NCBI GenBank assembly: GCA_027014955.1
Contig: JALWDA010000096.1
Coordinates: 1-40,190, forward strand
DNA from: Desulfurococcales archaeon
GTDB taxonomy: Archaea > Thermoproteota > Thermoprotei_A > Sulfolobales > Fervidicoccaceae
Reading direction: 5' to 3'
DNA length: 40,190 bases
Every line of letters starts with the position of its first letter. The stretch's first letter is position 1. Shown here piece by piece: positions 1 through 40,190 of this stretch. The position numbers were made by a program, and so were the translations under genes. The notes below the pieces were generated by a model. The model made no database searches and was not told where the DNA came from. It saw only the letters and a program-made list of their open reading frames with translations.

Positions 1-2
1 TT

Positions 3-260
3 GTTGTAGACCCCAATGATGAGGAAGAAAGCGTGGCGGACTCTAGATTATCAGTATCCTTCGTAAGGGACGGCACTATCGCAGGTCTCCAAAAGATGGG
101 TGAAGGAGCGCTTGAACCCAGTGATATAGATGACATGATAGAGCTTGGATGGAAAACAGCAAAGAAGTACTTTGACGAAATAGAGAAAGCGGTCACCGGA
201 TACAAGAGAAGTCATAAGAATAACACTACTAAGGAAAACTCGCAGGAGATAAACCAATAG
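3..260 (+). CDS. rrp42: Exosome complex subunit Rrp42, C-terminal fragment
   Basis: The reading frame is open from the left edge, so only the last 85 residues are present; the GTG at 33 is an internal codon, not the start. Archaeal Rrp42 is the non-catalytic RNase PH-like subunit that pairs with Rrp41 to form the hexameric ring of the RNA exosome, which degrades and tails RNA in the cytoplasm. The visible part has the family's C-terminal pattern: VVDPNDEEE, then a strand ending in a short glycine-containing turn, then LQKMGEGALEPSDI and a terminal helix. It is followed by rpl37ae, brix, pcc1 and pfdB, an order commonly seen after rrp41-rrp42 in archaea. The lysine- and asparagine-rich tail is not diagnostic. 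The identification rests on this motif and on the neighbours. Confidence 0.85.
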   Translation, partial: VVDPNDEEESVADSRLSVSFVRDGTIAGLQKMGEGALEPSDIDDMIELGWKTAKKYFDEIEKAVTGYKRSHKNNTTKENSQEINQ

Positions 261-333
261 GTGATCAAATACTTATTAAACCCCCAAACGGCCACAGATT
301 CAACAGGCTGAAAAACAGGATGAGGGGCCGATT

Positions 334-591
334 ATGGGTAGAACAAAAGTGGTTGGCATAGCTGGGAAGTTCGGAGCCAGATACGGCTCAACGCTTAGGA
401 AGCGATACAGGGAGGTTATGGAAAAAAGATATGCACCGCATCAGTGCCCCTTCTGCGGGTTCAAGGGAAGAATTAAGCGTATAAGCACAGGTATATGGAT
501 GTGCAAGAAGTGTGGTTCGGTATGGGCTGGAGGGGCATATGTGCCCAGAACTGGCCTCTCAAAGGGCTTCCCTAAGCTAGTTAAAAGGTGA
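334..591 (+). CDS. rpl37ae: Large-subunit ribosomal protein L37Ae (eL43)
   Basis: This is an 85-residue, strongly basic zinc-ribbon protein of the large ribosomal subunit. The four zinc-binding cysteines are C38, C41, C57 and C60 (CPFCG and CKKCG, CX2C-X15-CX2C). The N-terminal segment GRTKVVGIAGKFGARYGS and the WAGGAYVP stretch after the second cysteine pair are characteristic of L37Ae. The ATG follows a GAGGGGC ribosome site. It lies 73 bases after rrp42 and before the Brix-domain gene, inside the conserved archaeal exosome/ribosome-biogenesis row. Length and motifs are normal. Confidence 0.97.
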   Translation: MGRTKVVGIAGKFGARYGSTLRKRYREVMEKRYAPHQCPFCGFKGRIKRISTGIWMCKKCGSVWAGGAYVPRTGLSKGFPKLVKR

Positions 592-620
592 GGCATCCTA
601 GAGAATCATCGCCTCCTTTT
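590..620 (+). terminator. Weak stem with T-run after rpl37ae
   Basis: GAGGC at 590-594 can pair with GCCTC at 611-615, and a CTTTT run follows. The stem has only five base pairs and begins inside the stop codon. It may end or attenuate transcription after rpl37ae, but archaeal terminators depend mainly on T-runs, so the hairpin itself may be chance. Confidence 0.25.
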
Positions 621-754
621 CTAGGGTAGAGTGGCATCTTTTGGCATAGGGCTAACAAGTTGGTTATCCTCCTGTCTGTATTTGCCAGGTGATTGTATTA
701 CAAGATGATGCTGACATAATTCACACGTCAGGATGCGATGGGGACACTTTTGCT

Positions 755-1321
755 ATGAAGACAGTATTCACCACTTCACGCGAGCCTTCACAGAGGACTC
801 GTAGTTTCTTAAAAGACTTCGTAGCCTTATCTCCGTATTTTGTTCGCATAACAAGAGGGAAGTACACCTTCAGGGAGATAGTAGAGCTTGCCCGCTTGGA
901 AAAGGCACGTTTTCTCGCAGTTATCGGAGAAATGCGTGGAAACCCGAGCATAATTAGGCTCTACGATATAGAGCCAGCAAACGATGACCCTAGTCACCTG
1001 TACACAGTTTTCTTAAAAGGAATCACTCTTTCAAGGGAAGCAGGCAATATCAAACCCTCTAGAAACGAAGGAACGTATATCCAGGCACCCTACCCAGATG
1101 ACGAGCAGGACAGGTTGGTCACTATATTCTTCATAGAACTGTTTAAGGCAAAGCCTGTGGGCGGCACTCCACCTAAAGACTCTCTTGTCATAAGAATTAG
1201 GCCTTACTGGCTTGGCGAAAAAAAGATGCATGTAATAGACTTTTATGAGGGGTCCCCTAGAAAGCTAGTGGGGCCAATAATACGAATATGGGGAATCAAA
1301 CATGTCGGGAAAAAAAGCTAG
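755..1321 (+). CDS. Brix-domain ribosome biogenesis protein (Imp4-like)
   Basis: This is a Brix-domain protein of the archaeal Imp4/Rpf1-like group, thought to bind rRNA during ribosome assembly. The domain starts with TVFTTSREPSQRTRSF, the usual beginning of archaeal Brix proteins. It continues through an IGEMRGNPS segment and ends with LVGPIIRIWGIKH. The ATG at 755 is preferred, giving 188 residues, because the conserved domain begins immediately after it. A GTG at 689 would add 22 residues of unremarkable sequence, and it sits on an AGGTGA that looks more like a ribosome site. The gene overlaps the start of pcc1 by 20 bases, so the two are probably co-translated. No rpoP-like zinc-ribbon gene lies between it and rpl37ae. 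Confidence 0.85.
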   Translation: MKTVFTTSREPSQRTRSFLKDFVALSPYFVRITRGKYTFREIVELARLEKARFLAVIGEMRGNPSIIRLYDIEPANDDPSHLYTVFLKGITLSREAGNIKPSRNEGTYIQAPYPDDEQDRLVTIFFIELFKAKPVGGTPPKDSLVIRIRPYWLGEKKMHVIDFYEGSPRKLVGPIIRIWGIKHVGKKS

Positions 1322-1583
1322 CGAGAAACCCCAATACAAGCTAAGAATAGCAGTGGAGCCACTGGAAGAAAAGACTCTTAGGGCATTGTACCAATCCCTG
1401 CTTCCAGAGGCGGTCTCTCAACCGGACAGAAAAAGAGGAAACGTAAGGATAACTGCAGTTGATAGAAGGCTAGTTATCGAGATAGAATCCGCTACTGCAT
1501 CGGGTGCAAGGGCATTGTTCAATGCATATATTTATTTATTATTGACAGCACTCCAAGTCATAAAAGAACCTGTAACAAAATGA
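1302..1583 (+). CDS. pcc1: KEOPS complex subunit Pcc1
   Basis: This 93-residue protein matches Pcc1, the dimerisation subunit of the KEOPS/EKC complex, which makes the N6-threonylcarbamoyl-adenosine (t6A) modification at position 37 of ANN-decoding tRNAs. The fold signature is a strand starting YKLRIAVEP, a helix ending in a LPEA segment, a strand GNVRITAVDRRLVIEIES and a final helix rich in Ala and Leu. The start ATG lies inside the end of the Brix gene, suggesting translational coupling. The gene is followed by prefoldin beta, the common archaeal order. The protein is small, so the call leans partly on context. Confidence 0.85.
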   Translation: MSGKKASEKPQYKLRIAVEPLEEKTLRALYQSLLPEAVSQPDRKRGNVRITAVDRRLVIEIESATASGARALFNAYIYLLLTALQVIKEPVTK

Positions 1584-1665
1584 ATGTTATCACGAAATTT
1601 TCCAAACATTAATAGTCCCCATAGTAAGCTCTAAATAAAAACATGCCACAAACGGGTGAACGTAA

Positions 1666-2058
1666 ATGGCCGAGAGAATACCTTCGGATATACAACAGAT
1701 CGCCCAAGAGCTAGACGAACTCCAGGAGAAGTACACGGCAACAGTAAACCAGAGGGCCCTAATAGAGGGAGAGCTTAACGAGTTGAAAAGAATAATAGAA
1801 ACACTCGAGGAGCTTGGTGATAAGACTAAGGTATACAGAAACGTCGGCAACATCCTGTTCGAAGAAGACAGGAACAAGCTCTTGGAGGACTTGAAGGAGA
1901 AGAAGGAAATGAACGAGCTGCTGCTAGAACGCTACCGCAAGGAGGAGGAAAAGTTAAAGGAGCAAATAAAAAGCCTTCAAGAAAAACTGAAAGACCTACT
2001 TAACAAGTACTATGGAAAAATGGCGGGAACAGCGCTGAGACAGGGAGCATCTTCTTAG
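1666..2058 (+). CDS. pfdB: Prefoldin subunit beta
   Basis: This is the 130-residue beta subunit of archaeal prefoldin. Prefoldin is a hexameric (alpha2beta4), jellyfish-shaped chaperone that holds unfolded proteins and passes them to the thermosome. Two long coiled-coil helices (about residues 8-50 and 75-118, rich in Glu, Lys and Leu) flank a short beta-hairpin segment, DKTKVYRNVGNILF, which is the beta-subunit signature. The length is typical, with a slightly longer C-terminus ending in GASS. The ATG at 1666 is preceded by GGGTGA. The gene lies 82 bases after pcc1, and a promoter-like AT-rich stretch around 1605-1640 may give it its own transcript. Confidence 0.95.
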   Translation: MAERIPSDIQQIAQELDELQEKYTATVNQRALIEGELNELKRIIETLEELGDKTKVYRNVGNILFEEDRNKLLEDLKEKKEMNELLLERYRKEEEKLKEQIKSLQEKLKDLLNKYYGKMAGTALRQGASS

Positions 2059-2237
2059 ACCCCAGCTAGCAGTACACTGTCTTTAAACACCTTTGCTCGA
2101 ACAAAAGGCTTTTTGCCAAGCGAACCAACTGTTATATTATGTCAACTAGTATGCTCCATCATCCTTACCCGTATGACATATGCGCGTTAGTAAGAACAAC
2201 TTAGGCACATAAACATCCTTGTAGGGACGTTAATGAT

Positions 2238-2582
2238 ATGGAAAAAAACAGAGGTAATGAATCACGAAAAGGGGTCCAAGAGACCACTCCATCTAGAAAA
2301 ACAGTGTTAAACGAAAAAGAATTAGAACAGCTTCTAGACCTGATAGAAAAAGAGCTAGATAGTCCCACAATCAAGAGTTACTCGGCTAGCATTGTCATTG
2401 ATGCAAGAGAAGAGGGCACCGTGTACAAGATAGAAATAGAGGGACAGGGTAGTGAAAACCACAGAGAATCGATAAACAGACAAGTTTCTATAGCACTTAG
2501 AGAGGCGCGTAGGGAAATTGAGCGATGGGAGAGAAGTAGAAAGGAAGAAAATAGAGGTAAGGGGACTAAGCAAAGAGTTTGA
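2238..2582 (+). CDS. DUF3194 family protein
   Basis: This 114-residue protein resembles the uncharacterised archaeal DUF3194 family, usually encoded just after prefoldin beta and before a DHH phosphoesterase, exactly as here. The central region (about 24-95) has a helix, a strand pair (YSASIVID and YKIEIEG) and a long charged C-terminal helix. The first 20 residues and the last 15 are charged, low-complexity tails. No catalytic motif is visible and the function is unknown. Its 3' end overlaps the likely TTG start of the DHH gene by 65 bases, so the two are probably made together. The 180 bases upstream contain no other ORF. Confidence 0.7.
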   Translation: MEKNRGNESRKGVQETTPSRKTVLNEKELEQLLDLIEKELDSPTIKSYSASIVIDAREEGTVYKIEIEGQGSENHRESINRQVSIALREARREIERWERSRKEENRGKGTKQRV

Positions 2583-3642
2583 GAGTATAGTAAGGCAGTC
2601 ATCGCAGGTTTACATCATAGTACACAAACATGCTGATGTAGACGCGATAGCGTCCTCCTGTCATCTATGCAATCTGGTTACCAGCCTCACGGATGCTACG
2701 ACTAACTGTTCCATATTAGTACCCGAGGGTCTTTCAAGCACAGCGTCGACAATCTATGATATGGTTGCAGGAAAAGTACTTTGCCCCATAGTGATAGCTC
2801 GTGACAGAGATCATGTAGAACACCTGTTAAACCAGCATGCTGGAGATTCAGAGTCGTTGCAAGAAGAAGGGAAGCGAGTGTCCCTAGTGGTTGTTGATAC
2901 AGCATCGCTTTCGCACTTATCACATTTGGGGAAAGTCCTTGTTTCAAAGGGCATTGATATGCTAATCGACCACCATGCACATAATAGTCTAACCAAGTAC
3001 TCCAAGCACTACCTCGTTGATGACAGTTTTTACTCGAGTTCAGAGATAGTCGCGCTCCTATCTAAGGAGCTGGGTGTTGAGGTCGAGGAGAAGCTCTATT
3101 GCATGCTCCAGCTGGGGATAATAACGGATACTTCACGTTTTTCTAGAGCAGGCCCACTAACTTTCGAGGCAATGGCTTATCTTTCAGGCTACTGTGACTA
3201 CAATACCGCCACAGATATGATGCCTAGGTCCAGGAGAAGCCGATCGGAGATAATAGCGCTTCTCAAGGCGCTACAGAGACTCCAGTTGCACACAAATCGG
3301 TTCATCGTGGCGGGTACTTTTGTGGGAAGCGAGGAATCTGCGGTCTTGTCAATGCTCCTACAACTAGGCGTTGATGCAGGGTTTGTCGCAAATCCTGGAA
3401 AGGATAATACAAGGATAACCTATAGGGTGAGAGATGGTGCCCCCGAAGAGCTTACAGTTCTTTTACACAAGGCAATAGCGAGAGCGCTGGGTCAGCTGGC
3501 TGAAGGTCCCCTAGGCCACAATAGGGCTGGAGTGTATTTGATAAAGCGCCGTCTTGCAAAGAGGGATATGCCAAGCCTTGTAAAGAGGATACTGGACTCC
3601 CTGGAAAAGTACCTGGCCGAGCATGAAGGGAGAGTCGGATAA
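2518..3642 (+). CDS. DHH/DHHA1 family phosphoesterase
   Basis: This is a 374-residue DHH-superfamily phosphoesterase, a group that includes RecJ nucleases, oligoribonuclease NrnA and pAp phosphatases. Metal-binding motifs are visible in order: HKHADVDAIASS (H36, D40, D42), VVVDTAS (D127), and DHH at 151-153 in LIDHHAH. The DHHA1 substrate-binding motif follows near the C-terminus as GPLGHNRAGVY, a relaxed version of GGGHxxAAG. The TTG at 2518 is the most upstream plausible start and is weakly supported. The exact substrate (short RNA, nanoRNA or pAp) cannot be read from the sequence. It is not obviously the Cdc45/RecJ partner of GINS. It is the last gene of the row that starts with rrp42. Confidence 0.85.
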   Translation: MSDGREVERKKIEVRGLSKEFESIVRQSSQVYIIVHKHADVDAIASSCHLCNLVTSLTDATTNCSILVPEGLSSTASTIYDMVAGKVLCPIVIARDRDHVEHLLNQHAGDSESLQEEGKRVSLVVVDTASLSHLSHLGKVLVSKGIDMLIDHHAHNSLTKYSKHYLVDDSFYSSSEIVALLSKELGVEVEEKLYCMLQLGIITDTSRFSRAGPLTFEAMAYLSGYCDYNTATDMMPRSRRSRSEIIALLKALQRLQLHTNRFIVAGTFVGSEESAVLSMLLQLGVDAGFVANPGKDNTRITYRVRDGAPEELTVLLHKAIARALGQLAEGPLGHNRAGVYLIKRRLAKRDMPSLVKRILDSLEKYLAEHEGRVG

Positions 3643-3723
3643 CGTATTATACCCTTTATTGCCGTAAAAAGTTGCTTGATTCAGTAGTGTATATGCGACC
3701 CGCTGTAAGGAAAGGTGTCATTC

Positions 3724-5934
3724 ATGCCCCGCTATAAACAGGTAGTAGAAATACTAAAAATGATGTCGAACTTGGAGAATGTCCGAAACATTGGTATAAT
3801 AGCGCACGTGGACCATGGGAAGACTACTACAACGGACTCGTTGCTGGCCGCCGCTGGGATAATATCATATAAGGTTGCAGGAGAGGCGCTAGCGACTGAC
3901 TATTTGGACGTTGAGCAGAAAAGAGGCATAACTGTAAAGTCCGCAAACATAAGCCTCTACCACGAGTACAACGGTAAGCCCTACGTTATCAACCTTATAG
4001 ATACTCCTGGTCACGTCGACTTCTCGGGCAAGGTTACTAGGAGTCTCAGGGTCCTCGATGGCTCGATAGTAGTTGTTGACGCAGTGGAGGGCATAATGAC
4101 TCAAACCGAAACGGTACTACGACAGTCGCTGGAGGAGAGGGTTAGGCCCCTCCTCTTTATCAATAAGGTTGACCGGCTCATAAAGGAACTGAAGTATACC
4201 CCCGAGCAGATACAGCAGAGGTTCGTTGAGATTATAAAAGAAGTGAACAAGATGATAGCATCATACGCTGACCCTGAGTTCAAGGACAAATGGCTACTAG
4301 ACCCCACGAAGGGCATGGTCGCTTTCGGCTCTGCTAAGGAAAAATGGGGCTTCACGGTACCTATGGCTGCTCAAAAGGGTGTGAAAATCAGTGACATTGT
4401 AAAAGCTTACGAGAAAGGTAAACAAGGTGTCGAGGAGTTCGCGAAGCAGGTGCCTCTATACGAGGCCCTGCTCGACATGGTTGTAAAGTTTGTACCCAAT
4501 CCAAGGGAGGCCCAGAAGTACAGGATTCCCAAGATTTGGAAGGGTGACATAAACTCCGAAATAGGTAAGGCAATGCTCAACGCGGACCCAAATGGCCCTG
4601 CCGTGATGCTTATTAACGACATAAGGGTGGACCCCCACGCAGGTTTGGTCGCTACTGGGAGGCTATTCAGCGGAACCCTTGAGCCCGGCAGAGAGGTATG
4701 GCTGGTAAACACCCGTGTGAAGCAAAGAGTACTCCAAGTAAGCCTCTACATGGGGCCAACCCGTGAGGTGGCCGATAGGATAGTCGCGGGTAACATACTA
4801 GCCGTTTTGGGCCTAGACAAAGCCCGATCCGGAGAGACAGTTGTTGACGTCAAATATAAAGATGAGATGGCTCCCTTCGAGCGTCTCCATTATGTCAGCG
4901 AGCCTGTGGTTACCATAGCTGTTGAGCCAAAGAGTACACGTGACCTTCCCAAGCTCATAGATGCCCTTCACAAGATGAGCATTGAGGACCCCAACCTAGT
5001 TGTAAAGATAAACGAAGAGACAGGGGAATACCTGCTATCAGGCATGGGCCCCCTACACCTAGAGATTGCACTCACCCTGATGAAGGAAAATTATGGTCTG
5101 GAGGTTAACACGTCGCCTCCGATAGTAGTGTACAGGGAGAGCATACGTGCTAAGAGCGATGTCTTCGAGGGGAAAAGTCCGAACAAGCACAACCGCTTCT
5201 ACATTAGCGTGGAGCCGCTTGATGAGGAAACTATCAAGCTCATACAAGAAGGCGCAGTCACGGAAGACCAGGACTTTAGGGAGAGGGCCAAGATTCTAAG
5301 AGACAAGGCGGGCTGGGACTACGATGAGGCGAGGAGGATATGGACAATAGAGGAAAACATAAACATATTCGTAGACAAGACAACTGGCCTTCAGCACCTT
5401 AGAGAGGTCAAGGATACGATCCTACAGGCCTTCAGGCTTGCAATGCGTGAAGGTCCACTAGCTGCCGAGCCCGTGAGGGGGGTAAAGGTGGTCCTCCACG
5501 ATGCAGTAATACACGAGGACCCAGCCCACAGAGGACCCGCACAAATATACCCAGCTGTTAGAAACGCCATATTCGCTGGATTCCTCACGGCAAAACCAAC
5601 CCTACTGGAACCCCTCCAGAAACTAGACATACGACTCCCGATGGACTACCTGAGCGCTGTGACCGCCGTTATAACGAGGAAAAGGGGAAGAATAATAACA
5701 GTGACTCAGGCAGGTGACATGACAAGGCTCATAGCAGAGGTCCCGGTAGCAGAAAGTTTCGACTTGGCAAGCGAGCTTAGGAGTGTAACTGCGGGACGGG
5801 CGTTCTGGGGCATAGAGTTCAGCCGCTGGGCACCAGTGCCTGACTCACTGCTTATGGATGTTGTGAGGAAGATAAGGGAGAGAAAGGGACTACCACCAGA
5901 GCCGCCGAGCTACAAGGACTTCATATCCCTATAA
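3724..5934 (+). CDS. fusA: Translation elongation factor 2 (aEF-2)
   Basis: This 736-residue GTPase catalyses ribosomal translocation. It carries the P-loop AHVDHGKTT (residues 27-35), DTPGH in the G3 motif, NKVD in G4, and the full domain order of archaeal EF-2. The diphthamide histidine is H602 in the motif [15 protein letters not shown], so diphthamide modification and sensitivity to ADP-ribosylating toxins are expected. The ATG at 3724 is chosen over a GTG nine bases earlier because AAAGGTG lies at normal spacing and the protein then has the family's standard length. The gene stands alone, with about 80 bases upstream holding TATA-like sequences. A terminator-like hairpin lies downstream at 6018-6039. 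Confidence 0.98.
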
Positions 5935-6017
5935 TATCCAAAAGACTGGCCTTCCCCTGCTACTCATTGTTTTTACAATAATGAAAAAGCCCTGAACATG
6001 GCTAGCTGCTTGGTTGT

Positions 6018-6039
6018 TTCCCATCCTAGTGGGAATTTT
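6018..6039 (+). terminator. Hairpin plus T-run downstream of fusA
   Basis: TTCCCA at 6018-6023 and TGGGAA at 6030-6035 form a perfect six-base-pair stem with a six-base loop, followed at once by TTTT. It lies about 85 bases after the EF-2 stop and before the AT-rich nuo promoter region, so a transcription end here is plausible. Confidence 0.4.
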
Positions 6040-6084
6040 GTCATTATTCTATTATTAGATTAATAAAAAATATAATAATCTCGG

Positions 6085-6095
6085 TTTTACTTAAA
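6085..6095 (+). promoter_or_regulatory. Probable TATA box of the complex I operon
   Basis: TTTTACTTAAA lies about 70 bases before the nuoA start, in an AT-rich stretch. Transcription would begin near 6115-6120. A second AT-rich candidate (ATAAAAAATATAATAAT, from 6062) lies just upstream, so the exact box is uncertain. Confidence 0.35.
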
Positions 6096-6158
6096 CAAAA
6101 ATAGCCCCCAAGATATAACTAGGAAACAGAGAAGCAGGGCGGCGTAGAGGGGCCAGAT

Positions 6159-6530
6159 TTGAACACGACAACAATAATTACATATGGAGTATTACCGATC
6201 CTGGTGGCAAGCCTCTTGTTGATCACAGTCGCTCTACTAGCGTTTATAAGAAGGCCCCGTCCGGAAGGAATAAAGTTCGAAAGATGGGAATCAGGCCACT
6301 TATCACCTGGCCAGGCCAGGGTTAAGGTGGGTTTCCAGTATTTTGGTTTCCTAATAATGTTCGCGGCCATAGAGCCTGTCGTAATTACTCTTCTAATAAT
6401 ATCGGCTTCCTCGCGGTTTGCAGTTGAAAGCAATGCCCTGATTGTACTTGCGAGCATTTTAATCGTGTTGCCAATACTACTATTTACGCTAAAGCAGGCC
6501 AAGGAGACAAGATATTGGAGTTGGAGGTAG
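6159..6530 (+). CDS. nuoA: Complex I subunit A (NuoA/NdhC)
   Basis: This is a 123-residue membrane subunit with three predicted transmembrane helices (about 8-30, 60-82 and 90-112). The loop after helix 1 carries the family motif in changed form: KFERWESGH replaces the usual YECG, so the loop cysteine is serine. In helix 2 the conserved acidic pair is reduced, with AAIEP where most homologues have FDVE; the glutamate is retained. The TTG start at 6159 follows GAGGGGC. It is the first gene of an 11-gene operon whose products form the quinone-reducing, ion-pumping complex. The order A-B-C-D directly behind it supports the assignment. Confidence 0.88.
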   Translation: MNTTTIITYGVLPILVASLLLITVALLAFIRRPRPEGIKFERWESGHLSPGQARVKVGFQYFGFLIMFAAIEPVVITLLIISASSRFAVESNALIVLASILIVLPILLFTLKQAKETRYWSWR

Positions 6531-6536
6531 TTTGCC

Positions 6537-7037
6537 ATGATAAACAGCCTTAAAAAAGTGCTCTCCAAGCCAGTAGACTGGGCTAACGCTTATAGTATAT
6601 GGCCTGCTCACCTGATGACCTCATGCTGCGGGTGCGAGTTCGGAGTAGTATATTCTCCCAAGCTCGATACAGAGAGGCTGGGAAGCCTCCCCTTTACACA
6701 TTCGAGGAACACCAATGCAATCGTAATAGAGGGAACAGTCACCAAGAAAATGGCCAGGGTCCTGAAAAACACGTATGAGCAGATGCCTGGACCGAAATTC
6801 GTGATAGCTATGGGAGCCTGTGCGATAGATGGGGGCATATTCTACAACAGTTACAACATTGTCAAGCCATGGAAGATAGTGCCAGTAGAGTCGTTCATAC
6901 CAGGGTGCCCTCCCAGGCCTGAGGCTGTAACCCACGCGATAGCCCGCCTTCAGAAAAAGATAATGAAAGAGGGTAAGGCGTCGAAAGAGGTGTTCGGGGA
7001 GGCTGGAAATGGCGGAGGAAACGGAAGTAAAGAATGA
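6537..7037 (+). CDS. nuoB: Complex I subunit B (NuoB), N2 cluster
   Basis: This is a 166-residue peripheral subunit holding the terminal [4Fe-4S] cluster N2, which hands electrons to quinone. The four ligands are visible: the tandem cysteines C30-C31 in TSCCGCE, C95 in MGACAIDGG and C124 in PGCPPRPEA. The last 20 residues are Gly/Lys/Glu-rich and look like a flexible tail. The gene starts six bases after nuoA and overlaps nuoC by 29 bases, so the subunits are translated together. Confidence 0.96.
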   Translation: MINSLKKVLSKPVDWANAYSIWPAHLMTSCCGCEFGVVYSPKLDTERLGSLPFTHSRNTNAIVIEGTVTKKMARVLKNTYEQMPGPKFVIAMGACAIDGGIFYNSYNIVKPWKIVPVESFIPGCPPRPEAVTHAIARLQKKIMKEGKASKEVFGEAGNGGGNGSKE

Positions 7038-7506
7038 AACAAAGCTGCCTATCGAGGGCTCTTTGAGGAAAAGTGACCAAGCCCTGGTTGTGAAGACTAC
7101 TCCACAGGAACTGTTAGACACTGCCAATAAGCTTAAAGAACAAGGGTACACGACCGTGGTTTCACTATCTGCTGTAGACTATCCAAAAGATGGTAAGATG
7201 ACACTTATAGTACACGTGACTGGCTACGACCTGCCTCCAGGTTATCCTAAAATGGTCGAGATACAAGTTGACCTTCCGAGAGAAAACCCCAAGGTGCCAT
7301 CACTCATAAACGTTTGGACCAGCGTTGATTTCCAGGAACGTGAAGCATTTGAAATGTTTGGAATAACCTTTGAGGGGCACCCAGACCTGAGGCACATACT
7401 CTTGGACCCTGAGGAGTTCAAAGATCTGAGGCCTCTTAGGAAAGACTTTGTTGTGAAGGAAGAAAACATAATGTTGAAGGAGAACTGGGGTGACTACAGG
7501 GGATGA
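7009..7506 (+). CDS. nuoC: Complex I subunit C (NuoC, 30-kDa type)
   Basis: This is a 165-residue subunit of the quinone-reducing module. The family signature WTSVDFQEREAFEMFGITF is followed by HPDLRHILLDPE and LRPLRKDF, as in NuoC/NdhJ proteins. It binds NuoD and helps form the connecting module. It is a separate protein here, not fused to NuoD as in enterobacteria. Its stop overlaps the NuoD start as ATGA. Confidence 0.96.
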   Translation: MAEETEVKNETKLPIEGSLRKSDQALVVKTTPQELLDTANKLKEQGYTTVVSLSAVDYPKDGKMTLIVHVTGYDLPPGYPKMVEIQVDLPRENPKVPSLINVWTSVDFQEREAFEMFGITFEGHPDLRHILLDPEEFKDLRPLRKDFVVKEENIMLKENWGDYRG

Positions 7507-8699
7507 GCCAACAGTCGCAGATACTGACTAGACGCCTGGACAAGGATATACTAGAGGTATTCATAGGTCCTCAGCACCCTGGTAGTGGTCACATGAGGAT
7601 AATTCTGAGAGTGGATGGAGACATTATAGTAGAGGCCGAGCCTGACATAGGCTTCGTGCACCGTACTATGGAGAAGCTAGCAGAGGGACGGGAGTGGGTT
7701 AAGAACCAGCCCCTTTTCGAAAGGATGGCTATACTAGATGCGGCCAACTGTACCCTTGGCTATATTATGGCTATAGAGAAGCTATTGGGAATAGAACCCC
7801 CGCCTAGAGCAAAGTACATTAGGACAATACTTGCAGAGCTTAACCGAATTGCTAGCCACTTGTATGGAATGGGCATATTCGCCATACTTCTAGGCCATAG
7901 CACTATGTATATGTGGTTCTTCGGAGACCGTGAAGTCTTCGTTGAACTCGCTGAAAGGCTTACTGGACAGAGGTTGACACACTCCTTCTTCTGGCCTGGA
8001 GGCGTCAGAAGAGACCTCCCCTCGGGCTTCAAAGACGAGTTGGAGAAGGGGATAAAATACTTCGAAAAAAGGCTCAAAGAATACGAGGTCATGTTCCTGA
8101 AAAACCCAGTAATCAGAAGCAGGCTTGAGGGAGTGGGCTACATAAGCAGGCAAAAAGCGGCCGAGTTGGGCATTGTAGGCCCTAACATTAGGGCCAGTGG
8201 GATAAGGCACGATGTTAGAATAGAGGAGCCCTATGCAGCCTATCCTGAACTGGACTTCGAGGTTCCTATTTACAAGGAGGGAGACGCCCTAGCCCGTACT
8301 CTGCAGAGGGTCGACGAACTTAGGGAGAGCCTCAAGATTCTGAGACAGGCTGTAAACAGGATACCCGAGGGCCCCATACTTCATGAAAGGTACCTTAAGA
8401 TGTTCACGAAAGTCCTCAAAGATGTCCTTGAGACCGAGAAGAGGGTAAAACTGGCACCAGCACTCTTCAATCTCAGGCCACCAAAGGGGGAGGCCTATGC
8501 CCGTGTCGAGGCAGGGAGAGGAGAGTACTTCTATTACGTTGTGAGTGATGGCCAGAATAAACCCTATCGGGTCAGAGTAGTTTCACCCTCCTTCAGGAAC
8601 TCAATAGTATTCAAATACGTATTGCCAGGGCACAGAGTTGCGGACTTACCCGCGATTTACGGGAGCATAGACTATTTCCCACCGGAGGCTGATAGGTGA
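7503..8699 (+). CDS. nuoD: Complex I subunit D (NuoD, 49-kDa type)
   Basis: This 398-residue subunit forms the quinone pocket together with NuoB. The N-terminal motif is GPQHPGSGHMR, one residue shorter than the bacterial GPxHPSxHGxxR, followed by DIGFVHRTMEKLAEGR. The C-terminus ends SIDYFPPEADR, with the usual final arginine. The nickel-binding CxxC pairs of [NiFe] hydrogenases are absent from both ends. This is therefore a quinone-type, not hydrogenase-type, subunit. The start ATG overlaps the nuoC stop by four bases. Confidence 0.96.
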   Translation: MSQQSQILTRRLDKDILEVFIGPQHPGSGHMRIILRVDGDIIVEAEPDIGFVHRTMEKLAEGREWVKNQPLFERMAILDAANCTLGYIMAIEKLLGIEPPPRAKYIRTILAELNRIASHLYGMGIFAILLGHSTMYMWFFGDREVFVELAERLTGQRLTHSFFWPGGVRRDLPSGFKDELEKGIKYFEKRLKEYEVMFLKNPVIRSRLEGVGYISRQKAAELGIVGPNIRASGIRHDVRIEEPYAAYPELDFEVPIYKEGDALARTLQRVDELRESLKILRQAVNRIPEGPILHERYLKMFTKVLKDVLETEKRVKLAPALFNLRPPKGEAYARVEAGRGEYFYYVVSDGQNKPYRVRVVSPSFRNSIVFKYVLPGHRVADLPAIYGSIDYFPPEADR

Positions 8700-9733
8700 T
8701 GGCCATAGTAGAGAGACTTGTAGACCTCATACTGTGGCCTCCCCTCTTCTATTACATTATATTTCCCGGCTTGATCTTTGTAATGATTTTTGAAATCTTC
8801 CTAATATGGTCAGAACGCAAGATAGCAGGACGTGTACAGATGAGGTACGGGCCACTAGAAATAGCGCCACGTCTAGCAGGAGCGCCCCAGCTTCTCGCCG
8901 ACCTCATAAGGTACGCTCTACAAGAGGTGATAATACCGCGGACGGTCGACAAACTGCCCTTCGTAATAGCACCTATAGCGGCATTCGTCATCGCGCTCAT
9001 GCCGCTCATTGTCACGCCATTCTCACCCACGTTCCTACCCGTGACCACGGAAGGAAGCATACTCATAGCTGCAGCTCTCACGACAATTCCCCCGCTCCTA
9101 CTCATATTGGCAGGGTGGGCTAGTAACAACAAGTTCTCACTGGTAGGGAGTGCGCGTGAAAGCTTCCTCATAGCCACATACGAGATTATAATACTACTTG
9201 TAATAGCCTCAATGTCCTTCCTCTACGGGACGCTGGACTTTCTAAAAGCAGTAGAGGTCCAACAGGCCCTCCTCTGGGGCATACTCCTTAACCCCATAGC
9301 GGCGATCACGTACTTCGTGGCAGTTATGATGGGTACGTCGCGCTTCCCCTTCGAAATAGCAGAGGCAGAGTCCGAGATTGTAATGGGGGCTTTCACAGAG
9401 TATTCTGGCATAATGTTCGGACTAGCCATGGGCATATCATACGCGCGGATGTTCGTGTACAACATAATATTTGTCCTTCTCTTCCTAGGAGGATGGAGTC
9501 CGCTTGGCGGTATCGTTACGGGTAACTACATACTAGATTCAATAATACTGCCAGGGGCAAGTGTTGCCATAAAAGCAGTGTTAATAAGTCTCCTCATGGT
9601 ATTCACACGGGCCGTTTACGGTCGGTATAGAATAGACCATGCATTGAAAGGAGGTTGGGGATTCTGGTTCATTATGGCACTTGTTTCTATCGGCCTCTCC
9701 GCCGCGGTGGTTTATTTAATGGAGGTGTTCTAA
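8699..9733 (+). CDS. nuoH: Complex I subunit H (NuoH)
   Basis: This is a membrane subunit of about 344 residues with roughly eight transmembrane helices. It links the quinone cavity to the ion-pumping arm. Diagnostic stretches are ERKIAGRVQMRYGP after helix 1, LLADLIRYALQE, and the acidic loop SRFPFEIAEAESEIVMG, which carries residues coupling quinone chemistry to ion movement. The ATG at 8699 overlaps the nuoD stop; an in-frame GTG three bases earlier is equally possible. Confidence 0.96.
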   Translation: MAIVERLVDLILWPPLFYYIIFPGLIFVMIFEIFLIWSERKIAGRVQMRYGPLEIAPRLAGAPQLLADLIRYALQEVIIPRTVDKLPFVIAPIAAFVIALMPLIVTPFSPTFLPVTTEGSILIAAALTTIPPLLLILAGWASNNKFSLVGSARESFLIATYEIIILLVIASMSFLYGTLDFLKAVEVQQALLWGILLNPIAAITYFVAVMMGTSRFPFEIAEAESEIVMGAFTEYSGIMFGLAMGISYARMFVYNIIFVLLFLGGWSPLGGIVTGNYILDSIILPGASVAIKAVLISLLMVFTRAVYGRYRIDHALKGGWGFWFIMALVSIGLSAAVVYLMEVF

Positions 9734-9734
9734 G

Positions 9735-10259
9735 ATGGCCGAAACAACCCCCGGCCCCCGGTACTCTGAGAGAAGTATTGAAGAGAGAATGGGACTTTTA
9801 GACAAGGCCAAAATGCATGCTAAGGCGCTATCACTTGGTATGCTTAGACTGGCACGTCCCCAAAGAATAACCCTAAGGTATCCCATGGAGAGGCCTGTGC
9901 TCTCCGAAGGATACAGGGGCATGATAGTCCTTAACAATGACAAGTGCATTGGCTGCTCACTGTGCGCAAGAGTTTGTCCCGCGGCCGCGATGAAAATGTT
10001 CAATGCAGCACCCAAAAAATTGCGACCTGTAATCAACTATGAGAGATGCATATTCTGCGGTTACTGTGTTGACATATGTCCGGTAGAAGCCCTTTACCAC
10101 GTACCTGTACACGACCTTGTATTCGAGAACAGGGATGATATGGTTTTTGACCTAGAGACATTCACGAAAGAGCCCGAAGAACCGGAACATGTTAGGAAGG
10201 TAAAAGTCGTAATAGATGAGGAGAAGGGATTGAGATATGTCCCAGTCGATAGCGAGTGA
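9735..10259 (+). CDS. nuoI: Complex I subunit I (NuoI), 2x[4Fe-4S] ferredoxin
   Basis: This is a 174-residue peripheral subunit with two ferredoxin motifs. C71, C74, C77 and C81 lie in CIGCSLCARVCP, and C105, C108, C111 and C115 lie in CIFCGYCVDICP. These hold clusters N6a and N6b, which feed electrons to N2. Because the NADH-oxidising subunits are absent, this is the most likely docking point for the real electron donor. The gene starts one base after nuoH and overlaps nuoJ by 23 bases. The 68-residue N-terminal part before the first cluster is of usual size. Confidence 0.96.
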   Translation: MAETTPGPRYSERSIEERMGLLDKAKMHAKALSLGMLRLARPQRITLRYPMERPVLSEGYRGMIVLNNDKCIGCSLCARVCPAAAMKMFNAAPKKLRPVINYERCIFCGYCVDICPVEALYHVPVHDLVFENRDDMVFDLETFTKEPEEPEHVRKVKVVIDEEKGLRYVPVDSE

Positions 10260-10764
10260 CCAAGCTGTGTACCTAGCCGCCACTATAGTCGTGGCGGCAG
10301 GGATAATAGCTTCGTCACTCTACATAGTGAGAGCTAAGTCATTGTTCTACTCTGCATTCGCTTTGGGTATTGTTGGGTTCCTAAATGCGGCCCTATTCGC
10401 ACTCATGGGCTTCCTACTTGTTGGCGCAGTCCAACTAGTCATATACGTCGGAGCTGCTGTGATGTTCATTATTCTCGCGTTCTCACTGGTAGGTGAGCAG
10501 AGTATACAACCCAGGATTTCACCTCCCGCAGCAATTCTCTCGGCAGTAGTATTCATCACAGTATTTCTATTCGTGGATAAGGTAATCTCCCTGTTGCCTG
10601 CACCAGCAGCTTTCACAACAACGCCAACAGGGCTCATACCCAGGGCACTTGCCGCAGAATATCCCCTGACCATGGTGCTAATCATATTGGTTGCCGCAAC
10701 CAGCGCTATCGAGTCGATCGTGATTGCTAGAAAAGAAATAATGGGCTCCAAAGGTGATGCGTGA
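10237..10764 (+). CDS. nuoJ: Complex I subunit J (NuoJ)
   Basis: This is a 175-residue membrane protein with about five hydrophobic helices. The helix with QLVIYVGAAVMFIILAFSL matches the conserved third helix of NuoJ/Nad6, the helix that rearranges during coupling. The AVQLVIYVGA motif is strongly diagnostic. The gene overlaps nuoI upstream and ends on the start of nuoK. Confidence 0.93.
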   Translation: MSQSIASDQAVYLAATIVVAAGIIASSLYIVRAKSLFYSAFALGIVGFLNAALFALMGFLLVGAVQLVIYVGAAVMFIILAFSLVGEQSIQPRISPPAAILSAVVFITVFLFVDKVISLLPAPAAFTTTPTGLIPRALAAEYPLTMVLIILVAATSAIESIVIARKEIMGSKGDA

Positions 10765-11072
10765 TGGACTTGCTTGTAAAAATAGTTGAGGTTACAATAG
10801 CTGCTTTGGCGTCCCTAGGCTTCCTTACTATTATGAGTAGTAGGAGCCTACTCAAGATGCTTATAGGAGTCGAGCTATTGTTTAACGCAGCGCTCCTATA
10901 CGTGCTACTACTGGGCACAGTATCGCCCCTCCTCGCAAGCATATATGGGTTCATAATAGTGGTGCTGGCTACTGCGGAAGTAATAGTTGCGGTGTCCATA
11001 GCCGTGCTCTACTATAGAACTCACAAATCCGTAGAACCCTCCGGAATAGGAGATCCCCTGGACGAGGCATGA
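10764..11072 (+). CDS. nuoK: Complex I subunit K (NuoK)
   Basis: This is a subunit of about 102 residues with three transmembrane helices. The two membrane glutamates needed for ion transfer are present, in IGVELLFNAALL (helix 2) and TAEVIVAVSIAVLYY (helix 3). The ATG at 10764 lies six bases after GGTGAT; a GTG three bases earlier would add one residue. The stop of nuoJ overlaps the start. Confidence 0.95.
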   Translation: MDLLVKIVEVTIAALASLGFLTIMSSRSLLKMLIGVELLFNAALLYVLLLGTVSPLLASIYGFIIVVLATAEVIVAVSIAVLYYRTHKSVEPSGIGDPLDEA

Positions 11073-11092
11073 ATGACGAGAGGTGAAGCTTC

Positions 11093-12622
11093 GTGGAAGC
11101 CCCCCTGATGACGGGTTTTCCCCTGCTAACAATATCCATACTAATACCCTTTATAGCGTCGTTCATGGCCCTCAAAATGAGGGACGGTAAAAAGCTTTCA
11201 TTACTCTCGTCAATCACCCTCCTATTGCCATCACTGGCTGCGATGCATGTATATTTCCGCTCGGGCACCTCCGGCGCAGTTTTTGACCCTCCTATCGCAC
11301 GCCTTGCGGGTGTCGGTTCTATTAGTTTCTTTGTCGACGGACTCAGTCTGCCTGTTGTGCTAGGTGCTAGTCTTGTAAGCGCGATTGTTGCTCTGTATAG
11401 TTTACCATATATGGTCAAGCGCGTAGAGGAAATGGGGCTCGCCCAGGAAGAGCACATTCCCAAGTACTTCGCCCTATACCTAGTATTCGCGGGCTCAATG
11501 ATTGGCGTCACGCTTACGAATAATCTTATCGTGTTCTACCTCTTCCTGGAGCTTTCTCTAATATCGTCCTTCCTCCTCATAAACTGGTACGGTTATGGGG
11601 ATAGGAAGAGGATAGCAATACTATACTTCGTTTGGACTCATATCGGAGCCGCCTTCTTCCTGCTAGGTTCTCTTGTATACGGGGTTATTGTTGGAACATT
11701 CGATTTCTATCACCCAGAGAAGGGACCAATGCTCGGATGGGCGTCCACAATCCTAACTCCCTTTCTTGCAAAGCTTGTATTATACACTATCCTCTTTGGC
11801 TTGCTAGTGAAAATGGCCGTGCTGGGCGTGCACTTCTGGCTCCCCTACGCCCACGCCGAGGCCCCTACGCCTATCAGCGCTCTACTATCCCCAGTCCTTA
11901 TAGGACTGGGAGGCTATGGTGTAGCTAGAATACTGCTTACACTGTACCAGGGGCTACCTCAGGGTCTACAGGTGTTTCTCATAGCACTTGCCCTCGCAAC
12001 GATGCTATATGGCGGCTTCAATGCGCTTAAAGAGAACGACATAAAGAGAATTCTAGCATACAGTAGTGTCAGTCAAATGGGATACGTTCTCCTCGGAATA
12101 GCGACGCTCGTACCTGTTGGAATAGCTGGTTCGATATACCACATCCTAGCCCATTCATTTGGAAAAGCGCTCCTCTTCATGGCCGCAGGGTCAATCATTT
12201 ACTACTATGAAACTAGGCAAGTGAGTAGACTCGGCGGTCTGGCACACCTGGTCCCAATTACGGCATCGGCAGCCCTTGTAGGATTTCTTGTAATCACAGG
12301 AGTACCGCCCACAATAGGATTCTGGAGCGAGGTCATGATAATAGGAGGATACTCGGGATACCTGATGGAAGCGGGGAGCCTGTCCATACCCCTACTGGTG
12401 TTCGTTTCCGGAATAGGCCTGTCAATAGCTTACAGTTTCATCACTATGAAGAAAGTATTCTTTGGACAGAAGAGGCAGGACTTCGCCCAAGGCGACACAG
12501 ACAAGATGGTGTCATCATCTTTGGTGATGGCCATCATTTTATCCATAGTGCTGTTCCTGTTGTTCGGATACATGGCACCAGGCACACTGGACTCCGTGAA
12601 CATTATCCTTGGGGGTGATTAA
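11093..12622 (+). CDS. nuoM: Complex I subunit M (NuoM), antiporter-like
   Basis: This is a 509-residue antiporter-like subunit with about 14 transmembrane helices. The key residues of an ion-pumping subunit are visible: the helix-5 glutamate in FYLFLELSLISSF and the helix-7 lysine in LLVKMAVLGVHFWLP, followed by AHAEAPTPISALLS. GTG at 11093 follows GAGGTGA at good spacing. In this operon M comes before L, the reverse of the order in many bacteria. The M/L assignment is based on length and on the Mrp-like motif set; the next gene has the long C-terminal extension typical of L. Confidence 0.93.
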   Translation: MEAPLMTGFPLLTISILIPFIASFMALKMRDGKKLSLLSSITLLLPSLAAMHVYFRSGTSGAVFDPPIARLAGVGSISFFVDGLSLPVVLGASLVSAIVALYSLPYMVKRVEEMGLAQEEHIPKYFALYLVFAGSMIGVTLTNNLIVFYLFLELSLISSFLLINWYGYGDRKRIAILYFVWTHIGAAFFLLGSLVYGVIVGTFDFYHPEKGPMLGWASTILTPFLAKLVLYTILFGLLVKMAVLGVHFWLPYAHAEAPTPISALLSPVLIGLGGYGVARILLTLYQGLPQGLQVFLIALALATMLYGGFNALKENDIKRILAYSSVSQMGYVLLGIATLVPVGIAGSIYHILAHSFGKALLFMAAGSIIYYYETRQVSRLGGLAHLVPITASAALVGFLVITGVPPTIGFWSEVMIIGGYSGYLMEAGSLSIPLLVFVSGIGLSIAYSFITMKKVFFGQKRQDFAQGDTDKMVSSSLVMAIILSIVLFLLFGYMAPGTLDSVNIILGGD

Positions 12623-12623
12623 T

Positions 12624-14609
12624 GTGGAGGCCCTGCTAGCTGTCATTTTGCCCTTTATAGGATCCCTACTCTCGGCAATAAGCTGGAAGACCCGAGACGG
12701 TCGGGCAGGTGCTTATGCCAGTCTATTCATTGGATTATCCTTCCTCACCAGCCTCATCCTCGCTATCAGGTTCGTAACTAGTGGTGAACCCATACACTAT
12801 GTAATCGCCAATGCAGAGTGGATAGGGGGTCCCTATGGACTCTATTACGATGGCCTGTCAATAGTTATGTCCCTTCTAGTCTCCGGTCTTAGCTTCTTAA
12901 TCGTCCTCTACAGTACATACTATATGAAGCACGAATATGGATATGAGAGATACTTCCTGTTCTTCTCATTCTTCGTAGGTAGCATGATGCTAGTCGTTAC
13001 AGCGGACAACCTACTACTCCTCTTTATAGGATGGGAGGGAACAGGTCTCGCAAGCTATGCTCTGATAAGCCACTGGTTCCGCGACGAGGAAGAACGCTAC
13101 GTGGGCGACCTAGGTAGAAAGGCCTTGGGAGAACCAATGTACTTCTCGCCGACTCACAGTGGAATAAGGGCACTTATGTTCACGAGACTACCTGACGTCG
13201 CTTTTGCGGCTGGTATATTCATGATATACCTAACAACGGGGACCTTTAACATAGTGAAGCTAGCGGAATCGCCAGACGTGTTTGTTTCAATGCTGGCAGA
13301 CAAGGGGTTGCTAATACCAGTGCTAGCCATGCTAACCCTAGGTGCGATGGTGAAGAGCGCCCAGTTCCCCCTCCACGAGTGGCTTGTTACAGCCATGACT
13401 GGCCCCACCCCGGTCAGCGCCCTTATACACGCAGCGGCGATGGTTAAGGCAGGCGTTTACCTAATGCTAAGATTCATGCCAATAGCCGCTGCGGGCGTCA
13501 ACATACTCGCCCTGGAGGGTGGAGGCGCAGCCCTACTCTCTAGCTTCCAGAGCTTCTCGCTGGCAGTGGCACTTATCGGCTCGATTACCGCTTTCATGAT
13601 GTCTACGATGGCCATTGTAGCTAGGGAACTAAAGCTTATTCTGGCATACTCGACGGCAAGTCAGCTTGGTTACATGTTTGCTGGCATAGGTGTGCTAGGG
13701 TTCGTGGGTGAGAAAACCTCGTTGGTGGTAGCGGTCGTCCTTGCACATTTAATGGCACATGCTATCTTCAAGGCAGCTCTGTTCCTTGGAGCCGGCATTA
13801 TCCTACATTCAACCCACACCCGGTATATTGACGAAATGCCAAGACTGACTCCTTGGCTGAGAAAAACACTGATAGCCATGTGGCTCGCAACGCTTAGCCT
13901 CGCTGGTATACCACCCTTCATAGGCTTCTGGAGTAAGGAAGGCATCGTGGGCCTGCTGCTGGAGAAAGGCCTAACCACAGCCGCGGTGCTCGCGATTGTT
14001 ACAATACCTATAACAGGCTTCTATTCGACACGCATGCTCATGTTCAATAATAGGTACAATAAGGGCGAGAAAGAGTTGGAAGAGGCTCCTGGTTATGTTT
14101 TGTTCACATACGGTATTCTCGGCGCACTTGCACTAGTATTGGGGATTCTATGGCCATTCGTTAGCGAGGGGTACTCCAGGATAGTCTCTCACACAGCTGG
14201 TCTAGGCGGAGAGGTCGAAGAAATTGTGCACGTGGGAGCCACAGCGATAATGGGCCTATCACTCGCACTGGCAGGCCTGCTCCTCTCCTACGCATCATAC
14301 CATCTCGCAGTAATAGATACTAGGAGGCTGGCAACCTCACTAAAGCCCCTTACGGACTTCCTCTATGATAGGTGGTATATCAACCCTCTAATTTACAAGG
14401 TATTTGTGAAAGGCGGAGACATGTTCGCAACGGCTGTATACAAGGGTGTGGAAAACACACTTGATACGGCAATACACGTAAGGCTCACAACAGCTTTCAG
14501 GAAACTATCTATATTCATGCGAAGGTTACAGACAGGCGATCTTTCGTCCTATGTCTCCTACCTAGTTGCGGGCTTTGTACTAGCACTGATAATCTACATG
14601 CTTAGCTAG
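12624..14609 (+). CDS. nuoL: Complex I subunit L (NuoL), antiporter-like with lateral helix
   Basis: This is the largest membrane subunit, 661 residues, with an antiporter core of about 14 helices plus a C-terminal extension. The helix-5 glutamate is in LFIGWEGTGLASYAL and the helix-7 lysine in AMVKSAQFPLHEWLV. The extra 150 or so C-terminal residues, including FLYDRWYINPLIY and a last hydrophobic helix, correspond to the lateral arm that runs along the membrane domain. The GTG at 12624 is preferred because GGGGTGA lies directly upstream; an in-frame TTG at 12609 would overlap nuoM. Confidence 0.94.
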   Translation: MEALLAVILPFIGSLLSAISWKTRDGRAGAYASLFIGLSFLTSLILAIRFVTSGEPIHYVIANAEWIGGPYGLYYDGLSIVMSLLVSGLSFLIVLYSTYYMKHEYGYERYFLFFSFFVGSMMLVVTADNLLLLFIGWEGTGLASYALISHWFRDEEERYVGDLGRKALGEPMYFSPTHSGIRALMFTRLPDVAFAAGIFMIYLTTGTFNIVKLAESPDVFVSMLADKGLLIPVLAMLTLGAMVKSAQFPLHEWLVTAMTGPTPVSALIHAAAMVKAGVYLMLRFMPIAAAGVNILALEGGGAALLSSFQSFSLAVALIGSITAFMMSTMAIVARELKLILAYSTASQLGYMFAGIGVLGFVGEKTSLVVAVVLAHLMAHAIFKAALFLGAGIILHSTHTRYIDEMPRLTPWLRKTLIAMWLATLSLAGIPPFIGFWSKEGIVGLLLEKGLTTAAVLAIVTIPITGFYSTRMLMFNNRYNKGEKELEEAPGYVLFTYGILGALALVLGILWPFVSEGYSRIVSHTAGLGGEVEEIVHVGATAIMGLSLALAGLLLSYASYHLAVIDTRRLATSLKPLTDFLYDRWYINPLIYKVFVKGGDMFATAVYKGVENTLDTAIHVRLTTAFRKLSIFMRRLQTGDLSSYVSYLVAGFVLALIIYMLS

Positions 14610-14627
14610 TTCAGGGAGGTGTGTAAA

Positions 14628-16061
14628 ATGGAGGTATCGGTGCTTGCTTTTACTGGAATGACGCTCTCGCTGACAGCTGGGATATTCTTACCGCTCTTTA
14701 TAGACACGAAGAACGAGAGGGGATCCCTAATAGCTCTCATGCCGGCTATAGTTGCCGTAATGTTTGCTGGAATGCTCATGGGCACATCGATGCAGAGGCC
14801 AACAATGTTACTCGGAGGCAGGATGGTTCTAGATCCCCTCTCTGTTACCCTAGGCCTGATAACCATTTTCGTGGCGGCGCTTGTCCTCCTGGCCTCATCG
14901 GAGTTCGCGCGTGGCAGGGACACCGCATCAAGCTTCTATAGCATATCCTACATGGCTATATTGGGCTCCATACTGGTTATCTTCACTTCGAGTATAAGCA
15001 TATTTGTAGCATCATGGATTCTTATGAGTGTGGCGTCATATGTGCTAGCTGCCATTGAGAAAAGCAAAATCTCGGCAGACGCGGCTCTCAAATACGCCAT
15101 AATGGGCGGAGCGTCAACGGTTTTCCTCATAATGTGGATAGGGACGGTACCGTATCTCTCCGGAGACGTGCTATTAGCTGGGGGGAACTCTTTTTCAGTC
15201 CCCCTTGTTGCCACAGCTGCTGCTCTGATGCTTGTCCTTGCAGTGGGTTTCAAAGCAGGTGCCTTCCCCTTCCACGCTTGGCTTCCTGACGTATATAGTA
15301 ACATTAACGGTACCATAGTGGCTCTCCTAACCGGTGTTGTAAAAGTAGCTGCATTTGCGGGCGCGGTTAGAATGCTGGTATACACACTGGTGCCCCCGGG
15401 TGCCGTTGAATCGCTAGTGGCACTACTGGGGCTCCTCTCAGTTGCCACTATGACTTACGGCAACATAGCAGCTCTTTCTGCGAAGAATATTCAAAGAATA
15501 ATGGCATACAGTAGCATTGCGCATGTTGGCTACCTTCTCCTAGGCGTTACAGCTCTTTCATTCGCGTTGAAAACCGGTGGTTTCACACACGGTCTTGTTC
15601 TGTTCGCTACAGCGGCCATAGCTGTGCATCTTATAGCATATGCGTTCTCCAAACCTGGTGTGTTCCTGTTAACAAGCCTTCCAGGCGCACAGAGTCTTGA
15701 GTCACTCAAGGGACTATACTCAAGCGATAGAGTCCTTGCATTCTCGCTGACAGTAATTGTAATGAGCCTTCTAGGGATGCCTCCCTTGGCAGGTTTCTGG
15801 GGCAAGTTGTATCTATTCCAGTCCATAATACCTGTTTCAACGGCTCTGTTGGTAATCGCTATTGTGAATAGCGGTATCTCTAGCTTCTACTATGCGCGGA
15901 TTGTGAGAGAACTATATCAGGAGCCAGCTGATGGCGAGGCGGTGATAAACGTGCCGCCTGCAATAAGGGTGCCAGTAATAATTTTTGCTGTAGCTAGCAT
16001 CCTCCTTGGACTGGGTATAATGACAACTCTTTTCAACCAGCTTGCAATAATGATGCCCTGA
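14628..16061 (+). CDS. nuoN: Complex I subunit N (NuoN), antiporter-like
   Basis: This is a 477-residue antiporter-like subunit. The helix-7 lysine is present in AVGFKAGAFPFHAWLPDVY, and ALKYAIMGGASTVFL and IQRIMAYSSIAHVGYLLLG are typical of the family. The helix that should carry the conserved helix-5 glutamate reads IFVASWILMSVASYVL and contains no acidic residue. GGAGGTG at 14614-14620 fixes the ATG at 14628 rather than the GTG at 14619. It is the last nuo gene; truA starts nine bases later and is probably on the same transcript. Confidence 0.92.
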   Translation: MEVSVLAFTGMTLSLTAGIFLPLFIDTKNERGSLIALMPAIVAVMFAGMLMGTSMQRPTMLLGGRMVLDPLSVTLGLITIFVAALVLLASSEFARGRDTASSFYSISYMAILGSILVIFTSSISIFVASWILMSVASYVLAAIEKSKISADAALKYAIMGGASTVFLIMWIGTVPYLSGDVLLAGGNSFSVPLVATAAALMLVLAVGFKAGAFPFHAWLPDVYSNINGTIVALLTGVVKVAAFAGAVRMLVYTLVPPGAVESLVALLGLLSVATMTYGNIAALSAKNIQRIMAYSSIAHVGYLLLGVTALSFALKTGGFTHGLVLFATAAIAVHLIAYAFSKPGVFLLTSLPGAQSLESLKGLYSSDRVLAFSLTVIVMSLLGMPPLAGFWGKLYLFQSIIPVSTALLVIAIVNSGISSFYYARIVRELYQEPADGEAVINVPPAIRVPVIIFAVASILLGLGIMTTLFNQLAIMMP

Positions 16062-16070
16062 GGGGCGGAC

Positions 16071-16904
16071 TTGTATAGGCTTTTTTCGTTTAAAATAGCA
16101 TACAATGGCTCCAACTTCAGGGGGTTCCAGAGACAGCCTGGTCTATATACTGTTGAGCATGCCATTTTCGATTCTCTGGAAAAGTCATCATGCACAGATG
16201 TCACGCCACCCCTATGGTACTCTTACGTGGGGAGGACCGATAGGGGGGTACACGCTATTGGGCAGACCCTCTCTTTGCTGGTAAGGGATGATTGTGACCA
16301 TATGCGCTTTTTCGAGCGTATGGAAGAATCGTCGAATTCGCAAGTATTGCCCTGGGCATACAGGTGGATAGACTCTCTAGAGTTCAAAGCAAGATATTGG
16401 TCACTTTGGAGGGAATACGTCTACGTGGATGAGATAAGAAACTATAACTGCCAAAGCATAGGAGACCTTACAAAAGCAGTCAAGGAAATAGAAGGGCGAA
16501 AGATACATGACTACGCATACAGGGGGGTCAAAAGGTTCTCAGAAGGATATTACTTAAGGAGAATAATAGCTGTGGACGCACACAGGGTTGGAGGCAAGAT
16601 AGTATGGCGGTTTAGGGGAGAGTCCTTTCCCCACAATTTTATAAGGAGAATAATATGGATAGCCCGCTCCATTCACTGCGGTGAAGGCATTATAGAGGCT
16701 TCGAAGACAAGACACCAAGGAACAGCTGAGCCAAACAGGTTGTTCCTCGTGGGGGCTAAGCACCCCATAACCCTGATACCAATTTACGAAAAGACTGAGC
16801 TCTACCATGTATTATCTACCCGTGTTTTTAGAAGAGAGTCTTCTGACCTCCGCTTGGTCTTTTCCTTCTACGAGAACGACTCCTCGCCCTACTCTCCCCT
16901 CTAG
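16071..16904 (+). CDS. truA: tRNA pseudouridine synthase A (TruA/Pus3 family)
   Basis: This is a 277-residue tRNA pseudouridine synthase of the TruA family, which modifies uridines in the anticodon arm (positions 38-40 in most homologues). The catalytic aspartate is D57 in YVGRTDRGVHA. The N-terminal KIAYNGSNFRGFQRQP and the later FPHNFIRRIIW segment are conserved family motifs. The TTG start at 16071 follows GAGGGGCGGA. The 3' end overlaps the 3' end of the oppositely transcribed rfcL by 77 bases, so the two C-termini are coded on both strands of the same DNA. The last 25 residues are outside the conserved core. Confidence 0.9.
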   Translation: MYRLFSFKIAYNGSNFRGFQRQPGLYTVEHAIFDSLEKSSCTDVTPPLWYSYVGRTDRGVHAIGQTLSLLVRDDCDHMRFFERMEESSNSQVLPWAYRWIDSLEFKARYWSLWREYVYVDEIRNYNCQSIGDLTKAVKEIEGRKIHDYAYRGVKRFSEGYYLRRIIAVDAHRVGGKIVWRFRGESFPHNFIRRIIWIARSIHCGEGIIEASKTRHQGTAEPNRLFLVGAKHPITLIPIYEKTELYHVLSTRVFRRESSDLRLVFSFYENDSSPYSPL

Positions 16905-18264
16905 CCTGGGTGGAATCGGTTACACCCGTGTCTCCCAGCGCTCTTGGAGGACTTTCCGCTACCGACTCTTCACGTGTGCTTGTAACTGGCTTCACCTTCA
17001 CCTTCTCCATATACTTCTTCACAGCATCGTCACCTGTTATAACGATAGCTTCATCAGGGGCAATGCCCAAGTACTTCATGATACCCGCACCCATTTCCGG
17101 GTCGGCCCTGTAAATAGCTCTCAAGACAGGTATGGTTTCAGCCAAGGCGGTCCTGATAGAGGTATGGGTCTCCTCAGCGATTTTCCTGGCAGCTCTGTTC
17201 AGCTTCTCGCGACGCTCCTTGGTCTCAGAGAGCATCCTTATTTTTTGAGGGAATTTGTAGCCCACCCATTTGAACTTGGTCCGTTTACGAGAGAATGCTA
17301 TGCCCGGCCCCAGCATGTCTATTACATAAGACAAAAGGTCCCATGAGCCCGACCTAATTATCCGGCCCCTATAAACGTCTGCCCTTGAGAGGGCGTCGAA
17401 CGCTCTGAGCATGTCCTCAGGATCGGTTAACTGGACAGGGATGTTCTCATTGAACCACTCTGCGAGCATATCATAGTCAAGTTGGCTGTGCGTTACGGCG
17501 CTCTTAGCCTGCCATGCATATCTTGATGTAAAAACTTTTCTCAGGGTTTCAAACGGGTCTAGCTCCCTATCTCTATAATACGTTAATGTCTTCGCAAGGC
17601 TTTCCGTGACTCTGCCATACGTCTCAGCTATAGCCTGGAGGTCATTTATGCACGCTCGTAGGTCTCCTTGGTTTCTCTCGTAGATTACCTTGAGCCCCGC
17701 GTCCTCGCAGTAAATCTTCTCTGCATCACATATCCTTTTAAGCACCGATAAAATATCCCGCATCCTGAGCCTCCTGACCTGAAGCATAAGCGCAGCGTCC
17801 CTTAGGGGCTTAAGACTCTGAGACCATGGGTCGTTAGCTGTGAGGATGACTGGATGCCTCGTGTTCCTAATCAGTTCCAATATGCCCTCAATAGCACCCT
17901 TGTCGGCAATCCCACTTAGCCCATCTACCTCGTCTAAAAGGATAATCCTTCTCCTTCCACTAAGAGATAACTGCTTGCTAGCCCTGAGCGCAATCCTCTC
18001 TATGTCCTCCTTCCTTCTAAAATCGCTAGCATTCATCTCCACAATGTCTAGTCCAAACTCGCCGGCAAGGGCTTCAACGAGGGAGGTCTTGCCCGTACCT
18101 GGAGGACCATATAGAAGAACTGCTTTTTTAGAGGGTATCCTCCCAGAGAGCCACTCCTTTATCCAAGCCACAAGGGCGCTCTTTGCCTCGTCTTGATCTA
18201 CATAATCATCGAGCTTCTTGGGCCTATATTTCACCACCCAGGGAAGTTTGGGAGAGGATGACAT
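16828..18264 (-). CDS. rfcL: Replication factor C large subunit (RfcL)
   Basis: This is the 478-residue large subunit of the archaeal clamp loader, which with four small subunits opens PCNA and places it on primed DNA. Visible motifs are VVKYRPKKLDDYVDQ (RFC box II), Walker A GPPGTGKT (residues 53-60), NASDFR and Walker B LLDEVDG. The C-terminal 50 residues are rich in Ser, Arg and Lys and end with GGQKTLF, a terminal PCNA-interacting peptide. The ATG at 18264 is chosen because AGGAGG lies just upstream; a reading 24 residues longer would run back into rfcS. It lies 29 bases after rfcS in one operon. Confidence 0.96.
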   Translation of the reverse strand: MSSSPKLPWVVKYRPKKLDDYVDQDEAKSALVAWIKEWLSGRIPSKKAVLLYGPPGTGKTSLVEALAGEFGLDIVEMNASDFRRKEDIERIALRASKQLSLSGRRRIILLDEVDGLSGIADKGAIEGILELIRNTRHPVILTANDPWSQSLKPLRDAALMLQVRRLRMRDILSVLKRICDAEKIYCEDAGLKVIYERNQGDLRACINDLQAIAETYGRVTESLAKTLTYYRDRELDPFETLRKVFTSRYAWQAKSAVTHSQLDYDMLAEWFNENIPVQLTDPEDMLRAFDALSRADVYRGRIIRSGSWDLLSYVIDMLGPGIAFSRKRTKFKWVGYKFPQKIRMLSETKERREKLNRAARKIAEETHTSIRTALAETIPVLRAIYRADPEMGAGIMKYLGIAPDEAIVITGDDAVKKYMEKVKVKPVTSTREESVAESPPRALGDTGVTDSTQARGESRARSRSRRRKRPSGGQKTLF

Positions 18265-18293
18265 TTCAGGACCTCCTGCATTATAAGGGGGTT

Positions 18294-19286
18294 CTACTTG
18301 GCGAGCCCCAGTTTCCTCCCAAGCATGGAAAGCCATGCGAGAAAGGCGTTCAGCTGTATCTCATCGTCAGCCCCTTCAACTAGCCTGAACTGTATCTCCC
18401 CAGTATAGTCGGCTATTAACACTTTCACGTCTTCCGGGATGTCCATGTCTCCTCGGAAAATCTCGCTGTGTATCTGCTTTATTATATCCAGCCCGCTCAA
18501 TCCATAGTTTACCATGAGCTTCCTGAGCCTATCACGCGCTGGGGAGAACTCACCCCTAAGCGCATACCTTATCAGTTCCCTCACCTCCTTAGGGTGGGCT
18601 AGTCCCACCACCCTATATACCGATTCAACCGTGACCCTCCCCACCGCACTTGCCGCCTGCAGCAAGTTGATGGCCTTCCTCATGTCCCCCTCGCTTATCT
18701 CGTATATAACATCGAGAGCGTCTTCATCATAGGTCACTCCCTCTCGCTCTGCAATCCACTTCAGCCTCTCAACAACATCTTCCTTCCTAAGGGGGGCGAA
18801 CCTGAAAAACGCCGTCCTGGACTGGATTGGCTCTATTATTTTGCTAGGATAGTTCGCTATCAGAATAAATCTGCTCGTTGGTGTGAATACTTCCATGAGG
18901 CGGCGAAGTGCCTGCTGAGCGTCAGCCGTCATGTTGTCTGCTTCGTCTAGTAATATCAGTTTGAAGGGAACATCGCCAGCTACTCTCGCCCTTGCAAATT
19001 CCTTGACCTTGGTTCGTATAACATCGATCCCACGTTCGTCGCTTGCATTCAATTCTAGAAGGTACCTCCTGTAATCCGGTCCATAAAGGTCGTGCGCAAA
19101 CGCTAGCGCCAACGTCGTCTTTCCCGTGCCAGGAGGCCCCGCGAACAGCATGTGGGGCGCATTTTTCTCCTTAACGAACTTTTTCAGCCTCTGGACAATC
19201 TCCTCCTGATTGACGACCTCATCTAGTGTTCTAGGACGGTATTTCTCAGCCCACAACACGTAGACGTCTTGGCCTGCTGAACTCAT
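18294..19286 (-). CDS. rfcS: Replication factor C small subunit (RfcS)
   Basis: This is the 330-residue small subunit of the clamp loader, an AAA+ ATPase. It carries WAEKYRPRTLDEVV, Walker A GPPGTGKT (residues 50-57), ELNASDERGI and Walker B LLDEADN. The arginine-finger motif, normally SRC in RFC, reads SRT in IQSRTAFFRF, so the arginine is kept and the cysteine is replaced by threonine. The ATG at 19286 gives the family's standard length. It is the first gene of the minus-strand rfcS-rfcL operon and diverges from Gins23-MCM across a 243-base intergenic region. No intein is present in this copy. Confidence 0.97.
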   Translation of the reverse strand: MSSAGQDVYVLWAEKYRPRTLDEVVNQEEIVQRLKKFVKEKNAPHMLFAGPPGTGKTTLALAFAHDLYGPDYRRYLLELNASDERGIDVIRTKVKEFARARVAGDVPFKLILLDEADNMTADAQQALRRLMEVFTPTSRFILIANYPSKIIEPIQSRTAFFRFAPLRKEDVVERLKWIAEREGVTYDEDALDVIYEISEGDMRKAINLLQAASAVGRVTVESVYRVVGLAHPKEVRELIRYALRGEFSPARDRLRKLMVNYGLSGLDIIKQIHSEIFRGDMDIPEDVKVLIADYTGEIQFRLVEGADDEIQLNAFLAWLSMLGRKLGLAK

Positions 19287-19382
19287 TGTCGCTCCCTTGA
19301 GCCACCTTTATAGTCTAGCTTAATTATTTATTTGGAACAAGGAGTATAAAATATAGTAACCAAAGACCATTCCCCCAAAACT

Positions 19383-19394
19383 CTATCCGGATAG
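19383..19394. promoter_or_regulatory. Perfect palindrome between rfcS and gins23
   Basis: CTATCCGGATAG is a perfect 12-base palindrome in the 243-base region between the two divergent replication operons. It could be the operator of a dimeric regulator acting on both, but no known site is recognised. Confidence 0.3.
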
Positions 19395-19529
19395 TTATTT
19401 TCCCCAGATAGAACAGGAGATAAGAACGGGCTTGCTTGTTCGATAAAACAACCAAACATTACAGTATGGACAACCGTATTTGACGAGCGTGTAGAACTCT
19501 AGATAGTCAAAGGAGTGGTGATGTAGGTA

Positions 19530-20096
19530 ATGGATAAAATGACCACTAGGCTGACGTTGCTAGAAAAGGCTTATGAGAACACGATGGCGAAGGTGATAGC
19601 CCTTAAGAGCATTGATAGGATGGTGCTTCCAGATGGAACCGTGATAACTGCACAAAGGGGAGACAAGATTGAGATACCCAGATGGATGGCCCGTGTGCTC
19701 GAGGGTGAAAAAACCGTATCTATCCTGTGGGATGATGTAAGTATTGAGGATATTATACGTATACACTATAGGGAGATGCAACGGGTCTCTCTTAAGGACA
19801 TAGAGCAGCTTCCTGATAACTTTTACTGGCTCGTCAGAGACTATCTGGCTAACCTTGAGAGGAGGATAAGAGAAACCCCCGAGCCACAGCTGATAGAGGA
19901 AAAGAGGAGAATGCAGGATTACTTAAATGAGATTGTGGACAAAAGGTTGCAGACTATAGCCTTGTCCTCATTAGATGAAAAGATGTCCAGCCAGATATCT
20001 GCTCGTCTAACACCAGAAGAGCAGGTGCTTTTAGACGAGCTGAGAAACTTAATAAGAGAATGGAGGTCCAAGATCTTGGGGAGCAACAGCGTCTGA
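19530..20096 (+). CDS. gins23: GINS complex subunit Gins23
   Basis: This 188-residue protein fits Gins23, the archaeal counterpart of Psf2/Psf3. It joins Gins15 in the GINS tetramer that activates the MCM helicase. The small beta-rich B domain comes first (about residues 20-65, KVIALKSIDRMVLPDGT to RWMARVLEG) and the helical A domain follows (about 70-185). This B-A order distinguishes Gins23 from Gins15. It lies 47 bases before mcm, the same pairing known from other crenarchaea. The family diverges rapidly, so domain order and context carry much of the call. Confidence 0.8.
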   Translation: MDKMTTRLTLLEKAYENTMAKVIALKSIDRMVLPDGTVITAQRGDKIEIPRWMARVLEGEKTVSILWDDVSIEDIIRIHYREMQRVSLKDIEQLPDNFYWLVRDYLANLERRIRETPEPQLIEEKRRMQDYLNEIVDKRLQTIALSSLDEKMSSQISARLTPEEQVLLDELRNLIREWRSKILGSNSV

Positions 20097-20143
20097 AAAG
20101 TCCCTTTTAATACAATGTTACATCATAGATAGGGTAGGTCCTA

Positions 20144-23100
20144 ATGGTTGAGGACACTGGATTGGATAGTGAGGCGCTTCTGGAAGAGATAGACTACGAG
20201 GCGAAGTTCGCACAGTTTCTAAGAGAGTACACGACTCCTTCGGGAGAGCGCAAGTACATGGAGCGCATAAAACAGATGATGACATCGGGCGAATACTCTA
20301 TTCAGGTGGACTTTCCTGACCTTTATCACTACGATCATACGCTTGCACTCCAACTTGAGAGAGACCCCGATGGGATGCTCCCGCTGTTTAATAATGCCCT
20401 GACCAGTGTCGTGTCAAACACTAATCCCCAATACCTCGAACAGCATGATAGGTTCTTTGTAAGAATTGTTAAGCTATTAAGAGCAACACCCATACGCAAG
20501 CTGGGAAGCGAATTCATAAACAGGCTAGTAATGGTTGAGGGCATACTAGTGAGGGCGACTCCTGTAAAAGAGAAGATGGTGAAGGCGGTCTTCAAGCATA
20601 TGGACCCCAAGTGTGGGGCGGAGTTCGAATGGCCGGAAGAGGGTGAGATTGGCGAGACGCTCGAGACCCCCCCATTCTGCCCCAAGTGTCAGAGACCGGG
20701 TAACATAAGGCTTGTACCAGAGAAGAGTAGGTACGTCGACTGGCAGAAAATAGTGATACAGGAGAGACCAGAGGAGGTCCCACCTGGCCAGATACCGAGG
20801 AGTGTGGAGGCCATTGTGAGCAGGGACCTAGTAGACAGGGCAAGGCCAGGGGACCGAATAAGCGCTGTGGGCGTACTTAGGATTCAGAACCCGGTTAAGA
20901 AGACCCTCCCTGTCTACGACAAGTTCCTTGAAGTAGTTGGTCTAGAGGTGAGTCAAAAGACTCTAGAGGAGGTGGAGATAACCCGCGAAGACGAGCAGAA
21001 AATACTCGAGCTAGCAAGAGATCCCTGGATAAGGAAGAAGATTATAGCAAGCATAGCCCCCGGCATCTATGGCTTATGGGACATAAAAGAAGCGATAGCC
21101 TTGGCTCTGTTCGGTGGGGTACCCAAGGAGACACAGGACAAGATGAGGATAAGGGGGGACATACACATTCTGTTAGTAGGAGACCCGGGAACTGCCAAGA
21201 GCGTGCCCCCAGGCACTATGATTCTACTGAGCAAAGGAGAGCCTGGCTCCGAGACCTGGGCAGACATATCGAAAGTAACTGATTATCTAATGGAAGAGCA
21301 TAGGGAGAAGATTGAGTTCAGCGGTGACGGCACGGAGATTCTCCGCACCGAGAGGGCTGGATACGAGTATTATACCCTCTCCGTGGACCCGGGTACCGGG
21401 ACCCCTAGGTGGTCAAAGATCCGGGCGTTTATCAGACACAAATCACCAGGGGCCATGGTGGAGGTACTTCTAAGAGATGGTACCCGAGTCCAGGCAACGC
21501 TCGACCACAGCTTCCTGGTTAAGAGGGGCAACATGCTGCATCCAGTGCAAGGTGCCGACCTTAGAAAAGGTGACCTCCTCCCCAAGTTGGAGGAGGGCCG
21601 AGTTATATATGTGCCAGTAGAAAAGGTCACTTTAACCAACCCTGCTTACGAGTATGTATACGATATCAGCGTTGAAAATGACGAGAACTTCCTTGTTTTA
21701 CCACAGGGAGTCTTCATGCATAATAGCCAGCTACTCCAGTATGTTAGCAAGATAGCGCCCCGAGGCGTGTACACAACTGGAAAGGGAAGCTCTGCAGCCG
21801 GGCTTACGGCAGCTGTCATACGTGAAAAGAGCACGGGAGAGTTTTACCTAGAGGCAGGTGCACTTGTTTTAGCAGATGGGGGAGTCGCTCTGATTGACGA
21901 GATTGACAAGATGAGAGATGAGGACAGGGTGGCGATACACGAGGCTATGGAGCAACAGAGTTTCCACCCAGATACTCTGATAGAGGTGCCTGGTAGAGGG
22001 ATGGTAAGGATAAGGGAGCTTGTGGATCATGCTATTGGGCGTTATGGGGGAGTGAGGATTGGAGACACTATATATGCGAGAAAGGTTCCAGATGACCTGT
22101 TATTACAAACCACAGATTTCCGAGAGGTTATGAAAACCAAGCCCTCAAAGCTGAGCAAGCACAGGACCAATGGAGAGTACCTACGCGTTACATTCTCCAA
22201 CGGCTACAGTGTTACAGTCACACCCGAGCACCCCTTCTACATTCTAACTAGTGACGGTATAACAGTAATCCAGGCCTCTGAGCTAAGCGAGGGCATGCTA
22301 GTACCAGCGGCTCCCGGCCACGGCGGCACTGCTAGGCAAGAGGTTGTGGCCAAGGCCCTTAAAGAGCTCTACGATAACCTGTTCCCTAGGATGAAGTGCC
22401 CCCGCCCCTTCACGGCGGACAGGCATGAGGTAAAAATGTTGATAGAGTCATGCAAAACGAACATGCCACAAGACCTTCTAGAAAAGTGGTCCCACCTACT
22501 CGATGACTTGGACAAGATATCTTCACTAGAATGGCATGAGGTAAAGAAAGTGGAGAGGATAGTGGATGAGGACAATGTGTGGGCCTATGATGTGACTATT
22601 GAGCCCACGAGGCGCTTCACATCATCTGGCGTAGTTCTCCATAACACTGTTAGTATAGCAAAGGCGGGGATAGTGGCCCGTCTCAATGCACGCTCAGCGG
22701 TCATAGCCGCAGGCAATCCAAAGTATGGCCGCTATGCTGAGGGGCGCAGCATTACGGACAACATTAACCTGCCAGTAACGATACTTAGTAGGTTCGACCT
22801 GATATTCATCCTCAAAGACAAGCCGGATGTAGCGAGGGATGCAGCCCTGGCTTCCTACGTTCTAAAAGTTCACAGAGAGGCCGAGGAAATCAAGCCGGAG
22901 ATACCTACTGACCTGCTCAAGAAATACATTAGCTATGCTAGGAGGAACTTCAAGCCACGGATAACCGAGCAGGCGAGCGAGATGCTTCGGAACTTCTATA
23001 TTGAAATGAGGAGAATAGGGGAAACGGCCAACATAATAGCAATAACAACAAGGCAGCTGGAAGCCCTAGTCAGGCTAGCCGAAGCCCATGCACGTATGGC

Positions 23101-23449
23101 GCTTAAGGACGCGGTCACTGAAGAAGACGCTGCTGAGGCTATTAGGCTTATGAGGGTCTTCATGACCCAGGTAGCCGAACAGGAGGGAATGGAGGGGGTA
23201 CCCGACATTGACGTGCTAACAGGCTTTCCAAAAAGTCGTCGGGAGAAGATAATGCTTATCGACGATATTGTGAGGCAGATAACCTCAAGTGACCCAACGA
23301 AACAGTGTGTTACTGAGAAGGAGATACTTGAAAAAGCTGTGCAGAAGGGACTCAAGGCCCAGGAGGTAAAGGAGTTACTTAGAAAAATGTATAGAGAAGG
23401 CATACTGTATGAGGTAAGAATGGGGTGCTATGGTAGAACGCCTACATAA
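20144..23449 (+). CDS. mcm: Replicative DNA helicase MCM precursor with two inteins
   Basis: This 1101-residue precursor encodes the replicative helicase. Removing two inteins (residues 353-527 and 606-834) leaves a 697-residue MCM, the normal crenarchaeal size. The N-terminal domain has a zinc-binding region (PKCGAEFEWPE, then FCPKCQ). The AAA+ core carries Walker A GDPGTAK/S, split by intein 1, then Walker B ALIDEIDKM. HEAMEQQ/T is split by intein 2, and the arginine-finger motif SRFDLIF follows. A winged helix ends the protein. The frame is intact throughout, with no stop or frameshift, so splicing is probably functional. It is co-oriented with gins23 and is followed by hel308 in the same direction. 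Confidence 0.97.
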   Translation: MVEDTGLDSEALLEEIDYEAKFAQFLREYTTPSGERKYMERIKQMMTSGEYSIQVDFPDLYHYDHTLALQLERDPDGMLPLFNNALTSVVSNTNPQYLEQHDRFFVRIVKLLRATPIRKLGSEFINRLVMVEGILVRATPVKEKMVKAVFKHMDPKCGAEFEWPEEGEIGETLETPPFCPKCQRPGNIRLVPEKSRYVDWQKIVIQERPEEVPPGQIPRSVEAIVSRDLVDRARPGDRISAVGVLRIQNPVKKTLPVYDKFLEVVGLEVSQKTLEEVEITREDEQKILELARDPWIRKKIIASIAPGIYGLWDIKEAIALALFGGVPKETQDKMRIRGDIHILLVGDPGTAKSVPPGTMILLSKGEPGSETWADISKVTDYLMEEHREKIEFSGDGTEILRTERAGYEYYTLSVDPGTGTPRWSKIRAFIRHKSPGAMVEVLLRDGTRVQATLDHSFLVKRGNMLHPVQGADLRKGDLLPKLEEGRVIYVPVEKVTLTNPAYEYVYDISVENDENFLVLPQGVFMHNSQLLQYVSKIAPRGVYTTGKGSSAAGLTAAVIREKSTGEFYLEAGALVLADGGVALIDEIDKMRDEDRVAIHEAMEQQSFHPDTLIEVPGRGMVRIRELVDHAIGRYGGVRIGDTIYARKVPDDLLLQTTDFREVMKTKPSKLSKHRTNGEYLRVTFSNGYSVTVTPEHPFYILTSDGITVIQASELSEGMLVPAAPGHGGTARQEVVAKALKELYDNLFPRMKCPRPFTADRHEVKMLIESCKTNMPQDLLEKWSHLLDDLDKISSLEWHEVKKVERIVDEDNVWAYDVTIEPTRRFTSSGVVLHNTVSIAKAGIVARLNARSAVIAAGNPKYGRYAEGRSITDNINLPVTILSRFDLIFILKDKPDVARDAALASYVLKVHREAEEIKPEIPTDLLKKYISYARRNFKPRITEQASEMLRNFYIEMRRIGETANIIAITTRQLEALVRLAEAHARMALKDAVTEEDAAEAIRLMRVFMTQVAEQEGMEGVPDIDVLTGFPKSRREKIMLIDDIVRQITSSDPTKQCVTEKEILEKAVQKGLKAQEVKELLRKMYREGILYEVRMGCYGRTPT
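21200..21724 (+). other. Mini-intein 1 in MCM, inside the Walker A motif
   Basis: This 175-residue insertion splits the P-loop between K352 and the next native serine: GDPGTAK / intein / SQLLQYV. It starts with serine as the first nucleophile (SVPPGTMILL, block A). It has TLDHSFLV with the block B Thr-x-x-His and VYDISVENDENFLV as block F. It ends in HN before a +1 serine. At this length there is no room for a LAGLIDADG endonuclease and none is seen. Boundaries are set by matching the uninterrupted MCM motif; the first Ser and the +1 Ser make a one-codon shift at the edges formally possible, but HN fixes the end. Confidence 0.93.
21959..22645 (+). other. Mini-intein 2 in MCM, downstream of Walker B
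   Basis: This 229-residue insertion lies in HEAMEQQ / TVSIAKAGI. It starts with serine (SFHPDTLIEV, block A). It has VTPEHPFYIL as block B and VWAYDVTIEP as block F, and ends in HN before a +1 threonine. About 80 residues separate blocks A and B and about 100 separate B and F, but no LAGLIDADG-type dodecapeptide is visible. It may be an intein that has lost its endonuclease and kept linker sequence. Compared with intein 1 it differs in length, the +1 residue and block sequences, so the two are not recent copies of each other. Confidence 0.93.
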
Positions 23450-23509
23450 AACGCCTGGTTAGAATACGTTGTGGCCTGCTTATTGTGTACTTTTCTTGAG
23501 GGGTTCTTT

Positions 23510-25645
23510 GTGCTAATTGACATGCTCGACATTGACGAGAGGCTGAAGGACTACCTTAGAGCACGGGGAATAACAAGGCTATATCCGCCCCAGGAGGAGG
23601 CGGTGCGTAAAGGCATTTTCAAAGGAAAAAACATACTCATGGTAACGCAAACCGCCTCCGGGAAAACATTCCTAGCAGAATTACTAGCCGTCAACAACGC
23701 GCTCATAGGTAGGGGAAAAACAGTCTACCTTACCCCTCTAAAAGCCCTAGCCACAGAAAAGCACAATGACTTCAAAAAATACGTAATGCTCGGCATAAGA
23801 ACTGGCATAAGTCTAGGCAACTATGACAAGTCGGATACCTTTCTAGAAGCCTTTGACATAATCATTACTACCTACGAGAAGATGGACAGTCTACTCAGGC
23901 ACAACCCCTCATGGTTCAGGATGGTGAAAACTATAGTCGTTGACGAGATACACTATTTGGACGACCCCGAGAGGGGCCCAGTCATAGAAAGCATCATTTC
24001 ACGCATAAAAACCCATCGTAGAGACATACAAATTGTATCACTTAGCGCCACTGTAGGCAACCCGGAGGAAATAGCAGACTGGTTAGACGCGGAACTCGTC
24101 GAGAGCACATGGCGCCCAGTACCCTTGAAGGAAGGCGTATATCTCAATGGAAGAATAATCTATAACGACGGCACCCAGACACCCGTTGTAAGGTACTTCT
24201 CTAATCCCCTCTTGGACTTGATAAAGGATACCCTTGACAAAGATGGTCAATGCCTCATCTTTGTCAACAGTCGACGCAGGGCAGTAACACTGGCGGAAAA
24301 AGCCTCCAAGCTACTGTCACTCCACCCTACCATAGAATCTAGAGAACTAGCAGCACAGGTATCCGAGTTGAGTGACGTTGAGAGCCTCAATCTCCTACTA
24401 AAGGAGCTAATAGAAAAAAGAATATCATTTCACCATGCAGGCCTCACCGTAGAACAGCGTAAGGCCATAGAGGAGGGCTTCAGAAAAGGCATCATAAAAG
24501 TCATATTCTCAACACCCACCCTTGCTGCAGGGGTCAACCTCCCAGCAAGAAGGGTTATAGTTGAAGATTATAGGAGGTACTCATATCAAGAAGGGATGAA
24601 CATGATAAAAGTTATCGAGTACAAGCAGTACGCAGGACGAGCAGGTAGGCCGGGGCTAGACGATTTCGGCGAAGCGGTGCTCATAGCACGTAGCGAGGCT
24701 GAGGCAGAGAAACTTACCAACATATACATTATGGGAGAGCCCGAGGATGTGGAAAGCAGTTTCCACACAATGCGGTCACTACGCATACACCTCCTAGCAT
24801 ATATAGCCTCCATGGGTATTGTTGCCGAGAACGAGATATTATCTTTCATAAAAAACACGCTTGCCCACATGCAATTCGAGAACAAAACGCAAGCAAGACT
24901 AAAAACAGCCCTATCTTTCCTTATAAAGAGCAGATTTATAGTTGAAGAAGACGGCAAGTTCAAGGCAACACAACTTGGCCGAAGGGTCTCTGAAGTATAC
25001 ATAGACCCCGCATCTGCACTAGTACTGCTCAGAGGAGCCTCAAAGAAAACAAAGAGATATAGCGACTTTGGCCTGATACACCTCATAACAGCCGCACCCG
25101 ACATGATACTCCTCTCAGTTAGGCGGAAAGAACTGGAGGAGCTCGACAGGCTACTCGACGCTTATATCCCAGACATGCTCCTGGGGTTCGAGGACATAGA
25201 GCATTCCGATTACGACCGTATATACCAAGAACTGAAGACATCCCTCCTCCTACTCGACTGGGTAAATGAGGAGAGTGAAGAAACAATAACAGAAAGATAC
25301 GACATCGGACCAGGGGACCTAAGGAACATTATTGAGACAGCGGAGTGGATAGCATATTCTTTCAGAAGAATCCTTGAAACGACGGGAATAAACAGGGAAA
25401 TGGTCCCTCTCTATGCAAGGTTGGAGCAACGGATAAGATATGGGGTCAAGCCAGAGCTCCTCGAACTTGTACGAATACCTGGCATAGGGAGGGTAAGGGC
25501 CAGGAGGCTATACAATGCAGGTTATAGGAGCATTGACGACATCGCTTCGGCATCGGTTACAGAGTTGAGTAAGATAAACGGTATTGGAAGACAGCTTGCC
25601 AGCAAACTTGTAGAGACTGCTAGACTTATCAAGAACATGCTCTGA
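23510..25645 (+). CDS. hel308: ATP-dependent DNA helicase Hel308 (Hjm/Ski2-like)
   Basis: This is a 711-residue superfamily 2 helicase that unwinds lagging strands at stalled forks and acts in recombinational repair. Motif I is TQTASGKT (residues 46-53), motif II DEIH, motif III SLSATVGN and motif VI QYAGRAGRPG. The C-terminal region has a helix-hairpin-helix pair (RIPGIGRVRARRLYNAG and INGIGRQLASKLV) as in the Hel308 domain IV/V ratchet and brake. The GTG at 23510 is chosen because GAGGGG lies six bases upstream; an earlier GTG at 23471 adds a cysteine-rich stretch foreign to the family. The gene follows mcm closely and converges on the radical SAM gene. Confidence 0.93.
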   Translation: MLIDMLDIDERLKDYLRARGITRLYPPQEEAVRKGIFKGKNILMVTQTASGKTFLAELLAVNNALIGRGKTVYLTPLKALATEKHNDFKKYVMLGIRTGISLGNYDKSDTFLEAFDIIITTYEKMDSLLRHNPSWFRMVKTIVVDEIHYLDDPERGPVIESIISRIKTHRRDIQIVSLSATVGNPEEIADWLDAELVESTWRPVPLKEGVYLNGRIIYNDGTQTPVVRYFSNPLLDLIKDTLDKDGQCLIFVNSRRRAVTLAEKASKLLSLHPTIESRELAAQVSELSDVESLNLLLKELIEKRISFHHAGLTVEQRKAIEEGFRKGIIKVIFSTPTLAAGVNLPARRVIVEDYRRYSYQEGMNMIKVIEYKQYAGRAGRPGLDDFGEAVLIARSEAEAEKLTNIYIMGEPEDVESSFHTMRSLRIHLLAYIASMGIVAENEILSFIKNTLAHMQFENKTQARLKTALSFLIKSRFIVEEDGKFKATQLGRRVSEVYIDPASALVLLRGASKKTKRYSDFGLIHLITAAPDMILLSVRRKELEELDRLLDAYIPDMLLGFEDIEHSDYDRIYQELKTSLLLLDWVNEESEETITERYDIGPGDLRNIIETAEWIAYSFRRILETTGINREMVPLYARLEQRIRYGVKPELLELVRIPGIGRVRARRLYNAGYRSIDDIASASVTELSKINGIGRQLASKLVETARLIKNML

Positions 25646-25702
25646 GCCAAATGGCACATAAGTGTTTACTGGCCCTAGGCATAATGAGTGTTACTGTGGA
25701 GG

Positions 25703-27268
25703 TTAACCACACTTTCTTAGCGAAGCAACCCTACCCTTGACGCTTCTTGATTTCCAACCGATAACCTCAACATCTACAATACAGGGCCTAGCAAGTTTAC
25801 CACGTAGTTCTACAGTGAGCGGATAGCTTCCCACTGGCCTGGCATAAGTAGAGCTATTCACGGTCTTCTCCACAAATACATCTTTTATAATAGTGCCTTT
25901 GGGGAATGCCATCCTTAGAAAGGCTGGGTCATAAACATGGCGGACTCTCCAGGTGAAGCTCTTAATATACTTCTCATGTCTTTTCAAAAGGCCCTCACTC
26001 CACCTTACAAAGAGGCGGGTATCAGGGAGGGGCATGGCCTTCCTAATATTTATCCGTCTGACCATTAAACCCTCCTTGAGAAGGCGGTCCAAGAAGTCCA
26101 GGTTTTTCTCAAAGGTCTTGCTAGTCTCGCCGGGTAGGCCTAGGACAAAGTTTATTCCCGGGAGAAGATGGGGCATGCCATTACAACCGCGGTGGGAGCC
26201 TATCTGGTTGACTAGTCTTATGGCTTTTAAAGTCTCATCGGGTGTTGTGTTAAGATTATTCGCTTTTATGACGCGCTCATCCGCACTTTCTAGCCCCATT
26301 GCGGCTACATCGCCGGGCGTGTGATACCTTACAATTGCCTTGAGCGCCTCTATGGACTCTTTCTCATTCCTGGCTATGGTGCCTGGGTTAACATTGTCTA
26401 TGTGTATGACAGAGTCGCTGACGACCTGCCTGAGTCCTCTGAATAGTTTTTCCAGTGCATTAGGGTTGGGTTTCGGGAATTCGTCTACGCCAATCGAGCT
26501 TGTTCCATAGACAAGTATATCAGCCTGTCTGCCCACCCTGAATGCCCTTACACCCTGCTTGTAGAGTGCTTCAGCCTCCTTTATTACTGCATTCATGTCT
26601 CTCATCAGAGGCCTCCCATAGAGAGGCTCTACACAGAAGGAGCATCCGCCAGTTATCCAGCGTGCACATCCACGGTAGGTCTCAAGCTCTGCTATTAGGT
26701 TATAGCCATAGTTGGGATGCTGCCTGACAATCTTCGCTCCTAGTATGCTAGCCTTATTAACAAGGTTATAGTCCTCTCTCCTTCTCCAGGGCTCAGCCTT
26801 CTCAGGCCCCTCTACTATGAGGTCATGTAGATATACCTCGATATCTCCTCTTATCGAGGCATCATAGTATTTTTCTAGCTTCCTCGAAGACACTGCTGGC
26901 CTACCACCCTCTAGCCCCATTCCAAACTTTGCCGCTGGGCCAGCTAGGATAGTGAATGTCCTAGAAGCCTGCAGCCTGAGGCCAAGTTCTAGTGCTTCCT
27001 CTGCCTTTAGCGGGTCTGCTGAAAGGTACTTACCCGGTACAACTACACCTGCTATCACGATAGTGTATTTGGACGTATTTGCATCCTTGAAGAAGCTATC
27101 CCAATCGGACCTAGCCTGGTCTATTGTGTAGTATTTAATAATTGCGTCTTTTTCAAGTGCCCATATGGTACCCGCCGCATATCTTGGATAGACGTCTATA
27201 TATGGAGGCACGCCAAGTCCAGCGGGCTCGTCCGTGTACCCATCGAGTATAGTTATTTTGAGGACCAC
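25703..27268 (-). CDS. Radical SAM protein with CX7CX2C cluster motif
   Basis: This 521-residue radical SAM protein resembles the uncharacterised archaeal group COG1031. The cluster cysteines are C201, C209 and C212 in YRGCARWITGGCSFC, a CX7CX2C spacing instead of the classical CX3CX2C. The following segments EPLYGRP, FRVGRQADIL and GINFVLGLPGET fit a radical SAM barrel. The first 190 residues resemble a flavodoxin/B12-binding-like domain without a clear cobalamin motif, and the last 60 are beta-rich. The substrate is unknown. The GTG at 27268 follows GAGGAGGA and overlaps the end of the KaiC-like gene by 16 bases, so the two are coupled. Confidence 0.8.
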   Translation of the reverse strand: MVLKITILDGYTDEPAGLGVPPYIDVYPRYAAGTIWALEKDAIIKYYTIDQARSDWDSFFKDANTSKYTIVIAGVVVPGKYLSADPLKAEEALELGLRLQASRTFTILAGPAAKFGMGLEGGRPAVSSRKLEKYYDASIRGDIEVYLHDLIVEGPEKAEPWRRREDYNLVNKASILGAKIVRQHPNYGYNLIAELETYRGCARWITGGCSFCVEPLYGRPLMRDMNAVIKEAEALYKQGVRAFRVGRQADILVYGTSSIGVDEFPKPNPNALEKLFRGLRQVVSDSVIHIDNVNPGTIARNEKESIEALKAIVRYHTPGDVAAMGLESADERVIKANNLNTTPDETLKAIRLVNQIGSHRGCNGMPHLLPGINFVLGLPGETSKTFEKNLDFLDRLLKEGLMVRRINIRKAMPLPDTRLFVRWSEGLLKRHEKYIKSFTWRVRHVYDPAFLRMAFPKGTIIKDVFVEKTVNSSTYARPVGSYPLTVELRGKLARPCIVDVEVIGWKSRSVKGRVASLRKCG

Positions 27269-28086
27269 TCCTCCTCGCCCGAGTAGGCTTTTCTCCCCTT
27301 CTCGCGAGTCTCTCTCATTTGTTCCATCAAGCCCCTAGGTAGGTGTGCGTCTTCAACCCTCTTCTCGGTTGGTCTTACTACTATCATTCCTACTCCGGGT
27401 ACTATGGTTATCTCATGCGCTCTCAGGTCATGGTTCGTCTGCCTCATTTTTTCTACAAGAACGAATCTCTTAAGGACTCTTCTTACCACGAGCTTCTTGA
27501 ACCTTATGATGCCATCGGCGACATGCTCAAGTCCAAACCCGTAGGCCAAATCGCTCGTAACGGCGTACTGGGAAACAAGCAATGCGGTGACATCCCATTT
27601 GTACAGTACGCGTTTTACGTAATAGCTTATTTTCCTAGCCATTGCTGGCTTATCTATCCAGAATGCACTCATACTGTCCACAACTAGCCGGGTTCTTCCA
27701 TAACCAAGCTCCTTCTTAGCATCTATCACTTTTTGCACAAGCTCTTCGGGCTCGAGCTCTCTTATACTCCACTTATCGTCTCGTCCACGCATGAGCGCGT
27801 CTATTATTATCATCCTCTTTTCTGCTAGTGCCTTCGAAAAGTCAAAACCGAACTGCTGAGCCTGGTTTATTATTGACTCCCGGCTTTCTTCAGTCGTGAT
27901 ATAGATGACCTTGTCCCTATCCTGCACGCCTCTCCATGCAAAATGTATGCAAAATACTGTCTTGCCAGCGCCTGGCTCACCCACGACGGCTACAAAGAAG
28001 CCTCTGGGTATGCCTCCCTCTATGAGTCGATCGAAGCCTTTAACACCAGTAGCCAGCCTCTCGAGCTCCATTGGCTTCTCACACAC
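27253..28086 (-). CDS. KaiC/RecA-superfamily ATPase
   Basis: This is a 277-residue single-domain KaiC-like ATPase of the RecA superfamily. It starts with the typical LATGVKGFDRLIEGGIPRG, has Walker A GEPGAGKT (residues 36-43), an acidic pair in YITTEES, and Walker B RLVVDSMSA. It ends with a charged tail, EEEWSSK. Archaea carry many such proteins, linked to signalling, motility or DNA transactions; the role of this one is unknown. The GTG at 28086 is used; an ATG at 28071 would remove five residues. It overlaps the radical SAM gene and lies 63 bases after the winged-helix gene on the same strand. Confidence 0.85.
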   Translation of the reverse strand: MCEKPMELERLATGVKGFDRLIEGGIPRGFFVAVVGEPGAGKTVFCIHFAWRGVQDRDKVIYITTEESRESIINQAQQFGFDFSKALAEKRMIIIDALMRGRDDKWSIRELEPEELVQKVIDAKKELGYGRTRLVVDSMSAFWIDKPAMARKISYYVKRVLYKWDVTALLVSQYAVTSDLAYGFGLEHVADGIIRFKKLVVRRVLKRFVLVEKMRQTNHDLRAHEITIVPGVGMIVVRPTEKRVEDAHLPRGLMEQMRETREKGRKAYSGEEEWSSK

Positions 28087-28149
28087 TCTTTCCTAACATT
28101 GTTCTACAAAGGTTCGTCACAATTATATTAGACAGGGTTTTTCCAGCTC

Positions 28150-28425
28150 CTATTCGCTTGTTTTCTCCAATATCTCGGCTAGTAGAGGTATCTGGGGGTT
28201 CGTGTAATCTATTGAATATAGTCTTATCCTTCCTATTTTCTTTTCCTTGACAAGACCGAGACTCACGAGGGTTTCGAGGTGTTTTTCAACATTTTTGTGA
28301 TTAAGGCCAGTCATTTTTACTATTCTAGTAATGTTTATCTCTCCTTGGTTGAAGAGTGTTTTTAGAATCTTTATACGGCCTCTGCTCCCAAGCAGAGTTG
28401 TATCAATGTTGTTGTTTTGGTTCAT
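28150..28425 (-). CDS. Small winged helix-turn-helix DNA-binding protein
   Basis: This is a 91-residue winged-helix protein of the ArsR/MarR-like fold. The recognition region includes GEINITRIVKMTGLNHKNVEKHLETL, shown here only by position (about residues 28-53), and the wing is VKEKKIGRIRLYSID. There is no sensor domain or metal site, so it is a bare DNA-binding module. Its ATG overlaps the stop of orc1/cdc6 as ATGA (28422-28425), so the two proteins are made from one message. A role beside Orc1, at an origin or as its repressor, is an inference from this coupling. Confidence 0.8.
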   Translation of the reverse strand: MNQNNNIDTTLLGSRGRIKILKTLFNQGEINITRIVKMTGLNHKNVEKHLETLVSLGLVKEKKIGRIRLYSIDYTNPQIPLLAEILEKTSE

Positions 28426-29663
28426 CTCGCTTCTCCCGCTAGTTTGTTCTCTATGAGTTCTTCGACCTTCTTCTCTAGAACGTCTAGTGGAGCATTGCTT
28501 ATGCCTATAAGCGTGCTTTTTCCTCTAAAGCCCTTCCCACTTGTCTTGGTCTGTATTATCTTCATGTTCCTCATGTCCATGATGTACGTGTAAACCTGTG
28601 TATGTTTCCTTTTTTTCTGCCTAAAGTTCTCGCAGAGCATGTGATAGTTTTCTTCAACGTCTCCTATCCTAACAAAGCCTTCTCCCTTGTCTTTCAGCGT
28701 CTTTATTATTGCTAGTAGTAATAGTAGGTGATGTAACCCGAGAGCCTCTATAGTATCCTGGAGCATTGCTAGCTCCGGCTTTACTATTACGTGGGCCTTG
28801 CGCACGTCTTCTATAGTGACATACCCTCTTCCTTCGCTATCAGCGCTTTCTCCTGCCCTTACTAATATTTCTAGTGCGGTCCTAGCACTACCGGATCCAT
28901 CCTTATCGGCTCCCTCCAGGTCTGCAATATATCTTACCACATTGTCATCAATCACGCCCTCGTGGAACGCTAGGGGTATCCTGTCGCTTAGAATATCGTA
29001 TAATTCCCCGGATGAATAGGGGGGAAATCTTATGATATTCTTCACGAAGAACGTACTGGTAGCTGGCTCAAGAAGGTCAAGCACTTGGGAGCTCCTTGCT
29101 ATGAAGATGAAGTTTATCCTCTTTGTCCTGTGAGGTTCATCGTCGTATGCTCTGACAAGCGTATATGTAGAGCTGCTCCCAGGATTTGATGACACAAAAT
29201 AGTCAAACTCGTCGAGGGCTATTATGGTGTAGAGTTTTCTCCTGTCAAGTTCATCAAGAATAGCTCTCATCATCTCCTGTGTGCTCAGACCTCGTGGGGG
29301 GATATAAATTCCCAGCTCCTTTGCTATAGAGTGGAGTATCTGGGGTAGTGTACGTGCTTTGTAGCAGTTTACATGGACGTACTTTAACTTTATCCCACTG
29401 TTCGATGCCAGTGATGATATAGTCTTTCCGAATACGCGGGATGTAACAGTCTTTCCAGTGCCATAGCTTCCGACTAGTACTACCTTCTGGACGCTTTCCC
29501 CGGGGTTTGTTATTAAGTTCTTGAATGCGTTTGCGAGGCTCTTTAACTGGTTTTCTCTGTGGGGTAGGCGCTGGGGCAGGTATTCTGGGTATAGTTTGGC
29601 CTTGTCTTTGAAGACGCTGGGAGAGCTCAGAACGTCGCTTATTATGTCTTCTGCCGAAGACAA
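28422..29663 (-). CDS. cdc6: Orc1/Cdc6 replication initiator
   Basis: This 413-residue AAA+ protein of the Orc1/Cdc6 family binds origins and recruits MCM. It shows LPHRENQL at the start of the ATPase domain, Walker A GSYGTGKT (residues 65-72) and Walker B ALDEFD (D151-D154). A helical lid and a C-terminal winged helix (about 310-400, ending KSTLIGIS) follow. The length is normal. TTG at 29663 follows AGGGGA. A TATA-like GATTTAAACAAT lies upstream on the minus strand near 29695-29710. I did not find convincing origin-recognition boxes in the short upstream region, although initiator genes often lie at origins in archaea. Confidence 0.92.
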   Translation of the reverse strand: MSSAEDIISDVLSSPSVFKDKAKLYPEYLPQRLPHRENQLKSLANAFKNLITNPGESVQKVVLVGSYGTGKTVTSRVFGKTISSLASNSGIKLKYVHVNCYKARTLPQILHSIAKELGIYIPPRGLSTQEMMRAILDELDRRKLYTIIALDEFDYFVSSNPGSSSTYTLVRAYDDEPHRTKRINFIFIARSSQVLDLLEPATSTFFVKNIIRFPPYSSGELYDILSDRIPLAFHEGVIDDNVVRYIADLEGADKDGSGSARTALEILVRAGESADSEGRGYVTIEDVRKAHVIVKPELAMLQDTIEALGLHHLLLLLAIIKTLKDKGEGFVRIGDVEENYHMLCENFRQKKRKHTQVYTYIMDMRNMKIIQTKTSGKGFRGKSTLIGISNAPLDVLEKKVEELIENKLAGEAR

Positions 29664-29808
29664 TGTGTGTCCCCTGTTCTCTTAATAGCTATGGATTGTT
29701 TAAATCTATAGCGTATCGAAACTATTCTAAAACAAACAATATTACCGCTCTAAAGGGTAAAGCTACCAGTAAGGTTGTGCAAACGCATGAGCAAATAGGT
29801 GCACATTA

Positions 29809-31131
29809 TTGACAAGCATCATAGACGAGATAGTAGCAGAGAGTATGAACAGCATAAGAAGAGCGGGGAAAAAGGAATACGAGAGAACACGCACCCTTAT
29901 TTTAGACATACTATCGCTAGCAGCTGCGGGTTTTATCCTCGACCCAAAACCTAGGGAAATATACGGTATAGTGGGGGAAGGGCGCGGTGACAGTACGGTT
30001 CTAGGAAAATGGAGCAAGACGAGCCCCCTTAGTGCCAGTATAATAAACTCGTTCTCAGCCCACGTGCTAGAGCTTGACGACTGGCTAGCCCCCGGGCTTG
30101 TCCATGCTGGGGCATCCATCATACCTACAATAATATCCCTATCGGAGAAGAACGGTAACACACTAGAGGAGGCAATAGAGGCGATAATGATAGGCTATGA
30201 GATAACCGGCAGGGTGGGCATCCTACTAGGGAAGAAGCATTACAGATACTGGCACACTACATCGACGGCGGGGGGTGTGGGAGTAGCAGCGGCGGTCGCC
30301 AGCCTCCTTGGAAAAGCTCAGGACGAGGTATCAAAGGCCGCGTCAACCGCTGCTGCATATTCGGCTGGCCTCTGGGGCATAATAGGTAGGGAAGTTTCGG
30401 TAAAGCCTCTGAGCACAACGCATGCAGCATTTACGGGCCTCGTTTCCAACGGGCTTGTGGGTTTCGTCCCCCAGTGGAACAAGAAGGTCTTCGAATCAGA
30501 ACGTGGAGTCTGCAGGGTCATGAACGGGGAATGCAATATAGAGAAAGCCCTGTCACCGCCATGGGACATCGCGGTAAATAGGGTATCTCACAAGCTGTAC
30601 CCCGCCTCCAGGAATGCCCAGACGGTCATACAGGTTGCCCTAAAGGCATCTGAGAAAGTAGACGTCCGGGATATAGAAAAGATAGAGCTTGAGGTTTTTG
30701 AGGAGGCTTATCAGGTAGCGGATATTGTCGGTCCGATGACCGTGGATGAGGCGAAGTTCAGCCTAACCTTCCTCACCAGTCTAAGCCTAACAAGGGGTTG
30801 GAGCAGTATATATGACCTGAAGAAGGGTCTACATGACCCCCTTGTAAGAGAGCTTGAGAGGAAAGTGGCTATAAGGATAAGGCCTGATTTCACGGCCATG
30901 TACCCAGAGAAACAGCCAGTACTCCTTAGAATAACCACGCGTAAGAACGGCGTTATAGAAATATATGAGGAAACACCCCTGGGTGACCCCCAGCATCCGC
31001 TTACGAGAGACAATATAGTCAGAAAGGCAGAGATGCTTTCAGAGGAGGCTGGAGAGCCACGTATAAGGGAAATGGTGGCTAGGGTACTAGAGGCAACCTA
31101 TGGCGAGCCCGTTAGGAACCTCATACCTTAG
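29809..31131 (+). CDS. MmgE/PrpD family protein
   Basis: This 440-residue protein belongs to the MmgE/PrpD family, which includes 2-methylcitrate dehydratase and cis-aconitate decarboxylase. Conserved parts include AHVLELDDWLAPGLVHAGASIIP, given here as positions about 84-106, the glycine-rich TTSTAGGVGVAAAVASLLG and KLYPASRNAQ, where most relatives have a KxYP..RxxH-like motif. It stands alone between orc1 and a PhoU-like gene, so no pathway is indicated and the substrate cannot be named. The TTG start at 29809 follows AGGTGC. Its 3' end overlaps that of the convergent AbrB-PhoU gene by 11 bases. Confidence 0.85.
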   Translation: MTSIIDEIVAESMNSIRRAGKKEYERTRTLILDILSLAAAGFILDPKPREIYGIVGEGRGDSTVLGKWSKTSPLSASIINSFSAHVLELDDWLAPGLVHAGASIIPTIISLSEKNGNTLEEAIEAIMIGYEITGRVGILLGKKHYRYWHTTSTAGGVGVAAAVASLLGKAQDEVSKAASTAAAYSAGLWGIIGREVSVKPLSTTHAAFTGLVSNGLVGFVPQWNKKVFESERGVCRVMNGECNIEKALSPPWDIAVNRVSHKLYPASRNAQTVIQVALKASEKVDVRDIEKIELEVFEEAYQVADIVGPMTVDEAKFSLTFLTSLSLTRGWSSIYDLKKGLHDPLVRELERKVAIRIRPDFTAMYPEKQPVLLRITTRKNGVIEIYEETPLGDPQHPLTRDNIVRKAEMLSEEAGEPRIREMVARVLEATYGEPVRNLIP

Positions 31132-32176
31132 GGGGACCCAGCGCCTCAGTCACGTGTATAGAGTTTATAGCGGCCTCAACAATGTCGATACTGTAGGCCC
31201 TTATCCTTCTAAGGCTGTCCAAAACAAGGAACACCTCGGGAGAGACGCCGTTAACTGAGAGCTTCTCCCTTATCCCGTTATCAAGGAGCCTGGCCTCCTC
31301 AATGTGTCTAAGGACCTTACTCGCGTACGTCCTATCCTTTTTGTTAAACCCCCTAACAGCAAGTTTGTATACGTTTTTCGTCAGCTTGAACAGCTCTAAG
31401 AACATCATATCTACATCACTGCCAAACCTAATTTTCACCAAGTTCTTAGCCAGGAGAACCGTATGGTCTGCTATCCTTTCCACACTCTTCAGGAAAACAA
31501 CCAAGTTAAGGGCCTGGGGCAGGTGCTCTAACCCCTGGCTAAACGGACTAAGCTTCCCAGACAAAATTTGGTTGAGCTGCCTCATCGCAAGCAGGAAAAG
31601 CTTGTCGACAACATTGTCCCTCTCCACAATACTTCCTACGATTGAGTGGTTCCCTGTTTTCATTAACCGTTCAAGGTCTTCAAGCATTCCGCGCGTGGTA
31701 TTAGTGAGCTTTTCTATAGATTCTTTAAGCGTCAGGTAGGACGTGTCAACGATTATGTATAGCATGATTTCTTTATCCCTTTCTTCAAAAACCTCGAGCC
31801 CAATAGCCTTACTACGAGCGTTCTCTATGACCTTAACCACATCCCTAATATCGACGTTTTCATACCTAAGCCTTATACTGCCATGGCCTGCTAGGTAGGC
31901 TGACAGAATCTCTATTATTGCTATGGGCAGGCTTTCGGGAGTAACGACTATCTCCTTCTCTCTAGGAATAAAAGAGTCCGAGGGCGAGGGCTGGATTCTC
32001 AGAGAATAGTCGGGAAGAACGTCAATATATATCTCAGAGCCGTGTTTAAGGCCAACAGACTTTACCCACTCCTTAGGAAGCGAGACTATGTAGGTGGAGC
32101 CACCAGTCACCTGTATCCTTCTTACAAAAGACCCTCCAGACCTCCAGACTCTCCCCGCTTTTTTCCCAGGAACCAT
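31121..32176 (-). CDS. AbrB-PhoU fusion regulator
   Basis: This 351-residue protein joins an N-terminal SpoVT/AbrB-type DNA-binding domain (about residues 18-62, VRRIQVTGGSTYIVSLPKEW) to a C-terminal PhoU-like helical domain (about 150-345, two three-helix repeats with an ERIADHT motif). PhoU domains sense or relay the state of phosphate transport. In archaea this AbrB-PhoU fusion is annotated as a phosphate uptake regulator. No pst or pho transporter lies in the window, so its targets are unknown. The ATG at 32176 begins MVPGKKAGRVWRSGG, a basic leader. It converges on the MmgE/PrpD gene. Confidence 0.85.
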   Translation of the reverse strand: MVPGKKAGRVWRSGGSFVRRIQVTGGSTYIVSLPKEWVKSVGLKHGSEIYIDVLPDYSLRIQPSPSDSFIPREKEIVVTPESLPIAIIEILSAYLAGHGSIRLRYENVDIRDVVKVIENARSKAIGLEVFEERDKEIMLYIIVDTSYLTLKESIEKLTNTTRGMLEDLERLMKTGNHSIVGSIVERDNVVDKLFLLAMRQLNQILSGKLSPFSQGLEHLPQALNLVVFLKSVERIADHTVLLAKNLVKIRFGSDVDMMFLELFKLTKNVYKLAVRGFNKKDRTYASKVLRHIEEARLLDNGIREKLSVNGVSPEVFLVLDSLRRIRAYSIDIVEAAINSIHVTEALGPPKV

Positions 32177-32242
32177 ATTCTAACCGCCCCCAATCCACAA
32201 ACCCGTACGTAAACCCTAGTCTAAACAGAGTACTCGAGATTA

Positions 32243-32797
32243 CTACGTGCAAGAGGAACCGCAGTTAACAACCAGCCCCCTATCAGCCAAAAAAGCGCCT
32301 ATACTAAAAATACCCTGTTCCACAGGAATGTACCCCCTAACGACACTATCCTCTATAACATCTACCACGCCTCCCATCCTCTTAAAGAACCTCAAACCAA
32401 CATCATTAAAAACAAGCACTTCTCCCAAAACCCGCGGACATCCCCAGTCCTTGGACAAGCAAAGCATGCCAAAAAGCAGGATACTGCCCAACCCCCTCTT
32501 CCTATAAGCTCTATTAATGCTGAGAGCCGCCCAGCATTCCCCCCTCTCTCTACACACCTCCCCCATTCCAACAACGCGTCCGTCCACAGAAACAGAGATG
32601 AAGCGGCATCCCCTACTAACCATCTCATCGACCAAGCGCTCAACATCCTTAACAATTGCCATGAACCGCATGTAGAGAGAACCCTCATCAAGACCCCTAT
32701 AGTAGTTCATAATGACATGCTCATCCCTCTGGGGGTCAACCTCAGAGATAATAACCTCCCCAACTCTAGATAATCTGAGACATATGATTGGCCGCAA
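32243..32797 (-). CDS. GNAT family N-acetyltransferase
   Basis: This is a 184-residue GNAT-fold acetyltransferase. The acetyl-CoA binding motif is INRAYRKRGLGSILL, preceded by the strand ECWAALS and followed by EVLVFNDVGLRFFKRMGG, the usual motif B. The N-terminal part (YRGLDEGSLYMRF) resembles GNAT domains fused to acyl-CoA synthetases and the Pat-like enzymes that modify Alba or metabolic proteins. The substrate is unknown. The TTG at 32797 is the only canonical start. The frame stays open and protein-like for 20 more codons upstream (to 32857) without ATG, GTG or TTG, so the true N-terminus is uncertain. The C-terminus contains CGSSC. Confidence 0.8.
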   Translation of the reverse strand: MRPIICLRLSRVGEVIISEVDPQRDEHVIMNYYRGLDEGSLYMRFMAIVKDVERLVDEMVSRGCRFISVSVDGRVVGMGEVCRERGECWAALSINRAYRKRGLGSILLFGMLCLSKDWGCPRVLGEVLVFNDVGLRFFKRMGGVVDVIEDSVVRGYIPVEQGIFSIGAFLADRGLVVNCGSSCT

Positions 32798-32902
32798 ACC
32801 AACCCACTCTAGGAGCTTCTCGAGAATAGTATACTCGCAACAACCGTCAAAAAGCCTCTATTCAATAATTTAACAAAAAGACAAACAAACAGTAAAATAG
32901 CA

Positions 32903-32990
32903 TGGCGCCGCGGGCGGGATTTGAACCCGCGCGGGGAGACCCCCACCGGCTTAGCAGGCCGGCGCCTTGGCCAGGCTAGGCTACCGCGGC
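32903..32990 (-). tRNA. tRNA-Ser (anticodon GCT)
   Basis: This is a type II tRNA on the minus strand. The acceptor stem pairs GCCGCGG with CCGCGGC. The anticodon loop CTGCTAA, in a CCGGC/GCCGG stem, gives anticodon GCT, reading AGC/AGU serine codons. A long variable arm (GGGG-GTCT-CCCC) and a T arm with TTCAAAT are present. The discriminator is G, and the terminal CCA is encoded at 32903-32905. No intron interrupts the anticodon loop. Confidence 0.96.
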
Positions 32991-33043
32991 ACTCTGCCCA
33001 TATCTCTATTAGAATCTTGTTGAATACCTGGGTAAAAAATACT

Positions 33044-33478
33044 TTATCCCTCCCTCGGCTTTCTTATAAAGTCTGTGAAGGCCAGCATAAGCTCTATTAT
33101 ATCACGCATAGATATAACCCCGAGGGGCCTCCCCTCATCGTCAACCACGGGAAGATGCCTAATCCTAAGCTCTTTCATTTTCTCCATGGCCTCCTGTATG
33201 CTGGTATCAGGACCCACAGTCACGGGGTCTTCACTCATAATCTCCCACACAGGATACCTACTTGCAAGAAACTCTATACCCCGCGCAATGAGGTAAACCA
33301 AGTCCCTCTCAGTAACAATACCTACCAGCTTGCCGTCAGAGTCAACAACAAGTACGCTACCAACCCGGTTATCGAACATAACCCTGGCGGCCTTCTGAAC
33401 AGGCTCGTCTTTTCCCACTGTGAGAGGAGGAGTGCTCATAACATGCTCCACACGCATTTCTATGCGGGGTCTGCTCAT
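33044..33478 (-). CDS. Two-CBS-domain protein
   Basis: This 144-residue protein consists of a CBS pair and little else. The first domain starts VEHVMSTPPLTV and contains VGIVTERDLV; the second starts IMSEDPVTV and contains RHLPVVDDEGRPLGVISMRDI. CBS pairs bind adenine nucleotides or S-adenosylmethionine and act as energy sensors, but the partner of this stand-alone protein is unknown. The ATG at 33478 is chosen because GGTGG lies just upstream; an ATG 15 bases earlier would add MYGGS. It diverges from the cytochrome c gene. Confidence 0.92.
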   Translation of the reverse strand: MSRPRIEMRVEHVMSTPPLTVGKDEPVQKAARVMFDNRVGSVLVVDSDGKLVGIVTERDLVYLIARGIEFLASRYPVWEIMSEDPVTVGPDTSIQEAMEKMKELRIRHLPVVDDEGRPLGVISMRDIIELMLAFTDFIRKPREG

Positions 33479-33659
33479 GCTTCCACCATACATTTAGTAT
33501 AAAATAGTATTGGGAATAAACTTTAGTCTTCAGACAAGGTTGGACTCAAAACATGGTGCAAACGTCACGCACGCTCATATTAAAATGAGAACTGTATTAC
33601 AGTATTGGAGCCGCACTACGCTTTTATAATAAATTATAAATAAAATCATACTAGTTAGC

Positions 33660-33667
33660 TATAAATA
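33660..33667 (+). promoter_or_regulatory. TATA box of the cytochrome c gene
   Basis: TATAAATA lies about 38 bases before the cytochrome c ATG, which would place the transcript start near 33690 and give a short leader. A second AT-rich box lies upstream (33622-33640). Confidence 0.55.
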
Positions 33668-33704
33668 CAATCGTAGCCCCTTAGGGAAAAGCAGGGGACA
33701 AGCT

Positions 33705-34289
33705 ATGGTAAGCAGGCTAACAGTACCCCTATTAGTTATCTCACTACTAGTAGGATTCGGAACATTCACAGTCTACGTTTCATCACAGGAGCAGATGACA
33801 CCCGAACAAGCATTCAACATATTCCAACAAATAGGATGCGTTAGCTGCCACATGGAGAACGGTGCTGCGGAGCCTTTCGACGAGATACTTAAAGAAATGG
33901 CGGAAAACGCCGCCAAGTATAATGGAAATATTGACGAATATGTCAAAAACGAGGTAGTATACTTTGGCAATCAGAAGTTTAACTCATATGATGAGATGAT
34001 GAAAGTGATGCAACAGAACGTGGGAGCGTCAGATGAGGACATGGCCAAGCTAAATGCGTTCTTCAAAAACTATTTTGAGGCAGCGGCAAAGGGTGAAGTT
34101 GCCCAAGAGGGTGAGGCAAAGGCAGGTGAAGAACAAGCACCTGCACAAGAGGAGAAAGCGCCTGCTCAGGAAAAACCAGCTGAGGAAAAGCCTGCTAAAG
34201 AACCCCAGAATATCCCGGCAATAGTGTTCGGGGTAGCGGCTATAGTCATAATAGCTGTCCTGTTAGTCGTTTTCACAGCGCGAAAGTAA
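33705..34289 (+). CDS. Membrane-anchored monohaem cytochrome c
   Basis: This 194-residue c-type cytochrome has one haem-attachment motif, CVSCH (C45, C48, H49). A hydrophobic N-terminal segment (about 5-25) is a signal or membrane anchor. The globular part (about 30-128) is rich in methionines that could supply the sixth haem ligand. A linker of Glu, Lys, Ala and Pro (about 129-168) precedes a C-terminal membrane helix (about 169-190). The haem domain would sit outside the cell membrane, possibly tied down at both ends. It lies upstream of the CuA oxidase genes and is a likely electron donor to that oxidase, though this is inferred from position. Confidence 0.85.
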   Translation: MVSRLTVPLLVISLLVGFGTFTVYVSSQEQMTPEQAFNIFQQIGCVSCHMENGAAEPFDEILKEMAENAAKYNGNIDEYVKNEVVYFGNQKFNSYDEMMKVMQQNVGASDEDMAKLNAFFKNYFEAAAKGEVAQEGEAKAGEEQAPAQEEKAPAQEKPAEEKPAKEPQNIPAIVFGVAAIVIIAVLLVVFTARK

Positions 34290-34371
34290 GACGTGAGAAA
34301 CCCAGTATTTAACTAAATAACAATATTTCTCAGTTAGTTTTTATTAAGCAATAAAGTAGGGAAAAATAATT

Positions 34372-34587
34372 ATCTTATTGTTATGCGTTCCTAATTCTCA
34401 CAACCAACTATTGATATTTGTTCTGTCTAAGATTTAGTATCGTCCAAGTAGCCTAATGACTGGCTACTGAGCTCTGTATTAAGAATAATAGAGTATTTGG
34501 TGTCATAACTGTAGAACACTAAATTGCATAAGTTATTATAGCGACTTATAACTTGTTTATTGGCTCATGACGCATCTTATTGTTATG
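34372..34587 (+). repeat. Direct repeat pair of 14 bases
   Basis: ATCTTATTGTTATG occurs at 34372-34385 and again at 34574-34587, 202 bases apart, in the non-coding region before the oxidase operon. The pair may be regulator sites or chance in AT-rich DNA. Confidence 0.4.
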
Positions 34588-34701
34588 TTTAAACATGTAG
34601 TATAACATAGAAATATAGATGAAGGCTTTAATATTAGCGGAGGCACTCTCAATACTCGATGTTAAATATGTAACTAGAGATATGATTGTATTTTTTAGTA
34701 A

Positions 34702-34709
34702 TATTTATA
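34702..34709 (+). promoter_or_regulatory. TATA box of the terminal oxidase operon
   Basis: TATTTATA lies 56 bases before the start of the small subunit IIa-like ORF, with transcription expected near 34730-34735. A GAGGTG ribosome site follows at 34746-34751. Confidence 0.5.
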
Positions 34710-34757
34710 CTAGAAATATATTAACACTAATAAAAAACAAAGATAGAGGTGTTAAAC

Positions 34758-34898
34758 ATGGCCAACAAGGAACAAGAAACAGGCGAGCCAAGGACCAGAG
34801 TAGCTTTGATAATACTATTGATCTACTCGGGAGTGTTTGCTGCCATTTGGTTCAAGGTGTTACTTCAACTGCTCTCAGGAGGTGCTGTAAGTGGCTGA
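34758..34898 (+). CDS. Small single-helix oxidase subunit (IIa/CbaD-like)
   Basis: This 46-residue ORF has a charged, soluble N-terminus (MANKEQETGEPRTR), one membrane helix (VALIILLIYSGVFAAIWF, about residues 15-32) and a short tail. GAGGTG at 34746-34751 sits at normal spacing, and its stop overlaps the start of subunit II by eight bases. Thermus ba3 oxidase has a similar 34-residue single-helix subunit IIa encoded next to subunits II and I, and the same layout is seen here. Homology over so short a protein cannot be proved by eye, so the role is inferred from size, topology, ribosome site and position. Confidence 0.72.
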   Translation: MANKEQETGEPRTRVALIILLIYSGVFAAIWFKVLLQLLSGGAVSG

Positions 34899-35376
34899 GA
34901 AGAACGAGCTTATGCAGGAATATATTTGGATTGGCATCATTATCGCTATGCTGACCACCTTTCTAGTAATACTGGGATATGTATCCGAGGCCAAGGGGTT
35001 CGACACACCCTCAAGCGCAGTGACTTGTGATGTCAGGCAGGTCAGGAAGGGAGAGATACTTACGCCTGGTGTAAAGGAGGTCGCACCGGGGATATACGAG
35101 GTTAATCTTAAGGCAAGGATGTGGGCATGGATACCTAATTCTATAGAGGTTGTCAACCCGAAGAAGATAATATTCAAGGTTACTAGCGAGGACGTGGTCC
35201 ACGGTTTCCAGATAGTTGGTACGCCCGTGAACTTCATGGTGTTCCCAGGCTATATTGCGGAGATACAGTGGGAGGTACCAGAGGATTTTGAGGGCACGTA
35301 TCTCTTCGTGTGTAACGAGTACTGTGGCCTTGGCCATGATACCATGTGGGGTCAGCTTATAATTAAGAGGGAGTGA
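34891..35376 (+). CDS. Haem-copper oxidase subunit II with CuA site
   Basis: This 161-residue subunit II has a single N-terminal membrane helix (about 11-32), followed by a cupredoxin domain outside the membrane. The CuA ligands are H104 (VVHGFQI), C141, C145, H149 and M152 in CNEYCGLGHDTMWG. E143 supplies a backbone ligand in relatives. A single N-terminal helix and short length fit the ba3 (B-type) group. The CuA site means electrons arrive from a soluble or tethered carrier such as the cytochrome c upstream. The GTG at 34891 follows GGAGGTG, and the stop overlaps the start region of subunit I. Confidence 0.95.
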   Translation: MAEKNELMQEYIWIGIIIAMLTTFLVILGYVSEAKGFDTPSSAVTCDVRQVRKGEILTPGVKEVAPGIYEVNLKARMWAWIPNSIEVVNPKKIIFKVTSEDVVHGFQIVGTPVNFMVFPGYIAEIQWEVPEDFEGTYLFVCNEYCGLGHDTMWGQLIIKRE

Positions 35377-35381
35377 TAGGC

Positions 35382-37025
35382 ATGGCGGGCCAAGGTTATG
35401 AACACGAGGTCAAATTCACAAAAATCGCCATAATATTCTCCTTCATCTCTCTAGGACTTGGAGGACTCTTCGGCATCCTACAGTTGCTGGAGAGAACACC
35501 TGGTATGCCCCAGCTACTAGACAGGCAACAATACTACACGGCCCTCACAGGTCACGGCGTGTTGCTCGCAATAGTGTGGACGGCCTTCTTCATAATGGCA
35601 ATAGCAGTACATGTGGTGTCGAGAGAACTCCAAGTAAGACTCAGTAGGACTCTTCTCAACATAACGTTGCTGATGACCATAGGGGGTACGCTTGTCGCTG
35701 CAGTACCGATACTCACAGGAGACGCCGCTGTACTCTACACATTCTACGCTCCCCTGAAAGCGCACGTGGCATTCTACCTTGGGGCTGGCGTGCTGATTCT
35801 GGGAACCTGGGTGTTCGCAGCGGCTATATTCAAGGCATTCATAGAATGGAAGAGAAAGTACCCTGACAAGGCCCTCCCCATCGCCACCATGGGTGTTCTC
35901 ACCACCTTGATAATATGGCTCGAGGCAACCCCACCACTGGTATTCATGGTATTGAAAGACCTAGTGCCGATGGCGCTGGTTAACAAGCCGGTGGATGTGC
36001 TGGAGACCCGCACTTATTTCTGGTACTTCGGCCACCCGCTGGTGTACTTCTGGATAGTGCCAGCGGTAACGCTATGGTACTTCGCTATACCTAAGCTACT
36101 AGGTGTAGAGATATTCAGCAGGCAAATGGCGAAGGTGGCCTTCCTGCTCTTCATACTAGCTTCTACACCGGTGGGTCTCCACCACCAGTTCCTGGACCCA
36201 GGAGTAAGCGATGCAGCCAAGCTCCTACACACGATACTCACGTTCACAGTAGCCTCCCCCAGCCTGCTTACAGCTTTCAACATACTAGCAACGCTTGAGA
36301 AAGGCGGAAGAAAGGCCGGAGGAAAGGGAGCACTTGGATGGCTGTCTAAACTCCCCTGGGGCAACCCAGTGTTCGCAGGACTTACTCTGGCCTTCATAAT
36401 GTTCGGGTTTGGCGGCATCAGCGGTGTGATAAATGCCAGCTACACCCTCAACTACATAGTGCATAACACGCTATGGATAGTGGGCCACTTCCATCTAACA
36501 GTCGGCACGGCTGCCACACTATCATTCATGGCGGCCAGCTACCTCATGGTGCCGAGGCTCTTTGGCAGGCAAATATACAGTGAGAGAATGGCGCTTGCAC
36601 AGCCTTACCTGTGGTTCATTGGCATGGCGATATTCTCGCTAGCGTTCCACATCGTAGGGCTCTTCGGTGTTCCAAGGAGGACCTATGACGTGACATACGC
36701 TGGCCTGGCTCCCCCTGAGTGGCTGCCTTGGCTCATAATGGGTGCCATAGGCGGGGTAGTGTTCTGGTTCTCGGGAGTCATTTTCCTAGCGAACATGGGG
36801 CTGACGCTAATAAGCGGACGGAGGATCACTGAGCCCCAGCCCTGCCTGTTCACTCTCGACTTCAGCAGGCTTCCTGCAGCGACCAGGCTTGATAGCATAA
36901 AGTTCTGGGTGGGGCTCGCTATTGTGGTTATACTAATAGCCTACTTTGTGCCATTCCTGGAGATATACGGAAGAGGACTATCGCCAGCGCCTCCAGTAAC
37001 CCCCGAGGGACTTAGACTGGGCTAG
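35382..37025 (+). CDS. Haem-copper oxidase subunit I (B/ba3 type)
   Basis: This is the 547-residue catalytic subunit, which reduces oxygen to water and pumps protons. The low-spin haem ligands are H58 (LTGHGVLLA) and the second histidine of GHFHLTVGT; the first of that pair ligates the high-spin haem. The CuB histidines and cross-linked tyrosine are in YFGHPLVYFW and HHQFLDPG. The helix pattern and the short loop fit the B family rather than the A family with its D-channel. The ATG at 35382 is preferred to a GTG nine bases earlier. Subunit III is not seen, as is usual for ba3 enzymes. Confidence 0.95.
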   Translation: MAGQGYEHEVKFTKIAIIFSFISLGLGGLFGILQLLERTPGMPQLLDRQQYYTALTGHGVLLAIVWTAFFIMAIAVHVVSRELQVRLSRTLLNITLLMTIGGTLVAAVPILTGDAAVLYTFYAPLKAHVAFYLGAGVLILGTWVFAAAIFKAFIEWKRKYPDKALPIATMGVLTTLIIWLEATPPLVFMVLKDLVPMALVNKPVDVLETRTYFWYFGHPLVYFWIVPAVTLWYFAIPKLLGVEIFSRQMAKVAFLLFILASTPVGLHHQFLDPGVSDAAKLLHTILTFTVASPSLLTAFNILATLEKGGRKAGGKGALGWLSKLPWGNPVFAGLTLAFIMFGFGGISGVINASYTLNYIVHNTLWIVGHFHLTVGTAATLSFMAASYLMVPRLFGRQIYSERMALAQPYLWFIGMAIFSLAFHIVGLFGVPRRTYDVTYAGLAPPEWLPWLIMGAIGGVVFWFSGVIFLANMGLTLISGRRITEPQPCLFTLDFSRLPAATRLDSIKFWVGLAIVVILIAYFVPFLEIYGRGLSPAPPVTPEGLRLG

Positions 37026-37065
37026 CTTGATTTACTGAATATATTTGTAATAAAAATACATGTAG

Positions 37066-37075
37066 TTTTTTAATA
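37066..37075 (+). promoter_or_regulatory. T-run and TATA-like element before the Sco gene
   Basis: TTTTTAATAT lies 40 bases after the oxidase subunit I stop. The T-run could end the oxidase transcript, and TTTAATAT could serve as the TATA box of the Sco gene, with transcription starting near 37095-37100. Confidence 0.35.
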
Positions 37076-37110
37076 TCCCCGTTGTTCTCACAATATCATC
37101 GAGTAACATA

Positions 37111-37839
37111 GTGTCCTACCTCTCTGAAGCCAGTAATATTATGGTGTTGTGTATGCAGAAGAAGCCCCTGATTCTCTTGATAGCAATTATCGCGATTCTC
37201 GCCAGTATAACGCTCATGACACGTGGTATTATCTTCAATAAGCTTGGCATGCATGAGGAAACCGGACTAAACTTGGTCGAGTTCAGGAAGTATGGTAGTC
37301 TCATAGAACTCAACCAGCCAGCTCCACGGGTTGAAATAGGGACAACCGAAGGAAAGATGACAATACCGATCCCAGGCAAGGTAAACGTCATGACGCCGCA
37401 ATACACCCATTGCCCCGATATCTGCCCCTTGGAAACCATAATGATGCTTTACGTGATGAACAAGACGATTGAGTACGGATACGAGGACCAAGTAATTTTC
37501 ATAACAATAAACGTTGACCCCTGGAGAGATGACGCTGATATTGCTAAACAGTATATGCAACAGACTGCGGGCAGGTATCTTGATAGGGTCAAGTGGATTT
37601 GGATGGTGGACACACCGGAGAATATGAAGAAGGTTTGGGACGCCTACAAGGTTGCTGTAGAGAAGGACTTTGAAACAGGACTTGTTGCACACACGGGTGG
37701 CTTTTACATTATAGACAAGGAGGGGCAGTGGAGATATTTTGTGGCACCAAGCACTGAGGGATGGTCCCAGCCAAAAGAATTTGCCAAGGGGCTTTGGGTC
37801 ATAGTGAAGAGTGTGATCGAGGGAAGGGAATTACAATAA
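37111..37839 (+). CDS. Sco1/SenC-type copper chaperone
   Basis: This protein of up to 242 residues belongs to the Sco family, which delivers copper to the CuA site of oxidase subunit II. After an N-terminal membrane anchor (about 18-40) comes a thioredoxin-like domain. It has the copper-binding CPDICP motif (CX3C) within YTHCPDICPLE and the distal histidine in LVAHTGGFYIID. The start is uncertain: GTG at 37111, or ATG at 37141 or 37153, the last giving a leader beginning MQKKPLILL. Its place right after subunit I supports a role in assembling the oxidase. Confidence 0.92.
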   Translation: MSYLSEASNIMVLCMQKKPLILLIAIIAILASITLMTRGIIFNKLGMHEETGLNLVEFRKYGSLIELNQPAPRVEIGTTEGKMTIPIPGKVNVMTPQYTHCPDICPLETIMMLYVMNKTIEYGYEDQVIFITINVDPWRDDADIAKQYMQQTAGRYLDRVKWIWMVDTPENMKKVWDAYKVAVEKDFETGLVAHTGGFYIIDKEGQWRYFVAPSTEGWSQPKEFAKGLWVIVKSVIEGRELQ

Positions 37840-37876
37840 GGAATAGGATAGTGGCCTAACATATAGTACTGCGGGG

Positions 37877-39565
37877 TTATTCTCTTTGTTTTTCTGATAG
37901 GAATTTGAGCTCTCTGTAGGTCCTAATCACGTTCTTAGCGAAGTGGTAGAACAGCACTAGGGAGAACATAACAGGGAGCATAGCTATTATCTGTTGAGGT
38001 AGTCCCAGCTGTGTTATCTCCTGTTGGAAGAAGTCTACCGTGTATCTCAGGCTTATCATGATGAACGCGACTGATATCAGCGCGCCCGCTGCAAACGATA
38101 TAACCTTTGCCGCATCCTCTAGCTCCACCTCCTCAAACCCTACATCTATGGGCTGTACTATCTTTACAATCCTCTTAACGCTAAAGTGGACAACAAACAT
38201 TACCAGCACAAGTCCCACCAGTATCAGGGCAGCCCTCATCAGGTAAGGTGCCCCTATCTCTCCCAGCTTTGCCTCAAGATGCGATATGGTCAACGTTATA
38301 ATAAAGAGGAGTGAGAAGCCCTCCAGAAGCAGCCATGACACCTTAACTATAACGGCCGATGCCCTAGTGTAGTACTTCCTTATGACATTCTCGACCGCGT
38401 TTACTATAGTGGGCGGAATTTTCTTTTCAATGTTCTCTGAGAGGGGCTCTATCTTCCTGTAGAAGGGAGAGGATATGAGAAATGACCCGAGGACCATAAT
38501 TGTTACCATGGCAAGATGCTCGCGTGTGAATATCCCGGAAGCCACTGCGGCTGAGGCCAAGACTAGCCCATTCTCACTTATGTTGGTCATCAACAGGCCA
38601 GCCTTTATCGAATCCCTAATGCTGAACCCTGAAGACCACGCTGATATAGTGAATGATATTGACCTTACGATTACTGATATGAATGCAATGCCGAGGCCCA
38701 GTGCTATGAAGGATAATGAGGCCTCCCGAACCTGTGCACCAATGAGAGAGAAGTATAGGAGAAGGCCGAGCTCCAGCAGGCCCTGGAGCCTGTACGTCGC
38801 CTCCCGGGGGTCGGAGACGCTTGATATAACCATGCCCGCTATAAATGCCCCGTAGAGACTGGAAAGCCCTATTGCCCCCGCTATGAAGCTGTAGCCGAGC
38901 GCCAGGGATAGTACAACAATAAGGTATACATCCACGTTGTGCCTCGAGGTCACGCTGAGAACCCATTTCATGAACCTCCTGCCGATATAGAAGCTGACGA
39001 GCGCGTAGCCCATGAGAAGGGCTGCTAGCCTGGCCAGGCCCTGGAAATCCACCCCTTCAGGGCTAGTAGATATAAGCGTGAGTGCAACGATAACGACGAC
39101 GTCTTGTATAGCGAGCATACTGAAGATTAACTGTTTGAATTCCTTCCTATAGGAACCTCGGGTAAGCATCTTATAGAGCGCGCCAGAGGAGGCGCAAATA
39201 GTTATGACAGTCAGTATTAACTGTTGTAGCGTGTTTAAACCCATAAAACCTCCAAAGAAGGTCCAGCTGGCATAGGTTATCGCGAAGTCCATCACGATTA
39301 CAGAGACTATCTCCTTGTAATATCTGCTGAAGAAGTCAAGTTTGGTCTCGAGTCCAATGTTAAAGCTCAAAAGAATTATACCCAGGGTCCCGAGTGAGAC
39401 AACCAGGGGATCCTCCATTTCTATTTCGAAGAAGAGACTATAGGCTACTCCGGCGAGTATGTACCCAACTACTGATGGATAACCGAACCTTGATACGATG
39501 AGGCCGAACAGTCCCCCCATTCCCAGCAATAGCAGTATATTCTCAAAGCCTGGAAGCTCTGCCAA
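37877..39565 (-). CDS. Cation/proton antiporter, CPA2 (KefB-like) family
   Basis: This 562-residue membrane protein has a monovalent cation/proton antiporter core of about 12 helices (residues 1-380). The transport aspartate is in MLAIQDVVVIVAL, and GYPSVVGYILAGV in an early helix is typical of KefB/NapA-like carriers. No TrkA-N (RCK) regulatory domain follows. Instead there are about four more hydrophobic segments (about 395-530) and a charged end. It could exchange sodium or potassium for protons, balancing the gradients made by complex I and the oxidase. The ion is not determinable from sequence. The ATG at 39565 gives MAELPGFENILL. Confidence 0.88.
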   Translation of the reverse strand: MAELPGFENILLLLGMGGLFGLIVSRFGYPSVVGYILAGVAYSLFFEIEMEDPLVVSLGTLGIILLSFNIGLETKLDFFSRYYKEIVSVIVMDFAITYASWTFFGGFMGLNTLQQLILTVITICASSGALYKMLTRGSYRKEFKQLIFSMLAIQDVVVIVALTLISTSPEGVDFQGLARLAALLMGYALVSFYIGRRFMKWVLSVTSRHNVDVYLIVVLSLALGYSFIAGAIGLSSLYGAFIAGMVISSVSDPREATYRLQGLLELGLLLYFSLIGAQVREASLSFIALGLGIAFISVIVRSISFTISAWSSGFSIRDSIKAGLLMTNISENGLVLASAAVASGIFTREHLAMVTIMVLGSFLISSPFYRKIEPLSENIEKKIPPTIVNAVENVIRKYYTRASAVIVKVSWLLLEGFSLLFIITLTISHLEAKLGEIGAPYLMRAALILVGLVLVMFVVHFSVKRIVKIVQPIDVGFEEVELEDAAKVISFAAGALISVAFIMISLRYTVDFFQQEITQLGLPQQIIAMLPVMFSLVLFYHFAKNVIRTYRELKFLSEKQRE

Positions 39566-39801
39566 ACTCTTTCCCTCTACCAGCGAATGCGTGTATTAGG
39601 GTGTTGTGCATCTTCCTCTAATATGTCCTGTATGCAGTTTGCTTTCACTAGGGCAATATGTATTACCTAGAAGGATTATAAAACTCGCAAGATGTGTCCT
39701 AGAACAGCTGATAGTAACAATAGAGGAAATTGTATTACCCTGTAATTTAATGAAGAGTGGGTTTTTAAAATACATTTAACAAGTAAGTACTTAAAAATAG
39801 A

Positions 39802-39817
39802 TTAACCAGGAGGTTAA
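39802..39817. promoter_or_regulatory. Inverted repeat, possible operator
   Basis: TTAACC at 39802-39807 and GGTTAA at 39812-39817 are perfect inverted repeats around AGGA. The element lies about 70 bases upstream of the TATA box of the small basic gene, so a dimeric regulator could bind here. Confidence 0.35.
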
Positions 39818-39886
39818 CATAGGAAACCAATAATATCAAACATTCGTACAATACTATTAGCTTACCTCAAACATCTACAAAGAATC

Positions 39887-39894
39887 TTTATATA
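39887..39894 (+). promoter_or_regulatory. Strong TATA box of the 61-residue gene
   Basis: TTTATATA is close to the archaeal TATA consensus, and the sequence before it (AAAGAATC) could hold a BRE. Transcription would start near 39915-39920, leaving a leader of about 40 bases with GAGGTGA at 39943-39949. Confidence 0.65.
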
Positions 39895-39958
39895 TGAAGC
39901 CCTGCAAATGAATTATATAATGTAAATCCAAACATCTATGAAGAGGTGAAAATGTAAA

Positions 39959-40144
39959 ATGGTAGAGTTCGAAGCATTTGACGTAAAGGCGAGGAAAAAG
40001 GTCAAGATAAAAGACCCCGAGATAGTTACGCTGAAGAACGGCAGAGTGGCTGTCAGGGGTAAGAGTCCTCTGACAGGGATCACTGTTTACAGAATTCTGA
40101 GCAAGGAGGAGGCAGAGAAGCTTCAGAAACGTAAAAAAAAGTAA
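39959..40144 (+). CDS. Small basic protein resembling a cysteine-less DUF5679 ribbon
   Basis: This 61-residue, lysine- and arginine-rich protein has a pattern of VKARKKVKIKDPEIV, TLKNGRVAVRG and a closing VYRIL. From memory, DUF5679 zinc ribbons share the KAKR-KDPE-VTLKNGRPA-RG-CPVCGT-FRI framework. Here the positions of both CxxC pairs hold other residues (FDVKA and KSPLTG), so there is no metal site. The strong promoter and ribosome site suggest high expression, as for a nucleic-acid-binding or chromatin-like protein. That function is a guess and the family link needs a profile search. The lysine-rich end (KLQKRKKK) is typical of such small proteins. Confidence 0.65.
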   Translation: MVEFEAFDVKARKKVKIKDPEIVTLKNGRVAVRGKSPLTGITVYRILSKEEAEKLQKRKKK

Positions 40145-40152
40145 AGTGAAAA

Positions 40153-40177
40153 AATAAAAATTTTTATTATTATTTTA
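40153..40177 (+). terminator. AT-only palindrome with T-runs after the last gene
   Basis: AATAAAAATTTTTATT (40153-40168) is a perfect 16-base palindrome starting nine bases after the stop codon and followed by ATTATTTT. T-rich runs of this kind end transcription in archaea. Confidence 0.5.
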
Positions 40178-40190
40178 CAAAGTTATGATT

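Follow-up and report, generated by a model that had tools for sequence, protein, structure and literature searches.

Does an archaeal Orc1/Cdc6 protein that is encoded together with a small winged-helix protein act alone, or are the two parts of one regulatory system? The question arises from a 40,190-nt contig stretch of a heat-loving Desulfurococcales archaeon of the family Fervidicoccaceae, here called the window, in which the two genes overlap. From a comparison of sequences, we report that this gene pair is conserved, identify the Orc paralogue involved, and describe an operator-like element at its promoter that is shared with radA. The locus is probably a self-regulated DNA-damage regulator operon, in which the winged-helix (wHTH) protein would serve as a dedicated co-regulator.

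Gene organization of the locus

The Orc protein scores 530 bits against the ORC1-type model NF001623 in NCBIfam (cut-off 311) and has matches to PF22703 and PF09079, with the Cdc6_lid and Cdc6_C domains in the order expected of ORC1-type proteins. As an earlier note on this DNA had observed, the stop codon of its gene and the start codon of the wHTH gene share four bases (ATGA at 28422..28425). The coordinates also agree with its description of a KaiC-like ATPase gene, 63 nt beyond the wHTH gene, that runs into a radical SAM gene; this overlap measures 16 nt (Table 1). The KaiC-like protein scores 375 bits against TIGR03881 (cut-off 248), and the last protein has a match to Radical_SAM (PF04055). 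The Orc/wHTH pair belongs to an island that also contains genes for RFC-L, RFC-S, Gins23, and MCM.

Table 1. Features of the Orc/wHTH locus in the window.
Feature	Position	Strand	Description
Orc1-2/Cdc6-2-type protein gene	28422..29663	minus	413 aa from a TTG start; AAA+ and lid domains, winged helix at the C terminus
wHTH partner gene	28150..28425	minus	ATG start, 91 aa; ATGA in common with the Orc gene
KaiC-like ATPase gene	27253..28086	minus	TIGR03881; found downstream only within the window's own family
B12-binding/radical SAM-like protein gene	25703..27268	minus	Downstream neighbour in the window's own family only
Operator-like element AGTTTCGATACGCTA	29709..29723	minus	Longer version of ANTTTC, the published Orc1-2 site
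TATA-box-like sequence TATAGATTTAAA	29699..29710	minus	Read off the sequence; just downstream of the operator-like element

Conservation of the gene pair

We searched 117 genomes of the order and fetched 107 loci, in 99 of which, across 11 families, the gene that immediately follows this Orc paralogue encodes a wHTH protein. None of the 14 control loci with Orc1-1 or Orc1-3 genes contained an adjoining wHTH gene, and the adjacency thus exceeds what is expected by chance. Four loci in which the Orc gene is cut by contig ends were left out (G021, G031, G035, and G048), three of which (G021, G035, and G048) also carry the pair as judged by coordinates. Genomes with a single weaker match (G051, G058, G097, and G116), two weak matches (G038), or none (G055) were likewise left out, and the position of the Orc gene in G110 was guessed from its wHTH gene. 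The other eight of the 107 loci retain Orc1-2 but contain no wHTH gene and no detectable remnant of it. One of these, G022, still has the ANTTTC site discussed below, and the wHTH protein is therefore not strictly required.

Elsewhere in the Thermoproteota, the pair is present at 57 of the 60 wHTH loci tested, which were the stronger matches, one per genome, from the 146 genomes with matches among 200 (including the order). The three unpaired loci are G270, at a contig start, G158, and a second copy in G167, the other copy of which is paired. In the Asgard archaea, the closest known relatives of eukaryotes, matches were obtained in 106 of 119 genomes, and the pair is present at 27 of the best-scoring 30 loci, with L004 and L266, which are the same place, counted once. 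The suggestion of the earlier note that an Orc1 has a dedicated winged-helix partner gene is thus upheld in the order, the phylum, and the Asgard archaea, a result far from the outcome that it named as refuting, a pair conserved in no other genome.

Two of its broader claims need to be narrowed. The exact four-base overlap, which it took as a sign of obligatory co-translation, occurs in only 21 of the 90 paired members with an assigned start (nine further members had none) and is therefore not a conserved trait; 31 have another overlap and 38 have no overlap, so that overlap is common but not universal. Nor is there a conserved four-gene operon, since KaiC is near the pair in 5 and radical SAM in 6 of the 107 loci, all within the window's own family (f1).

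Identity of the paired Orc protein

The window's Orc protein scores 134 bits against PDB 2qby_A (Orc1-1) and 86 bits against 2qby_B (Orc1-3). In genome G089, the two other Orc proteins score 555 (2qby_A) and 647 (2qby_B), which identifies the paired one as Orc1-2. In a phylogeny inferred from a chosen subset of 118 rows (five Asgard loci had no usable Orc), the window's Orc falls outside the Orc1-1/Orc1-3 branch, and the branch that excludes the paired Orcs has an SH-aLRT value of 100, although this is a quick tree with a long-branch warning. On these grounds, a replication initiator was rejected as the leading reading; as judged by its sequence, the paired Orc is an orthologue of Orc1-2/Cdc6-2, such as that of Saccharolobus islandicus (SiRe_1231), and not an Orc1-1-type initiator. 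The term initiator in the earlier note is thus not upheld, as the protein sits on the Orc1-2/Cdc6-2 side of the tree, and Saccharolobus Orc1-2 is described, in the accessible part of the report, as a non-initiator that regulates the DNA-damage response (PMC9738581).

As in S. islandicus Orc1-2, there are basic wing residues at four DNA-contact positions: R352, K353, R380, and K382 correspond to the published contacts R353, R354, R381, and R383, in an alignment that uses the G089 protein numbered from its TTG, by which the paper's E154 is two residues off the Walker B glutamate. In family f11, the published cdc6-2 primers match the paired genes loosely: in G089, G077, G101, and G011 they align at equivalent places, with 3 to 6 mismatches, while only one of the two matched loosely in G113 and in G032.

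Promoter elements and candidate targets

Binding of Orc1-2 to ANTTTC and its role in damage regulation are published, as far as the available portions of the papers go (PMC9738581, PMC5817253). The motif is located at 29723-29718 on the minus strand of the window, upstream of the TATA box in the Orc promoter, and S. islandicus orc1-2 similarly contains ANTTTC just upstream of TATA in its own promoter. All seven promoters in the window's family contain ANTTTC, and the order of operator and TATA box is repeated among its members. The family operator pattern matches the window promoter exactly, one of two such matches in the window's genome, and a longer pattern is unique in the window (0 expected). 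Among 104 promoters of the order, 49 have ANTTTC between -100 and -25 (10.0 expected), and a second, inverted element (GAAANT) overlaps the start region of 53 (4.8 expected); G110, G062, and G006 were dropped from these counts, their upstream sequence being missing or their start unknown.

The extended operator has a conserved YAACTCTC-like flank. A matrix trained on f1 and f11 (p<=0.01) matched 16 of 54 other Thermoproteota promoters (0.5 expected) and 4 of 28 Asgard promoters (0.3 expected). Within the order but outside f1 and f11, the extended element was no commoner forward (11/82) than reversed (13/82).

Among 18 matches to the operator pattern in five family genomes, five belong to the Orc/wHTH operon, three to radA, and one to mre11. 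Only the positions of these matches are informative, since the backwards pattern gave 53. Protein searches yielded three further radA genes, likewise preceded by ATTTTCG, such that an operator-like element is located upstream of radA in all six relatives in which the gene was found, and upstream of mre11 in one; radA was not detectable in the window's own assembly. The extended operator, and radA as its putative shared target in the window's family, are new here.

The wHTH protein

The wHTH protein matches Pfam HTH_5 with 29.8 bits (cut-off 22), and its AlphaFold model (pLDDT 86) has an ArsR-like fold. The wing contains a G-R-x-R motif; across the 58 members that were aligned, residues 66 and 68 are always arginine or lysine, and the protein is predicted to retain a DNA-binding wing and a recognition helix. 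The nearest solved folds are the ArsR/SmtB repressors (TM 0.7-0.8). This resemblance, the HTH_5 match, and the inverted GAAANT element over the start region would suit a wHTH protein that acts without ever contacting Orc1-2, as a simple local autorepressor of its operon or an ArsR-like stress sensor. We consider this unlikely, because the pairing with one type of Orc paralogue is kept from Asgard archaea to Sulfolobaceae and the core of the operator coincides with the site published for Orc1-2. Furthermore, the protein differs from the ArsR/SmtB repressors in being paired with an AAA+ protein, in having no cysteine in the window, and in scoring 46.7 bits against the metalloregulator model NF033788, below its cut-off of 55, by which a metal-sensing ArsR protein was rejected. 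Saci_0902, suggested by the numbering in PMC2246294, was also rejected as the wHTH protein, since the gene between orc1-2 and Gins23 in G089 encodes a different protein of 156 aa with no family match. We found no paper that names the wHTH partner, and the Orc1-2/wHTH pair is apparently undescribed.

A putative two-protein regulator

In the co-regulator model, the Orc1-2 and wHTH genes would form one self-regulated operon. Orc1-2 would bind the ANTTTC core just upstream of its own TATA box, and also repair-gene promoters, namely radA in relatives and mre11 in one. We infer that Orc1-2 is used in this archaeon as in Saccharolobus, where ATP binding turns it on and hydrolysis off according to the accessible text of the published work. 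The co-produced wHTH protein would act as a dedicated DNA-binding co-regulator, which most likely occupies the YAACTCTC-like flank of the extended operator or tunes the occupancy of Orc1-2; we infer these functions of the wHTH protein throughout.

That the paired Orc instead initiates replication, with the wHTH protein as its origin-binding or helicase-loading partner, seems quite improbable. It is the only Orc1 in 15 of 15 Pyrobaculum/Vulcanisaeta-like (Thermoproteales-like) genomes (f20, f29), and may therefore initiate replication there; the paired Orc in G167 is the 1fnn Cdc6, and the window's pair lies in the island described above. However, the operators are common to radA and mre11, the G027 gene matching 1w5s ORC2 is paired, Saccharolobus Orc1-2 is the reported non-initiator mentioned above, and Aeropyrum pernix Cdc6-2 is reported not to have bound oriC1 (PMC5333045). 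An origin at the locus was tentatively set aside from a search for mini-ORB repeats: the window has one match with two mismatches (3 expected), and none with up to one mismatch occurs at those paired loci that were checked, whereas such repeats are present at the orc1-1 locus in G089. This test is weak, since the window genome's own Orc1-1 locus also lacks them. Passive synteny in a replication gene island is highly improbable, for although RFC large subunit-like genes are near 75 of the 107 loci and moaC is next in 45, the downstream neighbours vary (moaC, KaiC, others) while the wHTH gene is constant, and the pair outlives one syntenic block, being present in other Thermoproteota families and Asgard archaea.

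More tentatively than the co-regulator model, we raise the possibility that Orc1-2 and the wHTH protein are an ancient two-protein Orc module predating the split between Thermoproteota and Asgard archaea. On this view, the wHTH protein might be a genuine subunit, responsible for reading a bipartite operator's second half, and the first dedicated partner of an archaeal Orc. It might function in damage control in some lineages, and lineages with a sole Orc1 might use it for origin licensing.

To our knowledge, no master regulator of the DNA-damage response in archaea other than Orc1-2 has been described. A DNA-binding partner encoded with it, and conserved across Thermoproteota and Asgard archaea, is an obvious candidate for a component missing from the account of its triggering and specificity. 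If the wHTH protein binds Orc, Orc in archaea could no longer be regarded as working with a single protein, a point relevant to the origin of the multi-subunit eukaryotic ORC. The extended operator and its link to radA provide a ready test of the regulon.

The window's operon differs from S. islandicus in its downstream genes, KaiC and radical SAM, and the published account, in its accessible part, treats Orc1-2 alone and leaves the wHTH protein unmentioned. WhiP, a winged-helix initiator at Sulfolobus oriC3, is likewise a winged-helix protein with a reported connection to replication in archaea (PMC4010727), but differs in that it replaces Orc1 at its own origin. The genes matching A. pernix ORC2 (PDB 1w5s) and Pyrobaculum aerophilum Cdc6 (PDB 1fnn) are each followed by a wHTH gene, whereas the solved structures list the Orc protein alone.

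The Orc gene and its winged-helix neighbor

The four genes described in the earlier note lie where it placed them, and family scans agree. The ATGA common to the Orc stop and the start of the gene for the winged-helix (wHTH) protein is present in the sequence, as are the 63 nt between wHTH and KaiC and an overlap of 16 nt between the KaiC and radical SAM genes. The replication island beside the pair matches the one described around cdc6-2 in Sulfolobus solfataricus in passages of PMC2643942. Its MCM helicase gene is split by an intein, and an intein is also found in RadA of members of f1, the window's own family (L297, L300, L308).

Coordinates of genes in the window
Feature	Position	Strand	Basis
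Orc1/Cdc6	29663-28422	minus	sequence and family scans
wHTH	28425-28150	minus	sequence and family scans
KaiC-like	28086-27253	minus	sequence and family scans
Radical SAM-like	27268-25703	minus	sequence and family scans
Replication island beside the pair (RFC-L, RFC-S, Gins23, MCM, Hel308)	16828-25645		
MCM gene split by intein	20144-23449		

Conservation of the pair

The gene pair noticed in the window recurs in other genomes. Of the 117 genomes searched in the order, 116 gave an Orc match and 102 a match to the wHTH protein. Neighborhoods were fetched in 107 genomes around the best Orc match or, for family f6, around the wHTH-linked Orc. With an iterated profile, the wHTH ORF was located directly downstream of Orc in 99 of the 107 loci (f1 7/7, f2 15/15, f3 15/15, f4 3/3, f5 6/6, f6 15/15, f7 3/3, f8 12/13, f9 8/14, f10 1/1, f11 14/15), where the f6 count is not independent because these loci, and a guessed position in G110, were chosen with the wHTH position in view. 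No wHTH remnant was detected by tblastn in the eight exceptions, and no wHTH was present on the Orc strand at 14 control Orc1-1 or Orc1-3 loci. At one of these controls, L285, a weak profile match of 26.6 bits lies close to the Orc1-3 gene but on the other strand (~3.8-4.0 kb, minus).

A wHTH match was obtained in 146 of 200 genomes of the phylum, members of the order included, and in 106 of 119 genomes of the Asgard phylum to which the Lokiarchaeon of locus L004 belongs. Orc is located just upstream of wHTH in 57 of 60 loci from elsewhere in the phylum and in 27 of the best 30 Asgard loci, but these were selected by wHTH score and thus measure Orc beside wHTH, not wHTH beside Orc. In one Lokiarchaeon (G287), two of the four Orcs are paired, and a third wHTH stands apart from any Orc.

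Identity of the paired Orc

The window Orc scored 228 bits to Pyrobaculum aerophilum Cdc6 (1fnn) and 165 to Aeropyrum pernix ORC2 (1w5s), but only 134 to Orc1-1 (2qby_A) and 86 to Orc1-3 (2qby_B). The paired Orcs of G167 and G027 are 1fnn Cdc6 (868 bits) and 1w5s ORC2 (893 bits) themselves. Of the three Orcs in G089 (f11), one is 2qby_A-like (555 bits) and one 2qby_B-like (647 bits); the paired Orc is neither, and is therefore Orc1-2 by elimination. In a tree of 118 rows, inferred by a quick method and with a long-branch warning, a branch with SH-aLRT 100 separates all paired Orcs from Orc1-1 and Orc1-3, which are joined by an unpaired Orc from a Lokiarchaeon. Residues R352, K353, R380 and K382 in the window correspond to the published Orc1-2 DNA-contact residues R353, R354, R381 and R383. 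Passages of PMC9738581 describe Orc1-2 as an ATP-switched regulator of the damage response, not an initiator, that binds ANTTTC on its own promoter.

In single-Orc1 genomes of families f20 and f29 (e.g., L280, L201), the pair is present in 15/15 and the sole Orc1 is of the paired Orc1-2 type, which leaves room for a replication role of the pair and prompts one to ask what serves as the replication initiator in these genomes.

A shared operator-like element

The window Orc is preceded by AATAGTTTCGATACGCTATAGATTTAAA. All f1 (7/7) and f11 (15/15) promoters have ANTTTC in the 100 nt before Orc, a position also described for UV-inducible Sulfolobus promoters (PMC5817253). At -100 to -25, the motif is present in 49 of 104 promoters versus 10.0 expected. 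A matrix of the extended element, trained on f1 and f11 only (p<=0.01), matched 16 of the 54 promoters from other Thermoproteota (7 on the reverse strand as control), eight of the matches being from one family, f14, and 4 of 28 Asgard promoters (control 0); the rest of the order showed no excess (11/82, control 13).

Another ANTTTC-like element, in inverted orientation (GAAANT), lies across the start-codon region of 53 of the 104 promoters from loci L066-L172, where 4.8 were expected. GAAA[GC]T is found at 18 of 24 copies of this Orc gene, and at 1 of 50 genes of other kinds that have a GGTGA ribosome-binding site. In f11 and f10, GAAANT may be coding (MK[VL]).

The f1 pattern ANTTTCGRNNNNCTA gave 18 matches in five genomes (backwards control 53): five at the Orc/wHTH operon, three at radA, one at mre11 and nine others, mostly inside genes. 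ATTTTCG is located just upstream of a TATA-like sequence at three further radA genes found by protein search (G029, G057, G048), so that all six radA genes found carry the element; radA was not detectable in the incomplete assemblies of G000 and G064.

The wHTH protein and its proposed role

The AlphaFold model of wHTH (mean pLDDT 86) is most similar to ArsR/SmtB repressors among solved folds (TM 0.7-0.8), and the window protein scored under the cut-off for the metalloregulator family. Among 58 aligned members, N31 (55/58), G65 (54/58) and R/K at 66 and 68 (58/58) are conserved, and wHTH therefore looks like an active DNA binder.

Most likely, Orc1-2 and wHTH are produced together and act on the same operators. 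The steps of this model demonstrated here are the pair, the Orc identity, the operator and its sharing with radA; we infer that damage may induce the operon in the window species, that the two proteins may be in physical contact and that they may divide the work at the operator. No winged-helix partner of Orc1-2 came up in searches of largely open-access main texts, including passages of PMC9738581, PMC10470591, PMC6934391, PMC2246294, PMC2643942, PMC3718332, PMC7617429, PMC5333045, PMC4010727 and PMC3984812; wHTH may already be annotated somewhere.

Gene overlap and downstream genes

Among the 90 wHTH genes of the order with an assigned start, picked by rule, 21 overlap Orc by exactly four bases, 31 overlap otherwise and 38 do not overlap. 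Obligatory co-translation, as proposed earlier, is not supported; translational coupling is plausible without being universal. Nor is the suggested four-gene unit conserved outside f1, to which the KaiC (5/107) and radical SAM (6/107) genes after wHTH are confined in tblastn searches. With names taken from G089 members, moaC directly follows wHTH in 45 of the 107 loci (median offset -4; e.g., L127 2678-3136), an unexplained link between molybdenum-cofactor synthesis and the Orc/wHTH operon, and an RFC-large-like gene lies near the pair on the other strand in 75.
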